DNA from: Natranaeroarchaeum aerophilus | Lineage (GTDB): Archaea; Halobacteriota; Halobacteria; Halobacteriales; Natronoarchaeaceae | Assembly (NCBI RefSeq): GCF_023638055.1 | Contig: NZ_JAKRVY010000001.1 | Coordinates: forward strand, 62,001-126,000 | Reading direction: 5' to 3' | DNA: 64,000 nucleotides | In this document: piece after piece, positions 1 to 64,000 of the stretch | Layout of the letters: each line of letters opens with the position of its first letter | Position numbering within the stretch: the first letter of the stretch is position 1 | Program-made: the position numbers and the translations under genes | The notes under the pieces: generated by a model | Seen by the model: the letters and a program-made list of their open reading frames with translations, nothing else | What the model was told of the DNA's origin: nothing | Databases searched by the model: none

Positions 1-301
1 CCATCTGGGCGGCGAAGACGCCAAATGCGAGCTTGACGTCACGTCGCCCGAACCCACGCCGCCAGAGGAGAAAGAGGGCGACGCCCATCAGGGTAAACAG
101 GAGCGTCCAGACGATCGGGAACGCGATCTCCGGTGGATAGAACCAGGGCCGTTCGATCCATGAGGTATCTGCCCCCGCGAAGACGGCCGGCAGCGCGCCG
201 ACGACGTTGACGCCGACGATGAACCCGGCCAGGGCGAGTAGATCGCGCCCGTCGAGGTCGTCGAAGCGGCCCCTGATGTCCGCGGAGGTCGAGTGGCTCA
301 T
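1..301 (-). CDS. TspO/MBR family protein (partial, C-terminus outside window)
   Basis: Reading the minus strand from the ATG at 301-299 gives an open frame of 100 codons that runs off the left edge. After a polar N-terminus (MSHSTSADIRGRFDDLDGRD) there is a first membrane segment, then a tryptophan-containing loop and the run PPEIAFPIVWTLLFTLMGVA. That run is the hallmark of the TspO/MBR (tryptophan-rich sensory protein, peripheral benzodiazepine receptor-like) family, in which five helices bind tetrapyrroles or related ligands. Family proteins are usually about 155-180 residues, so roughly half is present. The gene diverges from the helicase at 382. The function in haloarchaea is not established; assignment rests on the conserved first loop and second helix. 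Confidence 0.8.
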   Translation of the reverse strand, partial: MSHSTSADIRGRFDDLDGRDLLALAGFIVGVNVVGALPAVFAGADTSWIERPWFYPPEIAFPIVWTLLFTLMGVALFLLWRRGFGRRDVKLAFGVFAAQM

Positions 302-350
302 GGGTGAATAAAGGAGGCGAAGGCTGGTAGCCGTTTGGGTCGGGCGAACC

Positions 351-358
351 CTTTTAGT
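351..358 (+). promoter_or_regulatory. TATA-like element of the XPD/DinG-type helicase gene
   Basis: The T-rich element cttttagt is centred about 27 nt before the GTG at 382. This is the spacing expected for a leaderless haloarchaeal transcript and supports GTG 382 rather than the internal ATG at 403 as the start. Confidence 0.5.
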
Positions 359-381
359 AGAATACGCACCATCTCGCAGAT

Positions 382-2568
382 GTGCCAGAGTCCAACGGGT
401 ACATGCGCTTTTTCCCCTACGACGAGCCCTACGAGAACCAGCGAGAGGCGATGGACCGCATCTACAACGGGCTCTCCCGCGGGCAGGACGTCCTCTTCGA
501 GGGGGCCTGCGGGACGGGAAAGACGCTCTCGGCGCTCGTGCCCGCACTGGAGTACGCCCGCGAGGCGGACAAAACGGTCGTCATCACAACGAACGTCCAC
601 CAGCAGATGCGTCAGTTCGTCCACGAGGCCCGCCAGATCACGAAACGGGAGTCGATCCGGGCGATCGTCTTCCGCGGGAAATCCTCGATGTGTCACATCG
701 ACGTCGACTACGAGGAGTGTCAGGTGCTGCGGGACAACACCTACGATCTGGTCGATGCAGAACGCGACAAAGAGCAGTTAGAACGGCGCGAACAGGAGCT
801 GCTGGAAGCCAGTCAGGAGGGCGACGAGCGCGCCACGGAGGCCCGGAGCGCCGTGATGGACGAACTCGACGCGCTCGAAGAACAGGTCGAGAACCTGCAG
901 GAACAGAACACCTGCGAGTACTACTACGAGAACCTCACTGCCGATACTGACGCCTTTTACAACTGGCTCTACGAGGACGTCCGGACGCCCGACGAGATCT
1001 ACGAGCACGCCGGCGAGCAGGGCTTCTGTGGCTACGAACTCCTCAAGGAGGGGATCGAGGGCGTTGATCTGGTCGTCTGTAACTACCACCACCTGCTCGA
1101 CCCGACCATCCGCGAACAGTTCTTCCGCTGGCTCGGTCGCGAGCCCGACGACGTCATCACCGTCTTCGACGAGGCCCACAACGTCGAGGGGTCGGCCCGC
1201 GAACACGCAACCAAGACGCTCACCGAGAACACGCTCGACGCCGCGCTGGACGAGCTAAAAGAGAGCGACGACCTGCGGGCCGAGCAGGCCGAGAACGTCA
1301 TCCGAACGTTCAGAGACGCCCTCGTGGAGACGTACGAGGACTCCTTTGGTTTCGGCGGGCGCGACGGGGTCGACGAGAACTGGGAGGACGTCGCCATCGC
1401 CAACGAGGAGGGCCGGGACGACCTCACCAGAGCGTTCCTGCAGGGGTACACCGGGCGCGGGATCGACGACGACATCGAGTCGGCCCGAAAGCTGGGGCGC
1501 GAGCTTGAGGAGGAGTACGAGGAGGCCTACAAGAGCGGCGAGTCGAGCACGCGCCAGGAGTGTCAGACGATCGCCGCCGCACGGTTCCTGGAGTCGTGGA
1601 TGGCCGACGGAACGGAACTCGGGAAGTATCCGGTCGTCTCGGTCCGACGTAACGAGGGAACCGGCGAGGTGTACGGCCGCGCGGAGCTGTACACCTGCAT
1701 CCCCAGAGAGGTGACCGGCGAGCTGTTCGAGGAGGTCCACGCTGCCGTCCTGATGAGCGCAACCCTGCGCCCGTTCGACGTGTTCGAGGACGTTCTCGGA
1801 CTGGAGAGCCCCGTCACGCTGGCCTACGGGCTGCAGTTCCCCCCGGAGAACCGCCGCACCTACGCCGTCGGGACGCCACCCCTATTCGCCAGCGACCGCG
1901 AGGATCCCGAAGTGCAGGGTGCCGTTGCGGACACGCTCGCCGACGCCGCCGAGTTCACGCCCGGGAACACGCTCGCGTTTTTCCCCAGCTATAGCGAGGC
2001 CGAGCGATACCACGGACACCTGCAGTCGGCCATTCCGACCGACAGCCTCTACCTCGATCAGGCCGGAACGAGCGCCGAGGAGCTCCGCCAGTCCTTCGTC
2101 GACGACGACGGCGGTGTCTTGCTGACCTCGCTGTGGGGGACCCTCTCGGAGGGGGTGAGCTTCGACGGTGACGACGCCCACACCGTCGCCGTCGTTGGGG
2201 TCCCGTACCCGCATCTCGACGACCGCTCCGAGGCGGTACAGGAGGCCTACGACGCCGCGTTCAGCGGACGGGCGGGCGTCGACGACGCCGGCTGGCGCTA
2301 CGCCGTCGAGATCCCGACGATCCGGAAGACACGACAGGCACTCGGCCGGGTGCTTCGCTCGCCCGAGGACGTCGGCGTGCGGATCCTGCTGGATTCGCGC
2401 TATACCGCCGAGAAGGAGCGTGACCTCGGGAAGTACAGCGTCAGGGATGCGTTCCCCGCCGAGGAACGCGAGGAGATGCTTGACGTCGATCCGGAGAAAC
2501 TCAAATTCGCCATGCTCAATTTCTACACCGATCACGACGCATACGATGGCGCGCCGCCGACGCCCTGA
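382..2568 (+). CDS. ATP-dependent DNA helicase, XPD/Rad3/DinG family (superfamily 2)
   Basis: 728 residues from GTG 382. Helicase domain 1 has a Walker A (EGACGTGKT, about residue 41) and a DEAH box (VFDEAHNVE, about residue 260). Helicase domain 2 carries the later motifs, including a SATLRPF segment and the arginine-rich QALGRVLRSPED. Four cysteines (C104, C113, C178, C216) lie between Walker A and the DEAH box, where XPD/DinG enzymes hold a 4Fe-4S cluster. A highly charged, coiled-coil-like stretch of about 60 residues separates C113 from C178. Family members unwind DNA 5' to 3' and act in repair. The gene stands alone with its own promoter. I cannot tell XPD from a DinG-like paralogue from this gene alone. 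Confidence 0.85.
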   Translation: MPESNGYMRFFPYDEPYENQREAMDRIYNGLSRGQDVLFEGACGTGKTLSALVPALEYAREADKTVVITTNVHQQMRQFVHEARQITKRESIRAIVFRGKSSMCHIDVDYEECQVLRDNTYDLVDAERDKEQLERREQELLEASQEGDERATEARSAVMDELDALEEQVENLQEQNTCEYYYENLTADTDAFYNWLYEDVRTPDEIYEHAGEQGFCGYELLKEGIEGVDLVVCNYHHLLDPTIREQFFRWLGREPDDVITVFDEAHNVEGSAREHATKTLTENTLDAALDELKESDDLRAEQAENVIRTFRDALVETYEDSFGFGGRDGVDENWEDVAIANEEGRDDLTRAFLQGYTGRGIDDDIESARKLGRELEEEYEEAYKSGESSTRQECQTIAAARFLESWMADGTELGKYPVVSVRRNEGTGEVYGRAELYTCIPREVTGELFEEVHAAVLMSATLRPFDVFEDVLGLESPVTLAYGLQFPPENRRTYAVGTPPLFASDREDPEVQGAVADTLADAAEFTPGNTLAFFPSYSEAERYHGHLQSAIPTDSLYLDQAGTSAEELRQSFVDDDGGVLLTSLWGTLSEGVSFDGDDAHTVAVVGVPYPHLDDRSEAVQEAYDAAFSGRAGVDDAGWRYAVEIPTIRKTRQALGRVLRSPEDVGVRILLDSRYTAEKERDLGKYSVRDAFPAEEREEMLDVDPEKLKFAMLNFYTDHDAYDGAPPTP

Positions 2569-2609
2569 CGGCCAGAACGGTTTTGTTCGACCGGCGTCCG
2601 TGTGCGGGT

Positions 2610-3365
2610 ATGCATCGACGGCGTGTTCTACTCGGAATGGGGAGTCTCGTCGCGCTGGCTGGCTGTAACGGCCAGTCGGGCGACGACGGGAACGGCGAGG
2701 AAGAGGATGGAGACGAAAAGAACGGAGAGGAGGAGATCGACCCGACCTATCCCGCTGGCTTCGATGAATACGGCGTCACTGACGCCGACGAGGCCCTCGC
2801 AGGCCACGAGGCGGCAATCGCCGACAGGCCGGTTCATGGCCAGACCACGATCGAGCTGACAATCCCAACCGACGACGGCGAGGACCGTGTCCAGCAGCTG
2901 TCACTGACGACGCGAGCCGACGGCGCTGGCACGGAGTACTCCCGGATCGACCTGACCGAGAGCACCGCCGAGACCTACCGGGACGGCGACGGGCTCGTCT
3001 ACACGCGGATCGACGACGGTGAGAACGTCCAGTACGAGGCCGACGAGATCGAGACGCCCGAGGCTGTCTCGCTTGGGACGTTCGGCCCGGCGCTCGCGGC
3101 CGCTGATCTCGAACTGGAGGATGTGTCCGACGACGATCCACGACGACTCACCTACAGCGGTTCCGGCGTACTCGACGAGAATACGACGTTCGGTGACGTC
3201 GAGGATGTCGAGACGCAGATCGTCGTCGACGAGGAGGGTGCGTTCCACTCCTTTAGCGTCTCCTACACCGTGCCCGACGGTGCGGACGTCGAGGCGAGTT
3301 TCGAGTTCACGTACGACGACGTTACTGTCGAGGAACCCGACTGGCTCGACGAGGCACGGGAGTAG
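2610..3365 (+). CDS. Haloarchaeal secreted lipoprotein, function unknown
   Basis: 251 residues from the ATG at 2610; an in-frame upstream extension is ignored because the signal peptide begins here. The N-terminus MHRRRVLLGMGSLVALAGC has an arginine-rich n-region, a short hydrophobic core and a lipobox ending at C19, so the mature protein should be lipid-anchored outside the cell. Residues 20-45 are a very acidic, Gly/Asn/Glu-rich linker. The rest is predicted beta-rich, with repeated Thr/Tyr/Val segments, resembling the many haloarchaeal lipoproteins with a LolA/LppX-like fold. That fold is a guess from general appearance. No catalytic motif is visible. Confidence 0.75.
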   Translation: MHRRRVLLGMGSLVALAGCNGQSGDDGNGEEEDGDEKNGEEEIDPTYPAGFDEYGVTDADEALAGHEAAIADRPVHGQTTIELTIPTDDGEDRVQQLSLTTRADGAGTEYSRIDLTESTAETYRDGDGLVYTRIDDGENVQYEADEIETPEAVSLGTFGPALAAADLELEDVSDDDPRRLTYSGSGVLDENTTFGDVEDVETQIVVDEEGAFHSFSVSYTVPDGADVEASFEFTYDDVTVEEPDWLDEARE

Positions 3366-3371
3366 CGGAAC

Positions 3372-3884
3372 TCACTTCTCGACGTCCAGCAGCGCGACCC
3401 GCTCACGCACGAGCTCCGCGAGCGACGCGTCCGTCGCGGCCAGCTCCGCGGCACCGATATCGAAGAACTCCCGGAGCAGTTCCTCGTTGGCGTGCTCGGT
3501 CGCGAGCGTCGGGCTTGGCGTCAGATCGAGTCGCGATTCGAGCGCCGCGATCGCACCCGCTTCGTCGGCCGACTCCTCGTGCCCGTCGACGAGCACGACC
3601 GCTTCATTGTCGCCTGCTTCGAGCCCCATTTCGAGTGCCTTGTTGATCTGTCGCCGACCGGCGGCGTACAGCAGTATCTCCACGGACCGATCGCGTGCCA
3701 CGTTCTCGCCACGCTCAATTGCCCGGTCGGCAAGGGCAAGGGCTCGTTCGAGATGCAGTCGGCCAGCGACGTACCGGCCGTCGAAGGCCTGGATCGTGCA
3801 GTCGTACTCATCGCCAATCGCTGCGAGCGTTTCGATGAACGCGTCGAGATCCCCGACGACGAGTTCCCCCTCGAGTAACTCCAT
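3372..3884 (-). CDS. cgi121: KEOPS complex subunit Cgi121
   Basis: 170 residues. The sequence matches the Cgi121/TPRKB family: an N-terminal acidic strand, a central segment with the ERALALADRAIERGENVA helix, and the motif EILLYAAGRRQINKALEMG, which in KEOPS contacts Bud32. KEOPS makes threonylcarbamoyl-adenosine at tRNA A37; in archaea Cgi121 also helps recruit tRNA. The start ATG at 3884 directly abuts the stop of the upstream hel308 gene at 3885, so the two are almost certainly co-transcribed and possibly translationally coupled. Kae1 and Bud32 are not in this window. Confidence 0.9.
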   Translation of the reverse strand: MELLEGELVVGDLDAFIETLAAIGDEYDCTIQAFDGRYVAGRLHLERALALADRAIERGENVARDRSVEILLYAAGRRQINKALEMGLEAGDNEAVVLVDGHEESADEAGAIAALESRLDLTPSPTLATEHANEELLREFFDIGAAELAATDASLAELVRERVALLDVEK

Positions 3885-6179
3885 TCAGAAATCACCCAGA
3901 CTGGCCTGTCCGGCGTCCTCGGTTGCCTCGCCGTCCGAGCGGTCGCCGTTTGACTCCCCGTTCGAATCGCTACCGGGCCGAACGCTCTCGTCCGGACTCA
4001 CCTCGTCCATCGAGTAGTCCTGCCGTCCGGCGTTTTCGAGGATGGTCTCGGCGGTCTTCGTGCGCCCCCGGAGCGCGCCGAGGACGACCGATTTGTCGGC
4101 CTCGCGAAGCTGTGATCGGTTCTGGACCCCCGCGTCGTAGAGCCGCCGGGCGCGTTTTCGCCCGACACTGCGGACGCCCGCGAGTTCGAGCAGCTCGTCG
4201 CTGACGCCGTACTCCACGCGCTTTCTGGCCTCGCGGATCGACGGCGTGACGTCCAGATCGAGATCGGAAGCAAGCTGTTCGGCCGCGTTGAGCAGCCACT
4301 CGGCGGTGTCGACCTTGCCACGAACGTCTCCCGGACCGACGCCGTACCGCTCGGTGATCCGGTCCTCGTCGACCTCCTCGGCCCAGTCTTCGAGCATTCG
4401 AGCTGTTTTGAGTGCCGACAGCCAGCTCTCGAAGCGGACGTCCTCGAACTCGCTTGGCATCGGGCCAAGGAACTCGGTCTCGCGCTCGTAGGCGAGTTCG
4501 GTGTACTCCTCGCGGTCGCCCGACTTGAGGTAGAGCTCGTACATGTCGGGCGTCCGCGAAACGAGATGGTAGAGCCCGAGCGGAGTCGGCTCTCCCTCGG
4601 CAGCGTCTAGCCCATCAACGATCTCGGCGGCGCTCATCGGGTCGAGGTAGAGCCGCGAGACGGTGTGGCCGAGACTGGTGGCGTCGAGGTCGTCGCCGTC
4701 ACGACCAACGAACTCGTTGCGCTCCAGATACTCGATCACCGTATCGGCGACCTGTTCCAGGCGCTCGGGATCGTCGGCCTGACTGGCGTGCAAGGTTTCG
4801 GCGAGGAAGTCAAGCAACTCGTCGCGGGTGCGGGCAAAGCCGCTGGCGATAGTGGCCAGAACGTGGGTCCGCAGGGCGGGTTCGGCGGCGAGCTTCGAAC
4901 GAACGGGTTCAGGATCGGCGTAGACGTACCGATCGAACAGCTCGTCGAGTTCGTCGTGGCTGCTCGCCAGCAGGACGGCCTCGCCGTACGGGTCCCGACC
5001 CGGACGACCCGCCCGCCCCATCATCTGGTGGACTTCGAGGACGTCGAGGGGCTGCATCCCGCCCGCGGTCCCGTCGTAGCGTCGCCAGTCGCGGACGATC
5101 ACCCGGCGGCTCGGGGTGTTGACGCCAGCAGCCAGCGTCGGTGTCGCCGAAACGACCTTCAGCAGGCGATCCCTGAACGCGTCCTCGACGAGCGAGCGGT
5201 GTTCGGGCGCAAGCCCTGCGTGGTGAAAGGCCCCGCCGCGCTCGACGGCGTCCGCGAGGTCGTCGCTGGTCTCGGTGTCGGAGACGTCCCTGATTTCGGC
5301 GGCGATGTCGGCAAGCTCGGCCTGAGCGTCGGGCGAGAGCGTCGGTTCGACGACGTCCGCGAGGCGTCGTGCCGCCGCTTCGGCGTTGCGCCGGGAGTTG
5401 ACGAACACGAGCGAGGAGCCCCCGTCGTCGAGGGTGTCCCGGACGATCGCGGCCGTCTGTTTCTGTCCGCGTTCGACCGGCAGTTCGCGCTGGGTACCAT
5501 CGTCGAGATGGAGGGCGTTCCCGAAGTGGACGCCCTTCTTCAGATCGATCGGTCGCCACGTGGTGTCGACGAGTTCGGCGTCGAGCCAGTCGGCCATCTC
5601 GTCGGCGTTGCCGACCGTCGCCGAGAGCGCGATGGTCTGCAGGTCGGGGTTGAGCTGGCGGAGCTTCGCCATCGTCACTTCCAGGGTTGGCCCACGATTC
5701 GAGTCGTCGATCAGGTGGACTTCGTCGGCGACGACACAGTCGATGTCGTCGATCCAGCGCGCGCCGTTCCGAACAAGCGAGTCGACTTTCTCGCTGGTCG
5801 CAACGATGATGTCCCTGTCGGCGAGCCACTCCCCGTCGGCCTCGTAGTTGCCCGTCGAGACGCCGACCGAGACGCCGAAGGCCTCGAACGCCTCGAACTC
5901 GGCCTTCTTCTCGCTGGCGAGCGCCCGCAGTGGGACGATATAGAGCGCCCGCCCGGTCGACGCGCCGCCCGAGCCCCCGCGCTCGATGGCCGACAGCATT
6001 CCAAGCTGGGCGATCAGCGTCTTCCCGCTGGCGGTCGGTACGCTTGCGACGACGTTTTCGCCGTCCAGAATACCGGCCTCGACGGCCGCGGCCTGCGGTG
6101 GGTATAGCTCCTCGATCCCCTCCGCAGCGAGATACTCGATGAAGCCGGGAGGAAGACCCGATAGATCCGCCGTTTGCAT
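3885..6179 (-). CDS. hel308: ATP-dependent DNA helicase Hel308 (Ski2-like)
   Basis: 764 residues, normal for the family. Visible motifs are Walker A ([12 protein letters not shown], about residue 46), DEVH box ([10 protein letters not shown], about 150), motif III (SATVGN, about 185) and motif VI ([16 protein letters not shown], about 385). These are followed by the winged-helix/ratchet region and C-terminal helix-hairpin-helix ([21 protein letters not shown]). Hel308 is a 3'-5' helicase that works on stalled forks. The last residues, QASLGDF, fit a PCNA-interacting peptide (QxxLxxF). A TATA-like GTTTAAAC at 6204-6211 sits about 28 nt before the ATG. cgi121 follows without a gap. Strongly supported. 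Confidence 0.95.
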
Positions 6180-6253
6180 TACTCACGCGTTGGCTCCTGT
6201 TCGGGTTTAAACTTGCGTCCCGCTCGGGCCGACATCTGCCACCTCCGTCACGA

Positions 6254-6261
6254 CTTTATCC
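6254..6261 (+). promoter_or_regulatory. TATA box of the ferredoxin gene
   Basis: ctttatcc is centred about 26 nt upstream of the ATG at 6283, consistent with a leaderless mRNA. Confidence 0.55.
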
Positions 6262-6282
6262 TCGTCGCGCGAACGCCGTGCC

Positions 6283-6528
6283 ATGGAAGTCGAGTTCGAT
6301 CGAGACACCTGTATCGGGATGTTCCAATGTGTCGTCGAGTGGGACGCCTTCGAGAAGGACGAGGACGCCGGGAAGGCAGTGCTCGCGGAGAGCGAGGAAG
6401 TCGAAGAAGACCTGTTCCGCCGTGAGATCCCCGACGACGCCGAACTGGACGCGAAGTTCGCCGCACGGACCTGTCCGGTCGATGCCATCGTGGTGTACGA
6501 CGACGACGGCGAGCAGATCATTCCGTAG
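6283..6528 (+). CDS. Small ferredoxin, probable 3Fe-4S (or three-cysteine 4Fe-4S) type
   Basis: 81 residues, very acidic. Cysteines are C10, C16 and one in TCPVDAI near residue 65. The layout C-x5-C ... C-P is the single-cluster ferredoxin pattern in which the second cysteine of CxxCxxC is missing (here Met13). Such proteins usually bind a 3Fe-4S cluster, or a 4Fe-4S cluster with a non-cysteine ligand. Role: electron carrier in the cytoplasm, partner unknown. It is a single-gene unit with a good TATA box, convergent with the GNAT gene ending at 6530. It is not the plant-type 2Fe-2S ferredoxin abundant in haloarchaea. Confidence 0.8.
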   Translation: MEVEFDRDTCIGMFQCVVEWDAFEKDEDAGKAVLAESEEVEEDLFRREIPDDAELDAKFAARTCPVDAIVVYDDDGEQIIP

Positions 6529-6529
6529 C

Positions 6530-7063
6530 TCAAATCGGGTACGGATCGTACGGCGACGAGTCATCGAGCGGTTTCCGGTAGCACAGTAGCTCGAACGGGC
6601 GGGCAAACCGGGTTACCTCGACTCGGCGAACCTCTCGAAACCCGTTCACGCGGTAGAAGTGCTGTGCGGCAGTCTGTCTGTGCGTGGTGTGGAGGACGAA
6701 CTCCTCGTAGCTGTGGGCCCGGGCACGACGCTTCAGTTCCTCGTACAGCCGGGTGCCATGTCCCTCCCGCTGGTACTCGGGCAAGACGTTGAACCGCTCC
6801 AGCTGTGCGGTCGTATCATCCACGTCATGTAGCAACTCCCGTAGCAGGTCCCCCGGCTTCCGGTAGGCGATCGTCCCAACGATATCGCCGTCCAGCGTTC
6901 CGACGAGAAACTCACCATCGGAAAAGTACCCGTCGGCGATACTGTCGTGATCGTCAAGACCCGGGATCCACGCATCCGCATCTCGATGGGCAGCCTCCAT
7001 CACCGCCTCGATCCGGGCTTTCTCACCGGGACGATACCGGCGGACGGTCAGTTCCCCGCTCAC
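6530..7063 (-). CDS. GNAT family N-acetyltransferase
   Basis: 177 residues. The acetyl-CoA binding motif A is clear: ERFNVLPEYQREGHGTRLYEEL (about residues 87-108, with the Q/R-x-x-G-x-G/A loop). It is followed by the C-terminal FYRVNGF motif typical of GNAT proteins. The substrate cannot be inferred. Upstream, at 7118-7160, lies one of the repeated ACTTC...GAAGT elements described below, which could control this gene. Confidence 0.85.
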   Translation of the reverse strand: MSGELTVRRYRPGEKARIEAVMEAAHRDADAWIPGLDDHDSIADGYFSDGEFLVGTLDGDIVGTIAYRKPGDLLRELLHDVDDTTAQLERFNVLPEYQREGHGTRLYEELKRRARAHSYEEFVLHTTHRQTAAQHFYRVNGFREVRRVEVTRFARPFELLCYRKPLDDSSPYDPYPI

Positions 7064-7421
7064 AGCAGCAGTTCATCGTCGAGCGTGTTAACAGTCTCGA
7101 CAGCACGGCTGCCCCCCTGACTTCGAAAACTGTAGTAACAAGCTTCGAATTATGAAGTGTGCAAAGAGAACTGGCCCACGACCTCGAAGCCAGCGCATCG
7201 GTCACTGGGCTGTTCATCACTCGATGGGTATGAGAGAAACAATTATTGAAGATGCTGTGGCATCACCGCATGAGAATGGCTCCAGAGAGGTCACACATCT
7301 TCGAGTGGGCCGAGTTCGTTGACGCGGAGGTATCCGAGTCAGTACTGATCGACGAGCGCCGGAACCGCTCGGAACACGGGCCCGTGGAGAACTGAGAACG
7401 CCCGATCCCGATACGCCGACG
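7064..7421. other. 358-bp intergenic region with repeated operator-like element and a possible decayed ORF
   Basis: No convincing intact gene is present. It holds the element at 7118-7160 and, from 7158, short plus-strand frames that look haloarchaeal but are broken. A GTG at 7158 opens a 24-codon frame (starting VQRELAHDLEASASVTGLF). A second frame ends MRMAPERSHIFEWAEFVDAE...GPVEN at 7395, reading acidic residues with GC-rich third positions. A frameshifted remnant of one gene is possible. No homologue is recognised. Confidence 0.35.
7118..7160. promoter_or_regulatory. Operator-like inverted element, site A
   Basis: A 43-bp stretch begins TGACTTC and ends GAAGTGT. Its left half (7120-7138) reads ACTTCGAAAACTGTAGTAA and matches the half-sites found at 10273-10291 and 25315-25333. 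It lies 55-97 bp upstream of the GNAT gene. Binding protein unknown. Confidence 0.5.
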
Positions 7422-8336
7422 CTACTCGATCTTCGCGTACTGCTCGGCGAGTTTGTCGGCCGCTTCGCCCAGCTGTTCGCGCTCGAAGCTGTCGAGTCCC
7501 CACTCGACGACCTCCTCAACCCCGTTCGAGCCGAGTCGGATCGGGACGCCGAGTGCGACGTCCTCGTGGCCGTACTCGCCGTCGAGCGGGATCGATCCGG
7601 GAAGGACTTCACCAGTGTCCCGGAGAACCGCCTCGACCATGTGCCCGACCCCGGTTGCAGGCCCCCACTCGGTCGCGCCTTTCTTTTCGATGACGTTCAT
7701 CGCGCTCTCTTTCAGTTCGTCGAGGATCTCGCCTTTCTCGTCGTCGCTAAACTCCGGATCGCGGCCGTCGACGCGGACCTTCGAAAACACCGGTACCTGG
7801 GCGTCGCCGTGCTCGCCGAGTATCGTCGCCTCGACGTTCTGGACCGGCGTGTCGAAGCGCTCGGCGAGGACGTACCGGAAGCGCGCGGAGTCGAGCCGCC
7901 CGCCGAAGCCGATCACCTTCTCGCGGGCGCGCTCGCCCGTCTCGTAGAGGTGGCGGTTGAGCAGATCCACGGGATTCGAGGTCGTAATCGTCACGAAGTC
8001 GTCGTTGTGTTCTGCCAGCGATGAGCCGATATCCTCCATGATCGGCGCGTTGTCGCCCGCGAGATCGATCCGGGTCTGGCCGGGCTGGCGCGGAATCCCG
8101 GCCGTGATCACGACGACGTCCGACCCGGCGGTGTCGGCGTACGTTCCCTGCCGAACCGTCGTGTTCGAGTCGTACGCCGTGCCATGGTTGACGTCGGCCG
8201 CCTGTCCGATCGTCGTATCCTCCTGATCAGGGATGTCGACGAACACCAGTTCGTCACAGACGTCGCGAAGGGCGATATTGTATCCTGCTGCTGCCCCGAC
8301 CGTCCCGGCTGCTCCGACCACGCTGACTTTACTCAT
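7422..8336 (-). CDS. mdh: Malate dehydrogenase (LDH-like type)
   Basis: 304 residues. The Rossmann motif [15 protein letters not shown] is at the N-terminus. D36-like VFVDIPD selects NAD(H). The active-site loop [17 protein letters not shown] has arginine at the position that separates malate from lactate dehydrogenases. [12 protein letters not shown] holds the catalytic histidine. It closely resembles the well-known tetrameric haloarchaeal halophilic malate dehydrogenase, which interconverts malate and oxaloacetate in the TCA cycle. A TATA-like TTTATTC (minus strand, 8364-8370) is about 30 nt upstream. Single-gene transcription unit. Confidence 0.95.
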
Positions 8337-8512
8337 ACCACCTGTAACTGGTCAATCCATGATGAATAAACCTTCGGAACCGTCCAAAGCAGCGCTGTAT
8401 GTCGGTTTTTACCCGCCAATCAGAGGTACTATTTAATTATACTCCGGCTATGCGTAGCGAGCGCCAGTCTGAGATGTGTTGACATACGTCCGTGATCCAT
8501 CTACGTGTACAG

Positions 8513-9013
8513 ATGGCAACGACAACCGACACCCGTTCGAATCTGATCGGCACCGTCGCAACGACCGAGCTCGCCGCCGGAGCCGCCGGTGGCTTCGTCG
8601 GCAGCGTCCTGTTCGGGCTGCTTATGCAGTTCGTGATTCCCGCGCCCATGCTGGAGATGGCGATTCCCGCGATGTACGGGATCGAGGGGCCGGCGCTCGC
8701 GGCCGGCTGGGCGATTCACCAGTTCCACGGTGTCGTCCTCGGTATCGCCTACGTCCTGCTGGTCGGCAACACCGGCCTCAGCGCCCGGGCGGGCACGCTA
8801 CCCGACGCGATCCCCCTCGGCGTCGCGTACGGCATTCTGACCACCGTACTGCTTGCCGTGCTCGTGATGCCGCTCTGGCTCGGTGCGATGAACTTCGGCG
8901 GCGCGCCGCCGTTCCCGAACGTCGCGTTCCCCGCGACGCTGCTGAGTACCGTCGGCCACGTCATGTTCGCCGTACCCGTGGCCGTCGCCTACGCGCTGGC
9001 CGCTGGAGAGTAG
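8513..9013 (+). CDS. Four-helix integral membrane protein, function unknown
   Basis: 166 residues from ATG 8513; a GTG seven codons upstream is possible. Four hydrophobic segments: about 17-38, 55-78, 92-118 and 135-162. Short loops contain His (IHQFHG) and Pro/Gly-rich turns (FGGAPPFPNVAFP). No enzymatic motif is present. Similar single-gene membrane proteins are common in haloarchaea, but I do not recognise a characterised family. An AT-rich stretch (actatttaattatac) at 8428-8442 may be part of its promoter, though it is too far for leaderless spacing. Confidence 0.7.
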   Translation: MATTTDTRSNLIGTVATTELAAGAAGGFVGSVLFGLLMQFVIPAPMLEMAIPAMYGIEGPALAAGWAIHQFHGVVLGIAYVLLVGNTGLSARAGTLPDAIPLGVAYGILTTVLLAVLVMPLWLGAMNFGGAPPFPNVAFPATLLSTVGHVMFAVPVAVAYALAAGE

Positions 9014-9061
9014 AGAATTGAACTTGCTGGTTTTTTGTCCGTGCACGTCCTGCCTACTGAC

Positions 9062-9637
9062 ATGAGCGAGTTCGACAAGGAAGCCGAGCGCGAGAAGCTA
9101 CGCGAGAAGTACGGCGAGGAACAGGCAGACCGCGAGGCCACCGAACACATGAGCGAACTGCTCCTGCAGGGCGCGACGATGACGAACAAACACTGTGACG
9201 CCTGCGGCGATCCGGTTTTCCGACAGAGCGGCCAGGAGTTCTGTCCCAGCTGCGGCCAGGCGGCCGATCAGGACGTCGCCGAGCGAACCGCCGCGGTCGA
9301 GACGGACTCCGGCGACGGGCAGCCAGCGCCGACCGACCGGCAGCCGACAGCCTCCGAGGAGTCGCCCCAGCGGGAAGTGTCGACCGGGCACCAGCAGCCA
9401 CAGGCCCGCGCTCCCCCGGAGCCACAGGGCGGCGACACCGCCGAAGAGCCATCGACAACACCCACGCAACACGCCGGGACGCCGAGTGGCGACCTCGCGG
9501 AGGCCCAGGCCGCACTGGCCGATTCGATCACCCAACTGGCGCGACAGGCGGCCCAGGAGTCGGACCCACGACAGGCAAAAGAACGACTCGCCGCGGCCCG
9601 CGAGGCCGCCGAAGCGCTCGACGCCCTGCGTCGGTAG
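9062..9637 (+). CDS. ZNRD2/autoantigen p27-type zinc-ribbon protein
   Basis: 191 residues from ATG 9062. The first 70 residues show the archaeal Sjogren syndrome/scleroderma autoantigen-1 (p27, ZNRD2) layout: a charged helix (EFDKEAEREKLREKYGEE), then TEHMSELLLQGATMTNKHC, then a four-cysteine zinc ribbon (CDACGDPVF...CPSCG). The middle (about 85-145) is a Pro/Gln/Thr-rich, low-complexity linker. The C-terminus is an alanine-rich helix (QAALADSITQLARQAAQ). The family is conserved across archaea but its role is unknown. It ends one base before the convergent msrA. Confidence 0.85.
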   Translation: MSEFDKEAEREKLREKYGEEQADREATEHMSELLLQGATMTNKHCDACGDPVFRQSGQEFCPSCGQAADQDVAERTAAVETDSGDGQPAPTDRQPTASEESPQREVSTGHQQPQARAPPEPQGGDTAEEPSTTPTQHAGTPSGDLAEAQAALADSITQLARQAAQESDPRQAKERLAAAREAAEALDALRR

Positions 9638-10171
9638 CTACTCCGCGAACTGTTTGCGGACTTTCTCTACTTTCGGCCCGGCGTGCATCCGGCAGTAAGC
9701 GTCCTGTGGGTTCTTCTCGAAGTAATCCTGGTGTTTCGCCTCGGCCCCGTAAAACGTCTCCAGGCGCTCGATCTCGGTGACGATCTCGTCGTCGTACGCG
9801 TCGGACTGGTCGAGCTCGTAGACGAAGTCCTCGACGAGCTCACGCTGTTTCTCGTCGTGATAGAGCACGATCGAGCGGTACTGCGAGCCCACGTCCGGCC
9901 CTTCCCTGTCTTTCGTGGTCGGGTTGTGGATCGTGAAAAACACTTCCAGTAGGTCGACGTAGCTGATCGTGTCGGGGTCGTACGCGATCTGGATAACTTC
10001 GGCGTGGCCGGTCGTCCCCTGACAGACCGCCCGGTAGCTCGGGTTCTCGACGTGGCCGCCGGCGTAGCCCGAGGTTACCGACTCGACGCCGTCGAGTTCC
10101 TTGAACGCCGCTTCGGTGCACCAGAAACAGCCCCCGCCCAGCGTTGCGTGGGCCAGTGAGTTATCAGTCAT
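9638..10171 (-). CDS. msrA: Peptide-methionine (S)-S-oxide reductase MsrA
   Basis: 177 residues, full length. The catalytic motif GGGCFWCTEAAF puts the nucleophilic cysteine at C15. Downstream are the conserved VTSGYAGG, PSYRAVCQGTTGHAEVIQI and DPTTKDREGPDVGSQYRS-type segments of the family (here NPTTKDREGPDVGSQYR). The enzyme repairs oxidised methionine with thioredoxin-type reductants. It is transcribed alone. The intergenic element at 10273-10312 lies about 100 bp upstream of its start, so it may be under the same control as the genes near sites A and C. Confidence 0.95.
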   Translation of the reverse strand: MTDNSLAHATLGGGCFWCTEAAFKELDGVESVTSGYAGGHVENPSYRAVCQGTTGHAEVIQIAYDPDTISYVDLLEVFFTIHNPTTKDREGPDVGSQYRSIVLYHDEKQRELVEDFVYELDQSDAYDDEIVTEIERLETFYGAEAKHQDYFEKNPQDAYCRMHAGPKVEKVRKQFAE

Positions 10172-10272
10172 CGACTAGACGAAGGGGTGCGAGCGGCTTG
10201 TATTCGGTGGTCGTACACGTTCTCGGGACGGTGGGTCGGGGAGTGACCTCGCCCGCACGACTGGCTCTCCTT

Positions 10273-10312
10273 ATACTACAAAATACGAAGTGTTTCACTT
10301 CGAATACTGTAT
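10273..10312. promoter_or_regulatory. Operator-like inverted element, site B
   Basis: Two oppositely oriented half-sites meet head to head: ATACTACAAAATACGAAGT (10273-10291), a short spacer, then ACTTCGAATACTGTAT. The core CGAAGTGTTTCACTTCG is a 7-bp perfect inverted repeat with a 3-nt centre. The left half, reversed, matches 16 of 19 positions of the right half of site C. It lies between the P450 stop and the msrA start, both on the minus strand. Confidence 0.5.
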
Positions 10313-10340
10313 CGTTGGGCGACCCCGAAACCCGGGCTCG

Positions 10341-11693
10341 CTACGCTCGCCGTGGGATCATCTCTACCGGTCCATCGGGTCGGAGCGTGAGCGACGGTGC
10401 GAAGGAGAGCTCGTCGACGGTCGACTCGACGGTCCAGTCCTGCAGCATGGTCGCGAGCACCAGTCGGGCCTCCATCATCGCAAAGCGGTCGCCGATACAG
10501 CGGCGCGGTCCGCCGCCGAAGGGGAAGTACGCGAACGCCGACAGTTCCCGCTCGAACCCGTCGGTCCAGCGCCCCGGACGGAACTCGAGCGGGTCGTCGT
10601 ACAACCGGGGATCGCGGTGGAGCACCCACTGCTGGAAGGTAACCGAGGTCCCTTCGGGGATCCGATACCCTCCGATCACGTCCGGCTCGGCGGCCTCCCT
10701 GATCAGATCGTACACCGGCGGGTAGATCCGCATCCCCTCTTTGACGACCTGTTCGGTGTAGGGCAGGTCGGGGAGGTCGGCAACCGTCGGCCGGTCACCG
10801 CCGAGCACGTCGTCGAGTTCCGCCTGTAACGCTGCTCGTTGCCGTGGGTTCTCCGAGAGCAGGTGGAGGGTATAGGTTAGCGCGAGCGCGGTCGTCTCGT
10901 GGCCGGCAAGCAGGATCGTGACGACCTCGTCACGGATCTGCTCGCGGGAGGGCGGATCGTCCTTCGACTGCAACAGCGAGACGACGTCAATGCCGTTCCC
11001 GGTGCCCTCCTCGTGCTGGTCGATGATCCGGTCGGCGACGGCGTGGAGGTCGTCCATCGCCCGGTCGAACCGACGGTTCCCCGGCGTCGGGGCCCAGTCG
11101 GGGATGTCGATCGGCCGCCGGATCCGCTTTGTCGCCCGATCCATCACGGTCTCCAGGGCGTCCGCGATCGCCTCCTCTTCATCGCGGATATCGATATCGA
11201 ACAGCGCCTCGGCGGCGATCTCCACGGTCAGGGACATCATATCGTCGTGGATATCGCGCTGGTGGCCGGCCGTCCACTCCGCACAGAGCCGTTCGGTCGC
11301 CTCGACCATCACGTCGCCGAACCCCTGGAGGGCATCGGGATGGAACGCCGGCTCGACGGCGTGGCGTTGCGAGCGCCAGAACGACCCCTCGCTGGTGAGC
11401 AGCCCGTTCCCCAGCGCTGGTCGGAGGGTGCTCTGAAAGCGTTCGCCCTTCGTGTACGCCTGATTGTTGCGTACCAGCACCTGCTGGACGTACTCGGGAT
11501 CGCTCACCTGGAGGAACTCGTAGCGACCGATACTGTAGCGGGCGATCGGCCCGTGCGTACGTGCGACACGCGTGTAGAACCCGAGCTGGTCGTCGACGAA
11601 CTCGGCGGTGTTGCCGAGCAGCGGGTCCCCCTCAGGGCCGGGGATGTCGGCAAACGGACGTGGCGACGACCCGGATGAGTCTGCTGTCGTCAT
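10341..11693 (-). CDS. Cytochrome P450
   Basis: 450 residues from ATG 11693; an upstream in-frame start at 11750 is less likely because P450 homology begins near the PGPEGDPLLGN segment. Landmarks are the I-helix AGHETTALALTYTL (oxygen activation), K-helix ExxR (KEGMRIYPP) and the heme-ligand loop FPFGGGPRRCIGDRFAMME with the proximal cysteine. No membrane anchor is seen, so it should be soluble. It resembles the bacterial-like P450s known from haloarchaea. The substrate is unknown; carotenoid or fatty-acid hydroxylation are possibilities I cannot distinguish. No redox partner gene is adjacent. Confidence 0.9.
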   Translation of the reverse strand: MTTADSSGSSPRPFADIPGPEGDPLLGNTAEFVDDQLGFYTRVARTHGPIARYSIGRYEFLQVSDPEYVQQVLVRNNQAYTKGERFQSTLRPALGNGLLTSEGSFWRSQRHAVEPAFHPDALQGFGDVMVEATERLCAEWTAGHQRDIHDDMMSLTVEIAAEALFDIDIRDEEEAIADALETVMDRATKRIRRPIDIPDWAPTPGNRRFDRAMDDLHAVADRIIDQHEEGTGNGIDVVSLLQSKDDPPSREQIRDEVVTILLAGHETTALALTYTLHLLSENPRQRAALQAELDDVLGGDRPTVADLPDLPYTEQVVKEGMRIYPPVYDLIREAAEPDVIGGYRIPEGTSVTFQQWVLHRDPRLYDDPLEFRPGRWTDGFERELSAFAYFPFGGGPRRCIGDRFAMMEARLVLATMLQDWTVESTVDELSFAPSLTLRPDGPVEMIPRRA

Positions 11694-11763
11694 CGTTGCT
11701 ATGCTAGCAAAGAACGTCCGTCCCGAAGGATGTTCGGGCGATAACGACAACTTGACCCTCCGA

Positions 11764-14229
11764 TCACAGTCCCGTATACTCGCCGCCGATAACCTCTCGG
11801 ATCCGCTCGGCAGTGACCTTCCCGACGCCCTCGGCCTCCATCAGATCGTCCTCACGGGCGGTCATCACGGCCTCGACGGTGCCGAACTCCGAGAGCAGGG
11901 ACCGAGCAGTGACGGGGCCGATGTCGGCGATCGACGCCACCACGTACTCTTGCTGTTCGGCCAGCGTCTTCGACTGTTTCTCGCCGTGCACCGAGACCTC
12001 GCGGTCCTCGTTTTCCTGTTCTCGCCCGGCGATCACCGCCAGTAGCTCCCGGGTTTCGTCCTCGTCTTCGGTCCGCAGGACGCTCGCGCCGAAATCGACC
12101 GCGAGGCTCGACAGGGCCCCCCGGATCGCGTTCGGGTGGACGTCCCGTTTCCCGTAGAGGTCGGCTCCCTCGATGATCACCACGGGCCGGGAGTAGTGGC
12201 GGGCGGCGTCGCCGACCTGCTCGAACATCGAGCGATCCCCGCCGGTCAGCGTATCGAGGAAGTCGTCGACGGTCTTTCGCTCGACGGCGACGCGATCCGA
12301 GAGGATGTAGTCGCCGACTGCGAGCGTCTCCAGTCGCGTCTGGACGTCTTCCCGTTTCGAGAGCTCCCGGGCGATGTTGGCGTCGAGTTCGCGCTGGTCG
12401 GCGACGATCTCGATCCGGTCGTCCTCGGTGTCCGGGGTGGCGACGACCGCGTCGTCGGCGTCTTCTTCGGTTGGTTCGGCATCCCCCTCATCGGCGTCGT
12501 CCTCGGGTTCGTCCCCCTCATCTCTATCCTCACCGTCTCCCGCGAACTCCTGTAACCCGGGCTGGACGTCCGACCCCGGATCGCTCGCGCTTGCCCCAGT
12601 ACCACCGCCATCGGCGGACGCCGCCTCCGCCGAACCCCCGAAGTCACCGAGCTGTTGCTGGCTGTCGTCTAGCTCCTCGACGATCTCGTCGGTCGCGCTC
12701 TTTAGCTCCCGCAACTCGTCTTCCATCTGCTGTTCGCGCCGCCGCGAGATCCAGAAGTACGCCTCGTCGCGGGTGTCCTCGGCCAGGAGGACGACGACCC
12801 GGCCCTCGTCCTGTCGACCCGTTCGCCCCTTGCGCTGGATCGATCGAATCGCCGTCGGCACAGGTTCATAAAAGAGCACGAGATCGACCTCGGGGACATC
12901 CAGCCCTTCCTCGGCGACCGACGTGGAGACGAGCACCTCGAACTCGGCGTTGCGGAACGCGTCGAGCGTCTCCTGTTGTTCCTTCTGGGTCATCCCGTCG
13001 CTCCCTTCGCGGTCGCCCTGCCCGACAAAGCGGCGAGCGTCGAAGTTCTCGTTCAAAAAGTCGGTGAGGATTTCGGCTGTGTCCCGGGACTCGGTAAAGA
13101 CGATGACGCGCTCGCCCTGCTCGATGCCCAGCGTCTCGGCGAGCAGGACGTGCATTCGCGAGAACTTGGGATGGATGTCGTCGTAGGCGTTGACGTCTTT
13201 CATCGCCTGCCGGATCCGCGGGTCCGAGACGAGCCGCTGGTCGGCCTTCGACGCCCCCGAAGAGCGGGCGGCGTTCCGAAGCCGGTCGAAGTACCGTTCC
13301 AGCGCCTCGACGCTCTGGGTCTCGACGTAGGTCACCGCAGTTTTGAGTTTGCGGATCTCCGCGTGCAGGGACATTCCCTTGTACCCCTCCGACTGGTCGT
13401 TGTTCATCAGCTTCTGGAGCTCGGCGCGCATCGACTGGAGATCGTTTTCGGAGAGATCGGCGCTTCGTTTCCCCGTGACACCGAGTTCCCGTAGCTTCTC
13501 CAGTCGATCCTCGATCACCTCGTTCAGGGCGTCACGGATCTCGGTGATCTCCTCTGGCAGTTCGATCCGCTCCCACTCGACATCGGTGTCGTGAGTGTAC
13601 TCGGCCACATCGGCGTCCTCCTCGGTCATCACCTCGACGTCGCCGATTCCGAGGTTCTCACAGACCTCGAGGATCTCCTCCTCGTCGCCGCCGGGCGAGG
13701 CGCTCATCCCGGTGACGAGCGGATCGCTCGCGTCGGCGTGATAGCGCTCGGCGATGTAGTTGTACGCGTAGTCGCCGGTTGCGCGATGGCACTCGTCGAA
13801 GGTGAGGTGGGTGACGTCGCGGAGGCTGATCCGCCCGCCCACGAGGTCGTTCTCGATAACCTGCGGCGTCGCGATGATGATCGTCGAGCTCTCCCAGAGG
13901 GCTGCGCGGTCGTCGGGGCTCACGTCGCCCGTGAAGACGACGACCTCCTCGTCAGCGAGGTTCAGCGCCTCCCGGTAGAAGTCAGCGTGTTGCTGGACCA
14001 GCGGCTTTGTCGGCGCGAGAAAGAGCGCTTTGCCGCCGACCTCGTCGAGCCGCCGGGCGGTGACAAGCAGGCTCACCGTCGTCTTGCCGAGTCCAGTCGG
14101 GAGACAGACCAGCGTGTGACCCTCCGCCGCCGTTCCGGCGAGCTGGAGCTGGTAGAGCCGCCGCTCGATGAACGATGGGACGAGATTGGGGTGGTCCACG
14201 TACTGTGTGTCCGCATCCGTGGAGGCCAT
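11764..14229 (-). CDS. hef: Hef helicase/nuclease (Fanconi anaemia-associated, XPF/MUS81 family)
   Basis: 821 residues with the full archaeal Hef architecture. The N-terminal SF2 helicase has LPTGLGKTTVSLL (about residue 44), DECH box TFDECHRAT (about 145) and QRKGRTGRQDEG (motif VI, about 470). An acidic, low-complexity linker covers about 545-610. The C-terminal ERCC4 nuclease has the catalytic VERKTVDDFLDTL motif (about 675). The final tandem helix-hairpin-helix includes IADIGPVTARSLLSEFG and EGVGKVTAERI. Hef processes branched and forked DNA and, in haloarchaea, restarts stalled replication. The linker is longer and more acidic than in thermophiles, a halophilic trait. Confidence 0.95.
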   Translation of the reverse strand: MASTDADTQYVDHPNLVPSFIERRLYQLQLAGTAAEGHTLVCLPTGLGKTTVSLLVTARRLDEVGGKALFLAPTKPLVQQHADFYREALNLADEEVVVFTGDVSPDDRAALWESSTIIIATPQVIENDLVGGRISLRDVTHLTFDECHRATGDYAYNYIAERYHADASDPLVTGMSASPGGDEEEILEVCENLGIGDVEVMTEEDADVAEYTHDTDVEWERIELPEEITEIRDALNEVIEDRLEKLRELGVTGKRSADLSENDLQSMRAELQKLMNNDQSEGYKGMSLHAEIRKLKTAVTYVETQSVEALERYFDRLRNAARSSGASKADQRLVSDPRIRQAMKDVNAYDDIHPKFSRMHVLLAETLGIEQGERVIVFTESRDTAEILTDFLNENFDARRFVGQGDREGSDGMTQKEQQETLDAFRNAEFEVLVSTSVAEEGLDVPEVDLVLFYEPVPTAIRSIQRKGRTGRQDEGRVVVLLAEDTRDEAYFWISRRREQQMEDELRELKSATDEIVEELDDSQQQLGDFGGSAEAASADGGGTGASASDPGSDVQPGLQEFAGDGEDRDEGDEPEDDADEGDAEPTEEDADDAVVATPDTEDDRIEIVADQRELDANIARELSKREDVQTRLETLAVGDYILSDRVAVERKTVDDFLDTLTGGDRSMFEQVGDAARHYSRPVVIIEGADLYGKRDVHPNAIRGALSSLAVDFGASVLRTEDEDETRELLAVIAGREQENEDREVSVHGEKQSKTLAEQQEYVVASIADIGPVTARSLLSEFGTVEAVMTAREDDLMEAEGVGKVTAERIREVIGGEYTGL

Positions 14230-14325
14230 TTGCCGATCGTTCGGCGTCGGCGAGGTTAAGGGTTCCCGTACCGCGGTGAAAGTGGTCGAGCAAGAGTTAA
14301 CACTCTCGCCCGGGTCGAAACGAGT

Positions 14326-15405
14326 ATGCAGGCGCTCGCCGTCGGCGTCGTCGAAAGCGTTCAGGCCCTCTCCGTCTGGCGACAGGTAGCGGTCGTGATC
14401 CTCTTTGCGGCGGCGCTGGCGACGGCCGTTGAGATCGCCGCCCGGTGGTGGCTCAGCCGCCGATCACCAGATGACGCGCTCTCGATCGTCTTCGAGGTGT
14501 TACACGTCCCGCTGTATCTCTCGGTGATCCTCGCTGGGGCGTACACCGTCGTACAGCTACTCCAGCCACCACGGCTCGGCTTCGTCCTCGAGGCGGCAAC
14601 GCTGTCGGTACTCGTCATCCTCTGGGCCTGGGGGATCCGACGGCTCGGCGGAGAATGGCTCGCTCGCCTCGACAAGACGAACCCGGTACACGATATCGCG
14701 CCCGTACTGAAGAACCTCTGGACGGCGACGATTGTCGCCGTTGCGGCGGGGCTGTTGCTGTCGGTCTGGGATATCGATCTGACGCCGCTGCTTGCTTCCG
14801 CCGGACTGTTCGGCATCATCATCGGCTTTGCCGCGCGGGACGCCATCGCCAACTTCGTCGGCGGGATTGCGCTGTTCGTCGACGACACGTACAAACCGGG
14901 CGACTTCGTCGTGCTCGAATCCGGCGACAAGGGTACTGTCATCGATATCAGCCTCCGGAGCACGACGATTCTGACCCGGGACCGCGTGATGGTGACGGTC
15001 CCGAACGCCGTGTTGAACTCGACGCAGGTCATCAACGAGTCCTCTCCGCACCGGTACAAACGCATGCGTGTCCCGGTCGGCGTCGAGTACGGAACCGATC
15101 CGGAGCGAGTCGAGGAGATATTCTACGAGGCGCTCGAAGCGGAATCGGATATCATGTCCTCACCACCGACCGAGGTCCGGTTCGTCGAGTTCGGCGACTC
15201 GGCGCTCCAGTTCGAACTGCGGGGATACATCCCCCACTCCACGCGGGAGTCACGGGCACGCCACGCGGTCAACAAGCGCGTCCACAGACGGCTCCGCGAG
15301 GAGGGGATCGAGATCCCGTTCCCACAGCGTACGCTGACCTACGGAGACGAAGCGCAGACCGAGTCCACAGAGACGTTCGACGTGACACCCCACGATCAGA
15401 AATGA
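14326..15405 (+). CDS. Small-conductance mechanosensitive channel family protein (MscS)
   Basis: 359 residues. Four or five N-terminal membrane helices (to about residue 175) are followed by the MscS pore helix and beta domain: ASAGLFGIIIGFAARDAIANFVGG (Ala/Gly-rich TM3) and VDDTYKPGDFVVLESGDKGTVIDISLRSTTI. A cytoplasmic vestibule domain ends near HRRLREEGIEIPFPQRTL. It releases solutes on hypo-osmotic shock. The start is set by ATG 14326, about 28 nt after a gagttaac element. It diverges from hef and leads a block of ion-homeostasis genes. Confidence 0.92.
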   Translation: MQALAVGVVESVQALSVWRQVAVVILFAAALATAVEIAARWWLSRRSPDDALSIVFEVLHVPLYLSVILAGAYTVVQLLQPPRLGFVLEAATLSVLVILWAWGIRRLGGEWLARLDKTNPVHDIAPVLKNLWTATIVAVAAGLLLSVWDIDLTPLLASAGLFGIIIGFAARDAIANFVGGIALFVDDTYKPGDFVVLESGDKGTVIDISLRSTTILTRDRVMVTVPNAVLNSTQVINESSPHRYKRMRVPVGVEYGTDPERVEEIFYEALEAESDIMSSPPTEVRFVEFGDSALQFELRGYIPHSTRESRARHAVNKRVHRRLREEGIEIPFPQRTLTYGDEAQTESTETFDVTPHDQK

Positions 15406-15582
15406 CCTGTAGATGCCGAACGACGGACAGCCAACTGTAACACCGATCACTACTGGGTGATGCGCCCGTAGCTTCCCGCTTTTTGTGGATGATTGTTTAA
15501 TCTCGTTATTTTTAATCGGTGATATCAAACCAGATCTCCAATTATGGAATTCTGAAATTTACATCTGAACAGTTTCCAGAGA

Positions 15583-15592
15583 GTTTATATAC
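15583..15592 (+). promoter_or_regulatory. TATA box upstream of the APC/UspA gene
   Basis: gtttatatac stands in an AT-rich 250-bp intergenic region (15406-15656). Expected transcription start is near 15614, giving an unusually long leader of about 43 nt before ATG 15657. The rest of this gap shows no gene. Confidence 0.5.
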
Positions 15593-15656
15593 TTATGTAG
15601 AAAACGATGGACTGAGACTGGACCAGCCGCAATTGGATGAGTCTATCCACTAAATA

Positions 15657-17963
15657 ATGCCTGAAGAATTAGATCGAGATCTTGGACTCGCGTCGGTCGT
15701 AGCGATCAGTATGGGTGCGATGATCGGCAGTGGGATCTTTATTTTACCGGGACTGGCGATGGCCGAAGCGGGCCCGGCCGTAATCCTCGCGTTCGTCATC
15801 GCAGCAGTGCTCGTGCTCCCCGCGGCGGTCAGCATCGCCGAACTGGGGACGGCGATGCCCGAAGCGGGCGGGGATTACATTTTCATCGAGCGAGGGATGG
15901 GACCGGGCGCGGGGACGATCGCCGGACTCGGGACGTGGCTGATGCTGATGTTCAAGGGAGCGCTCGCGCTCGTTGGCGGAATGTTGTATCTCGGACCGAT
16001 CTTCAGCAGACTCGGCGTCGACGTCTCCGGCGAACTGGTCGGCCCGGTTCCGATCGAAAACGCGGCGATCGGCCTCTCGTACGCGCTCGAAATTACGCAC
16101 CTCGAACTGATCGCCGTGGTTATCGGAGCGTTGCTTATTACGATCAACGTCGTCGGCGTCAAACAGACCGGCGGCCTCCAGAAGATCCTCGTCCTCGTGA
16201 TGTTGTTCATTCTCGGCGGGTTCGTCGCGCTTTCCGCGGGTAACATCGAGGGAGGGAGTTACGATGGCTTCTTCGCCGAGGGGTCGGTCGGCCTGTTCGC
16301 GGCGACCGCAATGGTGTTGATCTCGTACGGCGGCGTCACGAAAGTCGCAGCGGTTGCCGAGGAGATCGAAAACCCCGGCCGGAACCTCCCGCTCGGCCTG
16401 TTGCTCTCGCTCGGGCTCACGACCGGGCTGTACGCACTGATCGTGTTCGTCCTCGTCGGTACCGTCGACGCCGCAACCCTGGAGGGATCGGAGATTCCGA
16501 TGGTCGACGGCGTCGAACCGTTCTTCGGATTCCTCGGGGTCATCCTGATCGTCGTTGCGGCTATGTTCGCCCTGATCAGCACGGCGAACGCGGGGATCCT
16601 CACGGCGTCGCGATATCCGTTCGCGCTGAGCCGTGACAACCTCCTGCCCGACGGGTTCGCGACAGTTAGCGACCGGTTCCACACGCCCGTCACGTCGATC
16701 CTGATCACCGGCGCGGCGATGCTGTTTATTATCGTGACGCTGCCGGTCGAGGAGATCGCCAAGACCGCGGGAGCGTTCCAGATCGTGGTGTACATCCTCG
16801 TCTGTCTCTCCCTGATCGCATTCCGTCGCCGGGATCCGGACTGGTACGATCCCGACTTCCGCTCGCCGCTGTACCCGTGGATACAGCTGTTCGGCGTGTT
16901 CGCAGGGCTGGGAATCCTCACGCAGATGGACCTGCTCCCACAGATCGGCGGTGTCGGGATCGCCCTGCTCGGCGCGCTGTGGTACTGGGTGTACGGTCGT
17001 CAACGGGTCGATCGTCGAGGGATCGTCGGAGAGGCGATCATCGACCAGGTCGAACCGACGACCGAGGCGTCGGAAACGCCGTACAGGATCGTCGTCCCGA
17101 TCGCCGATCTCGACCGGGAGCGACACCATCTGCGCCTCGCCGCTGCGAGCGCGGCAAACCACGACGGCGAAGCCGAGCTCGTCGTGATGAACGTCATCAC
17201 CGTTCCTGATCAGACCTCTCTGGCTCAGGAGGTCGGCTACGAGCAAGAACGGATCGACCGCCAGCACGTCCTGCTCGAAGAGGCGGAACATATTGCCGAA
17301 GAGCTGGAAATCGGCCTCCGGACACGCGCAATCGTCGGTCGTGACGTTGGCGACACGATCCTGCACGTCGTCGAGCAAGAGCAGGCGGACGACGTGTTGA
17401 TGGGCTGGTCGGGATCACGCAAACGCCGCGAGCGTGTCCTGGGCACTCACATCGATCGGGTTATCGAGCAGGCGGAGTGTGAGGTCACGCTCGTGAGACA
17501 TGACGGCGCGGACAACGTCGGTGACGTGGTCGCATTCGTTGGCGAGGGACCGTACTCCTCGGTCGCCGTTCGAAAGGCGGCAGCGTTCGTTCAGTCGGCC
17601 GACGACGCGACGCTGACGCTAGTGAACGTACAATCGGGCGATCCGAGCGAAGACACTGCCGACGCTATCGAACGAGGGCAGTCGATCATCGACGAAACGG
17701 CCCAGTCCGTCGGCCTCGACGAGTACGATTCCAACGTTGTCGTGACAGACGACATCGAATCCGAACTCGTCTCGATCGCCCAGGGCTACGACACGACCTG
17801 TCTCGGTGTGTCGCGAGCGGGGTCGGTCGAGCGCATCCTCTCCGGTGCGATTCCGGAGACGATCGGTGAGCAGGTATCCGGGACGATCGTGCTCGTCCGA
17901 AGCGGTGAAAGCACCGATCGATCGCTCCGCTCGGCAATCCTGCGACGCCTCACAGAGTCATAA
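15657..17963 (+). CDS. APC-superfamily amino acid permease fused to two UspA domains
   Basis: 768 residues. Residues about 10-450 form a 12-helix APC permease, with the unwound first-helix motif GAMIGSGIFILPGL and the helix-6/8 segments (GVTKVAAVAEEIENPGRNLP). Residues about 475-610 and 625-760 are two universal stress protein domains. The first retains the nucleotide-binding G-2x-G-9x-G(S/T) pattern (MGWSGSRKRRERVLGTHID). This layout is common in haloarchaeal cationic/neutral amino acid transporters. The UspA pair probably senses ATP or stress and regulates transport. The substrate cannot be read from sequence. Confidence 0.9.
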   Translation: MPEELDRDLGLASVVAISMGAMIGSGIFILPGLAMAEAGPAVILAFVIAAVLVLPAAVSIAELGTAMPEAGGDYIFIERGMGPGAGTIAGLGTWLMLMFKGALALVGGMLYLGPIFSRLGVDVSGELVGPVPIENAAIGLSYALEITHLELIAVVIGALLITINVVGVKQTGGLQKILVLVMLFILGGFVALSAGNIEGGSYDGFFAEGSVGLFAATAMVLISYGGVTKVAAVAEEIENPGRNLPLGLLLSLGLTTGLYALIVFVLVGTVDAATLEGSEIPMVDGVEPFFGFLGVILIVVAAMFALISTANAGILTASRYPFALSRDNLLPDGFATVSDRFHTPVTSILITGAAMLFIIVTLPVEEIAKTAGAFQIVVYILVCLSLIAFRRRDPDWYDPDFRSPLYPWIQLFGVFAGLGILTQMDLLPQIGGVGIALLGALWYWVYGRQRVDRRGIVGEAIIDQVEPTTEASETPYRIVVPIADLDRERHHLRLAAASAANHDGEAELVVMNVITVPDQTSLAQEVGYEQERIDRQHVLLEEAEHIAEELEIGLRTRAIVGRDVGDTILHVVEQEQADDVLMGWSGSRKRRERVLGTHIDRVIEQAECEVTLVRHDGADNVGDVVAFVGEGPYSSVAVRKAAAFVQSADDATLTLVNVQSGDPSEDTADAIERGQSIIDETAQSVGLDEYDSNVVVTDDIESELVSIAQGYDTTCLGVSRAGSVERILSGAIPETIGEQVSGTIVLVRSGESTDRSLRSAILRRLTES

Positions 17964-18047
17964 CGGCCCGGACGGCGGTGATCGAGGAATATCGACAGGT
18001 GGCTCGTTTCCCGGGTGTTTACGAACCGGGGTTGCTATTGGGCAACT

Positions 18048-18566
18048 ATGGTAGTCCACGAGAGCGACCTTCCCGGGGTCGGCAAGAAGTTCGAGATCGA
18101 TCTGAAAGGCGAGGAGAAACTCGTTATCGTCATCCACAACACCGGCAAGCGAGAGCTGTTCGTCCGAAAGACGCCCGACGCCGATTCGGAAAAGCTGTTC
18201 GAGCTATCGGACAAACTCGCCCGACAGGTCGGGACGATCATGGAAGGTGCGTACTTCCAGCCGATCAAGGACACCGACGTCAGCACCGCGCTGGGCGAGG
18301 ACACGCTGATCGAGTGGGCAAAGGTGACAGCCGACGCCGAGATTGCCGGTGGGACGCTGGGTGATGCCGCGGTACGAAACAGGACTGGCGCGTCGATCAT
18401 CGCGATCCAGCGCGGCGAGGAGACGATCGAGAGCCCGACCGCGGAAACGACGATCGAGAGCGGTGACACGCTCGTCGCGCTCGGCGATATGGCGAGCCAC
18501 GAGCGACTCGAACGGCTCGCGGGAGGAGAACCGCTAGACGAGGAGCAGCTGAACGGCGACGAATAG
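18048..18566 (+). CDS. KhtT-like regulatory subunit of a cation/proton antiporter (TrkA_C domain)
   Basis: 172 residues from ATG 18048, preceded at about 28 nt by gtttacga. The N-terminal half is an AmhM/KhtT-type beta domain (FEIDLKGEEKLVIVIHNTGKRELF). The C-terminal half (about 85-160) is a TrkA_C/RCK_C domain (TLGDAAVRNRTGASIIAIQRG...SGDTLVALGD), which binds nucleotides. It ends directly at the antiporter start (18567), a two-gene operon exactly as in bacterial khtTU. Expected role: gating K+(or NH4+)/H+ exchange in response to a cyclic dinucleotide or other ligand. Confidence 0.88.
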   Translation: MVVHESDLPGVGKKFEIDLKGEEKLVIVIHNTGKRELFVRKTPDADSEKLFELSDKLARQVGTIMEGAYFQPIKDTDVSTALGEDTLIEWAKVTADAEIAGGTLGDAAVRNRTGASIIAIQRGEETIESPTAETTIESGDTLVALGDMASHERLERLAGGEPLDEEQLNGDE

Positions 18567-19838
18567 ATGGCGGAGCTAGAGCTGATTCACGTCGGCGTGA
18601 TGTTCGCAGTGCTCGCCATCGCTGGCGGCCTCGCGAACAGGGTCGGACAGTCGGTGATCCCGTTCTATCTGGTCGCCGGGATCCTGATGGGTGAAGCGGT
18701 GCTCGGAAGCGTCGGAACCCTCTCGCTCGACGCGGTCGGACTGACGATCGCCGGGAGCGACCTCTGGCTCGATCCCGACTCGGAGTTCATCCATCTCGGG
18801 GCGGAGTTAGGAATCGTCTTCTTGCTCTTTTTCCTCGGGCTGGAGTTCAGCATGGAACGGCTCATCGAGAGCAAAGAGCGGATCGGGAAGGCCGGAACGA
18901 TCGACCTGCTGAACTTCCTGCCCGGCATGCTGATCGGCTACCTCTTTTTCGGCGGGATCGTGGAGGCCGTCCTGCTGGGCGGGATCGTCTACATCTCCTC
19001 GTCGGCGATCATCACCAAGTCGCTGATCGATCTGGGCTGGATCGCCAACAACGAGAGTAGCCCGATGCTCGGCACGCTGGTCTACGAGGACATGGTGATC
19101 GCGCTGTATCTCGCCGTCGTCTCGGCACTCTTGCTCGGCGCGGGCGGGATCGAGGGTGCGACGACCGACATCCTGCTCGCCGTCGGCGTCCTGTTCGTGC
19201 TCGTCTTCGCCGTCTACTTCGGCACCGAGTACTTCCAGGAGTTCCTCGAGATCGACTCAATCGAGCTAACGGTGCTGCGAACGGTCGCGATCACGGTCTT
19301 CGTCGCCGGGGGCGCGCTCGCGCTCGGCGTCAGCGAAGCCGTCGCGGCCTTCTTCGTCGGGATGGGCTTTTCGAGCACCTCGCACGTCCACGAGATCGAG
19401 GAGCTGTTGATCCCCATCCGGGACGTCTTCGCCGCCGTCTTCTTCTTCTGGATCGGCCTGCTGACCGATCCCTTCGTCTTCCTCGATACGACCGTCGCTG
19501 GACTGATCCTTGCGGCAGTCGCTCTCTCGGGGCCGACGAAGTTCCTCACCGGCTATCTGGGCGGGCGCGTGTACGATCTCGACGAGCGCCGATCGTTCCG
19601 GGTCGCCTGCGGGATGACCACCCGCGGGGAGTTCTCCCTGATTATTGCGGCGATCGCCACGTCCGCGAGCGTGGACCAGTGGGGACAGGCCGTCACCGAG
19701 ACGATCCCCTCGATCGCCGTCGGCTACGTGCTCGTGATGAGCGTCCTCGGAACGCTGGCGATGCAGTACGCCGACCGCCTGTGGCTCATCGCCGAGCCGA
19801 TCCTCGTCGAGGACGAAGACGTGACACCGGCCGACTGA
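18567..19838 (+). CDS. Cation:proton antiporter, CPA2 family (KhtU/KefB-like)
   Basis: 423 residues with about 12 membrane helices and no C-terminal TrkA_N domain, as in KhtU. CPA2 signatures include FLLFFLGLEFSMERLI, the broken-helix regions SSSAIITKSLIDLGWI and ACGMTTRGEFSLIIAA, and FFWIGLLTDP. The start codon follows immediately on the upstream khtT-like stop (TAG ATG), indicating coupled translation. It probably exports K+ or Na+ in exchange for protons at the cytoplasmic membrane. It converges on the TrkA_C gene ending at 19843. Confidence 0.9.
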   Translation: MAELELIHVGVMFAVLAIAGGLANRVGQSVIPFYLVAGILMGEAVLGSVGTLSLDAVGLTIAGSDLWLDPDSEFIHLGAELGIVFLLFFLGLEFSMERLIESKERIGKAGTIDLLNFLPGMLIGYLFFGGIVEAVLLGGIVYISSSAIITKSLIDLGWIANNESSPMLGTLVYEDMVIALYLAVVSALLLGAGGIEGATTDILLAVGVLFVLVFAVYFGTEYFQEFLEIDSIELTVLRTVAITVFVAGGALALGVSEAVAAFFVGMGFSSTSHVHEIEELLIPIRDVFAAVFFFWIGLLTDPFVFLDTTVAGLILAAVALSGPTKFLTGYLGGRVYDLDERRSFRVACGMTTRGEFSLIIAAIATSASVDQWGQAVTETIPSIAVGYVLVMSVLGTLAMQYADRLWLIAEPILVEDEDVTPAD

Positions 19839-19842
19839 CTGT

Positions 19843-21069
19843 TCACTCCTCGTCCGCCGGCGGGACCGGTTCCGTGACCGCCAGCACTGCAGCATCGTCA
19901 GCATTCGACAGTTCCCCGTCGATCGCGATCGACTGGACCGCGTTTGCTGCGTCCAGTTTGCGGAGCACGTCGGGGCGACCGATCGCGAACAGCTGTTCAC
20001 CGACCTTGATCGTCCACTCGCGCGCGGGAATCGTCTCGACCTCGCCGCCCGCCGTCCGGACCGCGATGACGGTCACGTCGAGCGCGCTGATCGGAGTACC
20101 GACGAGCGGACTCCCAGCGCCGATTTCGACGACGCTCATCGTTTCCTCGCCACGACGGAGCATCCCCGCGAACTCCCGGTCCGGATGGGAGTCAGCCGAC
20201 ACTGTCATCAGCCGGTACTCCGCGGTCGGATCGAGCCGCTCGGCGACCGACTCCTCCGTCGCCAGCGTCGCCACCGGCCCAACGCTCGCGCGCAGCTCCG
20301 CCGTGCCGATGCGCGTTTCCTCGCCGTCGAGTACCTGCCACACCTGCACAGTATCGCCCGGCGTGGCACTAAAGGGCGGGTCGGCGCGAATGGCGACCGC
20401 CGCGGTCTTCGGGGCGAGCGTGGGGCCGATCCCCGCGACGCGACGGCCGACCGCGAAGTACTCGACCGTGCCGTCCGCCGTGAGATCGACGTCGACGTAG
20501 CCGATGTCGTGCTCCTCCTTGAGCCGCGTAATCAACCCGGTTTCGAGTTCGGCGAGCGTCAGGCCACGGGGGAAATCGAGCGACCGCCCGGCCAGAGCCG
20601 CTCTGGTCTCGTCCTCGACCGGATCGTACCCCTCGATATCCGCGATTTCGTCGGGGAGCGTGACGGTGATGTACCGCCCTGTTGCCCGGACCAGCGGGCT
20701 GAAATCCGGCTGGAGCCGTCCCCAGGAGAACCGCTCTGAGGCCCCGGCCCAGGTGCCGAGTCGGCGTCCGCCGTAGGATGCTACACCCGCCGCCACGAAC
20801 ACGGAGACGTTGAGCAGCGCCTCGGCAACGCTGAAGGGATCGCCCGTCTCGCCGACGAACTGGATGAACACTAGCCGGGTGTTGAGGTAGATCGCGACGA
20901 CACCGAGGCCGATGATCAGCGTCGCACCCTCCGGCAGTTCCGCCCGTGCCCGGACGCGGTAGACGTACGTCACGAGCGTCGTCACCGCGGCGGCAAGCAG
21001 CGACAGTCCGACGATCCGGAGCCCCGCCTCGACCAGCGGGTTCGAGAGGACCGTCGCGAGCAGCGTCAT
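19843..21069 (-). CDS. Membrane-anchored TrkA_C (RCK_C) domain protein, second of a tandem pair
   Basis: 408 residues. Three N-terminal membrane segments (about 14-38, 48-68, 80-102) precede a cytoplasmic part. Its central domain (GRYITVTLPDEIADIEGYDP...LTLAELETGLITRLKEEH) is paralogous to the neighbouring gene at 21066-22298. The C-terminus (about 310-385) is a TrkA_C domain (SPLVGTPISALDVTVIAVRTAGG...GEQLFAIGRP). There is no ion-pore motif, so it is more likely a sensor or regulator of a K+ channel/transporter than a channel itself. Its ATG overlaps the upstream stop by 4 bp (ATGA), so the two are coupled. Confidence 0.8.
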   Translation of the reverse strand: MTLLATVLSNPLVEAGLRIVGLSLLAAAVTTLVTYVYRVRARAELPEGATLIIGLGVVAIYLNTRLVFIQFVGETGDPFSVAEALLNVSVFVAAGVASYGGRRLGTWAGASERFSWGRLQPDFSPLVRATGRYITVTLPDEIADIEGYDPVEDETRAALAGRSLDFPRGLTLAELETGLITRLKEEHDIGYVDVDLTADGTVEYFAVGRRVAGIGPTLAPKTAAVAIRADPPFSATPGDTVQVWQVLDGEETRIGTAELRASVGPVATLATEESVAERLDPTAEYRLMTVSADSHPDREFAGMLRRGEETMSVVEIGAGSPLVGTPISALDVTVIAVRTAGGEVETIPAREWTIKVGEQLFAIGRPDVLRKLDAANAVQSIAIDGELSNADDAAVLAVTEPVPPADEE

Positions 21070-22298
21070 TGGGCCACCTCCTCGAACGCCCGCAGCTGGC
21101 TCGGTCGCCCGACGATGATCAACGCGTCGCCCGGCGTCAGTTCGGCGTCGCCGTCTGGGGCGACGATCCGTTCCATCGAACGGCGGATCGCCAGCACGGC
21201 AACGCCGTAGGTATCACGAATCCGTTCAGAGCCGATCGTTCCCCCGGCAAGATTACTCGACGCCCCAATCGTCACCTTCCGGAAGCGGTTGCCGTGGGCT
21301 TTGAGCACGCCGATCGCCTCGTACTCGCGCTGTTTGCCGCGCGAGTGGACGATCACCGGCGCGAACTCGGCGCGGATAACACGCCGGGCGTCCTCTGCCG
21401 ACAGGGCGATGGTGATGCGGCCCTCCCCGCCCGTCGTCGTCGGTGCGGGTGGCGTACTCGGCGGCACGTTGGCGCTTTCGTCCCCGCCCATCCCCGCAGT
21501 CTCTCCCGGCGACTCCTGTGTCGAGACCGTGTCGTCGCCCTCCGTCCGTGCGCTCACGACCGGACCGGTCACCGGCCCGTCGGGAAGCCGGATCGTCACC
21601 GAGTCCCCACGGGCGACCCCACTCGGCAGCAGCGTCCTGATCGAGACGGCGCGTTGTCCGGGCGGGACCCGGCGGGAGAGACCGGCAGCACTGGGCGCGG
21701 CGGCGACCTCGGCCCGCCCCTGCTCGTCGATCGCGACCGTGACGGCCGCCAGTTCGTACTCCGTGAGAAGTCGCTCTTCGAGCCGGGATTCCAGTTCCGC
21801 AAGCGAGAGGCTCGCGGGGAACTTCCAGGAGCCCTCATGAAGCGTCTCCCGGAGACTGTCCGGCAGCGGTGGATACCCCTCGACGTCGAGAATCTCGCCG
21901 ACCGGTCTGATCTGTATCTGCCCGTACGAGTCGACGCGTTCGACGAGATCTGCTGACAGCCGGCTCTCTCGAATCGATTTGAGCGTGAGCTTTCGCGGGG
22001 TTGCCGCCCCGAGCTTGTCGCCCTGACCATGTGCCCACAGACAGGCCATCAGGATGACCAGCACGGCAGTGATACCGGTCCAGCTATCCGCCAGTTGCGG
22101 ATCGACCAGCCCCATGAGACCGCCGGAAACGCCCGCGAGCGCCCCACCGAGCACGACGACACCGAGACCGGGCATGGTGACGTCCGTGAAGTACTTGAAC
22201 CCAAAGCCGATCGAGAAGGCGATAAACGCCGGGAAGATCCCCGCGAGAAGCCCGAGATAGATGCCGACGAGAACGTCAGCAACCTGTGCCGAAGTCAT
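21066..22298 (-). CDS. Membrane-anchored TrkA_C (RCK_C) domain protein, first of a tandem pair
   Basis: 410 residues from ATG 22298; a GTG at 22319 is possible. Three membrane segments within the first 95 residues (GIYLGLLAGIFPAFIAFSIG, a Gly-rich one, then WTGITAVLVILMACLW). The paralogous central domain includes IQIRPVGEILDVEGYPPLP...LSLAELESRLEERLL. A disordered Ser/Pro/Thr insert lies near 265-295, and a C-terminal TrkA_C domain covers about 330-405 (GERIRDTYGVAVLAIRRSM...PGDALIIVGRP). It is followed by its paralogue with a 4-bp overlap. Likely a ligand-binding regulator of K+ flux; the partner is unknown. Confidence 0.8.
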   Translation of the reverse strand: MTSAQVADVLVGIYLGLLAGIFPAFIAFSIGFGFKYFTDVTMPGLGVVVLGGALAGVSGGLMGLVDPQLADSWTGITAVLVILMACLWAHGQGDKLGAATPRKLTLKSIRESRLSADLVERVDSYGQIQIRPVGEILDVEGYPPLPDSLRETLHEGSWKFPASLSLAELESRLEERLLTEYELAAVTVAIDEQGRAEVAAAPSAAGLSRRVPPGQRAVSIRTLLPSGVARGDSVTIRLPDGPVTGPVVSARTEGDDTVSTQESPGETAGMGGDESANVPPSTPPAPTTTGGEGRITIALSAEDARRVIRAEFAPVIVHSRGKQREYEAIGVLKAHGNRFRKVTIGASSNLAGGTIGSERIRDTYGVAVLAIRRSMERIVAPDGDAELTPGDALIIVGRPSQLRAFEEVAQ

Positions 22299-22458
22299 TG
22301 CGCGTTGCGAGTCGCCCACGGAGTATAGAGGTGGCGTTTATACTCAGACTTCGAACATTATCCACGACGGAGAACGGGTAACGACACCGATGTTGCGCGC
22401 AGCTATCCACAACAAAGCGATGCGGAATACCCACGAGGGGCGTACACTCCCCACAACG

Positions 22459-22466
22459 CTTATATT
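22459..22466 (+). promoter_or_regulatory. TATA box of the REC-PAS-histidine kinase gene
   Basis: cttatatt is centred about 27 nt before ATG 22489. This decides the start against longer in-frame extensions reaching back to 22261. Confidence 0.65.
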
Positions 22467-22488
22467 TTCAAGCGGGAAAGTGGATGTC

Positions 22489-24621
22489 ATGAACCGATCG
22501 GTCCGGGTGCTACACGTCGACGATGAGCCCCGATTTACCGGACTGACGACGACCCACCTGCAGCGGATCGACGACCGCTACGTGGTCGAAACAGCGGAGA
22601 GTGTAACAGAGGGGCTGGACCGACTGGCGGATGGACGATTCGACTGTGTCGTCTCCGACTACGATATGCCGGGGAAAAACGGCATCGACTTCCTCGAAGC
22701 GGTGCGGGAGTCAGATCCGAACCTCCCCTTTATTCTGTTCACCGGCAAGGGAAGCGAGGAGGTCGCCAGTGACGCCATCTCGGCAGGCGTCACGGACTAC
22801 CTGCAGAAGGATACTGCCACCGAGCAGTTCGAGCTGCTCGCCAACCGGATCGAGAACGCCGTCTCACAGCACCGGACCGAACACGAACTCGAACAGCAAC
22901 GGATCGTCCTCGAAACAGTGATCGAGAACCTGCCAGCCGGAATCCTCGTGGAGGACGAATCCCGGGAAGTGCTGACGGCAAACACGGAGCTCCTCGAACT
23001 GTTCGGCGACGACGTGAGCGTCGAGGAGTTCGTCGGCGCTGACTGTGCACAACTGGCATGGGAGCTCAAAGACGTCTTCGTCCGGAGCGAGGAGTTCCTG
23101 GCCTCGATCGAGGACCACCTCGACGCACGCGAGCCAGTCATCGGTGAGACCTTCGAGCTCGCCGACGGTCGGATCGTCGAGCGCGATTACATTCCGTACG
23201 AGCTGCCAAGCGGGGCGGCGAACCTCTGGATGTACCGGGACGTCACTGACGATCGGGAACAGACCAGACTTCTGGAGGGGCTGTTCGAGCAGTCGTTACA
23301 CGGTATCAGTATCAAGGAGATCATCACGGACGAGGAGGGCACGCCGGTCGATTACGAGTATCTACATGTAAACGACCAGTTCGAGGAGTTGACCGGTCTT
23401 GACGGCGACGCGATCGTCGGGCGTCGTGCGACCGAGGCTATCGACGGGATCGAGGAGACGGGATTCATCGAAACGTTCGGGGAGGTGGCGCTGGGAGGCG
23501 AGCCGAAACGGTTCGAATCGTACTCCGAACCGCTGGATCGCCACTACGAGATCTCGGCGTTCGCCCCGAGCCACGGGCGGTTTATTACCATCTTCTCTAA
23601 TATCACCGAGAGAAAAGCGAGGCAAAAAGAGCTCGAGAAGTTCAAGTTCTTCGTCGAGCACACGCCCGATTTCATGATCATTCTCGAGGAGGATCTCACC
23701 GTCCGATACCAGAGCCCGATCTCGCCCGCGGTCGAGTACGATCCACTGGTCGTCACGGCAGAGAACCCGATCCAGTACGTCCATCCCGACGATCAGAAAG
23801 CGGCCATCAACGGGTTCCAGCAGGCGCTAACGAGCCCCGACGAGGTCGTGACGAGCGAGTTCCGGGCGAAGGATGCCGAGGGTACGTGGCGGTGGTTCGA
23901 GACTCGCTCCCAGAACTTCATCGGCACCGAGCCGATCGACGGCGTGCTGGTGACGATCCGGGAAGTTACCGAGCGCAAGGAGAAAGAACGGAGGCTCCAG
24001 CGACAGAACGAGCGCCTCGATCAGTTCGCGAGCGTCGTCTCCCACGACCTGCGAAACCCGCTAAACGTCGCGGACGGACGCCTGGATCTACTCGCCGAGG
24101 ACTGTGATAGCGAGCACGTAGCGGAGATCGAGTGGGCGCTCGACCGGATGGACCAGTTGATCGACGACGTGCTGACGCTTGCCCGCGACGGAGAAACGGT
24201 CGGCGAGACGGAGCCGATGACGCTGGATTCGATCGCCGTCCAGTGCTGGAGTAACGTGGCGACCGGGGAGGCGACGCTGACCTGCGAGACGTCGGGCGAG
24301 ATCCGCGCTGATCGGAGCCGGCTCTCACAGTTGCTCGAAAACCTGTTCAGAAATTCGGTCGAACACAACGCCAGGCCGGTGACGATCACTGTCGGCGACC
24401 TGTCCGACGGGTTCTACATCGAGGACGACGGACGCGGGATCCCGGCAGCGGAACGCGAGGCGGTCTTCGAGGCCGGTCACTCCTCGACCGAGGACGGCAC
24501 CGGCTTCGGACTGGCAATCGTCGCGGAGATAGCGTCGGCACACGGCTGGGAGGTCGACGTTACCGGAAGCACAGCAGGTGGGGCGCGCTTCGAGATTACC
24601 GGCGTCGAGCAGGTCGAGTGA
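22489..24621 (+). CDS. Hybrid sensor histidine kinase: REC, multiple PAS, HisKA, HATPase
   Basis: 710 residues. The receiver domain (1-125) has the acidic pocket D11/D12, phospho-acceptor D57 (VVSDYDMPG) and a conserved lysine in the LQKDT stretch. Three PAS-like modules follow (about 145-265, 270-385, 390-510). The histidine phosphotransfer helix is VVSHDLRNPLNVADG, and the ATPase has N, G1 and G2 boxes (LFRNSVEHN, EDDGRGIP, GTGFGLAIV). REC-PAS-HK proteins with no DNA-binding output are typical of haloarchaea. No membrane segment is present, so it senses a cytoplasmic signal (redox, light or gas). No dedicated response regulator is adjacent. Confidence 0.92.
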   Translation: MNRSVRVLHVDDEPRFTGLTTTHLQRIDDRYVVETAESVTEGLDRLADGRFDCVVSDYDMPGKNGIDFLEAVRESDPNLPFILFTGKGSEEVASDAISAGVTDYLQKDTATEQFELLANRIENAVSQHRTEHELEQQRIVLETVIENLPAGILVEDESREVLTANTELLELFGDDVSVEEFVGADCAQLAWELKDVFVRSEEFLASIEDHLDAREPVIGETFELADGRIVERDYIPYELPSGAANLWMYRDVTDDREQTRLLEGLFEQSLHGISIKEIITDEEGTPVDYEYLHVNDQFEELTGLDGDAIVGRRATEAIDGIEETGFIETFGEVALGGEPKRFESYSEPLDRHYEISAFAPSHGRFITIFSNITERKARQKELEKFKFFVEHTPDFMIILEEDLTVRYQSPISPAVEYDPLVVTAENPIQYVHPDDQKAAINGFQQALTSPDEVVTSEFRAKDAEGTWRWFETRSQNFIGTEPIDGVLVTIREVTERKEKERRLQRQNERLDQFASVVSHDLRNPLNVADGRLDLLAEDCDSEHVAEIEWALDRMDQLIDDVLTLARDGETVGETEPMTLDSIAVQCWSNVATGEATLTCETSGEIRADRSRLSQLLENLFRNSVEHNARPVTITVGDLSDGFYIEDDGRGIPAAEREAVFEAGHSSTEDGTGFGLAIVAEIASAHGWEVDVTGSTAGGARFEITGVEQVE

Positions 24622-24622
24622 A

Positions 24623-25285
24623 TCACCGGCGTAAGTAGTAGACGACGACGCCGGGAACGGTCAATCCGACGAAGACGGAAAGCAGTGAGAGTTCGTAACC
24701 GAACACCAGGTACTCCTCGGAGAGCGTGCCGGTCCACGCACCGACCGAGAACACGACGGTGCCGTAACAGCCAGATGCGAGTCCTTTCGGACCACCAGCG
24801 ATACCCAGGAGACGTTCCCACCTCGACCTCTCGACCCACGGGAGCGCGCTGTAGAGCCCCGACCCCAGTCGGCGAACGACACCGCCGATGGCCGGGAGCG
24901 CGATCAGCGAGGGGAGTCCGATTCCGATCCCGAACGCACCCAGCAGTCCATACCCCCCGAGCCGTTTCAGTTTCCCCAGCAGGTACTTGCCAAACGCCAG
25001 TGCGACCGCCCCGCCGACCAGCAAGACGCCGAGTTCCAGCACGGATAGTTCCCGACCGCCGATCCCGACCCGATACGCGAGGCTATCGGTGAACATACCG
25101 AGCGTCAAAAAGCCGAGTCCGGAACCAACAAGGAGCTTCCCACTCCGGCCGCGGGGCCGTTTCGTCCGGAGCGGCGTCGACCGAAGCGCGCTAGCGATCG
25201 TCGACATGACTGATGGTAGCAAGGTCGCACTGAAAATCCCACCGGCCGATGCGACCACGAGAGGATCCGGGACAATAGCCGTCAA
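24623..25285 (-). CDS. Integral membrane protein, function unknown
   Basis: Up to 220 residues from TTG 25285, or 194 from ATG 25207; GTG 25258 is also possible. The upstream start is favoured weakly because the TATA-like centre of the palindrome at 25293-25335 sits about 28 nt before 25285. About five or six hydrophobic segments with Gly-rich helices (GGYGLLGAFGIGIGLPSLIALPAIGG) are present and no recognisable catalytic motif. The N-terminus resembles a haloarchaeal membrane protein of unknown family. It converges with the histidine kinase gene, one base apart, and diverges from uspA at 25408. Confidence 0.65.
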   Translation of the reverse strand: MTAIVPDPLVVASAGGIFSATLLPSVMSTIASALRSTPLRTKRPRGRSGKLLVGSGLGFLTLGMFTDSLAYRVGIGGRELSVLELGVLLVGGAVALAFGKYLLGKLKRLGGYGLLGAFGIGIGLPSLIALPAIGGVVRRLGSGLYSALPWVERSRWERLLGIAGGPKGLASGCYGTVVFSVGAWTGTLSEEYLVFGYELSLLSVFVGLTVPGVVVYYLRR

Positions 25286-25292
25286 TCGACCA

Positions 25293-25335
25293 TTACTTCA
25301 AGAATGATAGTATAATACTACAAATTCTGAAGTAA
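25293..25335. promoter_or_regulatory. 43-bp palindromic operator-like element, site C
   Basis: The left arm TTACTTCAAGAATGATAGTAT and the right arm ATACTACAAATTCTGAAGTAA flank a central A; 16 of 21 positions are symmetric, with perfect outer 8-bp and inner 6-bp blocks. The AT-rich centre could itself be the TATA box of the leftward membrane-protein gene. The same half-site occurs at 7120-7138 and 10273-10291. Confidence 0.6.
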
Positions 25336-25377
25336 AGGCGAACACCAGACTCCACTGGTTCAGCCCGGGCCAGCGGA

Positions 25378-25385
25378 TTTTATAC
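25378..25385 (+). promoter_or_regulatory. TATA box of uspA
   Basis: tttatac is centred about 27 nt before ATG 25408; leaderless geometry. Confidence 0.6.
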
Positions 25386-25407
25386 GCCGTCGGAGCGATA
25401 TGCCGGT

Positions 25408-26250
25408 ATGGCAACCGACACCGCCGACGGAACGCTGCTGGTGCCCGTTTCCAACCCGGAGACGGTCGAGCGGCTGCTGGACACTGCCGTCGACATCGCG
25501 CGGGGCCGATCGTTACGCATCCTCGCGCTGCACGTCGTCGAGGTTCCGGCACAGATCCCGCTCTCGGAGGGCCACCAGCTCGTCGACGAGGACGGCGAGG
25601 AGCGAGCGGTGCTGGCCGACGCGGAGCGCCGGGCCACGGACGCCGACGTGGCCGTCGAGACGACGCTCCGGTACGCCCGCGACGTGGCGACTGGCATCGT
25701 CGGCGCGGTCGACGAACACGACGCCAACGGGCTCTTGCTCGGCTGGCACGGGCGTCCGCGTCGCCGGGATATCATTCTGGGGAGCTTCATCGATCGCGTG
25801 CTCGCAGAGGCGGACTGTGACGTCTTCGTCAAGCGGATCCGCCGTCCCGCCCGGCACGTCGACTCGATTCTCGTGCCGGTCGCGGACGGCCCCCACTCCG
25901 ATCTCGCCGTCGAGCTCGCTGAAGCGCTCGCGACGGAACACGACGCCGATATTCGACTGGTCCACGTCATCGGGCCGGACGCGAACACTGCTGCGGTCGA
26001 GACCGCGGAATCATTGCTCGCGGAGAGCGCTGCCACGCTCCCGGACGACTGCGATGTCGGGACGGATCTGCTCCGGAGCGATCACGTGCCGGGTGCGATC
26101 AACGACGAGACCTCCTATCACGACCTGACGATCCTCGGCGCGACGCGGGACCCGTTCTTGCGCCGCAAGCTCGTCGGGTCGGTGGCGGAAGGCGTCGGGC
26201 GCTCCGCGGCGAGCGCCGTACTGCTGGTGCGGAGCGAACCGGAAGAGTAG
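25408..26250 (+). CDS. Universal stress protein with two UspA domains
   Basis: 280 residues in two tandem UspA domains (about 8-148 and 150-278). The first has the ATP-binding pattern G-2x-G-9x-G-S (LGWHGRPRRRDIILGSFID) and ends in DCDVFVKRI. The second has LGATRDPFLRRKLVGSVAEGVG and SAVLLVRS. Both resemble the stress domains fused to the permease at 15657. It is cytoplasmic, probably nucleotide-binding, and its target is unknown. The 43-bp element lies 73-115 bp upstream, making it a candidate regulatory target together with the divergent membrane-protein gene. Confidence 0.88.
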   Translation: MATDTADGTLLVPVSNPETVERLLDTAVDIARGRSLRILALHVVEVPAQIPLSEGHQLVDEDGEERAVLADAERRATDADVAVETTLRYARDVATGIVGAVDEHDANGLLLGWHGRPRRRDIILGSFIDRVLAEADCDVFVKRIRRPARHVDSILVPVADGPHSDLAVELAEALATEHDADIRLVHVIGPDANTAAVETAESLLAESAATLPDDCDVGTDLLRSDHVPGAINDETSYHDLTILGATRDPFLRRKLVGSVAEGVGRSAASAVLLVRSEPEE

Positions 26251-26253
26251 GAT

Positions 26254-26829
26254 CTACGCGAGTACAGACACGAGCGCGACCGCGACGTACGCCGCCCCAC
26301 CGGCCACGAGCGGGATCGAGAGGTTATCGTCGACGACGAACTCGCCGATTCGGGGTTTGACGCCGTCGGCGACCATCGCCCCGAGCGCGGCGACCGCGGC
26401 GACCGCCGGGCTCAGGAACGGCCACGCGATCGCGAGGCTGATGACGAACATCGCCGCCAGCGAGCGTGGATGTTTGATCGTCCGGAGCTCGTCGGTGCCC
26501 AGGAGTCCGCTCACGGGATCACCGATCGTGAGCATCAGGATGGCTGGGACGGCGATCGCGGGCTCGAAGGCGAGTATGACTGCCGTCATGCTGAACGCAC
26601 CCAGCGCGTAGCCCGCGACCGTCTCCTGTTCGTACTCGCGGGTGAGCTTCTCGAAGATCCACAGATCCAGCCCGGTCCGTAGTCGGAGCAGTTCGATACC
26701 GACGACTGCGGCGCTGGCCGCGAGCATGAGCGCGCCCAGTTGCGACCACGTCAGGACCTCGAGCAGGTAGAGCCCGGGGATGATCGAACTGCTCGCGTGG
26801 AACAGCCGCCGCTTGATCTCGTCGGCCAT
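26254..26829 (-). CDS. Dolichol/polyprenol kinase-like (CTP-dependent) membrane protein
   Basis: 191 residues with about six membrane helices. MADEIKRRLFHASSSIIPGLYL begins with the conserved KRRxFH segment. GDPVSGLLG and the C-terminal ADGVKPRIGEFVVDDNLSIPLVAG match the dolichol kinase/phosphatidate cytidylyltransferase-like family, where these Asp/Asn residues bind CTP. It may phosphorylate isoprenoid alcohols used as glycan carriers or to salvage geranylgeraniol. The ATG at 26829 abuts the glyS stop, so it is the last gene of a CBS-glyS-kinase operon. Confidence 0.82.
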   Translation of the reverse strand: MADEIKRRLFHASSSIIPGLYLLEVLTWSQLGALMLAASAAVVGIELLRLRTGLDLWIFEKLTREYEQETVAGYALGAFSMTAVILAFEPAIAVPAILMLTIGDPVSGLLGTDELRTIKHPRSLAAMFVISLAIAWPFLSPAVAAVAALGAMVADGVKPRIGEFVVDDNLSIPLVAGGAAYVAVALVSVLA

Positions 26830-28566
26830 CTACGACAGTTCGTCGAACGACAGGTCGCCCGACCGGAGCGCCGTCAGCGTCTCGACGAGCTCGTCGAGGG
26901 CGACCCGGACCTGCTCGGTCGAGTCGCGTTCGCGGACCGTCACCGTCCCCTCTTCGAGCGCCTCGTAGTCCACGGTGACACAGAACGGCGTGCCGACCTC
27001 GTCCTGTCGGCGGTAGCGCCGCCCGATCGCACCGGAGTCGTCGTAGGCGACCGAGAGCCCGGCCTCACGCAGGTCGGTTGCGACCTCCCCGGCGAGCTCG
27101 CCCAGCCCCTCCTTGTCCATCAGCGGGAAGACGCCGACAAAGGTCGGGGCCACTTCGGGTTCGAGTTCGAGATAGGTCCGTTCCTCGCCGTCGACCTCGT
27201 CCTCGCGGTAGCTGTGGTCGAGGATGGTGTAGAGCACGCGGTCAATACCGAAAGATGGCTCGACGACGTGGGGCGTGATGTGTTCGCCCGCTTCGGTAAC
27301 TTCCTCGACGGCGAAGCCGGTCTTCTCGACCGGGACAGTGTACTCCGCGCCGTCGACCTCGACGGTGACCTCGTCCCCCTCGAACGCGGATCGGTCCGTC
27401 TCGGCGAGCGCCGCGAGCGCGTCGGCGATCTCGCCCGCCGCGCCGCCGAACTCCGGCCCGAGATAGCTCATCTCCGGATCGACCGTCGCGCGCTCGACGG
27501 TCTTCGGTTCGTCGTACTGCCTGAAGATCGTGAACTCCTCGTCCGAGTACTCGCCGTGTTTGCTCAGGTCGTAGTCGCTCCGGTAGGCAAAGCCGGTGAG
27601 TTCTACCCAGTCGCCATCCAGTTCCGATTCGGCGTCCCAGCAGTCCACCGAGTAGTGAGCGAGTTCGCCGGGGAGATGCTGGCGGAAGCGAAAGCGGTCC
27701 ATGTCGATACCGACGCGATCGTACCACTGCTGGGCGATGCCGAGGTAGTAGCCGATCCACGCGCTGGCGATGGTGCCGTCCTCTACTGCCTCGCCGATCG
27801 TCGTCGTGATCGGTTCGCCCTCGTCGGCCTGCTGTTCGGGGACGGGATACAGCGTCACCTCGATGTCCTCGACCCGCGCGAGGTCGGGCTCGTCCTCCTC
27901 GGGGTCGATAAACAGTTCGAGTTCGGCCTGCGTGAACTCCCGGGTGCGAATAACGGATTTTCGGGGGCTGATCTCGTTCCGGTAGGCCTTCCCGATCTGG
28001 GTGACGCCGAAGGGAAGCTGGTTGCGGGCGTACTCTTTGAGCTGGGGGAACTCGACGAAGATCCCCTGTGCGGTCTCGGGTCGGAGATAGCCCGGCGCGG
28101 AGTCGCCGGGACCGATGTTCGTGGCGAACATGAGGTTGAAGTCCTCGACCGGTTCGCCGGCGAGGGCGGCACCACAGGACGGACAGGCAAGGTCGTGCTC
28201 TTCGATAAGTCCCTCGACCTCCGCGATCGGGATCGCCTCGGCATCTTCGAGGTCGGTGTTGTCCTCGATCAGGTGATCCGCACGGTGACTTTCCCCACAC
28301 TCGGCGCACTCGACAAGCATGTCGTCGAACGTGTCGAGGTGACCCGAAGCCTCGAAGACGGGTTCGGGCATGATCGTCGGCGCGTCGATCTCCTGGTTGC
28401 CCTCCTTGACGGCAAAGCGGTCCCGCCAGGCGTCCTCGACGTTTCCCTTGAGCGCCGCACCCTGTGGGCCGAACGTATAGAAGCCCGAAACACCGCCGTA
28501 CGCGCCCGAGGCCTGCAGGAAGTAGCCCCGGCGCTTGGCGAGTTCGACGAGTTTCTGACTACTCAT
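26830..28566 (-). CDS. glyS: Glycyl-tRNA synthetase (alpha2, eukaryotic/archaeal type)
   Basis: 578 residues from ATG 28566 (MSSQKLVELAKRRGYF). Class II motifs: motif 1 around GAYGGVSGFYTFGPQG, motif 2 FGVTQIGKAYRNEISPRKSVIRTREFTQAELE, and motif 3 VEPSFGIDRVLYTILDH. The CxxC...CxxC zinc module (CAECGESHR and CPSCGAAL) is intact. The C-terminal anticodon-binding domain begins near VAPTFVGVFPLM. It charges tRNA-Gly in translation. The start overlaps the end of the upstream CBS-domain gene by 8 bp. The family identification is secure. Confidence 0.96.
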   Translation of the reverse strand: MSSQKLVELAKRRGYFLQASGAYGGVSGFYTFGPQGAALKGNVEDAWRDRFAVKEGNQEIDAPTIMPEPVFEASGHLDTFDDMLVECAECGESHRADHLIEDNTDLEDAEAIPIAEVEGLIEEHDLACPSCGAALAGEPVEDFNLMFATNIGPGDSAPGYLRPETAQGIFVEFPQLKEYARNQLPFGVTQIGKAYRNEISPRKSVIRTREFTQAELELFIDPEEDEPDLARVEDIEVTLYPVPEQQADEGEPITTTIGEAVEDGTIASAWIGYYLGIAQQWYDRVGIDMDRFRFRQHLPGELAHYSVDCWDAESELDGDWVELTGFAYRSDYDLSKHGEYSDEEFTIFRQYDEPKTVERATVDPEMSYLGPEFGGAAGEIADALAALAETDRSAFEGDEVTVEVDGAEYTVPVEKTGFAVEEVTEAGEHITPHVVEPSFGIDRVLYTILDHSYREDEVDGEERTYLELEPEVAPTFVGVFPLMDKEGLGELAGEVATDLREAGLSVAYDDSGAIGRRYRRQDEVGTPFCVTVDYEALEEGTVTVRERDSTEQVRVALDELVETLTALRSGDLSFDELS

Positions 28567-29410
28567 ACAGCGCCTCCAGCAGGTCCATATCACGGACGAC
28601 GCCGATGAGCTCGTCACCGGAGACCAGCGGGATCTGCTCGATGTCGTGGGTGATCATCTGCTGGGCCGTCTCCTTCGCAGTCTTTCGTTTCGAGACCGTC
28701 ACGAGGTCCGATGTCATCAGGTCGCCGACAGTCTCGTCGGGGAGTTCGACGTTCCGGACCGTCATCGAGCGGCTCCCGACACCCTTGATTCCTTCCCACA
28801 TCCAGTCGTTGTCCTGATCGGCGAAGCTGTTGCCCGTGCGCTCTTCTTCCTCGACAACGCGGGCCACGTCGAGGATATCGACCTCGGTCAACATGCCGGC
28901 GGGGTCGCCTTCCTCGTCGAGCACGACGGCGTAGGGGACGTTCGCGTAGAACAGCTCGCGCATTCCGACGAGCAGCGGTGCAGCCTCGTAGGTCGTGTTG
29001 ATGTCGGTCGTCGCCAGCTCCTCGACGCTCGTCTCGGCGTCGACGTCACCGGTTGCAATCGCGCGGATCACGTCAGTGATCGTGATGATTCCCTCGAGTT
29101 CGCCATCGACGACCGGAATTCGGCGGGCGTTCTCGGTCGCCATCAGTTCGGCGAGTTCCTCGACGCTGGCGTCGCGCTCGACCGTCGGAACTTCGTCCAT
29201 CAGCAAGGCGAGCTGGTCCTCGTCGGGCTGCTCGATCAGACTCTCGCGGGAGACGAGGCCGCGGTACTGCTCGCCCGCATCGGTTTCTTTGACGACCGGC
29301 ACCGAGGAGAACTCCCGATCCTGCAGGTATTCGAGGGCGTCGTCCCGGCTACCGGGTATCGATACCGTGACGAGCTCCGAACGGGGTGTCATCGCGTCGG
29401 ATACATTCAT
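28559..29410 (-). CDS. CBS-domain protein with four CBS motifs
   Basis: 283 residues from ATG 29410, with a minus-strand TATA-like AATAAAC about 27 nt upstream. Two Bateman pairs are visible: MTPRSELVTVSIPGSRDDALEYLQD..., then ERDASVEELAELMATENARRIPVVDGELEGIITITDVIRAI, and in the C-terminal half LMTSDLVTVSKRKTAKETAQQMITHDIEQIPLVSGDELIGVVRDMDLLEAL. Such proteins bind adenosine nucleotides and act as energy sensors. Stand-alone four-CBS proteins are common in archaea and mostly without assigned targets. First gene of the operon with glyS and the polyprenol kinase-like gene. Confidence 0.9.
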   Translation of the reverse strand: MNVSDAMTPRSELVTVSIPGSRDDALEYLQDREFSSVPVVKETDAGEQYRGLVSRESLIEQPDEDQLALLMDEVPTVERDASVEELAELMATENARRIPVVDGELEGIITITDVIRAIATGDVDAETSVEELATTDINTTYEAAPLLVGMRELFYANVPYAVVLDEEGDPAGMLTEVDILDVARVVEEEERTGNSFADQDNDWMWEGIKGVGSRSMTVRNVELPDETVGDLMTSDLVTVSKRKTAKETAQQMITHDIEQIPLVSGDELIGVVRDMDLLEALYE

Positions 29411-29531
29411 ACACCGGCGTACGTGCAAAACCGCAATAAACTCCCTGCTTCACGTGCGCATCGAGACGTGACAGCCGAAAGCACTGTAGCTGGCCCAGAA
29501 GTGGACAAGCGTTCATATCAAATCCGACGGA

Positions 29532-29538
29532 CTTATCT
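29532..29538 (+). promoter_or_regulatory. TATA box of the 55-residue protein gene
   Basis: cttatct is centred about 27 nt before ATG 29562 within a strongly AT-rich stretch (29517-29561). Confidence 0.55.
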
Positions 29539-29561
29539 ATGTATTAAAGATAGTTATAGAT

Positions 29562-29729
29562 ATGTCCACGTCAGGCTACAGCGAGTCGTTGGCGGACACG
29601 CGCGAGGTCGTTGGAACGATCGACGGCGACGGCCACGAGGGCGAGTACGTAATCGCGGATATCACCCGCGATGGGGCGTGGATTTCCACGGATCTCGCCG
29701 ATGCGGTGGAGCCTGACGAGATGCGATAA
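29562..29729 (+). CDS. Conserved short haloarchaeal protein, 55 residues
   Basis: This short frame starts MSTSGYSESLADTREVVGTI, continues through GHEGEYVIADITRDGAWIS and stops at TAA 29727-29729. It is acidic, with GC-rich third positions, has a well-placed TATA box, and its core (VVGTIDGDGHEGEYVIADITRDGAW) has the look of a short beta-strand protein family found across haloarchaea. No cysteines, no membrane segment, no known function. Transcribed in the same direction as ligA 58 bp downstream, possibly co-expressed. Confidence 0.7.
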   Translation: MSTSGYSESLADTREVVGTIDGDGHEGEYVIADITRDGAWISTDLADAVEPDEMR

Positions 29730-29762
29730 GACCGGACGCACTCCGGATGGTCGATTTTTTGA

Positions 29763-32691
<2,929 letters not shown>

Positions 32692-32695
<4 letters not shown>

Positions 32696-33603
32696 TGGTC
32701 CGTCCCCCTCGTGACCTGCTCGAACAGCTCTTCGAGCGACGCCTCTTCGATCGAGAAGTCAGTAACTTCGACACCTGTCTCCTCTACTGCTGCGATAACA
32801 TCCGCCTTCACGTCGTTGGCACAGTCGACGAGCAAAGCATTTCCGTCGGTCCTGACCCCCGAGACGCCGGGAAGTGATCGCACAGCTTCGAGGGCGCGCT
32901 TGTCCGGTTGCGCGACGGTAACCCGTAGTTCGTCAACCGAGTTTGTCGATGCACGGAGCGCATCGATGCTGTCTTCCGCGACGAGTTCACCGCCAGTGAG
33001 GATGCCGACTCGGTCACAGACTGCGTCGACCTGCGAGAGGATATGGCTCGAAAAGAAGACGGTCGCGCCACGATCCCGTTCGGCCTCGATCAGCTCGCGC
33101 ATCCGGCGCGCCCCGTTCGGATCGAGTCCGGTCGTCGGTTCGTCGAGAATCAGCAGGTCGGGATCGCCTGCGAGCGCCATTGCGAGAACCAGACGCTGTT
33201 TCATCCCTTTCGAGTAGTTGCTGGCCCGTCTCTCCGCGGAGTCGGTAAGGCCGACACGGTCGAGCAACGACTGCGGGTCGGTGTCGATGGCTTTCGATTC
33301 ACAGGCGAACTCGAGGTGCTGGCGACCGGTGAGCCGATCGTAGACGCTGAAACCCTCGGGGAGGACGCCGATGCGCTCGCGCACGGCGAGCGGATCTTCC
33401 TGACAGTCGATACCGAACACTTCGGCGGTGCCGTCAGTCGGTCGGACGAAATCGAGGAGGACGTTGATCGTCGTGGACTTGCCGGAGCCGTTCGGTCCCA
33501 GAAAGCCATAGATCTCGCCGTCCTCGACCTGGAGGGAGAGATCACGAACGGCGGTCAGCGAGCCGTACTGTTTCGTGACCTCGTCGAGTTGGATGGCGGC
33601 CAT
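32692..33603 (-). CDS. ABC transporter ATP-binding protein (ABC-2 exporter type)
   Basis: 303 residues from ATG 33603; a second ATG three codons upstream (33612) lies too near the TATA box. Walker A is GPNGSGKSTTINVL, Q-loop GVLPEGFSVYDRL, signature NYSKGMKQRLVLAMAL, Walker B LLILDEPTTGLDPNG and H-loop SSHIL. The C-terminal extension (about 220-303) is of the DUF4162 style found in exporter ATPases (VAQPDKRALEAVRSLPGVSG). It energises the permease encoded directly downstream. Family certain, substrate unknown. Confidence 0.92.
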
Positions 33604-33623
33604 ATCCGCCATTCACGACCGCA

Positions 33624-33631
33624 TTATATAA
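33624..33631 (-). promoter_or_regulatory. TATA box of the ABC exporter operon
   Basis: Palindromic TTATATAA is about 25 nt upstream of ATG 33603 (and only about 16 nt from ATG 33612), which favours 33603 as the start. Confidence 0.6.
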
Positions 33632-33685
33632 TTTCTTTGTGAAACAGCGTGGAAAAGTGTCGGAGCGCACGGTCAATGCTCCCTC

Positions 33686-33952
33686 TCAGAGTGTGTCGTC
33701 AGGGTCGTGCTCGCTCGCCATCCGGTCGGCTTCGGCGGCGTAGCGCTCCCGGAGCGCGTCGTCGTCGACCGGCTGCAGGTCGCTCTCGGGGACCGACCGG
33801 GCCGCCGTCACGTCGAGTCGAAAGAGCATGTTCGCGGAGAGGTCGCGCTGGTGATATCGGCTCCCGTCGGGCGTCGCGTAGACGAACGAGACGAGGTTTT
33901 CGTCGCTATAAGAGCGTTCGACGAGCCAGCACTGCACCGAATTCTCGGACAT
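33686..33952 (-). CDS. Conserved haloarchaeal protein, 88 residues, unknown function
   Basis: The start is ATG 33952 (MSENSVQCWLVERSYSDENLVSFVY); a minus-strand GATACAAATC at 33974-33982 lies about 27 nt upstream and excludes the longer frame. The N-terminal half looks like a small beta-sheet (VSFVYATPDGSRYHQRDLSANMLF) and the C-terminus is an acidic helix (DDALRERYAAEADRMASEHDPDD). No cysteines pair up and no membrane helix is predicted. Function unknown. Confidence 0.65.
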   Translation of the reverse strand: MSENSVQCWLVERSYSDENLVSFVYATPDGSRYHQRDLSANMLFRLDVTAARSVPESDLQPVDDDALRERYAAEADRMASEHDPDDTL

Positions 33953-34027
33953 ACGACCGCGTAGCACGGCGGCCGATTTGTATCTGGCGCGAGACCGGTG
34001 TAGCAACGATGCAATCATTCATAATGT

Positions 34028-34034
34028 TTTTATA
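34028..34034 (+). promoter_or_regulatory. TATA box of the Tat-exported surface protein gene
   Basis: tttatac is centred 26 nt before ATG 34057; the upstream TTG at 34051 is therefore not the start. Confidence 0.6.
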
Positions 34035-34056
34035 CCTATAATCGAATCGTTTGCAT

Positions 34057-35085
34057 ATGAAACGTAGACAATACCTAGCAGGCATTGGCGCAATCAGCGC
34101 AGCAACCGTCGTGGGCGTCCCGTCCGTTGCGGGTGAAGAGGACGACGCGATCGCACACTGGGACGTGCCGGAGGGGACTGACGTCGGTCCCGGTAACTAC
34201 ACGTATCCGACGACCGACGAAATCCCGGAAGGGGAGTTCGATCTTGCCGGGTTCACGATTCGCTCCGAAGACGGTGAGTACCACTTCACACAGGAGTACC
34301 ATCACGGTATCACGAACGAGTGGGGTGGCGACTACGGCTTCTCCCACCAGTTGATTCAGATTTACTTCCACAACCCGGACGCTGATGGAGGGACGATCGA
34401 AGCACGGGAGGGCATCAATGCGACGTTCGAGGCACCACATCATCATCGAGTCGTCGTCTCGCCGTTCGAGGACGATTTCGAGCCCGTCGTCGAGGACGCC
34501 GAGGGGAACGTCGTCGACGAGGACGTCGAGATCAATACCGAGGACGGCGACAAGATCACAGTTTCCGTTGACGAATCCACACTCGACTATCTGGAAGACG
34601 GTGCGGTCGCCGCGCTCTCTGTTGGCTTCGATGGCTACGCCGAGGGGATGGTCCGTCAGGTCACGGCAGACGGCGGCGAGTGGGAGTTCGGCGGCGCGGA
34701 GAACGACTACGCCCCACAGGTCATCGACCTCGTAACGCCCGATGACGTCAGTAACGAGGACGCGCTTGCGTACTCCGACGGCGAGTTCGCCGAGATCCCG
34801 CTCCTCCAGGTTGGCGATGAGGAGGTCGACGACGACCACGACGAGGAGGTCGACGATCCGAACGGCGACGATGATGACGCCAACGGCGATGATGACTACG
34901 ACGACGATGACGCCAATGGCGACGACGATGTCAACGGTGACGACGACCCGAACGGCGACGATGATGACGACGACGAAGCCGACGACGACGGCTCGCCCGG
35001 CTTCGGCATCGGTGCGGCCATTGCTGGCGCGGCAGGTGGTGCGCTCGCGAAAAAACGTCTGAGTGACGACGAAGTCGAGGAATAA
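34057..35085 (+). CDS. Tat-exported surface protein with glucodextranase C-terminal-like domain and NGDD repeats
   Basis: 342 residues. The Tat-type signal KRRQYLAGIGAISAATVVG precedes a mature N-terminus near AGEEDD. Residues about 40-255 match the C-terminal binding module of glucodextranase-type proteins (GPGNYTYPT, GEFDLAGFTIRSEDGEYHF, WGGDYGFSHQLIQIYF). This beta-sandwich is associated with glycan binding at the cell surface. Residues about 262-308 are almost pure Asp/Asn/Gly. The tail SPGFGIGAAIAGAAGGALAKKR is PGF-CTERM-like but unusually Gly/Ala-rich and followed by an acidic extension. No catalytic domain is attached, so it is presumably a binding or surface-layer-associated protein. 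Confidence 0.75.
   Translation: MKRRQYLAGIGAISAATVVGVPSVAGEEDDAIAHWDVPEGTDVGPGNYTYPTTDEIPEGEFDLAGFTIRSEDGEYHFTQEYHHGITNEWGGDYGFSHQLIQIYFHNPDADGGTIEAREGINATFEAPHHHRVVVSPFEDDFEPVVEDAEGNVVDEDVEINTEDGDKITVSVDESTLDYLEDGAVAALSVGFDGYAEGMVRQVTADGGEWEFGGAENDYAPQVIDLVTPDDVSNEDALAYSDGEFAEIPLLQVGDEEVDDDHDEEVDDPNGDDDDANGDDDYDDDDANGDDDVNGDDDPNGDDDDDDEADDDGSPGFGIGAAIAGAAGGALAKKRLSDDEVEE
34861..34977 (+). repeat. Tandem NGDD-coding repeat
   Basis: Five imperfect copies of Asn-Gly-Asp-Asp, spaced by 1-9 mostly Asp residues with Ala, Tyr, Val or Pro, are encoded by aacggcgacgatgat-like units inside the surface protein. Codons vary between copies, so protein sequence rather than DNA has been conserved. The stretch is a likely Ca2+ or solvent-binding, flexible spacer. 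Confidence 0.7.
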
Positions 35086-35208
35086 CGGCTGAGATACCGC
35101 GATCAGTTCTTCCGATTTTATTGATACAGGAGTGAGCGGCTGGCAGAACGTACCGGGTACCGGTAGGTTCGGTTGACGTGTTCTGCAGGGAGTACTCTTG
35201 TAAGCCAC

Positions 35209-35544
35209 CTACTCCGTCCGCTCGATGAGACTGACCGTGTCGTCCCCGCCCCGGATTTCGACGTCGTGACGCGTGTGCCGGGCATGCAACTCGGCCCAGC
35301 GTCGCACGCCGTGTTCGGCCAGTTGCTCCTCGCTTGCCGGACACTGTCGGCAGTTCGCCCGCCACGTCGCGACGTCGTCGGGGAAGTGGCCCGTGTGGCG
35401 CATGTGATCGAGCGCGAACTGTTCGACGGCCTGATTGCCGAGGCCCATGTCGTCAAGTTCGTAGGCGAGATCCCACTCCCGATCGCACCGCGAGCAGGCG
35501 ATCGTCGGCGTGTCATCGATCTCGTGGGGCGCGTCGTCGGTCAT
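35209..35544 (-). CDS. Small zinc-binding-type haloarchaeal protein
   Basis: 111 residues. Two CxxC pairs (ACSRCDREWDLAYELDD and ANCRQCPASEEQL) flank a helix with histidines (DHMRHTGHFPDDVATW), which suggests a structural zinc site. A second His cluster (ARHTRHDVEI) follows. Acidic, no membrane segment. The fold looks like a small zinc-ribbon protein; function unknown. It lies between the surface protein and the divergent SDR gene. Confidence 0.65.
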   Translation of the reverse strand: MTDDAPHEIDDTPTIACSRCDREWDLAYELDDMGLGNQAVEQFALDHMRHTGHFPDDVATWRANCRQCPASEEQLAEHGVRRWAELHARHTRHDVEIRGGDDTVSLIERTE

Positions 35545-35636
35545 TGGTCGTTGTTCTCGACCAACGCTTTTGAATCCCGCTGTCGAACACGACGGGTCTC
35601 GAAACGATTACGTCGGGGACGCGGCAACTCGAAGCT

Positions 35637-36536
35637 GTGTCCGACACGACATCGGCCGAGGTGCCGGAGTCCGGGAGTGACAGCCCTGTCGTCCTGGTTA
35701 CCGGCGCTGGCTCGGGGATCGGCGCGGCGACAGCGCTTGCGTTCGCCGAGAAGGGCTGGACGGTGTACGCGACGGACGTCGAGACGCCGTTGTCCGAGGA
35801 GATTCAGGCACGCTGTCGGACGCGCGAGCTGGACGTCACCGACGACGAACAGTGTCGGGCAGTCGTTGCGGACGTACTCGCGGAGACAGGCCGACTCGAC
35901 GTGCTGGTGAACAACGCGGGCTACGCCGTACCGGGGGCGATCGAGGAAGTGCCGGTCGATGAGACAAAAGCGGAGTTCGACGTGCTGGTTCACGGTCCAC
36001 ACCGGCTGATCAGGGAGGTGCTGCCCGCGATGCGCGAGCAGGGATCGGGGACTATCGTCAACGTCTCCAGCGTGCTCGGGCTGGCCGCCTATCAGGGGCT
36101 GGGCAGCTACGCGGCAGGAAAGGCCGCGATGGAGGCGCTGTCGGACTCGCTCCGGCTGGAGCTGCGCGGAACCGGGGTTGACGTCGTCCTCGTCGAGCCG
36201 CCGTGGGTCGAGACGCCCTTCGCCGACGACGCCCGGGCGGAGCTCGCCGGGCGCGAGCGCCACGAGAGCTACGCGGAGACGTACGCCGCGCTGGAGGACG
36301 GCTGGGCACTGGACGGCGGGCCGCTCGCGCTCTCCCCCGAGCGGGTAGCCGATACGATCGTCGCCGCGGCGACCGACCGCTCGCCACGGGCACGATATCC
36401 TGTCGGGATCGTGGCGACGTTCATCAGGTGGACGCGCTGGTTTCCGCCCGCGCTCCTCGATCCGATCCGGCGCGCGTTCGGGTGGGCAACGACCCGGATT
36501 GGACGGATTGACGCACGCCTGAGACGATGGCGGTAG
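35637..36536 (+). CDS. Short-chain dehydrogenase/reductase (SDR)
   Basis: 299 residues from GTG 35637. The cofactor motif TGAGSGIGAATALAFAEKG is near residue 23, with D after TVYATDV suggesting NAD preference. LVNNAGYAVPG, the catalytic SSVLGLAAYQGLGSYAAGKAAMEA (Ser...Tyr-x-x-x-Lys) and VEPPWVETPF are classical SDR features. The C-terminal 50 residues are basic and hydrophobic (FIRWTRWFPPALLDPIRRAFGW), perhaps for membrane association. The substrate is probably an alcohol or ketone; not determinable here. Confidence 0.9.
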   Translation: MSDTTSAEVPESGSDSPVVLVTGAGSGIGAATALAFAEKGWTVYATDVETPLSEEIQARCRTRELDVTDDEQCRAVVADVLAETGRLDVLVNNAGYAVPGAIEEVPVDETKAEFDVLVHGPHRLIREVLPAMREQGSGTIVNVSSVLGLAAYQGLGSYAAGKAAMEALSDSLRLELRGTGVDVVLVEPPWVETPFADDARAELAGRERHESYAETYAALEDGWALDGGPLALSPERVADTIVAAATDRSPRARYPVGIVATFIRWTRWFPPALLDPIRRAFGWATTRIGRIDARLRRWR

Positions 36537-36604
36537 TGGGACGGCACGCAACAACCTGAACGCCAACACGCAGGTTTTTGTTCGTGGGGAACGGCCAATT
36601 GGCT

Positions 36605-37024
36605 ATGAACTATCGGGAGGTCACGACGACCGGGGAGTACCTCGCGAGCTTAGAGCACGGTGCGGACTGGCGCGAGGAGATCGAAGCCCTCGCGGGCGAG
36701 GTCGACGCCGACGCGGCGTGGTTCACGGCACTGGGGGCGGTCCAGGACGCCGAGGTGTGGTTCTACGATCAGGACACCACCGAGTACGAGTGCGTCTCCT
36801 TTGACGAACCGCTGGAAGTCGCAGGCTGTGTCGGGAACGTCTCCTTGCTCGATGGCGAGCGGTTCGCTCACACCCACGCCGTCCTCTCGCGGCCGAGCGG
36901 CGAGGCCCTCGCGGGGCATCTGGATGCCGCGACCGTCTGGGCGGGCGAGGTGTACATGCGGACCTTCGAAGAATCACTGGAACGGGACCACGACGAACGA
37001 ACCGATCTGGATCTCTGGTTATAG
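36605..37024 (+). CDS. PPC (DUF296) domain protein
   Basis: 139 residues from ATG 36605, about 28 nt after gtttttgtt. The fold signature of the PPC/DUF296 domain is clear: EYLASLEHGADWREEIEALAGEVDADAAWFTALGAVQDAEVWFY, then VSLLDGERFAHTHAVLSRPSGEALAGHL, with the metal-binding-like histidines (HTH...H). In plants the domain accompanies AT-hooks; in prokaryotes single-domain trimers of unclear role are known. Its stop is followed immediately by the polC ATG, so it is the promoter-proximal gene of the DP2 operon. Confidence 0.85.
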   Translation: MNYREVTTTGEYLASLEHGADWREEIEALAGEVDADAAWFTALGAVQDAEVWFYDQDTTEYECVSFDEPLEVAGCVGNVSLLDGERFAHTHAVLSRPSGEALAGHLDAATVWAGEVYMRTFEESLERDHDERTDLDLWL

Positions 37025-40000
37025 ATGCGAGACGAAGACGAACGCTACTTCGACCGGCTGGAAACGGAACTCGACGCCGCGATGGACGTCGCCAGCGAGG
37101 CGAAAGCACGCGGCGGCGACCCGAAGCCGGAGGTCGAGATCCCCATCGCCAGGGACATGGCCGACCGCGTCGAGAACATCCTCGGCATCGACGGCGTTGC
37201 CGAGCGCGTCCGCGAACTCGAAGGGGAGATGAGCCGCGAGGAGGCCGCACTCGAACTCGTGACTGACTTCGTCGAGGGGCGGGTCGGCGAGTACGACTCG
37301 CGCGACGGCAAGATCGAAGGCGCGGTCCGAACGGCGGTCGCCCTGCTGACCGAGGGCGTCGTCGCGGCACCGATCGAGGGGATCGACCGCGTCGAGATCA
37401 ACGAGAACGACGACGGCACCGAGTTCGTCGCGGTCTACTACGCCGGGCCGATCCGTTCCGCGGGCGGGACCGCACAGGCGCTGTCGGTGCTGGTCGCCGA
37501 CTACGCTCGCTCGCTGCTCGACGTCGACGAGTTCAAGCCCCGCGACGACGAGGTCGAGCGCTACGCCGAGGAGGTCGGCCTCTACGACAAGGAAACCGGC
37601 CTGCAGTACTCGCCCAAAGACAAGGAGACGAAGTTCATCACCCGAAACTGTCCGATCATGCTCGACGGCGAGGCGACCGGCGAGGAGGAAGTCTCGGGCT
37701 TCCGGGATCTCGAACGGATCGAGACGAACAGCGCCCGTGGCGGGATGTGTCTCGTCCTCGCCGAGGGGATCGCGCTGAAAGCCCCGAAGATCAAACGCTA
37801 CACGCGGAATCTGGAGGAGGTCGACTGGCCCTGGCTTGACGACCTGATGGACGGTACGATCGGCAAGGACGACGGGGACGCCGACGAAGGCGACGAGGAC
37901 GAGAGTGAGGACGAAGACGGCGGCGAGGCCGGGGCTGACAAAGCCGACGAACCGGCCGAGCGCGAGGGACCGCCGCGGGCCGAACCGAACGGCAAGTTCC
38001 TCCGGGACCTCATCGCCGGGAGGCCAGTCTTCTCACACCCGAGCGAGGAGGGCGGCTTCCGCCTTCACTACGGGCGGGCACGGAATCACGGCAACGCGAC
38101 CGCCGGCGTCCATCCCGCGACGATGCATCTGGTCGATGACTTCCTCGCGACCGGCACCCAGATCAAGACCGAGCTGCCCGGCAAGGCCGCAGGCGTCGTG
38201 CCGGTCGACACCATCGAGGGGCCGACGGTCCGGCTGGCCAACGGCGAGGTCCGCCAGATCGACGACCCGGCGGAGGCCATCGAGATCAGAAACGGCGTCG
38301 AGAAAGTCCTCGACGTCGGCGAGTATCTGGTCAACTACGGCGAGTTCGTCGAGAACAACCACCAGCTCGTGCCCGCGGGCTACACCGTCGAGTGGTGGGT
38401 CCAGGAGTTCGAGGCGGCCGGAGCGGACGTCCAGGCGATGCGGGACGATCCGGGCGTCGATCTCGCGGACCCCGACCCCGAGGAGGCGCTCGACTGGGCC
38501 ACCGAGTACGACGCGCCCCTGCACCCGAACCACACCTGTCTCTGGCACGACATCGACGTCGAGGCGTTCGAGGCGCTCGTCGCGGCCGTCGAGGACGGGA
38601 CAGTCGACGCGGACGTTCCGGCGATCGAACACAAGAGCGTCGAGCCGTCGATCCTCGACGTGCTCGTACTGCCGCGTTCCGAGACCGTCCGGGAGGCCAT
38701 CGAGGCGCTCTTGCTCGAACACACCCAGACTGACACGACACTGCGGATCCCCGTGTGGCGGCCGTTCGTGCGCTCGCTTGGCTTCGCAGTCGATGGCGAG
38801 GACCTCACGCGGACGTGGGACGAGCTGTCGGCCGACGCCCGGTCGTGGCCCAACGCCGTCGAAGCCGTAAACGAGGTCGCACCCTTCACTGTCCGGGAAC
38901 GCTCGCCGACCCGTGTCGGAAACCGGATGGGCCGACCCGAAAAGTCCGAATCACGCGAGCTCAGCCCCGCCGTTCACACCCTCTTCCCGATCGGCGAGGC
39001 CGGGGGTACCCAGCGCAACGTCGCCGACGCGGCCAAACACGCCGACTCGATGACCGACACGCCCGGCGAGGTCGAAGTCGAGGTCGGCCGCCGTGAATGT
39101 GTCGACTGTGGCGAACACACGTTCAAAACCCGCTGTCCGGAGTGTAACGGCCATACGGAGCCACACTACGAGTGTCCCGACTGTGAAAGCCGGCTGTACC
39201 CCGACGAGTCGGGCCGGGTCTACTGCGACCACTGTGAGGTCGAGGGCACCAGCGTGGAGACGCGCGTCGTCGACGTCCACGCGGAGTACCGCAATGCGCT
39301 CGAATCCGTGGGCGAACGCGAGAACGCCTTCGAGATGCTCAAAGGCGTCAAGGGGCTGTCCTCGCACAACAAAACGCCCGAGCCGATGGAGAAAGGCGTC
39401 TTCCGTGCAAAACACGGCGTCTCCTCGTTCAAGGACGGCACCGTCCGGTACGACATGACCGACCTGCCGATCACGTCGGTCCGCGCGAGCGAACTGGACG
39501 TCACGGTCGACCAGCTACGCGGGCTGGGCTATCAGGAGGACATCCACGGCGAGGCGTTAACTCACGAGGACCAGCTCGTCGAGCTGAAAGTGCAGGACGT
39601 CGTTCTCTCCGACGGCGCGGCGGAACACATGCTCAAGACCGCGGACTTCGTCGACGACCTGCTGGAGAGCTACTACGGGCTCGACCCCTACTACGAGGTC
39701 GAGGACCGCGAGGAACTGGTCGGCGAGCTCGTCTTCGGGATGGCCCCCCACACCAGCGCGGCAACCGTCGGACGCGTAATCGGCTTTACGAGCGCAGCCG
39801 TGGGGTACGCGCATCCGTTCTTTCACGCGGCAAAACGCCGGAACTGCTTCCATCCCGAGACGGAGATCACATATCGCTCACCCGACGGAGAGTGGGAGCG
39901 AGTCGAGATCGAACAGTTCGTCGAGGAGCGCCTCGACGAGCCGAGAACGGATGACTTCGGGACACTGGTCGAAGAACTCGACCAGCCACTGTATGTCCCA

Positions 40001-42676
40001 TCGATGGACGAAGACGGCCAGTCGACTGAGCAGCGGATCGCGACGATCTCGAAACACCCGTCGCCGAACCACCTGATAAAGATCCAGACAACCAGCGGGA
40101 AGCAGCTCCGGGTCACCCCGGACCATTCGATGCTTCGATGGGAAGACGGCGTACAGCGAGTGCCAGCCAGTCAGATAGAAGTCGGAGACTCCATTCCGAC
40201 CCGTTCTACGGGACCCGCTGACCGAACCGCATCAACACAGGCAGTGTCCGCAGACGGTGGTCAAACGGATACCGAGACCGTCGAACGCGTCGAGATAAGC
40301 GAATCCGACGTAGAGCACACGTACTGCCTGACAGTTGAACAAACGAACACTCTTGAAGCGAATAAGTTGCTGTCTGGTCAGTGCGATGGCGACGAGGACT
40401 GTGTAATGTTGCTCATGGACGGGCTGTTGAACTTCAGTAAGACGTATCTCCCCGATCAACGCGGCGGAAGTGTCGCAGAGAACTCACGGCTCGTTGCTAC
40501 TGATCCAACAGGAAACGTACGGTTTCTCACTTTTGAAGAGTTCTGGAACAGACTGGACTCGCCGATCGAATATGACGGCAAATTCCGAAAAAAGACCTGT
40601 CGCTCGGAAGGCTGGAAGACCTATGCGTTTGATAACAACCACGACGCATCACTGCAACCCATCGAGAAAGCCATCAGATACGAGACAGACGAAGAGCTGC
40701 TTCGGATCGAAACGCAATTCGGGCGATCACTGGAGTTGACGAAACACCACAGCCTGTTCCGCTACGGTGAGAACGGTATCGAAGAGATCGCTGGTGCCGA
40801 ACTGTCGGAGGGCGATCTCGTTGTTGCGCCCCAACAGCTCGATATCGAACCGACCGAAACGACGATCGACGTAACTGAGTGTGTGGAAAAGCCGTACGTC
40901 GTAATCGATGACCACGTCGAGGATCTGCTCACCACGATCTGGGAAACGACCGAGAGGGGGGGTCCAGAACACAGGGCGTTCGACAGCGGGCTGTCGTACC
41001 GGCTCTCGAGACGAAAAATTTCGTGGGAACAATTTACGACGATTCTCGACACGGCTGGCTATGAGATCCCGACAGATCTAAAAATCGGGTTCGAGGGTTC
41101 GACAGATGGGATCGCACGCGAGATCGACATCGACGAGGACTTCGCCTGGCTGCTGGGACTGTATGTCGCTGAGGGGTCCCGTTCGAGTGTCTGTCCAACC
41201 ATCCACAACTCGGACGAAGACGTGATCGATCATGCAGCCGATATAATCGAATCGACACTCGGTCACGAGCCCGAGCGACGGTGGTCGAACCGAAGTTACG
41301 AACTCCGGTTCCCAGCTGTCTTCCGTGCTGTGCTGACTGATCTCGGCCTCGGTGCACATGATAGCTACAGTTCCAGTGAAAAAACGGTCCCCGAGTGTAT
41401 CCGCAACGCACCGCTGGACACTGCCCGAGCGTTTCTACGGGGATTCATCACGGGTGACGGAAGCGATAGTACGGACGATAACTGTACGACGGTTGCGTTC
41501 CATACGACCAGCGAAGATGTAAAAGATGGAATGGTCTTCCTGCTTCACCGGTTCGGACTTGTTGCGAACATCTCGTATCAGGAGAACCGCCCAGGGAATC
41601 GACAGCCGATCTATGCGGTTACCGTTTCAGGCGGAGCAACTGACAATCCCTTGCACCGCGTATTGAACGGCAAGCAACCGTATCAACCAAAAAGTCTCGT
41701 TGTGGCAATTCCTGAGGCGCTGCGGGAACTACGCGAAATGGAGATACGAGATATCAAAGAGATCATTCCAAAGTATCTCAAGCGTCGGTCGAACATCTCA
41801 TTGGCCAAACTTACCGAGATATTCGAAGAGCTCAACAGCCGATCACTTCCGGCTGCTGCCGAATCAAAGATTGAGGATCTTCGCCCGCTGGTGAACGGTG
41901 ATCTGTCATATCTGAAGATACAATCCGTTGATACTGTCGATTATAATGGATATCTGTATGACCTTCAGGTCGGAGGTGAGCCGATTTTCACAGCTAACTG
42001 GCTCTATGCGCACAACTCGATGGACGCCCCATTAGTAATGTCCTCCCGAATCGATCCCGCCGAGATCGACGACGAGGCTCACAACATCGACGTCGTCGAC
42101 GAGTACCCCCTGGAGTTCTACGAGGCGGCCCGCGAGATGGTCGATCCAGAGGACGTCGACATCGAGATCGCCGAGGCGACGCTGGGGACCGATCGGGAGT
42201 ACACCGACTTCGGGCACACCCACGACACCGCGAATATCGCGCTCGGGCCGGACCTGTCGGCGTACAAGACGCTCGGCTCGATGATGGATAAGATGGACGC
42301 CCAACTGGAGATATCGCGGAAACTGCGGGCGGTCGACGAGACCGACGTCGCAGAGCGCGTCATCGAGTATCACTTCCTGCCGGATCTGATCGGGAACCTG
42401 CGGGCCTTTTCGCGGCAGGAGACCCGCTGTCTGGACTGTGGGGAGAAGTACCGCCGGATGCCGCTGAGCCGGGAGTGCCGGGAGTGTGGCGGACGTGTGA
42501 ACCTCACGGTTCACGAGGGATCGGTCAACAAGTACATGCAGACTGCGATCACGGTCGCCGACGAGTTCGGCTCGCGCGATTACACGAAACAGCGCCTCGA
42601 AGTGCTGGAGATGAAACTGGAGAGTATCTTCGAGGATGATACGAACAAACAGAGCGGGATCGCGGACTTCATGTGA
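37025..42676 (+). CDS. polC: DNA polymerase D large subunit DP2, containing two inteins
   Basis: 1883 residues as translated; 1188 after removal of two inteins (941-1119 and 1149-1664), a normal haloarchaeal DP2 length. Extein features: an N-terminal helical domain, an acidic low-complexity insert (about 280-322), zinc modules (CVDCGEHTFKTRCPECNG..., ECPDCESRLYPDESG, CDHC near 690-740), the catalytic NCDGDED motif split by intein 1, SMDAPLVMSSRIDP after intein 2, a last zinc finger (CLDCGEKYRR...CRECGG) and a C-terminal PIP-like tail (QSGIADFM). PolD is the replicative polymerase of euryarchaea; the small subunit DP1 is not in this window. Co-transcribed with the PPC gene. Confidence 0.97.
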   Translation: MRDEDERYFDRLETELDAAMDVASEAKARGGDPKPEVEIPIARDMADRVENILGIDGVAERVRELEGEMSREEAALELVTDFVEGRVGEYDSRDGKIEGAVRTAVALLTEGVVAAPIEGIDRVEINENDDGTEFVAVYYAGPIRSAGGTAQALSVLVADYARSLLDVDEFKPRDDEVERYAEEVGLYDKETGLQYSPKDKETKFITRNCPIMLDGEATGEEEVSGFRDLERIETNSARGGMCLVLAEGIALKAPKIKRYTRNLEEVDWPWLDDLMDGTIGKDDGDADEGDEDESEDEDGGEAGADKADEPAEREGPPRAEPNGKFLRDLIAGRPVFSHPSEEGGFRLHYGRARNHGNATAGVHPATMHLVDDFLATGTQIKTELPGKAAGVVPVDTIEGPTVRLANGEVRQIDDPAEAIEIRNGVEKVLDVGEYLVNYGEFVENNHQLVPAGYTVEWWVQEFEAAGADVQAMRDDPGVDLADPDPEEALDWATEYDAPLHPNHTCLWHDIDVEAFEALVAAVEDGTVDADVPAIEHKSVEPSILDVLVLPRSETVREAIEALLLEHTQTDTTLRIPVWRPFVRSLGFAVDGEDLTRTWDELSADARSWPNAVEAVNEVAPFTVRERSPTRVGNRMGRPEKSESRELSPAVHTLFPIGEAGGTQRNVADAAKHADSMTDTPGEVEVEVGRRECVDCGEHTFKTRCPECNGHTEPHYECPDCESRLYPDESGRVYCDHCEVEGTSVETRVVDVHAEYRNALESVGERENAFEMLKGVKGLSSHNKTPEPMEKGVFRAKHGVSSFKDGTVRYDMTDLPITSVRASELDVTVDQLRGLGYQEDIHGEALTHEDQLVELKVQDVVLSDGAAEHMLKTADFVDDLLESYYGLDPYYEVEDREELVGELVFGMAPHTSAATVGRVIGFTSAAVGYAHPFFHAAKRRNCFHPETEITYRSPDGEWERVEIEQFVEERLDEPRTDDFGTLVEELDQPLYVPSMDEDGQSTEQRIATISKHPSPNHLIKIQTTSGKQLRVTPDHSMLRWEDGVQRVPASQIEVGDSIPTRSTGPADRTASTQAVSADGGQTDTETVERVEISESDVEHTYCLTVEQTNTLEANKLLSGQCDGDEDCVMLLMDGLLNFSKTYLPDQRGGSVAENSRLVATDPTGNVRFLTFEEFWNRLDSPIEYDGKFRKKTCRSEGWKTYAFDNNHDASLQPIEKAIRYETDEELLRIETQFGRSLELTKHHSLFRYGENGIEEIAGAELSEGDLVVAPQQLDIEPTETTIDVTECVEKPYVVIDDHVEDLLTTIWETTERGGPEHRAFDSGLSYRLSRRKISWEQFTTILDTAGYEIPTDLKIGFEGSTDGIAREIDIDEDFAWLLGLYVAEGSRSSVCPTIHNSDEDVIDHAADIIESTLGHEPERRWSNRSYELRFPAVFRAVLTDLGLGAHDSYSSSEKTVPECIRNAPLDTARAFLRGFITGDGSDSTDDNCTTVAFHTTSEDVKDGMVFLLHRFGLVANISYQENRPGNRQPIYAVTVSGGATDNPLHRVLNGKQPYQPKSLVVAIPEALRELREMEIRDIKEIIPKYLKRRSNISLAKLTEIFEELNSRSLPAAAESKIEDLRPLVNGDLSYLKIQSVDTVDYNGYLYDLQVGGEPIFTANWLYAHNSMDAPLVMSSRIDPAEIDDEAHNIDVVDEYPLEFYEAAREMVDPEDVDIEIAEATLGTDREYTDFGHTHDTANIALGPDLSAYKTLGSMMDKMDAQLEISRKLRAVDETDVAERVIEYHFLPDLIGNLRAFSRQETRCLDCGEKYRRMPLSRECRECGGRVNLTVHEGSVNKYMQTAITVADEFGSRDYTKQRLEVLEMKLESIFEDDTNKQSGIADFM
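39845..40381 (+). other. Intein 1 in DP2: 179-residue mini-intein with C-terminal Gln
   Basis: The insertion interrupts the conserved AKRRN/CDGDED junction. Block A starts with Cys941 (CFHPETEITY). Block B contains the TPDH motif (RVTPDHSMLRW). The C-terminal block is EHTYCLTVEQTNTLEANKLLSGQ, followed by extein Cys1120. There is no LAGLIDADG endonuclease, so it is a mini-intein. The last residue is Gln, not the usual Asn. Gln-ending inteins at the same PolII site are known from Pyrococcus and do splice, so activity is plausible. Confidence 0.9.
40469..42016 (+). other. Intein 2 in DP2: 516-residue Ser1 intein with LAGLIDADG homing endonuclease
   Basis: It begins at Ser1149 (SVAENSRLVATDP) after extein LPDQRGG and ends HN, followed by extein Ser1665 (SMDAPLV). 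Block B has LTKHHSLFRY. The two dodecapeptide motifs of the homing endonuclease are LLGLYVAEGS and LRGFITGDGS, each with the acidic catalytic residue. The block F/G region reads GYLYDLQVGGEPIFTANWLYAHN. Third-codon positions are visibly more AT-rich than in the surrounding extein (for example gattataatggatatctg), a sign of separate origin. Confidence 0.92.
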
Positions 42677-42740
42677 TAAGAGGGGGCGCCAGAGTGGTTT
42701 TTGGCCGGGGTTTTTATCCTGCGCGTCCAACCTACGGACA

Positions 42741-42944
42741 ATGTCGCTACTCGGACGGTTCGTCGACTGGTTCGGCGAGCAGACCATGGGCGTGCAGGTC
42801 GGGACGACGACCCTGCTCTTTGCCGTCCTGTTCGTGATGGGTCTGTACACGCTTGGCATTCTTCCAGCGGTGATCCTCGTGGCAGTGCTACTCGAACACT
42901 GGTACAGAAGCGATATGGACGAGCTAGAGGGGTGGAACGAGTGA
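42741..42944 (+). CDS. Small membrane protein, 67 residues
   Basis: ATG 42741 opens a frame beginning MSLLGRFVDWFGEQTMGVQVG, then a hydrophobic region of about 30 residues (TTTLLFAVLFVMGLYTLGIL and following) long enough for one long or two short helices, and an acidic C-terminus (HWYRSDMDELEGWNE). Haloarchaeal codon use and an upstream gtttttatcc at 42710-42719 support expression. No known family is recognised. Confidence 0.55.
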   Translation: MSLLGRFVDWFGEQTMGVQVGTTTLLFAVLFVMGLYTLGILPAVILVAVLLEHWYRSDMDELEGWNE

Positions 42945-43032
42945 ACACCGTCCCCGATCGACTACCGAACGGGGACGATGGGCATCAACCAAGTCCCAGC
43001 TCTCGGAGATCCAATCGAGCGGCGACGCCACG

Positions 43033-43040
43033 TTTTTATC
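43033..43040 (+). promoter_or_regulatory. TATA box of the OFA-type MFS gene
   Basis: tttttatc is centred about 27 nt before GTG 43063, which supports this GTG as the start. Confidence 0.55.
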
Positions 43041-43062
43041 GGGGCTTGCCCCTCGTTGGAGT

Positions 43063-44310
43063 GTGAACACGGCTGCCGACATCGACGAGCGAGCGAAGTC
43101 GCTGCTAGGGTACTCGCGCTGGTGGCAGGTCGCCGCCGCCGCGGTGATGATGGCACTCGTGAGCCCGTACCAGTACGTCTGGTCGTCTCTGGAAGGACCG
43201 CTCGCGGCCGAACTCGACGCCTCGCTGTCCGCGCTGGGCTTTGTCTTCACCCTGTACGTCGTTGCGATGTCGCTGATCCAGTTCCCGGCGGGCTGGTGGC
43301 GGGACCGCTACGGTCCGCGAGCGGTGACGTTCGTCGCAGGACTGCTCGCGGGCGGCGGCTATGTCGCGCTCGCCTTCGCCACCGAACTGTGGCAGGTATA
43401 CGCCGCCTACGGGATCGGCGCGGTCGGCGTCGGGATGGTCTATACGGTTGCGGTCAACACCGCAGTCAAGTGGTTCCCAGACCAGCGCGGACTGACCACC
43501 GGAATTGGTACGATGGCCTTCGCCGCCGGGAGTGCGGCGTTCGTCCCGTTCGTTCGCTACATGGTCAACGTGGATGCACTGTCGACCGGCCTCTGGAGCA
43601 TGGGCGTCCTCATCGCGGTCGGTATCGTCGTGGGGACCGTCGTACTCAGGGACCCGCCCGTGGGCTGGCACGAGGCGACGGACGAGGGATCGACCGACGG
43701 CGGGATCGAGCAACCGGAGACCAGCCGGGTCCAGTACACCTGGCGGGAGATGGTCCGGACCTGGCAGTTCTGGGTCATGTACTTCATGTTCATCGCGGTA
43801 AGCGCTGCGGGGCTGATGATCACCGCCCGGAGCATCCTCTACGCGGAGCAGGCCGGTCTGACGGCTGGCGTCGCAACGGTCGCCGCAACCGCACTGCCGA
43901 TCGCCTCGGGGGGCGGCCGCCTCGTCGTCGGCGCGCTCTCCGATCGATTCGACCGCGAGCGCGTGACCGCACTCTCGTTTCTGGCCTGTGGCGTCGGAAC
44001 GGTTGGAATCGTCGTCCTCGCCGGGATCGACAGCGGCGTCGGGTACGTACTGACCGTCTCCATCGCCGTCTTCTTCTGGAGCTCGCAGTTCTCGCTGTTT
44101 CCCAGTCTGGTCGGCGACTACTACGGGCCCAAACACTCCTCGACCAACTACTCGCTCGTCTACTCGGGGAAACTGTGGGGTGGCGTGTTCGGCGGCGGCG
44201 TCGTCGGGTGGCTCGTCGGCATCATCGGCTGGGATGCCACGTTCCTGGTCGGCGGCGCATTGGCTCTGGCTGCTGGTGTTGCCGGGATCTTCCTGCGTGC
44301 GCCGCAGTGA
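43063..44310 (+). CDS. MFS transporter, OFA (oxalate/formate antiporter-like) family
   Basis: 415 residues, 12 membrane helices, central loop of about 40 acidic residues after helix 6. The segment GMVYTVAVNTAVKWFPDQRGLTTGIGTMAF is highly characteristic of the OFA family, as is GLMITARSILYAEQAGLT in the second half. The helix 2-3 loop GWWRDRYGPRAVTF is the MFS A-motif. Likely a monocarboxylate or related organic acid carrier; the exact substrate is unknown. Single-gene unit with a leaderless promoter. Confidence 0.88.
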   Translation: MNTAADIDERAKSLLGYSRWWQVAAAAVMMALVSPYQYVWSSLEGPLAAELDASLSALGFVFTLYVVAMSLIQFPAGWWRDRYGPRAVTFVAGLLAGGGYVALAFATELWQVYAAYGIGAVGVGMVYTVAVNTAVKWFPDQRGLTTGIGTMAFAAGSAAFVPFVRYMVNVDALSTGLWSMGVLIAVGIVVGTVVLRDPPVGWHEATDEGSTDGGIEQPETSRVQYTWREMVRTWQFWVMYFMFIAVSAAGLMITARSILYAEQAGLTAGVATVAATALPIASGGGRLVVGALSDRFDRERVTALSFLACGVGTVGIVVLAGIDSGVGYVLTVSIAVFFWSSQFSLFPSLVGDYYGPKHSSTNYSLVYSGKLWGGVFGGGVVGWLVGIIGWDATFLVGGALALAAGVAGIFLRAPQ

Positions 44311-44475
44311 GCCATCTCATCCGGTACGGCGGCCGGTGACTCTCCGCCTGCACAGAAGTATCTCGAGTTCACAGCAGTGCAGTATCAATTCTATATAGCC
44401 ACATATAGTTTACACCTGTATATCAGTCATACCCAGTTCACTCGTCTCAGCCGTCCGAGAGGCTCCCCTGCGGCG

Positions 44476-44482
44476 TTTATAT
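44476..44482 (+). promoter_or_regulatory. TATA box of the rubredoxin-like protein gene
   Basis: tttatat is centred 27 nt before ATG 44506; it rules out the longer in-frame extension beginning at 44377. Confidence 0.6.
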
Positions 44483-44505
44483 CCGATCGTGTCGTACGGT
44501 CCCAT

Positions 44506-44799
44506 ATGAGCCAGCAAACGAAGTCCGACGTATCGCTTGGATCGGCGGTGTACAACGACGACGGAACCAAACTCGGCACCGTTCGCGGCTTCGACGAGAG
44601 CGGGTTCTACGTCAGACTCGATCCGGACGCCGAGGCCCAATCCGTCGACCATCTTCGGTCGGGACAGAGCTACGGCGAGATGGACCTGATGTGGCGGTGC
44701 TGGCAGTGCGGGGAAATGGGCCAGATAGAGGACATGCCCGAGGACTGTCCGGCCTGTGGTGCCGGCGGTGAAGAGCTATATTACTGGACGGAGGACTAG
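44506..44799 (+). CDS. Rubredoxin-like zinc-ribbon protein (haloarchaeal DUF7130-type)
   Basis: 97 residues from ATG 44506. The N-terminal half is a small PRC/barrel-like strand region (LGSAVYNDDGTKLGTVRGFDESGFYVRL). The C-terminal half is a rubredoxin-like knuckle pair, MWRCWQCGEMGQ and CPACGAGGEELYYWTED. The four cysteines would bind zinc or iron. Highly conserved in haloarchaea. The family number is from memory and should be treated as tentative. It may be an electron carrier or structural zinc protein; no partner gene is evident. Confidence 0.8.
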   Translation: MSQQTKSDVSLGSAVYNDDGTKLGTVRGFDESGFYVRLDPDAEAQSVDHLRSGQSYGEMDLMWRCWQCGEMGQIEDMPEDCPACGAGGEELYYWTED

Positions 44800-44829
44800 C
44801 TTTTTCGCCGCGCGACGTGCACGTCGGGT

Positions 44830-45738
44830 ATGGAGATTGTCGTGTTCGGGGCGGGTAGCCTGGGGAGTCTACTGGGTGGACTCCTTGGCAGCGAACATCA
44901 AGTAACGCTTGTCGGTCGTGACCCTCACATCGCTGCAGTCCGTTCCGGTGGGTTGTCGATCACCGGGACGTTTGACCAGAAAGTACGCCCCGATGCGACG
45001 ACCGACGGAACGGGGTTGACGGCGGATCTGGCCGTCGTCACTGTCAAGAGCTTCGATACGGAAGACGCCGCCCGGAGCCTCGCAACTGGGGAGTACGACG
45101 TCGCGTTATCGGTACAGAACGGGATCGGAAACGAGGAGACCCTGAGTGAGCATCTCGACTATCCCGTGCTGGCCGGGACGGCGACCTATGGCGCACGGCT
45201 CGACGAGCCGGGTCACGTCGACTGTACCGGGAAGGGAAAGGTGACGCTCGGCGCACGCAACGGTGGGACGTCATCCACCGCGGACGATATCGCCGCGACG
45301 TTCACCGCTGCAGGCATCGACGCCAGCGCAGTACCGGATATGCCGCGCCGACTCTGGGAGAAACTGGCAGTCAACGCGGGCATCAACCCGGTCACCGCAC
45401 TCTCACGCGTCCGAAACGGTGCTCTCGGGGAGGAACCGCCAAGTGAGATAGCCCGTACCGCCGCAGTTGAGACGGCACGCGTCGCCAGAGCCGAAGGAGT
45501 TGATCTAGCCGACGAAACCGTCCGATCAAGAGTCGATACGGTGGTCGACGCGACGGCGAGAAACCACTCCTCGATGTATCAGGACGTGCTTTCCGGGCGG
45601 CGCACGGAAATAGAGGCGATCAACGGAGCAATCCTCGAGCGTGCGGAGGGTCACGGGATCGACGTGCCGGTGAACCGGACGTTGGCGGGGCTACTCGGGG
45701 CGTGGGAGCGCGAAAACACGAACAACGGGATACGTTAG
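44830..45738 (+). CDS. panE: Ketopantoate reductase family protein (2-dehydropantoate 2-reductase)
   Basis: 302 residues. The NADP-binding GAGSLGSLLGGLLG is at the N-terminus. VQNGIGNEETL and the catalytic-lysine segment EKLAVNAGINPVTALSRVRNG are conserved ketopantoate reductase features, with the C-terminal SSMYQDVLSGRRTEIEAINGAI signature. The enzyme reduces ketopantoate to pantoate for coenzyme A synthesis. Haloarchaea often have several family members, so the exact substrate is not certain. It overlaps the convergent NifU-like gene by a few bases at the stops. Confidence 0.85.
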   Translation: MEIVVFGAGSLGSLLGGLLGSEHQVTLVGRDPHIAAVRSGGLSITGTFDQKVRPDATTDGTGLTADLAVVTVKSFDTEDAARSLATGEYDVALSVQNGIGNEETLSEHLDYPVLAGTATYGARLDEPGHVDCTGKGKVTLGARNGGTSSTADDIAATFTAAGIDASAVPDMPRRLWEKLAVNAGINPVTALSRVRNGALGEEPPSEIARTAAVETARVARAEGVDLADETVRSRVDTVVDATARNHSSMYQDVLSGRRTEIEAINGAILERAEGHGIDVPVNRTLAGLLGAWERENTNNGIR

Positions 45739-46094
45739 AAGGGTGCCTGCGGGCCTTCGTCGGCGTCGGCGTCGTCGCTGCTGGATTCGCCTGGGAAGGA
45801 TGGGCTCATGCCGCCGCCCCCACCGTGACCGCCGTCGTCGCCCGTTCCGGCGTGGACTTTCTCGATTTCGGGGATCTCCTTGACCATCCGGCTCTTGATC
45901 GCCTGAATCGTCATCGGGGAGATACCACAGCCGCTACACGCGCCGCCGAGCTGGATGTGGACCTCACCGGTCTCGCGGTCGATGTCCTGAATGGCCGCGC
46001 TACCGCCGTGCATCTGGATCTGTGGGAAGTTCCGTCGCAGGAAGTTCGCCACGCGCTCTTCCAGGTCGTCTCCCTCTGCCGTCTCGGTGCTCAT
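45735..46094 (-). CDS. NifU-like C-terminal domain protein (Fe-S scaffold type)
   Basis: 119 residues from ATG 46094; a second ATG at 46100 is also possible. The NifU C-terminal domain is clear: VANFLRRNFPQIQMHGGSAAIQDIDRETGEVHIQLGGACSGCGISPMTIQAIKSRM, with the cluster-binding CxxC (C-S-G-C). The last 35 residues are Gly/His/Ser-rich and disordered (DDGGHGGGGGMSPSFPGE). Such proteins assemble or carry 4Fe-4S clusters. No other isc/suf gene is near. Confidence 0.88.
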   Translation of the reverse strand: MSTETAEGDDLEERVANFLRRNFPQIQMHGGSAAIQDIDRETGEVHIQLGGACSGCGISPMTIQAIKSRMVKEIPEIEKVHAGTGDDGGHGGGGGMSPSFPGESSSDDADADEGPQAPF

Positions 46095-46149
46095 ATCCAT
46101 TCGTACGTAGCCAGCGTCCTTAGACCTTTGGAGTCGGGCCTGCTGGCGA

Positions 46150-46467
46150 CTACTCCGTCAGTCCGAACACGCGTTCGAGCTCTGCCTCGATCTCGTCGAG
46201 GTAGATGTCGAGCGTTTGCTCCAGTTTCTCGTCGTCGACGATGATCGCCGTCACGCGCTCGGTCGGATTCTCGGGAAGCTCGATCCGGAACTCGCCATCC
46301 TCGTAGAACGGTTCGCTCTCATTGAGGATCTGCTGGTCGATCGCATGGATCAGTTCGGAGTCGTACGCGTCGTTCATCGTCTCGAAGGCGTTCTTGTACG
46401 CGCGCTGGAGTTCGGGAAAGTAGTGGACGTACTTGTCCTCGAACTTCTCGGGGTCGAACTCGCTCAT
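46150..46467 (-). CDS. Conserved haloarchaeal protein (DUF5783-like), 105 residues
   Basis: The start is ATG 46467 (MSEFDPEKFEDKYVHYFPELQ). The rest is acidic and mostly helical, with conserved-looking YKNAFETMNDAYDSELIHAIDQQILNESEPFYE and a C-terminal EELERVFGL-like helix. No cysteines or membrane segments. I recognise this as a widespread haloarchaeal family, tentatively DUF5783, without known function. It diverges from the HtrA-type protease gene. Confidence 0.75.
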   Translation of the reverse strand: MSEFDPEKFEDKYVHYFPELQRAYKNAFETMNDAYDSELIHAIDQQILNESEPFYEDGEFRIELPENPTERVTAIIVDDEKLEQTLDIYLDEIEAELERVFGLTE

Positions 46468-46559
46468 ACTCGGCGTAAGGCCGTTCGTACACAAAAGCAA
46501 GCCGAAATCCCACTGTCTCGTTCTCTCCACAGCACGGGTGAGACGACCCCGTGCGAGCG

Positions 46560-46565
46560 ATATAT
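46560..46565 (+). promoter_or_regulatory. TATA box of the HtrA-type protease gene
   Basis: atatat within gcgatatatcc is centred about 28 nt before ATG 46591, fixing the start at the signal peptide. Confidence 0.6.
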
Positions 46566-46590
46566 CCGCACGGCGCACTATATTGAGAGT

Positions 46591-47649
46591 ATGACGGACA
46601 CGGAGACGACACGGCGGCGAGTCCTCTCGGCGACCGGCGCGGCGCTCGTCGGGGGGCTCGCAGGGTGTGTGAATGCGCCGGAGTCCGAGGAGAGCGAAGC
46701 GGCGTCGTCCCCGCAGATAGAATCCGACGCGGAGAGCCCGTACGCGGCAGTCTACGAGGCGGTGATCGATTCCGTCGTACTCGTGCAGGTAACCGGATCG
46801 GAGTTCGGACAGGGAGAAGGGACTGGCTTCGTCTACGACGACGAGCACGTGATCACGAACGATCACGTCGTAGCGGGAGCCGACGTGATCGACGTCCAGT
46901 TCGAGGGCGGCGCGTGGCGATCGGCATCGATTGTCGGCACCGATCCGCACAGCGACCTCGCGGTGCTCGACGTCGATGAGAAGCCGGAATCAGCGACGCC
47001 GCTTCGCCTGTCGGAATCGGATGCTGTCGTCGGGCAGGAAGTCGTGGCGATCGGAAACCCGCTTGGGCTCGACGCCTCGGTCTCCCGTGGAATCGTGAGC
47101 GGCGTCGACCGATCGCTACCGAGCCCGACCGATTTCAACATCCCCGACGCGATCCAGACCGACGCCGCCGTAAATCCGGGCAACAGCGGCGGGCCGCTGG
47201 TAAACCTCGATGGCCATGTCGAGGGAGTCATCTTTGCGGGCGGGGGCGACAACATCGGCTTTGCCATCTCGGCGGGGCTCGCCCGCCGCGTGGTTCCCTC
47301 GCTTATCGAGACCGGCGAGTACGAACACTCGTACCTCGGTGTTCGGTTCGCACCAGTTACTCCAGAAATCGCAGAGGCGAACGACCTGGAGGAGGCCCGT
47401 GGCGTGCTGATCGCGGGTGTCGAATCGGGCGGACCAGTCGATGGCAGACTACAGACGAACGGAAATCCGGCGAGTCGCGAGGGTGATATCGTGGTTGGCA
47501 TCGACGGTACCGAGATTCCCGACGGGAACGCGTTCTCGTCGTATCTCGCGCTCGAAACGAGTCCCGGACAGACGGTATCGATGACAGTGATCCGCGACGG
47601 CGTTGAGCAGTCCATATCGGTGACACTCGGGTCTCGAAACGACGCCTGA
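46591..47649 (+). CDS. HtrA/DegP-like serine protease, Tat-exported lipoprotein
   Basis: 352 residues. The N-terminus TRRRVLSATGAALVGGLAGC combines a Tat-like twin arginine with a lipobox. The trypsin-like domain has the complete catalytic triad H92 (ITNDHVV), D122 (PHSDLAVL) and S199 (NPGNSGGPL). One C-terminal PDZ domain (about 255-345: YLGVRFAPVTPEIAEANDLEEARG...GDIVVGIDGTEIPD) completes the protein. It should be anchored outside the membrane, where it degrades or refolds misfolded secreted proteins. Single-gene transcription unit. Confidence 0.93.
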   Translation: MTDTETTRRRVLSATGAALVGGLAGCVNAPESEESEAASSPQIESDAESPYAAVYEAVIDSVVLVQVTGSEFGQGEGTGFVYDDEHVITNDHVVAGADVIDVQFEGGAWRSASIVGTDPHSDLAVLDVDEKPESATPLRLSESDAVVGQEVVAIGNPLGLDASVSRGIVSGVDRSLPSPTDFNIPDAIQTDAAVNPGNSGGPLVNLDGHVEGVIFAGGGDNIGFAISAGLARRVVPSLIETGEYEHSYLGVRFAPVTPEIAEANDLEEARGVLIAGVESGGPVDGRLQTNGNPASREGDIVVGIDGTEIPDGNAFSSYLALETSPGQTVSMTVIRDGVEQSISVTLGSRNDA

Positions 47650-47744
47650 CGGCGTTCTGGATTTCTGCGGTTCGATGGCCCTGACAACTGCTACCGCGAC
47701 GAAACGTCCAGTAATAAATCACATGTCACGATATAAAATACAGA

Positions 47745-48947
47745 TCACTCTGACGAACTGATCGGAGAGGACGGCGCGTCGCCGAGCCCCAGTTTGAGGA
47801 AGACAGGTAGCGTGACGAGGGCGATCAGGACTTCGAGTCCGCCGACGACGAGAAAGGCGAGCGGGTAGGTGTAGGCGTCGGCGATCGCGCCGCCGACCAG
47901 AAAGCCCGCGAGAAAGCCGACACTGCCGAAGAGGTTGAATCCGGCCATCGCCGTGCCACGGTCGATATCGCTGGCCACGTCAGTTACGAGCGCCATCGTG
48001 GCGGGCGCGAGCAGCGCACCGAGGACGCCGATGAGGACCATCCCCGCCCCGGCGAGTTCGACCGTCCCGGCGCGGCCGATGGCGACGATCCCGAGGCCGT
48101 ACAGCGATGAGCCGAGGACGATGGGGATCGTCCGCCCGATCCGATCCGAGAGAGCGCCAAGCGGGTACTGCAGCAGGGCGAAGGGAGCGAAAAACAGCGC
48201 GAGCATGATCCCGCTCTCACCGGGCGAGAGATCGAAGGTCGCCTCGAAGTACGCGACGCCGACGAGCGCAAAAAACCCCGCCGTCATCCGGTCGATCATC
48301 CCGAAGGCGTAGGGGATCGACAGCGTCGGCGTCCGCCGGATCGTCGCGAGCGCTTCGCGCGTACTGCGTCGGCCCTGCGGTGCGCGATCCTCGACAAACG
48401 ACACGAGCACGCCGACGAGTGCCAGCAGGACGGTCGCCGCATACAGCGGGGCTAGCGGGGAGAGTTCGGTTAGCTGTCCGCCGATTGGCGCACCCATGGC
48501 GGTGCCAAGGCCGATGGCAATTCCCGCCGCACCCATGTTGCGGCCGTGGCCCCCATCGAGATCCATCAGCATCGTGATCGCCAGCGAGAACGCGCCGATG
48601 GTCGCCGCGCCCTGCAGGACGCGCAAGAGGAGGACGGTCTCGAAGGTGGCAAGCGACAGCCATGGCAGAACGGCCAGCAGGCCGTAGCCGAGTGCGCCGC
48701 CGAGCGCGCCGAGGACGATCCAGGGGACCCGTCGCCCCGTCGCGTCGCTGATCGCCCCCCAGACCCCGACAAAGACGATGAACGCAGCGAACTCGGCACC
48801 GAGAAACCACATCCGGGGCTGGAGTTCGGTCGTCGCGCCTAGCGTCGCGACGAGCTGGCCGAGACCGGGGTACAGCAACACCTGCGCGAGCAAGACGACG
48901 TAGATGACCGCCGCGAGCAGGAGGCGTTCGCGTCGCGTCGAAGACAC
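47745..48947 (-). CDS. MFS transporter (drug/metabolite type)
   Basis: 400 residues from GTG 48947, 12 predicted membrane helices. MFS A-motif-like loops are GAISDATGRRVPW and GALSDRIGRTIP. The second helix block carries AGAATIGAFSLAITMLMDLDGGHGRNMGAAGIAIGLGTAMGAPIGG, as in the multidrug-type MFS_1 family. The central loop is short and basic (EDRAPQGRRSTREAL). Substrate unknown. It faces the pst operon tail-on, in the same direction but 72 bp downstream of pstB. Confidence 0.85.
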   Translation of the reverse strand: MSSTRRERLLLAAVIYVVLLAQVLLYPGLGQLVATLGATTELQPRMWFLGAEFAAFIVFVGVWGAISDATGRRVPWIVLGALGGALGYGLLAVLPWLSLATFETVLLLRVLQGAATIGAFSLAITMLMDLDGGHGRNMGAAGIAIGLGTAMGAPIGGQLTELSPLAPLYAATVLLALVGVLVSFVEDRAPQGRRSTREALATIRRTPTLSIPYAFGMIDRMTAGFFALVGVAYFEATFDLSPGESGIMLALFFAPFALLQYPLGALSDRIGRTIPIVLGSSLYGLGIVAIGRAGTVELAGAGMVLIGVLGALLAPATMALVTDVASDIDRGTAMAGFNLFGSVGFLAGFLVGGAIADAYTYPLAFLVVGGLEVLIALVTLPVFLKLGLGDAPSSPISSSE

Positions 48948-49019
48948 GCGATGGTATTAGTCTGCGATCAGGTTACCTGTTATGTTTCGCGTCGTGTCCG
49001 GCCCGAAATCGTACTCGTG

Positions 49020-49901
49020 TCACTTGGCGGGCGTTGTGGGACGCTGATCCACATCGGTATTCGTGTTCGCTGACGCGGACTGCTCGGTCCCGTTGTCGGG
49101 GTCGTCGTCTCCATCGCCAGCGTCGGCTCCCGTGCCGTGACCGCCGATGAACTGCTTCGTGCGCTCGTGGCTCGGATTCTCGAAGAACGACCGGACATCA
49201 CCGCGCTCGATGACCTCCCCGAGGTACAGGAAAACAACCTCGTCGGCGATCCGTCTGGCCTGGTTCATGCTATGTGTCACCATGATGATTGTGTACTCGT
49301 CTTTCAGATCGACGAGAGTCTCCTCTACGCGCTCGGCCGAGATCGGATCGAGGGCCGAGGTTACTTCGTCACAGAGCAGGACCTCCGGCTCCACTGCGAG
49401 CGAGCGTGCGAGACAGAGCCGCTGAATCTGTCCCGTCGAGAGCGACGCCGCGGGCGTGTCCAGACGGTCGTGAACCTCCTCCCAGAGGTTTACCTTCTTC
49501 AGATACGTCTCGACGATCTCGTCGAGTTCCTCGCTCGATTCGTACTCGCCGTGGAGGCGAACGCCGTAGGCCACGTTCTCGTAGATCGAGAGCGGGAGCG
49601 GCGTCGGCGTCTGCGGGACGTAGCCGATCCGGCGGCGGATCTCCGGGGCCGGGTCGTCGGTATTGTAGATCGACTCCTCGCCGAGCAACACGTCGCCCTC
49701 TATCTCGACGTTGGGCTGGATCTCGTGGAGCCGGTTGAGCGACTTCAACAGCGTCGACTTACCACAGCCCGATGGGCCGATAATCGTGGTCAACTGGTTC
49801 TCCGGAAACGCGATGTTGACGCCTTTGACCGCCTCGACGTCCTCGTTTCCGGTGTACGTTACTGACAGGTTCTCCGTTCGAATCGCTGGGGGTCGAGTCA
49901 T
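49020..49901 (-). CDS. pstB: Phosphate ABC transporter ATP-binding protein PstB
   Basis: 293 residues. Walker A is GPSGCGKSTLLKSLNRLHE, the PstB-specific NVEIEGDVLLGEESIY follows, the signature is SLSTGQIQRLCLARSLAVEPEVLLCDEVTSALDPISAERVEE, and the H-loop is MVTHSMNQA. The signature has LSTGQ instead of LSGGQ, and Walker B has DEV instead of DEP; both are substitutions to note, though key Asp and Glu remain. A disordered 35-residue acidic tail ends the protein. Its ATG overlaps the pstA stop by 4 bp. Confidence 0.92.
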   Translation of the reverse strand: MTRPPAIRTENLSVTYTGNEDVEAVKGVNIAFPENQLTTIIGPSGCGKSTLLKSLNRLHEIQPNVEIEGDVLLGEESIYNTDDPAPEIRRRIGYVPQTPTPLPLSIYENVAYGVRLHGEYESSEELDEIVETYLKKVNLWEEVHDRLDTPAASLSTGQIQRLCLARSLAVEPEVLLCDEVTSALDPISAERVEETLVDLKDEYTIIMVTHSMNQARRIADEVVFLYLGEVIERGDVRSFFENPSHERTKQFIGGHGTGADAGDGDDDPDNGTEQSASANTNTDVDQRPTTPAK

Positions 49902-50758
49902 GCGTGTCTACCTCCGGGTACGTACTGTGCGAACCGTCCCGCGAGCAGGCGCGAGACGACGATCAGGCCAAGCACGACGACGATCAGGACAAACGACGCC
50001 GCGTACGCGTGTGCTCGTACTTCCTCGTTGAACGACATCGAGTTGTCGAAAATCAGGACCGGCAGCGTCGTCGCCGGTTCGAAGAGGCCGTTCGGCATAT
50101 TGGTGCTGCGACCGGCGGTAAAGAGGACCGTCGCCGCGTCGCCGATGCCGCGGGCAAACCCCATGATGACGCCCGCGACGATGCCGGGCAGGGCCGCGCG
50201 TGCAGTCATCTTCGCGGTCTCGAACCGCGTCGCACCGAGCCCATAGGTCGACTCCCGAACGGTGTCGGGGGCCGACCGAAGCGCCTCGTCGATGTACCGG
50301 GTCATAATCGGATACTGGAAGACGGCGATAGCGATGATGCCGAAAAACAGGCTCGTCCGGGCACCGACCGCGATGACGATCGTCAGAACGAACACACCGT
50401 AGACGATCGGCGGCGTCGCCCAGAGGACGTTCAGGAACATGTTCACCGCGTCCGAGAACCGTTCGCTGGAGTAGTCGCTCTGGAGGTAGGTTGCGGTCGA
50501 GATTGCGAGTATCATCGACACGAGGGTCGCCGGGCCAACGATGAACGCGCTCCCGAGGACGGCGTGGAAGAACCCGCCCGTTCCTTCGAGGGCGTAGCGC
50601 GATCCCGGCGGGGAGACCACGATCGAGGGGTCGGCGAGCAGGACGCGGCCCCCGCGGAAGATCGTTACGCCGATCACGACCGCCATGACGAAGACGACGA
50701 GGCCGGCAGCGGCCCTGGCGAGCACGCCGAAGGCGCGCTGCTTCGCGTAGCGATCCAT
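49898..50758 (-). CDS. pstA: Phosphate ABC transporter permease PstA
   Basis: 286 residues from ATG 50758 (MDRYAKQRAFGVLARAAAGL). Six membrane helices. The EAA-type coupling loop DEALRSAPDTVRESTYGLGATRFETAKMTARAALPGIVAGVIMGFARGIGDAATVLFTAG is typical of PstA. The start overlaps the last base of the pstC stop. With PstC it forms the membrane channel of the high-affinity phosphate importer. Confidence 0.93.
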   Translation of the reverse strand: MDRYAKQRAFGVLARAAAGLVVFVMAVVIGVTIFRGGRVLLADPSIVVSPPGSRYALEGTGGFFHAVLGSAFIVGPATLVSMILAISTATYLQSDYSSERFSDAVNMFLNVLWATPPIVYGVFVLTIVIAVGARTSLFFGIIAIAVFQYPIMTRYIDEALRSAPDTVRESTYGLGATRFETAKMTARAALPGIVAGVIMGFARGIGDAATVLFTAGRSTNMPNGLFEPATTLPVLIFDNSMSFNEEVRAHAYAASFVLIVVVLGLIVVSRLLAGRFAQYVPGGRHA

Positions 50759-51678
50759 CAGTACTGCCACCTCCGTCGGAGGCGGCGCTGGAGCAACATC
50801 GCGCCGAAGTTGAAGATCCAGACGACGACGACCAGCATCAGCCCGACGAAGATCAGCGCAGACTGCGTAATCGGGATCGACATCAGTTCGCCGAAGTCGC
50901 TGACGATCAGCGTCGGCAGGGTCTGGCCCGTCGCGAACAGCGAGTCGGGGATCTGTGTCTGCCCGCCGATCAGCATCGCCGGGACGATCGTCGCGCCGAA
51001 GACTCGCCCGAAGCCGAGCAGGACCGCGGAGAAGATGCCGGGGCCTGCGGCACGCAAGAGCACCGACCGGATCGTCTCCCATTTGGTCGCGCCGACGCCA
51101 AGCGACGTTTCTCTGAGCTCGTCAGGAAGCGCTTCCAGCGACTCGACCGACAGCGAGATCATAAAGGGCGTAACGACAATCGCCATCACAAGGCTGACCG
51201 TCAGTATTCCTAACCCGGTGGCGCTGGCACCAAAGAGGGGCGCAAGGTAGTCACCGACGAGTGGCACCACGACGACCAGCGCAACGAGGCCGAAGATCAC
51301 GCTCGGAATCGCCGCAAGAACGTCGATAAATGACGAGACGAGCGTCTTCATCCGGCCCTCGGCGTACTCTGCGATGTAGATCGCCGTCAGGATCGCGATC
51401 GGGGTCCCCATGAGCATCGACAGGACGGCGACGTAGACCGTACCCACGATCGCCGGGAGGAAGCCGAAGCTGTTCTGGGAGGGATCCCAGTCAGTCGAGG
51501 TCAGCATCTGGACCACCGAGTACTCCGAGAGCAGCGGCAGGGATCGGTGGACAAGCGTGAGCACGATCAGGGCGAACAGCGCGATCGCAAAGTAGCCTGC
51601 CATCCGGAGCCACAGCTCGCTGACGCGCTCGATTCGGAGTCGCTGTCCGAGTCGGGGTGTGTCAGTCGATTCGGCCAT
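50758..51678 (-). CDS. pstC: Phosphate ABC transporter permease PstC
   Basis: 306 residues with six helices. The loop SVESLEALPDELRETSLGVGATKWETIRSVLLRAAGPGIFSAVLLGFGRVFGATIVPAML is the coupling segment of PstC, and NSFGFLPAIVGTVYVAVLSMLMGTPIAILTAIYIAEY is the conserved early periplasmic/helix region. It lies between pstS (6 bp away) and pstA (overlapping). Confidence 0.93.
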   Translation of the reverse strand: MAESTDTPRLGQRLRIERVSELWLRMAGYFAIALFALIVLTLVHRSLPLLSEYSVVQMLTSTDWDPSQNSFGFLPAIVGTVYVAVLSMLMGTPIAILTAIYIAEYAEGRMKTLVSSFIDVLAAIPSVIFGLVALVVVVPLVGDYLAPLFGASATGLGILTVSLVMAIVVTPFMISLSVESLEALPDELRETSLGVGATKWETIRSVLLRAAGPGIFSAVLLGFGRVFGATIVPAMLIGGQTQIPDSLFATGQTLPTLIVSDFGELMSIPITQSALIFVGLMLVVVVWIFNFGAMLLQRRLRRRWQY

Positions 51679-51684
51679 TCCGGA

Positions 51685-52659
51685 TCACGGTCCCTCGTCG
51701 AGATTCGTCTGTGCTTCGTCGACTCGGTCCTCCTCCAGCGGGACGTAGCCGTTATCGGAGACGTACTGTTGGCCCTCGGAGAGGACCCACTCGACGAACT
51801 CGTAGGCCTCGTCCTCGAACTCGCCGTCAGAGGAGAGGAACATCTCCCGCGCTGGCGGCGCTGGGTAGATCCCGTCCTCGACAGCGGCGAGGAACTCCTC
51901 GCGGGTCTCGTAGAAATCCTCCTCCTCGGAGAGGGTGCCGTCCCCATCGAGATCGATCGGGACGGGTCGGATATCACCCTCGAGTTCGCCGCTTTCGAGA
52001 TCGTAGACGTAGTTGATGTTGTTCAGCGAGATGGCCGACTCGTCGTTGCCGATGGCCTGCGCGACGCGCTGGTCGCCGTCGTGGTTACCGTCGGACCATT
52101 CTTCCATCTCGTTTTCCGTGTGAGCGTGGTCCTCACCGCCGAGGAAGTCGCCCCACTGCATGTACGCCGCGGAGGCGTCCGACCGCCCGTAGACGGTGAT
52201 CTCCTCGTCGACATCGGTGTCGTAGAGCTCGCCCCAGTTGGTGATCTCGCGGGTGAAGATCGCTTCTAACTGTTCGCGGGAGAGCCCGTGTTCCTGAATC
52301 TCGTCGAGGACAGGATTGTTCTCGTTGACCGTCCCGACGACCGTATCGATGAGCATGGGTACCGCGAACAGCCCCTGCTCGATCTCGGCCTCGTCGGGCT
52401 GGCGGCCCATCATCGCGATGTCGACCTGCTCGTTGAGAACGTCCGAGACGCCGACACCGGTGCCGCCACCGCTGATGTCGAAGGAGACATCGTGGTCGTC
52501 CTCGTAGAGGTCCGCCCAGACTTCGACCATCGGCAGCGGGCCGACACCCCCGGAGATCCGCACCGCGGAGTCCGAGTCACCGAAACAGCCCGCAAGTCCG
52601 AGAGTAGCGCCAGTACCGAGAAGCCCCAGTGCGTCGCGACGAGAGTAGTCTCGTGTCAT
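51685..52659 (-). CDS. pstS: Phosphate-binding lipoprotein PstS
   Basis: 324 residues. The signal SRRDALGLLGTGATLGLAGC joins a twin-arginine motif to a lipobox. The mature part is a PBP-like fold. RISGGVGPLPMVEVWADLYE and GGGTGVGVSDVLNEQVDIAMMGR hold the phosphate-binding Ser/Gly/Thr loops, and LEAIFTREITNWGELYD and VYGRSDASAAYMQWGDFL are conserved PstS segments. It captures phosphate outside the membrane and delivers it to PstC/A. Promoter-proximal gene of the operon. No phoU follows in this window. Confidence 0.93.
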   Translation of the reverse strand: MTRDYSRRDALGLLGTGATLGLAGCFGDSDSAVRISGGVGPLPMVEVWADLYEDDHDVSFDISGGGTGVGVSDVLNEQVDIAMMGRQPDEAEIEQGLFAVPMLIDTVVGTVNENNPVLDEIQEHGLSREQLEAIFTREITNWGELYDTDVDEEITVYGRSDASAAYMQWGDFLGGEDHAHTENEMEEWSDGNHDGDQRVAQAIGNDESAISLNNINYVYDLESGELEGDIRPVPIDLDGDGTLSEEEDFYETREEFLAAVEDGIYPAPPAREMFLSSDGEFEDEAYEFVEWVLSEGQQYVSDNGYVPLEEDRVDEAQTNLDEGP

Positions 52660-53164
52660 CGTTGAGAGTTCGTACAGGCTACACTCATGTATCCCCTCTC
52701 ACTCCAGCAAATTCGGGCCGTTCATCGTAAAGCCGGAGAAAATTGCGATCCCTGTGAGAAAGACACATTCAGGATCCCGAAACGGAAGCAGATGGCGATA
52801 GATCGGCGCTACCCGAAAATGTCGGTGTAAAAACAGTCAGCTGTACAGTCGCTGTTCCTCAACCAGCTGCAGTATCACCTTGATCGGACCGAGTCCGGGC
52901 GATACACTGTCGCTAACGGCCGCCAACCCCATTTGGTAGTATTCGCCGGCTCTGCAGTCGGACCATTGCGTGAGGAGACTGCTAAACTGGAGTAAGCAGC
53001 CACAAAACAACGGTTTACATGAACTCTTGCCGACACAGGTAGAAGTAAGAATTTCTGGTTCCCAGCACGTAAAAACAGCATGGGTCATGCAAACAAGCGA
53101 CAATATTTGCGAATATTGCCGTAACTGACAGTTATAGGAGTGTGGAGATATATGCACAGTACAC
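52660..53164. other. 505-bp gene-poor region between pstS and metY
   Basis: It contains the divergent promoters (gttatagg at 53131-53138 for metY). A minus-strand frame of 109 codons exists at 52837-53166, but it is cysteine-rich, poor in acidic residues and unlike haloarchaeal coding sequence. The stretch 52860-53000 (including ccccatttggtagtattc) has the feel of a dispersed repeat remnant. I see no tRNA or small RNA gene. Confidence 0.4.
53131..53138 (+). promoter_or_regulatory. TATA box of metY
   Basis: gttatagg is centred about 30 nt upstream of ATG 53165. Confidence 0.5.
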
Positions 53165-54457
53165 ATGACTAACCGGGATCTCTCGAAGTTTCGAACGCGG
53201 AGCCTCCACGCGGGGCAGTCGCCGGACCCGTCGACCCGTTCGCGCGCACCGCCGCTCTATCAGACGACCTCCTACGTCTTCGACGATGCCGACCACGCCG
53301 CGGAGCTGTACGCGCTGGATCGCGAGGAGGACATCTACTCGCGGATCAGCAATCCGACCGTCTCGATGCTGGAAGACCGACTGGCGTCGCTGGAAGGGGG
53401 AGCGGGTGCAGTGGCGACCGGTAGCGGGATGGCCGCGCTCGACGCGGCGACGCTCGTGCTCGCCGAAGTCGGCGACAACGTCGTCTGTTCGACTGACACC
53501 TACGGCGGCACCTCGGCGTACCTCTCACACACCGCGAAACGACGCGGCATCGAGGCCCGGTTCGTCCCGACGCTCGACATCGACGCCTACGAGGAGGCCA
53601 TCGACGAGGACACGGCCTACGTTCACGTTGAGACGATCGGGAACCCCTCGCTGGTGACGCCGGACTTCGAGGCGGTCGCCGAGGTGGCCCACGCCCACGA
53701 CGTCCCGCTGGTGGTCGACAACACGTTCGGGACGCCCGCGCTCTGTCGCCCGCTCGAACACGGTGCGGACGTGGTCTGGGAGTCGACCACGAAGTGGATC
53801 CACGGCTCCGGGACCACGGTCGGCGGCGTCCTCGTCGAGGACGGCGAGTTCGACTGGGCTGCGGGCGGCTACGAGGAGATCGCGGGCCAGAACGCGGCGT
53901 ATCACGACACCGACTTCACGCGGGATTTCCCGGAGACACCCTTTACCGCTGCAGTCCGATACCGCTCGCTGCGCAGTCTCGGCAACCAGCAGAAGCCGTT
54001 CGACGCCTGGGAGACCCTGCAGGGCGTCGAGACGCTGCCGATCCGGATGGAGAAACACTGCGAGAACGCCGCGATTGTTGCGGAGTATCTCGCAGAGCAC
54101 GACGACGTGGCGTGGGTATCCTACCCCGGTCTGGAGAGCCACGAGACCCACGACAACGCAACCAAGTACTTGGAGGGAGGATACGGTGGCATGGTTGCGT
54201 TCGGTCTCGAAAACGGCTACGACGGCGGGCGACGGTTCTGCGAGGCAACGGAGCTCGCGAGCTTCCTCGCGAACATCGGCGACGCCAAAACGCTCGTGAT
54301 CCATCCCGCGAGCACGACCCACGGCCAGCTCACCCCCGAGGAACAGAAAGAAGCGGGCGTGACGCCCGATCTCGTGCGCCTGTCGGTCGGGATCGAGGAC
54401 CCCGCGGACATCCTCGCGGATATCGAGGCGGCCATCGAGGAGGCGACCGCACAATGA
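53165..54457 (+). CDS. metY: O-acetylhomoserine sulfhydrylase-type PLP enzyme (MetY)
   Basis: 430 residues of the Cys/Met metabolism PLP family. [56 protein letters not shown] and the PLP-lysine segment [16 protein letters not shown] are all clear. Residues 225-275 (the insertion with [16 protein letters not shown]) match O-acetylhomoserine aminocarboxypropyltransferases rather than short cystathionine lyases. It makes homocysteine from O-acetylhomoserine and sulfide. metX follows 28 bp downstream in the same operon, which fixes the role. Confidence 0.93.
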
Positions 54458-54473
54458 GTGGGCGCACAGAACG

Positions 54474-54478
54474 GGAGG
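54474..54478 (+). promoter_or_regulatory. Shine-Dalgarno site of metX
   Basis: GGAGG, 7 nt before ATG 54486, in the metY-metX intercistronic gap. It decides between two in-frame ATG codons. Internal operon genes in haloarchaea use such sites although first genes are often leaderless. Confidence 0.6.
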
Positions 54479-54485
54479 GATGCCG

Positions 54486-55715
54486 ATGAACGCCGACGCC
54501 GGCGTCCTCTCGCTTGGCGAGTTCGAGTTCGAGTGCGGCGAGTCGATCCCGCAGCTAGAGGTCGCCTACGAGGCCTACGGCGAGTTCGACGGCGACAACG
54601 CCGTCCTCGTCTGTCACGCGCTGACGGGCAGCGCCCACGTCGGGCACCGGCGGCTGGACGACGAACCGGCGGAGGCCCAGCCCACGGGCGGGCAGGCCCA
54701 CGCCTGGTGGTCGAACATCGTCGGGCCCGGCAAGGCAATCGACACGAAGGAGTACTACGTCGTCTGCGTGAACATCCCCGGCTCCTGTTATGGCACGACC
54801 GGCCCGGCGAGCACGAACCCCGAGACGGGCGAGCCGTACGGACCGGAGTTCCCGCCCGTAACTGTCGGCGACTGGACCCGCGCACAGCGGCAGGCGCTCG
54901 ACGCGCTCGGCGTCGGCCGACTGCACGCCGTCGTCGGCGGCAGCGTCGGCGGCATGAACGTGCTCGACTGGGCCAAACAGTACCCCGACGACGTGCGGAG
55001 AGTGATCCCCATCGCGACCGCAGGGCGGGTCGATCCCCAGTGTCTCGCGCTCGATGCCATTGCCCGGCGGGCGATCCGGGCGGACCCGAACTGGAACGGG
55101 GGCTACTACTACGACGGCGAGCCGCCGTCGGATGGCCTCGCGCTCGCCCGACAGATCGGCCACGTCATGTACCTCTCGAAGGCCTCGATGAGCCAGAAGT
55201 TCGGCCGCCGTGCGGCGGGCCGGGACGCCGGCGGCGAGCCGTTTCCGACGGATGCCGCGGCCGCCTTCTTCCCCTACCGTGATGTCGAGTCGTATCTCGA
55301 TTATCAGGCCGACAAGTTCGTGGACCGCTTCGACGCCAACAGCTATCTGTACCTGACTCGGGCGATGGATAACTACGACCTCGCCTCTGGCTACGAGAAC
55401 GACGCCGACGCGCTCGCAGCCTACACCGGCGAGGCGCTCGTGATGAGCTTTACCGGCGACTGGCATTTCACGACCGAGCAGGCAGAGGCGCTCGCGGGAA
55501 GCTTCCGGGAGAGCGACGTCGACGTCGCCCACCACGTCGTCGAGTCGGATCATGGCCACGACGCCTTCCTCGTCGAACCGGACAGCGTCGGCCCGCCGGT
55601 CGCGGACTTCCTCGCGGCAGGCGTCGACGGGAAGGCCGTAACCGATACCGACGACGATGACCCGCGGGAGGAAAGCGAGTTCGCGCCGGTCCACACCAGC
55701 CTCTTTTCGGACTGA
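54486..55715 (+). CDS. metX: Homoserine O-acetyltransferase MetX
   Basis: 409 residues from ATG 54486, chosen because the GGAGG at 54474-54478 is 7 nt upstream; the ATG at 54480 is too close to it. Alpha/beta-hydrolase fold with ALTGSAHVG, the nucleophile elbow [14 protein letters not shown] (Ser), and the distal Asp and His in [12 protein letters not shown] and [25 protein letters not shown] and [15 protein letters not shown] are typical MetX segments. It activates homoserine with acetyl-CoA for the preceding MetY. Confidence 0.94.
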
Positions 55716-55764
55716 GCGCGGTCGGTCCCGAACCAGTTTTTACGGTCGATGGCCTGGTGTCGAT

Positions 55765-56445
55765 ATGAGCGTTCGCGAGGAGTTCGACGACTGGGCGAGC
55801 GAGGGACGCGATCGGGGGATGGAACAACGACACTGGCACACGGCGAGACACGTCCTCTCGCGGATGCCAGTCGAGGACGGCGAGACAGTACTGGATCTGG
55901 GCTGTGGGAGCGGCTACGCCGCCCGAGCGCTGCGCGATGCTGGCGGCGCGGGCCGGGCCTACGGCCTCGATGGCTCGCCCGAGATGGCACACAACGCCCG
56001 CGAGTACACCGACGACGACAGCGTCGGCTTCCTGATCGGTGACTTCGGGGATCTGCCGTTTGCGGACGACAGCGTGGATCACGTCTTCTCGATGGAGGCC
56101 TTCTACTACGCCGCCGATCCCGTCGAGACGCTCCGGGAGATCCGGCGGATCCTCCGGCCCGGCGGCACCTTCTACTGTGCAGTCAACTACTACGAGGAGA
56201 ACGTTCACTCACACGAGTGGCAGGAGTTCATCGAAATCGAGATGACCCGGTGGGATCGCTCGGAGTATCGCGCGGCTTTCCGCGAGGCCGGGCTTCACGT
56301 CGCCGAGCAGGACACGGTTCCGGATCGTGAGACCGAGATCCCGCCCGCAAGCGAATTTCCGACCGAGGAGTGGGACAGTCGTGAGGCGATGGTCGAGCGA
56401 TATCGTGAGTTCGGGACGCTGCTGACCGTCGGCATCGCGCCCTAG
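55765..56445 (+). CDS. Class I SAM-dependent methyltransferase
   Basis: 226 residues from ATG 55765. Motif I is VLDLGCGSGYAARALRDAG with an acidic residue ending strand 2 (YGLDGSPEMAHNARE), then motif II/III FGDLPFADDSVDHVFSMEAFYYAADPVETLREIRRILRPGG. This is the ubiE/Methyltransf_11 pattern. The substrate is unknown. It is 50 bp downstream of metX in the same direction; a role in sulfur/methyl metabolism is possible but not shown. Confidence 0.87.
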   Translation: MSVREEFDDWASEGRDRGMEQRHWHTARHVLSRMPVEDGETVLDLGCGSGYAARALRDAGGAGRAYGLDGSPEMAHNAREYTDDDSVGFLIGDFGDLPFADDSVDHVFSMEAFYYAADPVETLREIRRILRPGGTFYCAVNYYEENVHSHEWQEFIEIEMTRWDRSEYRAAFREAGLHVAEQDTVPDRETEIPPASEFPTEEWDSREAMVERYREFGTLLTVGIAP

Positions 56446-56621
56446 GAACCGTCTGGTTCTGTGTCGTCGGTGCGACTTCGGCCGGGTGTCGTGCTGGCTC
56501 GGTCTGGAGAACGTGATTGACACCACGTATCGGATGTCCCAGAAAGCCCTCGGGCCGCTGGCAGTCGCACAGCGACATATCGCCTCCGGCGATAGGGGGT
56601 CGCTGTGACGACCAGGTAAAT

Positions 56622-56929
56622 GCCAGCGCCCCTCGCCCTTTCGATCCGCCAGGACAGCACCCACGCCTGCCCTTCCCCGGCTCGCGCGGCCCGACGGCAC
56701 GCGCTCGCGGCCCCGCAGGGAGTGCGGTGCCGTGGCGGTTGCAGTGGCGCGCGCTGGCTGGCGCTCGTCGCCAGCCAACCTGTGCGAGGTCTTGGCGAGG
56801 GATCCGAGCAGAGGCTCGAAGGACGAGCACGTCGAGTCCTTCGGTGGATGTCGCGGAACGCAGTGGAGCGACGAGGGTGGGGAGGGTGAGGCTGTGTCGG
56901 GTGGATCGAAAGGGGCCGTGGCGCTCGGC
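56622..56929. mobile_element. MITE-like element with imperfect terminal inverted repeats
   Basis: The left end 56622-56647 (GCCAGCGCCCCTCGCCCTTT...) and the right end 56903-56929 are inverted copies at roughly three quarters of positions, including CCCTTTCGATCC facing GGATCGAAAGGG. Inward, C-rich and G-rich stretches continue to complement loosely, and a perfect 8-bp hairpin lies at 56755-56775 (GGCTGGCG, loop, CGCCAGCC). No transposase gene is inside. No target duplication was identified, so the boundaries are provisional. Confidence 0.45.
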
Positions 56930-57132
56930 GGGTCCGCGGCCAGCAAGCACCGCAGCGAAGCGAGGAGCGCACGGGCGCAGAGCCGCCGAGCGGCGCGGGG
57001 GCTTTCGGGGCGTCTGTACTTCACTCGGTGAGTCAACCGAATACGGAGACTGCGGCGAGGAATTTCGAGTATCGTCGACAACATCATCTCGGTCAGTTCC
57101 CGAAGCGAACAGGAGAGCAACCAAATGTGACG

Positions 57133-57150
57133 TTGTAAATAATGTTACAA
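57133..57150. promoter_or_regulatory. Inverted repeat TTGTAA-N6-TTACAA
   Basis: An 18-bp palindrome overlaps a tandem octamer (AATGTTAC twice, 57141-57156), about 130 bp upstream of the small membrane-protein gene at 57267. It has the size of a dimeric repressor operator. Confidence 0.35.
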
Positions 57151-57266
57151 TGTTACGCCGCGCGCTCCGGCGACATGCGATCAGCGGTATATTGATTTTC
57201 GATCGCTCATCGTTCGTAGACCCATATTTTCTATTCATTCATAACAATATAAATGACAGGCCATGT

Positions 57267-57467
57267 ATGTCACAGAGTATGAATAGAATGGTCACGGCGG
57301 CAGGATTAGTTGGACTTCTATTGATTTTGTCAACAAACTATTTGCTTCCAGCCGTTAACTATGAAGGGCTGTTCACCCACGCATTTCTTCCAGTAATAGG
57401 ATCAATAATGGCAATTGGGTGTGGCCTATACCTTCTTGTATCCGCAGTATCTGATTACGCTTCTTGA
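57267..57467 (+). CDS. Small membrane protein, 66 residues
   Basis: ATG 57267 (MSQSMNRMVTAAGLVGLLLI); the internal ATG 57279 fits the TATAAA at 57247-57252 equally well or better. Two hydrophobic segments, about 9-28 and 38-60. Codons are AT-rich compared with neighbours (attgattttgtcaacaaac), suggesting recent acquisition or low expression. No family recognised. It is immediately followed by a transposon-type hairpin at 57472-57491. Confidence 0.5.
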   Translation: MSQSMNRMVTAAGLVGLLLILSTNYLLPAVNYEGLFTHAFLPVIGSIMAIGCGLYLLVSAVSDYAS

Positions 57468-57471
57468 GCTA

Positions 57472-57491
57472 CCCACGACTAAACTCGTGGG
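57472..57491. mobile_element. IS200/IS605-type end hairpin (remnant)
   Basis: CCCACGA, six-base loop CTAAAC, TCGTGGG, preceded by gagcta and followed by gttcagcg. This is the subterminal hairpin style of haloarchaeal IS200/IS605/TnpB-type elements; no transposase or TnpB frame remains nearby, so it is a solo end. Confidence 0.5.
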
Positions 57492-57516
57492 GTTCAGCGT
57501 GGAAGCGGGAGAACCG

Positions 57517-58068
57517 TCACCGATCCTTCTCGCCCGCCGGAATCACGACATCCAGCCAGTTCTCCTCGGGCGGAAGCGGACAGGCAAACGTCTCGCTGTA
57601 GGCACAGAACGGCGAGTACGCCAGATTGAGATCGAGGACGATCTCATCGCCCGTCTCCAGTTCGCGGTCGCTCTCGAACTCGATGTACCGACCGCCCTCG
57701 TAGGTCTGCTGGCCGGTCGTCTTGTCGCGGAAGGGAACGAAGTAGCCCTCGTCGCCGTCCTGCTGGTAGGCGTGGAGATGCTGTTCGACGCCGTTGACCA
57801 GAAACGCGAGCGTCAACTCCCGCAGGTACCTGACCTCGGTTCCCGCGCTGGTGTCCATGGTCACGGGGGCAGGGTCCTCGTGGACGGTCACGGCGGCGTC
57901 GACGCGATACTCGGGGTCGGGATCGAAGTACTCCAGCCCGTCGAAGTCCTCGCGCTCCTCGGGGGGAATCGGCGACTGGCGGTGCTCGGCGAGAAAGCGG
58001 TCCTTCTCGGCGCGCTGGGCACGCAGCTCCTCCTCCCAGGCGTCGACGTCGAACTCGGTATCGCTCAT
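57517..58068 (-). CDS. DUF1684 domain protein
   Basis: 183 residues from ATG 58068. Matches the DUF1684 family: an N-terminal helix with WEEELRAQRAEKDRFLAEHRQSPIPPEER, then DGLEYFDPDPEYRVDAAV, PFRDKTTGQQTYEGGRYIEFE and the diagnostic C-terminal LDLNLAYSPFCAYSETFACPLPPEENWLDVVIPAGE. The family occurs widely in bacteria and haloarchaea with unknown activity; the conserved Cys/Asn/Glu cluster suggests an enzyme. Single gene. Confidence 0.88.
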   Translation of the reverse strand: MSDTEFDVDAWEEELRAQRAEKDRFLAEHRQSPIPPEEREDFDGLEYFDPDPEYRVDAAVTVHEDPAPVTMDTSAGTEVRYLRELTLAFLVNGVEQHLHAYQQDGDEGYFVPFRDKTTGQQTYEGGRYIEFESDRELETGDEIVLDLNLAYSPFCAYSETFACPLPPEENWLDVVIPAGEKDR

Positions 58069-58400
58069 ACCCGGAGTACTCGGCCGAGGCCCAAAGGGAC
58101 GTTGCCTGCAGCCGGGTCCACAGCCTTTTATTCGAGCGCACGCCGAGAAGAGTCTCGAAAAACAGGTAGACACAGTATCATCGAGCAGTTCAGCTCCGCC
58201 GAGAAGTATATCGAAAACCGTGACGAGACGCACTCAAACTCGCCATCAGAGCGGCCGCTGTGAAATCAACAATGTGCTACCCACGAGCGTTCTTTGATTG
58301 TGTCTGTACCCCTGAAGGAGTGGGTGCCCGCGCTACATCTGTCTGAAGATCGTATGCGCCGAAATGTATATATAGGCCAATCTTGTTACACGGTCACAGT
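58069..58400. other. 332-bp intergenic region, possible transposon-derived segment
   Basis: It holds ctacccacgagcg at 58279-58291, resembling the hairpin end at 57470, and a complementary aaggagtgggtg at 58313-58324, as if a degenerate IS200/IS605 end. No gene is seen. The promoter gtatatatagg at 58366-58375 lies about 30 nt before ATG 58401. Confidence 0.35.
58366..58374 (+). promoter_or_regulatory. TATA box of the membrane-protein gene at 58401
   Basis: gtatatata is centred about 30 nt before ATG 58401; supports this start over one at 58383. Confidence 0.55.
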
Positions 58401-58994
58401 ATGGCTGATCCAAACAGGTACACCGAGATGGTACTCGACGGACAGGAGTACGAACTCATCCGGGCGAGACACGGACTCCTGAGCCGGTGGTCGATCGCAC
58501 AGAAGGTCCGTGGCTGTAGCTACCTCCTGTTTGCGGGCTCGGCGACCGTACCAGTGATGGCGTTTCTGCCACAGTCGGTCACCGAGACGTACTTCACCGG
58601 GAATCCAGCCGTTACCGAGGTGGCGTTTTCCGCGTTGTTGCTGCTCAGCGTTGCGTGTCTACTCGTTGCAGCGGTCGGTCTGGGCGCGATCTCGGCGTAT
58701 CAGTCGTCGCTCGAGGAGATCTCCGAGAGTCAGGCGTGGTCGCTGGTCGGCTTCGAGGACATCTTTTCTGGCTTTGGGTTCGTCACGGGGTTGCTCGGGA
58801 TTACGGCGACGCTGGTGCTGGCGGGACTGGGCCATGCCGGTATCGGGACGCTCGAAAGTCTGGCGGCCTCGGGGGTTCACCCGTACCACGACGAGTTCTT
58901 CCTCAGCATGACGGTACTGACCGCGGGCGGGGTCGCTTTCTGTACTGGCACGAACATCTTCGTGGTGGGTACCTTCCTCGAACGGCTGGAGTGA
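58401..58994 (+). CDS. Integral membrane protein, four helices, unknown function
   Basis: 197 residues. A cytoplasmic N-terminus of about 45 residues (DGQEYELIRARHGLLSRWSIAQKVRG) precedes four helices: about 48-65, 85-110, 130-155 and 170-192. The third is Gly-rich (GFGFVTGLLGITATLVLAGLGHAG). No charged residues within helices suggest a transporter or enzyme. No family recognised. It lies 54 bp upstream of the methyltransferase gene, in the same direction. Confidence 0.65.
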   Translation: MADPNRYTEMVLDGQEYELIRARHGLLSRWSIAQKVRGCSYLLFAGSATVPVMAFLPQSVTETYFTGNPAVTEVAFSALLLLSVACLLVAAVGLGAISAYQSSLEEISESQAWSLVGFEDIFSGFGFVTGLLGITATLVLAGLGHAGIGTLESLAASGVHPYHDEFFLSMTVLTAGGVAFCTGTNIFVVGTFLERLE

Positions 58995-59048
58995 CGCGTT
59001 CGCCGGAGACCAAAACGGTATATCGGTTCGGCCAAGGGTAACGCACGA

Positions 59049-59921
59049 GTGACCCGAACCTACTCACAGGAGCGTTATCTCGCGGCGAAACGGACGATCG
59101 ACGACCGGTCACTGAACCGGACCGTCCTCGACGAACTGGCGCCGATACTTGCGGATGCGTCCGACGTCGTCGAGATCGGCGCTGGGATCGGAACGATGTG
59201 CCAGCGCCTCCTCGACTGGGAGCTGTTACCCAACCAGTTGACGTACACGTTGGTCGATGTCGATGGGGATTCGATCGCTGCCGCGAAAGAACGGCTCTCC
59301 GACTGGGCGGCGTCGGAAGGCTATACTGTCACCCAGGACAGCGGGATTACCCTCCGCCGCGACGAGCAGGAAGTCAGGATCGAGACGGCGGTGGTGGACG
59401 CCGCCGACTATCTTGCGACCGAGACACCGGATCTGGTTATCGGATCGGCGTTTCTCGACCTGCTCGACTCCGCGGAGGTCGACGAGCTATTCGACCGTCT
59501 CCCAGCGGGCTGTCACTGTTATTTTCCGATCACCTTCGACGGCGGGACGACGTTCCAGCCGACTGTCTTCCCGGCGTTCGACGATCATGTCGTCGAGCGA
59601 TACCACGAGGATATGATCCGCCGCGAGAACCCGGGAGATCCACACGCTGGCCGACACTTGCTTTCACGTGCGGCGAGCGATCACACGTTGATCGCCGCAG
59701 GGGCATCCGACTGGGTCGTCGCTCCCGGCGAAAACGGATACCAGGCAGATGAGGCGTATTTCCTGCATCACATTGTCGATACGGTGGCCGCGGCTCTCGC
59801 GGATGATCCGGCAGTCGACGGCGACCGGCTGGCGCGCTGGGACGATCACCGACACGAGCAGATCCTTCGCGACGAACTCGTCTACGTCGCTCACCAGCTA
59901 GACGTCTTGCTCACCGTCTGA
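59049..59921 (+). CDS. SAM-dependent methyltransferase-like protein of the pterin/glycosyl cluster
   Basis: 290 residues from GTG 59049. A Rossmann-type motif I (VVEIGAGIGTMCQRLLDW) and post-I acidic VDVDGDSIAAAKERL identify a class I methyltransferase fold. The C-terminal half (FPITFDGGTTFQP...FDDHVVERYHEDMIRR) contains tyrosines and histidines as in small-molecule methyltransferases. Its last 24 bp overlap the end of the glycosyltransferase gene on the other strand, so the two converge. Substrate unknown; context suggests it acts with the operon at 59898-63389. Confidence 0.78.
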   Translation: MTRTYSQERYLAAKRTIDDRSLNRTVLDELAPILADASDVVEIGAGIGTMCQRLLDWELLPNQLTYTLVDVDGDSIAAAKERLSDWAASEGYTVTQDSGITLRRDEQEVRIETAVVDAADYLATETPDLVIGSAFLDLLDSAEVDELFDRLPAGCHCYFPITFDGGTTFQPTVFPAFDDHVVERYHEDMIRRENPGDPHAGRHLLSRAASDHTLIAAGASDWVVAPGENGYQADEAYFLHHIVDTVAAALADDPAVDGDRLARWDDHRHEQILRDELVYVAHQLDVLLTV

Positions 59922-61004
59922 TTGCTTCCCGAGAAACGCCCGAATATCGCTCATCGATTCGCCCCACGTCGGATGCTGTCTCGCTGTCACGAGCGCACGT
60001 TCGCCCATCCGGGCAAGTCTCCCGCGCTGGTCGTCGAGTGCCTGCAAGTGTGCTGCGATCCCACCCTCGTCACCCGGCTCGACCACGAACCCGTTGTGGC
60101 CATGCTCGACGAACTCGCCTGCGCCGCCGACGCTCCCGGCAATCGGGACGACACCGTACTCCATGGCTTCCAGATAGACCATACCGAACGCCTCGTAGCG
60201 CGAGGGGACACAGCAGACGTGGCTCCGTTCGAGAATGGCCTCCAGCTCGGGTGTGTCGATTGCTCCGGTGAACGCCACCCGATCGTCGATTCCGTACTCA
60301 GTGGCAGCCGTGACGACCGATGGGGCGTAGTCGGGCTCAGCGTCGTGGCTCCCGACGACGGTCAGCTCCCAGTCCCGTTCCGGGTGACCGCGCGCGATGG
60401 CGGCCAGAAGCGTTTTTGGGTCCTTGCGGGGAACCACGTTCCCGACGTAGACGACACGGAGCGGCCCGGTTGTCGCTCGTTTCCTGACACGCTCCAGCGT
60501 GACCGCAGCCCCTTCGGTTCGCCCGGCCGGGGGCGCAACGAGAGTGGGCTTTCGGTCCAGTCCGGACGTCAGCTCGCACGCACGGGTCCGGGTGAACTGG
60601 CTCGTACTGATCGCAGCGTCGACTGATTCGAGATATCGCCGCTCGAACGGCCGAAACATCCGACCGAACCGTTCGGTCGGATCGTCCGATCGAAGGTGGT
60701 GGATGAGCGTGACGATCGCCCCTGGCTTCTCAAGTTGTCCGTTCTGTCGCCACAGGGACGGATGACAGAGACCGTCCTGGACGAGCACGTCGACTGGCCG
60801 GTCGAGTTTCGCCCGGATCGACGGGGTGACGCCGTCGAGGAGTCCACGCGGATACGAGCGCCACGGAAGCGAGATCACGTCGACGGTATCGCCCTGGTCC
60901 CGGAGATACGAGACGAGCTGTCGGTCGTACCGAAAGCCGCCAGAAGTCGCCCCCAGATCACCGTAGATCACCAGCCCGACGTGCATCGACGTGTCAGTGC
61001 TCAC
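59898..61004 (-). CDS. Glycosyltransferase family 4 (GT-B fold)
   Basis: 368 residues from GTG 61004; ATG 60986 is an alternative. The N-terminal domain includes GDLGATSGGFRYDRQLVSYLRDQGD. The C-terminal domain has VVYVGNVVPRKDPKTLLAAIARG (nucleotide-sugar binding) and the EX7E-type donor site CVPSRYEAFGMVYLEAMEYGVVPIAGSVGGAGE. It transfers a sugar from a nucleotide donor to an unknown acceptor. Last gene of the operon starting at 63389; 8 bp after the pterin-synthase-like gene. Confidence 0.88.
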   Translation of the reverse strand: MSTDTSMHVGLVIYGDLGATSGGFRYDRQLVSYLRDQGDTVDVISLPWRSYPRGLLDGVTPSIRAKLDRPVDVLVQDGLCHPSLWRQNGQLEKPGAIVTLIHHLRSDDPTERFGRMFRPFERRYLESVDAAISTSQFTRTRACELTSGLDRKPTLVAPPAGRTEGAAVTLERVRKRATTGPLRVVYVGNVVPRKDPKTLLAAIARGHPERDWELTVVGSHDAEPDYAPSVVTAATEYGIDDRVAFTGAIDTPELEAILERSHVCCVPSRYEAFGMVYLEAMEYGVVPIAGSVGGAGEFVEHGHNGFVVEPGDEGGIAAHLQALDDQRGRLARMGERALVTARQHPTWGESMSDIRAFLGKQSDGEQDV

Positions 61005-61012
61005 GCTCGTAC

Positions 61013-61390
61013 TCAGAGCGTTCGCTCGTGAGTGACGGTCGCGATATCGTCTTCCTGCAAGGCTACCTCGAGGCGCGTCGCCGTCTCGGGCTGCAGCCGT
61101 GCGAGCAGGCTATCGCCGAAGATCCGGGCGAAGTGTTCGGCGCTCGGATTTCGCCCCTCGAACGCGGGTAGTTCGTTGAGTGTCTCGTCGCTAAACTCAG
61201 CTACTGTCGCCTCCAGAGCCTCGATGACGGCGTCGATATCGACGAGGTAGCCGTACTCGTTTAGCTCCGGCCCCTCGAACGTCACCTCCACGGTGAAGTG
61301 ATGCGAATGGAGAGTTCCTTCCGGTCCGGGGTCGGGAACCGTCAGCCAGTGCTGGGCGACGAACGAGCGAGTGACGGAGACAGTGTACAT
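61013..61390 (-). CDS. 6-pyruvoyl-tetrahydropterin synthase/QueD-like protein without the usual catalytic Cys
   Basis: 125 residues from ATG 61390. The zinc triad is present: H14 (SFVAQHWL) and H28/H30 (TLHSHHFTVEV), and the C-terminal substrate glutamate in NPSAEHFARIF. The catalytic cysteine that normally precedes the HGH motif is absent (PDPGPEGTLHSHHF). It may therefore catalyse a different aldol or lyase step on a pterin-like or sugar substrate, or be a binding protein. No queC, queE or folE is nearby, which argues against queuosine/archaeosine synthesis as its main role. Confidence 0.82.
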   Translation of the reverse strand: MYTVSVTRSFVAQHWLTVPDPGPEGTLHSHHFTVEVTFEGPELNEYGYLVDIDAVIEALEATVAEFSDETLNELPAFEGRNPSAEHFARIFGDSLLARLQPETATRLEVALQEDDIATVTHERTL

Positions 61391-61448
61391 GGTTTCCAGT
61401 TTGACTGCTGATTCATAAATTCGCCCCTTGTTGTCGTTACGGAAACTT

Positions 61449-62248
<800 letters not shown>

Positions 62249-62252
<4 letters not shown>

Positions 62253-63028
62253 ACTGCCTCCACTCCGTCGATGTCCTGCAGATCAGGATGGCCACTATAC
62301 TCCTCGACAACGGCAACTTGGCCCCGTTCTCGGACTCGGTCCCGGACCCGTTGCCACTCCCGATGGCGACGCTGGACCACCACTGGCACTAGCTCTACGG
62401 CCAGCAGTTTCGCAATGGCGAGCCGATGCTGTCCGTAGGCTCGCCAGTAGATCGTCCCGTCCCGTCCGATATCGACGTTGATCTCGTCGGCCCGCAATCC
62501 CACTGTTTTCCCCTTATCTTGCAGTTCCGCTTGTTCCCGGTAACCGTCCCGCTGAATCGATTCGTACAGTTGCTCGATCTCCTGACAGCGCCGATCGAAG
62601 TCCGCGATTGTGGTGTACTCCCAGGCGTTACCGAACCGCTCTAGTTGGTCGACATACGCGTCGTACAGCGCCGTGTCCTCCCACGCTTTTCCCTCGTCGA
62701 ACCGCTGTTCAAGTCCGCGCGGGACTCGACGGTCGTCAAACGGCTCCGACCGTTCGTCCCAGTCCCCGTCCACGACACGCCCCCACTGTGGTCGGTTCGG
62801 TGCGGTCTCAAGCAGGCTCCGCTCGATCCGTTCTGGAGCGATCCGCAGCACGGCGAGCGGATCGGCGTCGGTGTACCGCTGTGGCCTGACGCGCCGTCGT
62901 AGCCGGTGCCACTGACGCAGCGCAGAGAGCGGGATACGTCGGCGGATCGGGGTCGCCACACTGTGGCGAATCGCGACGACGATACGCCCGCGCAGTCGCT
63001 TACCGCGGGAGATGGGTTCACGTCTCAC
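62249..63028 (-). CDS. ParB/Srx-like fold protein of unknown function
   Basis: 259 residues from GTG 63028. A very basic N-terminus (RREPISRGKRLRGR...RLRRRVRPQ) precedes an acidic middle. The last 120 residues (EINVDIGRDGTIYWRAYGQHRLAIAKLLAVELVPVVVQRRHREWQ) resemble the ParB/sulfiredoxin-like domains seen in glycan and surface-polymer clusters rather than DNA partition proteins. No helix-turn-helix is obvious. Overlaps both neighbours (11 bp upstream, 4 bp downstream), so it is co-translated with a membrane protein and the CDP-alcohol enzyme. Confidence 0.6.
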
Positions 63029-63389
63029 GTTGGTAGAGTACGATCAACACGCCGATCAGGACTACCTGTGCGACCTTGTCGACGATGTCTGCCGTCCCGA
63101 GCGCCGCCAGACTGTCGGGCTGGACCACCTGGTACCAGGCGATGATCTGTACCAGGGTAAACGGGATCCCGACGAGGTAAACGAGCGTCCGCCGGTAATC
63201 GATCAACACCAGCACGATAGCGCCGACGAACCCACCTGTGGCGAGGAGAAAGAGCACGCCCATGTAGTGTGGTAAAAAGCCGATTCCCAGCACGAGATGC
63301 ACGAGCGCACTCACGAGCGCCATCGTGATACCGAGCCAGTGCAACGGCGTCAACGAGTCGAGCGCGAACGTCCGGTCCGTGGTACTCAT
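63018..63389 (-). CDS. Small four-helix membrane protein, first gene of the cluster operon
   Basis: 123 residues from ATG 63389. Four membrane helices (about 17-36, 42-62, 67-88, 100-120) with short loops; LTPLHWLGITMALVSALVHLVLGIGFLPHYMGVLF starts the hydrophobic core. Similar small membrane proteins are widespread in haloarchaea without a known function. A TATA-like gaatatatcc lies at 63447-63456, giving a leader of about 35 nt. It leads the operon through the glycosyltransferase. Confidence 0.7.
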   Translation of the reverse strand: MSTTDRTFALDSLTPLHWLGITMALVSALVHLVLGIGFLPHYMGVLFLLATGGFVGAIVLVLIDYRRTLVYLVGIPFTLVQIIAWYQVVQPDSLAALGTADIVDKVAQVVLIGVLIVLYQRET

Positions 63390-63466
63390 TAGCTATGGCT
63401 TTGGCTGATACGACAAATCCCTTTGCATAGGGGAATCGAATATATCCCCCGACCGAGGTTCGGGAT

Positions 63467-64000
63467 TCACGCTATCGCATCGTCCGTACGCTCGAACGTT
63501 ACGTCCTCTAGCAGTTCGCGGAGCCGCCGTTCGCCCCCCTCCGGATCGTATCCTTCCTGTCTAAGATGGGCAATCGGAGCGACGTTCGGATTCAACTCCC
63601 AGTGACACCACACGTCGGTTTTTCCATCGGGGGTCGGGAACAGTCTCACGTGTAGCTGCCAGCGCCCAAACCTCCCACCGGGACGGTACGAGCAACTGGC
63701 GACCTCGTACAGCACCGTCCCCTCGCGCTCGTATGCGTGGAGATACGCCCGGATCATCTGGTTGAACCCGTGCTCCTCGACCAGCCGATCACGCGCGGTT
63801 TCGGGTGGGACGCTCCAGACGCCGACGTACTCGCTTTCCGGTGGGGGGAGGACCCGGAACGGCTTCGGAACGAGCCAGCCGGGGAACCGCCGCGAGAGGC
63901 GCGCCCCGTGTAGGCGCACCTGCCAGAAGGAGACGTAGGTGAGGGTGGCCCACGCGAGAATGCCGCCGAGCACGGAGAGCCCTGCGCGTGCAAGCAGGGA
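63467..64000 (-). CDS. Conserved protein with N-terminal membrane segment (start probably beyond window)
   Basis: The frame is open to the right edge (nine extra codons, SLLARAGLS, precede the GTG at 63973), so the true start is probably just outside. It begins with one membrane helix (GLSVLGGILAWATLTYVSFW), then a globular part with EYVGVWSVPPETARDRLVEEHGFNQMIRAYLHAYEREGTVLYEVASCSYRPGGRFGRWQLHVRLFPTPDGKTDVWCHWELNPNVAP. This looks like a beta-grasp or START-like soluble domain exposed to one side of the membrane. No known family recognised; ends AIA at 63467. Confidence 0.65.
   Translation of the reverse strand, partial: SLLARAGLSVLGGILAWATLTYVSFWQVRLHGARLSRRFPGWLVPKPFRVLPPPESEYVGVWSVPPETARDRLVEEHGFNQMIRAYLHAYEREGTVLYEVASCSYRPGGRFGRWQLHVRLFPTPDGKTDVWCHWELNPNVAPIAHLRQEGYDPEGGERRLRELLEDVTFERTDDAIA

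Follow-up and report, generated by a model that had tools for sequence, protein, structure and literature searches.

The polC gene of Natranaeroarchaeum aerophilus, which encodes the large subunit DP2 of DNA polymerase D, carries two inteins at the catalytic centre of the enzyme, and the same double arrangement was found in 34 of 391 haloarchaeal genomes (~9%), with a spacing of 29 residues in every one. The downstream intein (intein b) is always followed by a serine; in close pairs of alleles with and without b, the flank upstream of b is unusually divergent and the flank downstream is not, and the upstream intein (intein a) of these pairs is depleted of motif-intact endonucleases. We consider it probable (about 0.72) that a resident intein a without an endonuclease was joined by a mobile intein b that spreads by co-conversion, and that pairs with two live endonucleases are disfavoured; as part of this explanation, the two would have arrived independently, as selfish inteins, at two recurrent DP2 sites.

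Anatomy and position of the two inteins

Within the window (the whole stretch of 64,000 nucleotides that was analysed), polC is complete and lies on the forward strand at 37025..42676. Its product, 1883 aa unspliced and 1188 aa spliced, matches the Pfam PolC_DP2_N, central and cat domains as well as the NCBIfam model PRK14714 (2189 bits; cut-off 1791), and the neighbouring genes are ordinary chromosomal ones, namely a short-chain dehydrogenase (35637-36536), a PCC-domain protein (36578-37024), an MFS transporter (43063-44310) and a ketopantoate reductase (44830-45738). Intein a (39845..40381, + strand) is a mini-intein of 179 aa with Cys1, a TPDH block B, a terminal Gln and Cys at +1, and its endonuclease domain is absent. 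Intein b (40469..42016, + strand) has 516 aa, with Ser1, TKHH, a terminal His-Asn and Ser at +1; it is of the LAGLIDADG homing endonuclease type and retains the catalytic acids of both LAGLIDADG motifs, Glu at 41171-41173 (LLGLYVAEG) and Asp at 41456-41458 (FLRGFITGDG). The Pfam model Intein_splicing matched both inserts (46.0 and 63.8 bits, respectively; curated cut-off 35.8), and LAGLIDADG_3 and Hom_end matched the second only. GC3 is 0.665 and 0.591 in the inteins vs 0.868 and 0.845 in the N- and C-exteins.

A genome of the same genus (G006, allele L094) contains neither insert; its DP2 ORF has 1190 aa and reads KRRN-CDGDEDC...RGG-RMDAP. Both inserts are thus in-frame, Hint-containing and absent from homologues, and their first residues, block B, terminal and +1 residues fit class 1 inteins, so that the chance of their being anything other than intein sequence is negligible. 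On recomputation, the coordinates, 29-aa spacing, summed insert length (179+516 = 695 residues) and 1883-aa product given in a first-pass annotation of this DNA all proved exact, and its typing of the pair as a Cys1...Gln mini-intein without endonuclease and a Ser1...Asn LAGLIDADG intein was borne out by the Pfam matches and by reading of the sequence; the intein-free homologue in G006 likewise lacks the 695 residues, as that annotation would have it. Each intein probably splices by itself and in either order, through class 1 chemistry with cyclisation of Gln in intein a and of Asn in intein b. In several site-a mini-inteins, many of them from double alleles, and in that of the window, the His of block F is replaced by Asn (TNTLEAN, TNRVVAN), and four b-free mini-inteins at site a (L058, L062, L066, L078) end in Asn rather than Gln, an exchange of the two residues at one site. 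The genome of N. aerophilus itself (G000) contains several further intein-like matches (for example, C16:22675-23928): six sequences in it match intein a and four match intein b, counts that include the two polC inteins.

Alignment to the solved structure of Pyrococcus abyssi DP2 (6hms_B) placed intein a between N954 and C955 and site b just before K984, 29 residues past C955. The Asn at -1 of site a (39842..39844, + strand) is the equivalent of N954, which together with D956 and D958 ligates Mg in the catalytic site of PolD (PMC10721889); the codons of the two Asp (40385-40387 and 40391-40393) lie in the 29-residue extein between the inteins (40382..40468, + strand). Because intein a separates N954 from D956 and D958, the catalytic triad is split in unspliced DP2. 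The location at the PolD active site claimed in the first-pass annotation was therefore confirmed by the alignment, and it can soundly be inferred from the sequence that polymerisation requires the removal of both inteins. The paper on the crystal structure of DP2 (PMC4996933) had already pointed to an intein site that several species have in the catalytic loop.

An AlphaFold2 model of the stretch from the first intein through the linker to the second (mean pLDDT 78.5, pTM 0.62) showed a Hint-type fold for each intein and a linker of low confidence (residues 192-216 <50). The first-pass annotation had raised the order or interdependence of splicing. The model provides no positive evidence that splicing of one intein depends on the other and appears compatible with either case, and the sequence offers nothing in favour of ordered or interdependent splicing; such coupling of a and b as the sequence does show concerns the loss of endonucleases and the homing of DNA, neither of which the annotation had considered. 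In Foldseek, PI-PkoII (2CW7) matched most of the model, and many single Hint inteins, including the P. abyssi PolII intein (2LCJ), matched as well. PI-PkoII, an archaeal intein endonuclease, is the best match of intein b in both sequence and fold, sharing its Hint domain and LAGLIDADG endonuclease; with ~20% identity in the fold match, however, it is a different intein. Intein a resembles the PolII (polC) mini-inteins of P. abyssi and P. horikoshii (2LCJ, 5BKH), which occupy the same N/CDGDED site and have Cys1, a terminal Gln, a +1 Cys and no endonuclease; its alignment with the P. abyssi intein begins at residue 1 (match over residues 1-132), and the P. horikoshii intein also matches. Its place between the equivalents of N954 and C955 and its terminal Gln identify it as the PolII/polC N/CDGDED intein (a probable pol-IIa allele), from whose Pyrococcus members it differs in having a halophile host, Asn for His in block F and a second intein 29 residues downstream.

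Distribution of the pair and state of the endonucleases

Our survey covered 391 haloarchaeal genomes, one per species and interrelated, and DP2 was present in all of them. Site b was filled in 41 genomes, spread patchily over 22 genera and 5 families, at E <= 4e-44, with the next best match at 3e-33. Among these b-bearing genomes intein a was absent in 7, a mini in 25 and large in 9, and among the b-free genomes it was absent in 150, a mini in 77, large in 117 and unreadable in 6; for these assignments 180 alleles were read directly and combined with searches and ORF lengths, ORF length alone serving for unfetched genomes, and a check of the ORF-length classes on the 180 alleles led to the correction of one error (G103, a 228-aa mini). 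Site a was filled more often alongside b than expected (34 vs 26.1; genus-stratified p=0.0003). A scan of contigs with intein b alone returned a single match, Halorientalis marina (L122), which has the same double arrangement, and no relatives of intein b were found in viral contigs. The rarity implied in the first-pass annotation was not supported, in that both sites are recurrent, the pair fills them at a constant gap in 34 genomes and neighbouring inteins in MCM had already been studied (PMC10643990).

In the passages of Soucy 2014 that concern these sites (PMC4071816), pol-IIa is recorded in 75 and pol-IIb in 9 haloarchaeal sequences, the former being common with many minis and the latter rare, and Halosimplex carlsbadense is listed under both with one accession. 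Our a/b pair probably corresponds to pol-IIa/pol-IIb, b being equated with pol-IIb as the sole second site seen. Unlike the present survey, those passages are without sites, spacing, +1 residue and endonuclease pairing. Both intein sites were already known and the double arrangement belongs to a known kind; what the survey adds is the apparent import of the +1 Ser, the endonuclease depletion in doubles and possible scars of intein loss.

Of the 41 site-b inteins, 34 keep both LAGLIDADG catalytic acids, the window's among them. For large a-inteins the corresponding figures were 57 of the 58 read in b-free alleles and 4 of 9 in doubles. When minis were counted as not live, an intein a endonuclease judged live from its two motif residues was present in 4 of 34 doubles vs ~116 of 194 single-a alleles, approximately half of the single large a-inteins being unread and taken as live at the 57/58 rate (Fisher 1.3e-7). 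The depletion was also seen within family strata (17.1 expected, p=5e-6) and within genus strata (10.1 expected, p=0.0014), the latter being a partial control under which some shared ancestry remains. Because four doubles (L013, L014, L026, L027) keep both endonucleases motif-intact, the exclusion of double-live pairs is not absolute. Four doubles (L035-L038, from G278, G318, G315 and G022) contain two large inteins that have both lost endonuclease catalytic acids and are still near full length.

In several double alleles the nearest relative of mini-a sits in a b-free congener (L005/L065, L015/L043, L016/L053, L017/L055), and because the mini-a of doubles is closest to that of such congeners, addition of b to a resident a is favoured. 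Between the window and G232, intein b is 74% identical and intein a just 49%, which points to different histories of the two. The distances of a and b nevertheless correlate beyond N-extein distance (partial Mantel r=0.43), so some joint transfer of a and b is possible. Habitual joint travel of mini-a and b, as the main mode, was not upheld by the nearest relatives or by the divergence tract described below.

The +1 residue and the upstream flank of site b

The residue that follows the site-b intein is Ser in 41 of 41 genomes and is always encoded by a TCN codon (TCG at 42017..42019, + strand, in the window), while Arg (54), Gln (50), Lys (29) and Ser (6) stand at this position in the fetched b-free alleles. 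A pattern scan for Ser, Thr, Cys and AGR codons in the +1 position, run over the 391 genomes, with matches outside DP2 discarded and with other +1 residues read individually in the fetched genomes only, placed Ser in 6 of ~344 intact b-free alleles (TCN in G059, G226 and G133; AGT in G066, G103 and G025, of one genus) and detected neither Thr nor Cys at +1 of any b-free allele. Intein b thus seems to supply the nucleophile for its own splicing, and in species with b the mature polymerase is left with a Ser in place of the basic residue or Gln of relatives. The extein column most strongly associated with b, among the 675 that vary, was +1 (V 0.95), followed by -8 (Tyr vs Phe, V 0.52), with -10 in fourth place. 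When each b-bearing allele was compared with its nearest b-free allele, -8 differed in most pairs, always as Tyr with b and Phe without it and never in reverse; Tyr(-8) also occurs in about one third of b-free alleles. At site a, no nearby extein residues were linked to occupancy, the best columns being distant (V <= 0.43).

The imprint of intein b extends into the DNA upstream. Between -45 and -15, in close pairs that had been matched on divergence over the whole gene, and with the direction of change not polarised pair by pair, divergence was 31% for pairs in which one allele bears b, vs 14.5% for b-free pairs and 11% for pairs in which both bear it (p=0.0005, with b labels permuted within clusters). 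The excess weakened farther upstream (-66..-45, p=0.01; -87..-66, p=0.0035 but small), and downstream of b, out to +540, the same close pairs showed no excess divergence (+3..+45, p=0.11; beyond, p >0.6). Against L094, the 45 bp before site b in the window (40424..40468, + strand, including Tyr(-8) at 40445-40447) had a divergence of 0.289, vs 0.11 gene-wide, and divergence was raised over the whole 87 bp. Only the close pairs carry this signal; over all pairs, codon identity as a function of the distance to site b had no local signal, distant pairs probably being saturated. The upstream excess resembles a short tract of co-conversion on one side only; this one-sidedness counts against the explanation preferred below, since tracts left by simple break repair should extend both ways. 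The three b-free alleles with a TCN Ser (L101 from G133, L107 from G059, L163 from G226) have Tyr(-8) and the three AGT-Ser alleles have Phe; the former, small in number, may be relics, or scars, of precise loss of intein b.

Origin of the pair

In the explanation that we prefer, intein a would be an old and mostly vertically kept resident whose endonuclease has been lost and which would persist because the split of the triad at N/C-D-G-D makes its splicing a requirement for cell survival. Intein b would be a mobile LAGLIDADG intein that probably cuts at RGG/(R/Q/K)MDAPLV in b-free genes; when the break is repaired from a b-bearing template, the intein would be copied in along with ~45 bp upstream of it and the +1 codon, whereby Arg, Gln or Lys would become the Ser nucleophile; the patchy distribution and the flank import are indirect support for such homing. 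Since the target sites lie 87 bp from each other, an allele in which both endonucleases are live would bring about two close breaks, and alleles with a single live endonuclease may spread or survive better, which would explain the 30 of 34 doubles whose intein a is motif-dead or a mini. As the cause of the depletion, the data fit either break interference or redundancy of a's endonuclease given that of b. A rule of one live endonuclease, under which double-active DP2 alleles would be selected against or fail to spread and the arrival of b would drive the older intein to a mini or motif-dead state, is a tentative proposal to which we give less than even odds.

The closest parallel is the MCM-a/MCM-d pair of Haloferacales, which likewise consists of neighbouring inteins in a replication protein and in which the +1 Pro is co-converted to Ser at d, just as the Ser at +1 appears to have been imported in DP2; two active inteins in this pair home poorly into an empty gene (Turgeman-Grott 2023, PMC10643990). 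In Hfx. mediterranei, however, both MCM endonucleases are kept and active, whereas the upstream intein of DP2 has usually lost its own, and the empty site has Pro at +1 in MCM-d but Arg, Gln or Lys in DP2, which also has a measurable upstream tract. In the same study the fraction of inteins with homing endonucleases in Halobacteriales was similar in single-intein (59.3%) and multi-intein genes (57.9%), so the depletion of double-live pairs in DP2 is not general. That study also raised the question of how often a mini-intein homes with its neighbour's help. Co-homing could in principle account for our pairs: the endonuclease of b would copy the whole stretch from a to b, a would ride along, and a's unneeded endonuclease would decay under relaxed selection with no interference between breaks. 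The over-representation of a with b within genera, the weak excess divergence out to -87..-66, the partial Mantel correlation and the divergence of the whole 87 bp between the window and its intein-free congener are all consistent with this account. The excess nevertheless drops steeply past -45 bp, so that most tracts would end before intein a, the four allele pairs named above mean that a was already resident, and the MCM double inteins are without evidence of co-homing (PMC10643990); we regard co-homing as the main route as rather unlikely.

It is also conceivable that Ser(+1) and Tyr(-8) were in place before b arrived, b entering only the rare alleles with this combination and co-conversion being absent, and the three b-free alleles that combine a TCN Ser with Tyr(-8), as well as the frequency of Tyr(-8) among b-free alleles, would suit such a choice of host. 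Ser is, however, found in only 6 of the b-free alleles, close relatives of b-bearing alleles at an N-extein distance of 4-9% have Arg or Lys at +1 (L005/L106, L018/L117, L023/L108), and synonymous sites 15-45 bp upstream, which for the most part probably lie beyond the endonuclease target, diverge too, making this account improbable. We consider it more improbable still that the inteins form a coupled regulatory pair, mutually dependent, in which slow or conditional (redox or salt) Cys1...Gln splicing gates the polymerase. The position at the catalytic triad would suit such a gate, the Pyrococcus PolII inteins have a Cys1/Cys+1 disulfide and that of P. abyssi is faster with Gln -> Asn (PMC8175363), and conditional splicing is known for other inteins; but both inteins are missing from 150 of the 391 species and b occurs alone in 7, so that neither is needed, a and b combine in many states, and the predicted model consists of two separate Hint-type folds joined by a low-confidence linker.

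The pair at the catalytic centre of a replicative polymerase in ~9% of the sampled haloarchaeal species amounts to a natural experiment, with replicates, on selfish elements that sit close together. It adds a second case, and a numerically strong one, of an intein that appears to bring its own +1 nucleophile and so to alter the mature host protein, and the 34 natural doubles make the mutual effects of neighbouring inteins on mobility testable. If the rule of one live endonuclease is true, DP2 would be a natural case of break interference shaping intein evolution.

Follow-up and report, generated by a model that had tools for sequence, protein, structure and literature searches.

Three subfamilies of COG0720, the 6-pyruvoyl-tetrahydropterin synthase (PTPS) family, are the closest described systems for the protein reported here. 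QueD/PTPS-I is a T-fold protein with three zinc-binding His residues and an anchoring Glu, and we take its catalytic triad to be Cys27, Asp70 and His71. PTPS-III, the Plasmodium and bacterial type that cleaves dihydroneopterin, combines a zinc site with a Glu in the region of the Cys. PTPS-IV, which includes SCO6650 (PDB 3d7j), is a named subfamily with unsettled function, and SCO6650 reportedly showed no PTPS activity when it was studied. Phillips, in 2012, is said to have treated the subfamilies of COG0720 and to have defined PTPS-V and PTPS-VI. Charged pterins of haloarchaea, phosphohalopterin and sulfohalopterin, were reportedly described by Lin and White in the 1980s, and we know of no biosynthetic genes for halopterins. 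The signatures are given as CxxxHGH for QueD/PTPS-I and ExxHGH for PTPS-III (PMC5041015) and as FGPAQ for PTPS-IV (PMC5445326); the former source states from unpublished work that PTPS-IV is involved in F420 synthesis, and the latter names GTP cyclohydrolase (GCH) II and RibD_C as PTPS-IV neighbours, with the GCH II Pfam family labelled FolE2.

Here we analyse a PTPS-like gene of Natranaeroarchaeum aerophilus and its surroundings in a window of 64,000 nucleotides, by which we mean the whole stretch of DNA analysed (contig NZ_JAKRVY010000001.1, positions 62,001 to 126,000). Like QueD, the encoded protein has a T-fold, three predicted zinc His and an anchor Glu; unlike QueD, it lacks Cys27, Asp70 and His71, scores below the QueD family cut-off and has no archaeosine gene among the neighbours scanned.

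Active-site residues, fold and phylogeny

The gene and the codons of its putative active site are located as follows.

61013..61390, minus strand: PTPS-like T-fold protein, 125 aa, open reading frame with ATG at 61390 (Pfam PTPS)
61349-61351, minus strand: H14, predicted zinc His
61307-61309, minus strand: H28, predicted zinc His
61301-61303, minus strand: H30, predicted zinc His
61319-61321, minus strand: Glu24, aligned with the QueD Cys27 position
61187-61189, minus strand: Asp68, aligned with the QueD His71 position
61052-61054, minus strand: anchor Glu113, from the alignment

Membership of the PTPS/T-fold family is indicated by both profile and fold, the Pfam PTPS (PF01242) score being 81 bits where 22.4 is the cut-off. 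The start at 61390 is backed by an N-terminal MY that is kept in relatives, and the plus strand at 61013-61390 carries stops in the frame read. The protein falls below the curated NCBIfam cut-offs for QueD (42 versus 89.25 bits) and for the 6PTHBS subfamily (30.7 versus 125.5 bits). Relatives were found at 34 loci in the genome_contigs set, at 51-90% identity; nearly all are haloarchaeal by title, and one is bacterial (Longimonas halophila). Within the order to which the window belongs, more than half of the sampled genomes (81/142) carry a strong match to the family profile, with any match in 83, no strong match in 61, and a match in 69 of the 118 genomes of good quality.

Residues were mapped on an alignment (A1) with E. 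coli QueD and others in which 26 rows represent the family, one for the window protein and the rest for 25 of the 34 loci; the trees use the same 26 rows. The QueD zinc ligands H16, H31 and H33 correspond to H14, H28 and H30, and the QueD anchor E110 to E113, in all 26 rows. Cys27 is replaced by Glu24 in 26/26, Asp70 by Arg in 19 and by Ser in four (S67 in the window protein), and His71 by Asp68 in 25, while H14, E24, H28, S29, H30 and E113 are invariant. The nine remaining loci, outside A1, also read ExxxHSH, which is thus present in 35/35 sequences including the window gene itself. A preliminary description, made from the letters of the window, had reported that the zinc-site residues H14, H28 and H30 and the C-terminal Glu are kept, that the catalytic Cys is missing and that HSH stands in place of HGH. 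The alignment bears out all three observations, with no Cys anywhere in the protein, and as judged from it the whole Cys-Asp-His triad is replaced, beyond the missing Cys. Given a conserved family at 34 loci with shared residues, this motif pattern is not due to chance.

None of the signatures of PTPS-I to PTPS-IV is present. Where QueD has CxxxHGH and its triad, the window protein has E24, S67, D68 and HSH; it has no Cys that could form the CxxxxxHGH of PTPS-II; its ExxxHSH is one residue longer than the ExxHGH of PTPS-III; and it reads PGPEG at the FGPAQ of PTPS-IV, where all ten PTPS-IV rows (including SCO6650) read FG(P/S)AQxxHGA. These ten rows have Ala (10) at the Cys27 position, Asn (7) at Asp70, Tyr (10) at His71 and, in 10/10, Ala for the third zinc His. 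The PTPS-IV rows have AxxxHGA, with the third zinc His and the Glu lost and a Tyr at the position of Asp68, whereas the window family has ExxxHSH, three zinc His and the Glu/Asp pair, and because of these losses the two may differ in chemistry.

An AlphaFold2 model of the window protein (pLDDT 93.8) has SCO6650 as its best PDB match (3d7j; TM 0.85, E 3.8e-9), followed by QueD, and the family profile scores SCO6650 at 67 bits, E. coli QueD at 40-41, mammalian PTPS at ∼19 and Plasmodium PTPS at 14-16.5. PTPS-IV is thus the nearest solved structure and sequence, and it also forms the neighbouring clade. In maximum-likelihood trees, which were midpoint-rooted, carry a long-branch warning and had PTPS-II, PTPS-III (including prokaryotic), PTPS-V and PTPS-VI outside their sampling, the ExxxHSH rows form one clade (support 99/99, and 100/96 after adding two archaeal rows) and PTPS-IV its own (97/95 and 100/99). 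The two split jointly from Cys-type PTPS with 100/97 and 99/96, the Cys-type rows tested being 13 and the 99/96 side also taking in archaeal ExxxHGH rows. Three such rows (L163-L165) stand beside the ExxxHSH clade with support of 92/75, which is not firm; L166 and L167, from the same L161-L167 set, are Cys-type.

The trees thus support a position of the ExxxHSH clade next to bacterial PTPS-IV and apart from the Cys-type rows, and it looks like a new variant beside that subfamily. Clustering with a known Cys-less aldolase, named in the preliminary description as the outcome contrary to its proposal of a new reaction, was not seen in these trees and profile scores. The proposal itself stands in part. 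Difference from PTPS-I, PTPS-II and PTPS-III is supported by the replaced triad, by separation from the 13 Cys-type rows and by the gene linkage described below (GCH III in 32/81 genomes), but the family is not isolated, having PTPS-IV as its neighbour. Our search of the open-licence literature found no description of an archaeal ExxxHSH clade. It may already be named in the 2012 work of Phillips, and could equal PTPS-V.

Gene neighbourhood and GTP cyclohydrolases

The genes around the PTPS-like gene, including two beyond the end of the window, are listed below (window coordinate = L066 + 57999).

59049..59921, plus strand, convergent: class I SAM methyltransferase (Methyltransf_12, below the curated cut-off)
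59898..61004, minus strand: GT4-type glycosyltransferase (Pfam Glycos_transf_1), directly downstream of the PTPS-like gene
61485..62252, minus strand: CDP-alcohol phosphatidyltransferase family protein (Pfam CDP-OH_P_transf), directly upstream of the PTPS-like gene
62249..63028, minus strand: hypothetical protein, 259 aa, no Pfam match, overlapping the CDP-alcohol gene
63018..63389, minus strand: DUF7475 membrane protein (Pfam DUF7475)
63467..64000, running on to 64024 past the window end, minus strand: hypothetical protein, 185 aa
64025-65071 in window numbering (L066:6026-7072), minus strand: MDR dehydrogenase, beyond the window end
65011-65952 in window numbering (L066:7012-7953), minus strand: GTP cyclohydrolase III, longest open reading frame, beyond the window end

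The CDP-alcohol protein retains an intact DGxxAR...G...D...D stretch, presumably the motif of CDP-alcohol phosphatidyltransferases. Conservation of the neighbourhood was surveyed within 6 kb at 41 loci (34 from genome_contigs, that of the window's own genome and six on haloarchaeal plasmids), using profiles built from clusters of the same loci that were then searched. An MDR dehydrogenase was found at 35 loci, a methyltransferase at 33, a CDP-alcohol gene at 22 and DUF7475 at 21. GT4 was counted at 30, with strong same-strand matches at 26 and weak ones on the opposite strand at the other four, and GCH III at 13, two of them low-scoring (98 and 38 bits). The MDR gene is absent within this radius at L034, L035, L036, L040 and L048, and also at L038, which meets a contig end; a strong same-strand GT4 is absent at 15 of the 41 loci, partly owing to short contigs.

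The 94-base gap between the CDP-alcohol and PTPS-like genes contains a palindrome-bearing stretch of 23 bases (61462-61484, minus strand). When up to two mismatches are allowed, the genome holds six copies of it and none of the reversed pattern. The same junction in a genome of the same genus (G023) measures 46 bases and is without the stretch, which looks like the end of a small mobile element.

The preliminary description had noted that archaeosine and folate genes are absent nearby, and had seen the setting as glycan-type. The first point agrees with the neighbours scanned but is misleading, since the apparent lack of pathway genes is an effect of the window edge: the dehydrogenase and GCH III lie just past base 64000. 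As for the second, a glycosyltransferase is indeed present, but it would be one step of a GTP-derived small-molecule cluster and is missing at some loci.

The GCH III gene of this cluster lies on the same strand, 1-2 kb past the end of the window, and a second GCH III copy is found elsewhere in the genome. Among the 81 genomes with a strong match (a count that leaves out the weak G025 and G099 and a partial second copy in G119), 32 have a GCH III within 8 kb of the PTPS-like gene, always on the same strand, 22 times upstream and 10 times downstream, where chance would give ∼0.5% per copy. Two GCH III genes occur in 13 genomes (14 if a 19.6-bit match in G084 is counted); 12 of the 13 have the PTPS-like gene, and one GCH III copy lies near it in all 12. 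In 20 of the 32 genomes with a nearby GCH III that gene is the sole copy found, and it probably also serves riboflavin synthesis; deletion of arfA in H. volcanii causes riboflavin auxotrophy (PMC8305020).

In archaea outside the order but of the same phylum (L161, L162) and in Longimonas (L063), the place next to the dehydrogenase that GCH III takes in many haloarchaea is taken by GCH II. At L161 (L161:1915-3720) GCH II and MDR share one open frame of 602 residues, followed by the PTPS homologue and GT4. The order at L162 is GCH II, MDR, PTPS, GT4 and, farther along, a creatininase-family gene; at L063 a GCH II-RibD_C fusion precedes MDR, PTPS and methyltransferase. RibD_C was seen near ExxxHSH genes at L063 only, with none among the haloarchaeal neighbours scanned. 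At L163-L165 MDR adjoins the PTPS homologue (L163 also has GT4), and no cyclohydrolase was seen in the open reading frame lists and few proteins scanned from these stretches. According to PMC9478397, GCH III yields a formylamino-pyrimidine nucleotide and GCH II the deformylated one. The use of two Pfam families for the one opening step speaks for a GTP-derived pyrimidine as the starting material of the pathway.

Two more specific ideas gained no support. In the first, the zinc site would persist as a deformylase for the GCH III product, which retains its formyl group, whereas the GCH II partners of PTPS-IV take that group off themselves; this is not favoured, as L063, L161 and L162 keep HSH together with GCH II. 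GCH II of the FAPy type is marked by a Tyr-to-Met change, and the Tyr of the K-x-(R/K)-(A/S)-Y stretch, which we take to be the decisive one, is kept in the five GCH II sequences inspected, from Palleronia, Longimonas, Peteryoungia, L161 and L162.

PTPS-IV clusters in bacteria

Nine bacterial plasmid loci with PTPS-IV were opened, out of a larger number found, and six of them (L107, L108, L109, L111, L114 and L115) carry a cluster similar to the haloarchaeal one, in which MDR is followed by PTPS, methyltransferase and RibD. GT4 lies between PTPS and methyltransferase in five of the six and ∼4 kb away in the sixth. GCH II, rather than the GCH III found near haloarchaeal ExxxHSH genes, is annotated in four of these clusters, a CDP-alcohol phosphotransferase in five, a flippase or LPG-synthase transmembrane protein in four and a cytochrome b in four, the last confirmed as b561 in one cluster; the L108 genes were checked against Pfam. 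Two Streptomyces PTPS-IV loci have no such cluster, and one further PTPS-IV record is unannotated. When genes of the Peteryoungia cluster were matched to the N. aerophilus genome, the best match of its MDR was the MDR of the window cluster (173 versus 19 bits) and that of its GT4 was the GT4 of the window cluster (81 versus 36 bits). The archaeal-bacterial methyltransferase match is weak, with E values of 0.002-0.03 for Thiodictyon and none at E 1 for the others.

A proposed pathway and its alternatives

We consider it reasonably likely that the window protein is a zinc T-fold enzyme, standing beside PTPS-IV, of a dedicated pathway that leads from GTP through a pyrimidine to a decorated pterin-type product, and that it works with zinc, Glu and Asp. 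This reading draws on the residue map (E24, the zinc His and E113 in 26/26 rows, D68 in 25/26), on the supported clade and its split from Cys-type PTPS, and on a high-confidence fold nearest to SCO6650. Glu in place of Cys has a catalytic precedent, since the PDB titles for P. vivax PTPS name Glu37 as the catalytic residue ('E37A/E37C catalytic residue mutant'). It draws further on the linkage to GCH III (32/81 genomes, and 12 of the 13 with two copies), on the recurrence of MDR (35/41), methyltransferase (33/41) and strong same-strand GT4 (26/41), on GCH II in the place of GCH III at L161, L162 and L063, and on the bacterial PTPS-IV clusters with the Peteryoungia MDR and GT4 matches. Counting against it, GCH III is near in only 32/81 genomes and is the sole copy in 20, six of the 41 loci lack MDR and 15 a strong same-strand GT4, the two Streptomyces loci are clusterless, two of the six bacterial clusters show no GCH II, and the methyltransferase match between domains is weak.

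The proposed pathway would begin with the opening of GTP to a pyrimidine ribotide of the formamido or diamino type, a step that would fall to GCH III in haloarchaea and to GCH II in bacteria and other archaea. The PTPS homologue would take this pyrimidine intermediate, or a pterin made from it, as substrate and bind the 2-amino-4-oxo ring through Glu113, while a Zn(His)3 site with Glu24 and Asp68 would replace Cys/Asp/His in an isomerisation, a C-C cleavage or a ring closure. The MDR dehydrogenase and methyltransferase, joined at many loci by GT4 and the CDP-alcohol phosphotransferase, would finish a pterin-type product, which is probably methylated, in many cases also glycosylated, and perhaps tied to the membrane. 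The cluster, common to haloarchaea and some bacteria, probably builds a GTP-derived, sugar-decorated small molecule. With two GTP-opening families beside the same dehydrogenase in two domains, it points to an undescribed GTP-derived metabolite and offers a testable gene set for it, and the family would show how a zinc-centred T-fold active site can change from Cys/Asp/His to Glu/Asp. The cluster could also supply genes for the modified pterins that were reportedly found in haloarchaea decades ago, phosphohalopterin and sulfohalopterin being a candidate product class; no sequence link to them exists, and neither these names nor halopterin were found in the open-licence literature.

In a bolder form of this pathway, which we rate as rather unlikely, the work of GTP cyclohydrolase I would be split between two enzymes. 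The GTP ring would be opened by GCH II or GCH III, and the T-fold protein would carry out the Amadori rearrangement and ring closure, so that a dihydropterin arises with no need for GTP cyclohydrolase I itself. From this dihydropterin, the dehydrogenase, methyltransferase, glycosyltransferase and CDP-alcohol phosphotransferase would make a membrane- or sugar-linked pterin cofactor common to haloarchaea and some bacteria.

Two readings that dispense with such an enzyme step or with such a pathway are each unlikely. The protein might be a non-catalytic pterin-binding or structural component of the pathway, given that all of its triad is gone, that PTPS-IV is short of a zinc ligand too, and that SCO6650, as noted above, reportedly lacks PTPS activity. 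However, across 26 rows whose identity to the window protein falls as low as 50%, there is little or no variation at the zinc ligands, Glu24 and Asp68, which suggests a working site. The protein might instead act in folate synthesis as a dihydroneopterin aldolase that resembles PTPS-III and has a catalytic Glu, for which the Glu in place of Cys and the P. vivax precedent speak. Here the signature differs (ExxHGH for PTPS-III in PMC5041015, ExxxHSH in the family), the profile favours SCO6650 over Plasmodium PTPS by 67 bits to 14-16.5 (with prokaryotic PTPS-III outside the tree), no folate gene was seen among the neighbours scanned, and 61 of the 142 genomes of the order have no strong match.

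A role in F420 synthesis, as stated for PTPS-IV from unpublished work in PMC5041015, is improbable, even though the early steps from GTP to a pyrimidine would be common to both routes. The plasmid loci opened have no cof gene annotated nearby, and the glycosyltransferase and phosphotransferase have no obvious fit. CofH-model matches occur in 140/142 genomes regardless of the PTPS-like gene, a weak test in that all of them stay under the curated cut-off and E. coli matches too.

The window gene is the only PF01242 match in its own genome, where QueC is strong (G000:C13:42900-43529) and the PF01242 search found no Cys-type QueD; the assembly is 98.08% complete in 32 contigs, and this absence may stem from a gap in the assembly or from a route to preQ0 that does without queD. 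Although the single PF01242 match, the strong QueC and the annotation of eight relatives in haloarchaeal plasmid records as 6-carboxytetrahydropterin synthase would suit a QueD of the archaeosine/preQ0 pathway, that identity is very improbable: all three triad residues are replaced and the score is far under the QueD cut-off, genome G023 of the same genus has an ExxxHSH gene and a separate CxxxHGH gene, and no queC or queE was seen among the neighbours scanned. By motif and score the window protein is not QueD, and the residues of the plasmid relatives contradict their annotation.

Two PTPS-family copies in separate pieces were also noted. On the Haloarcula marismortui plasmid pHMA411 (L110:7900-8330) the gene lies in two pieces, unannotated, in both deposited records, with a frame change near the HSH motif in the one record read; its annotated surroundings include MDR, GT4 and a creatininase-family gene. 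A second PTPS-family copy in genome G119 (G119:C1:179639-180006) is likewise matched in two separate pieces, and an intact copy lies elsewhere in that genome.
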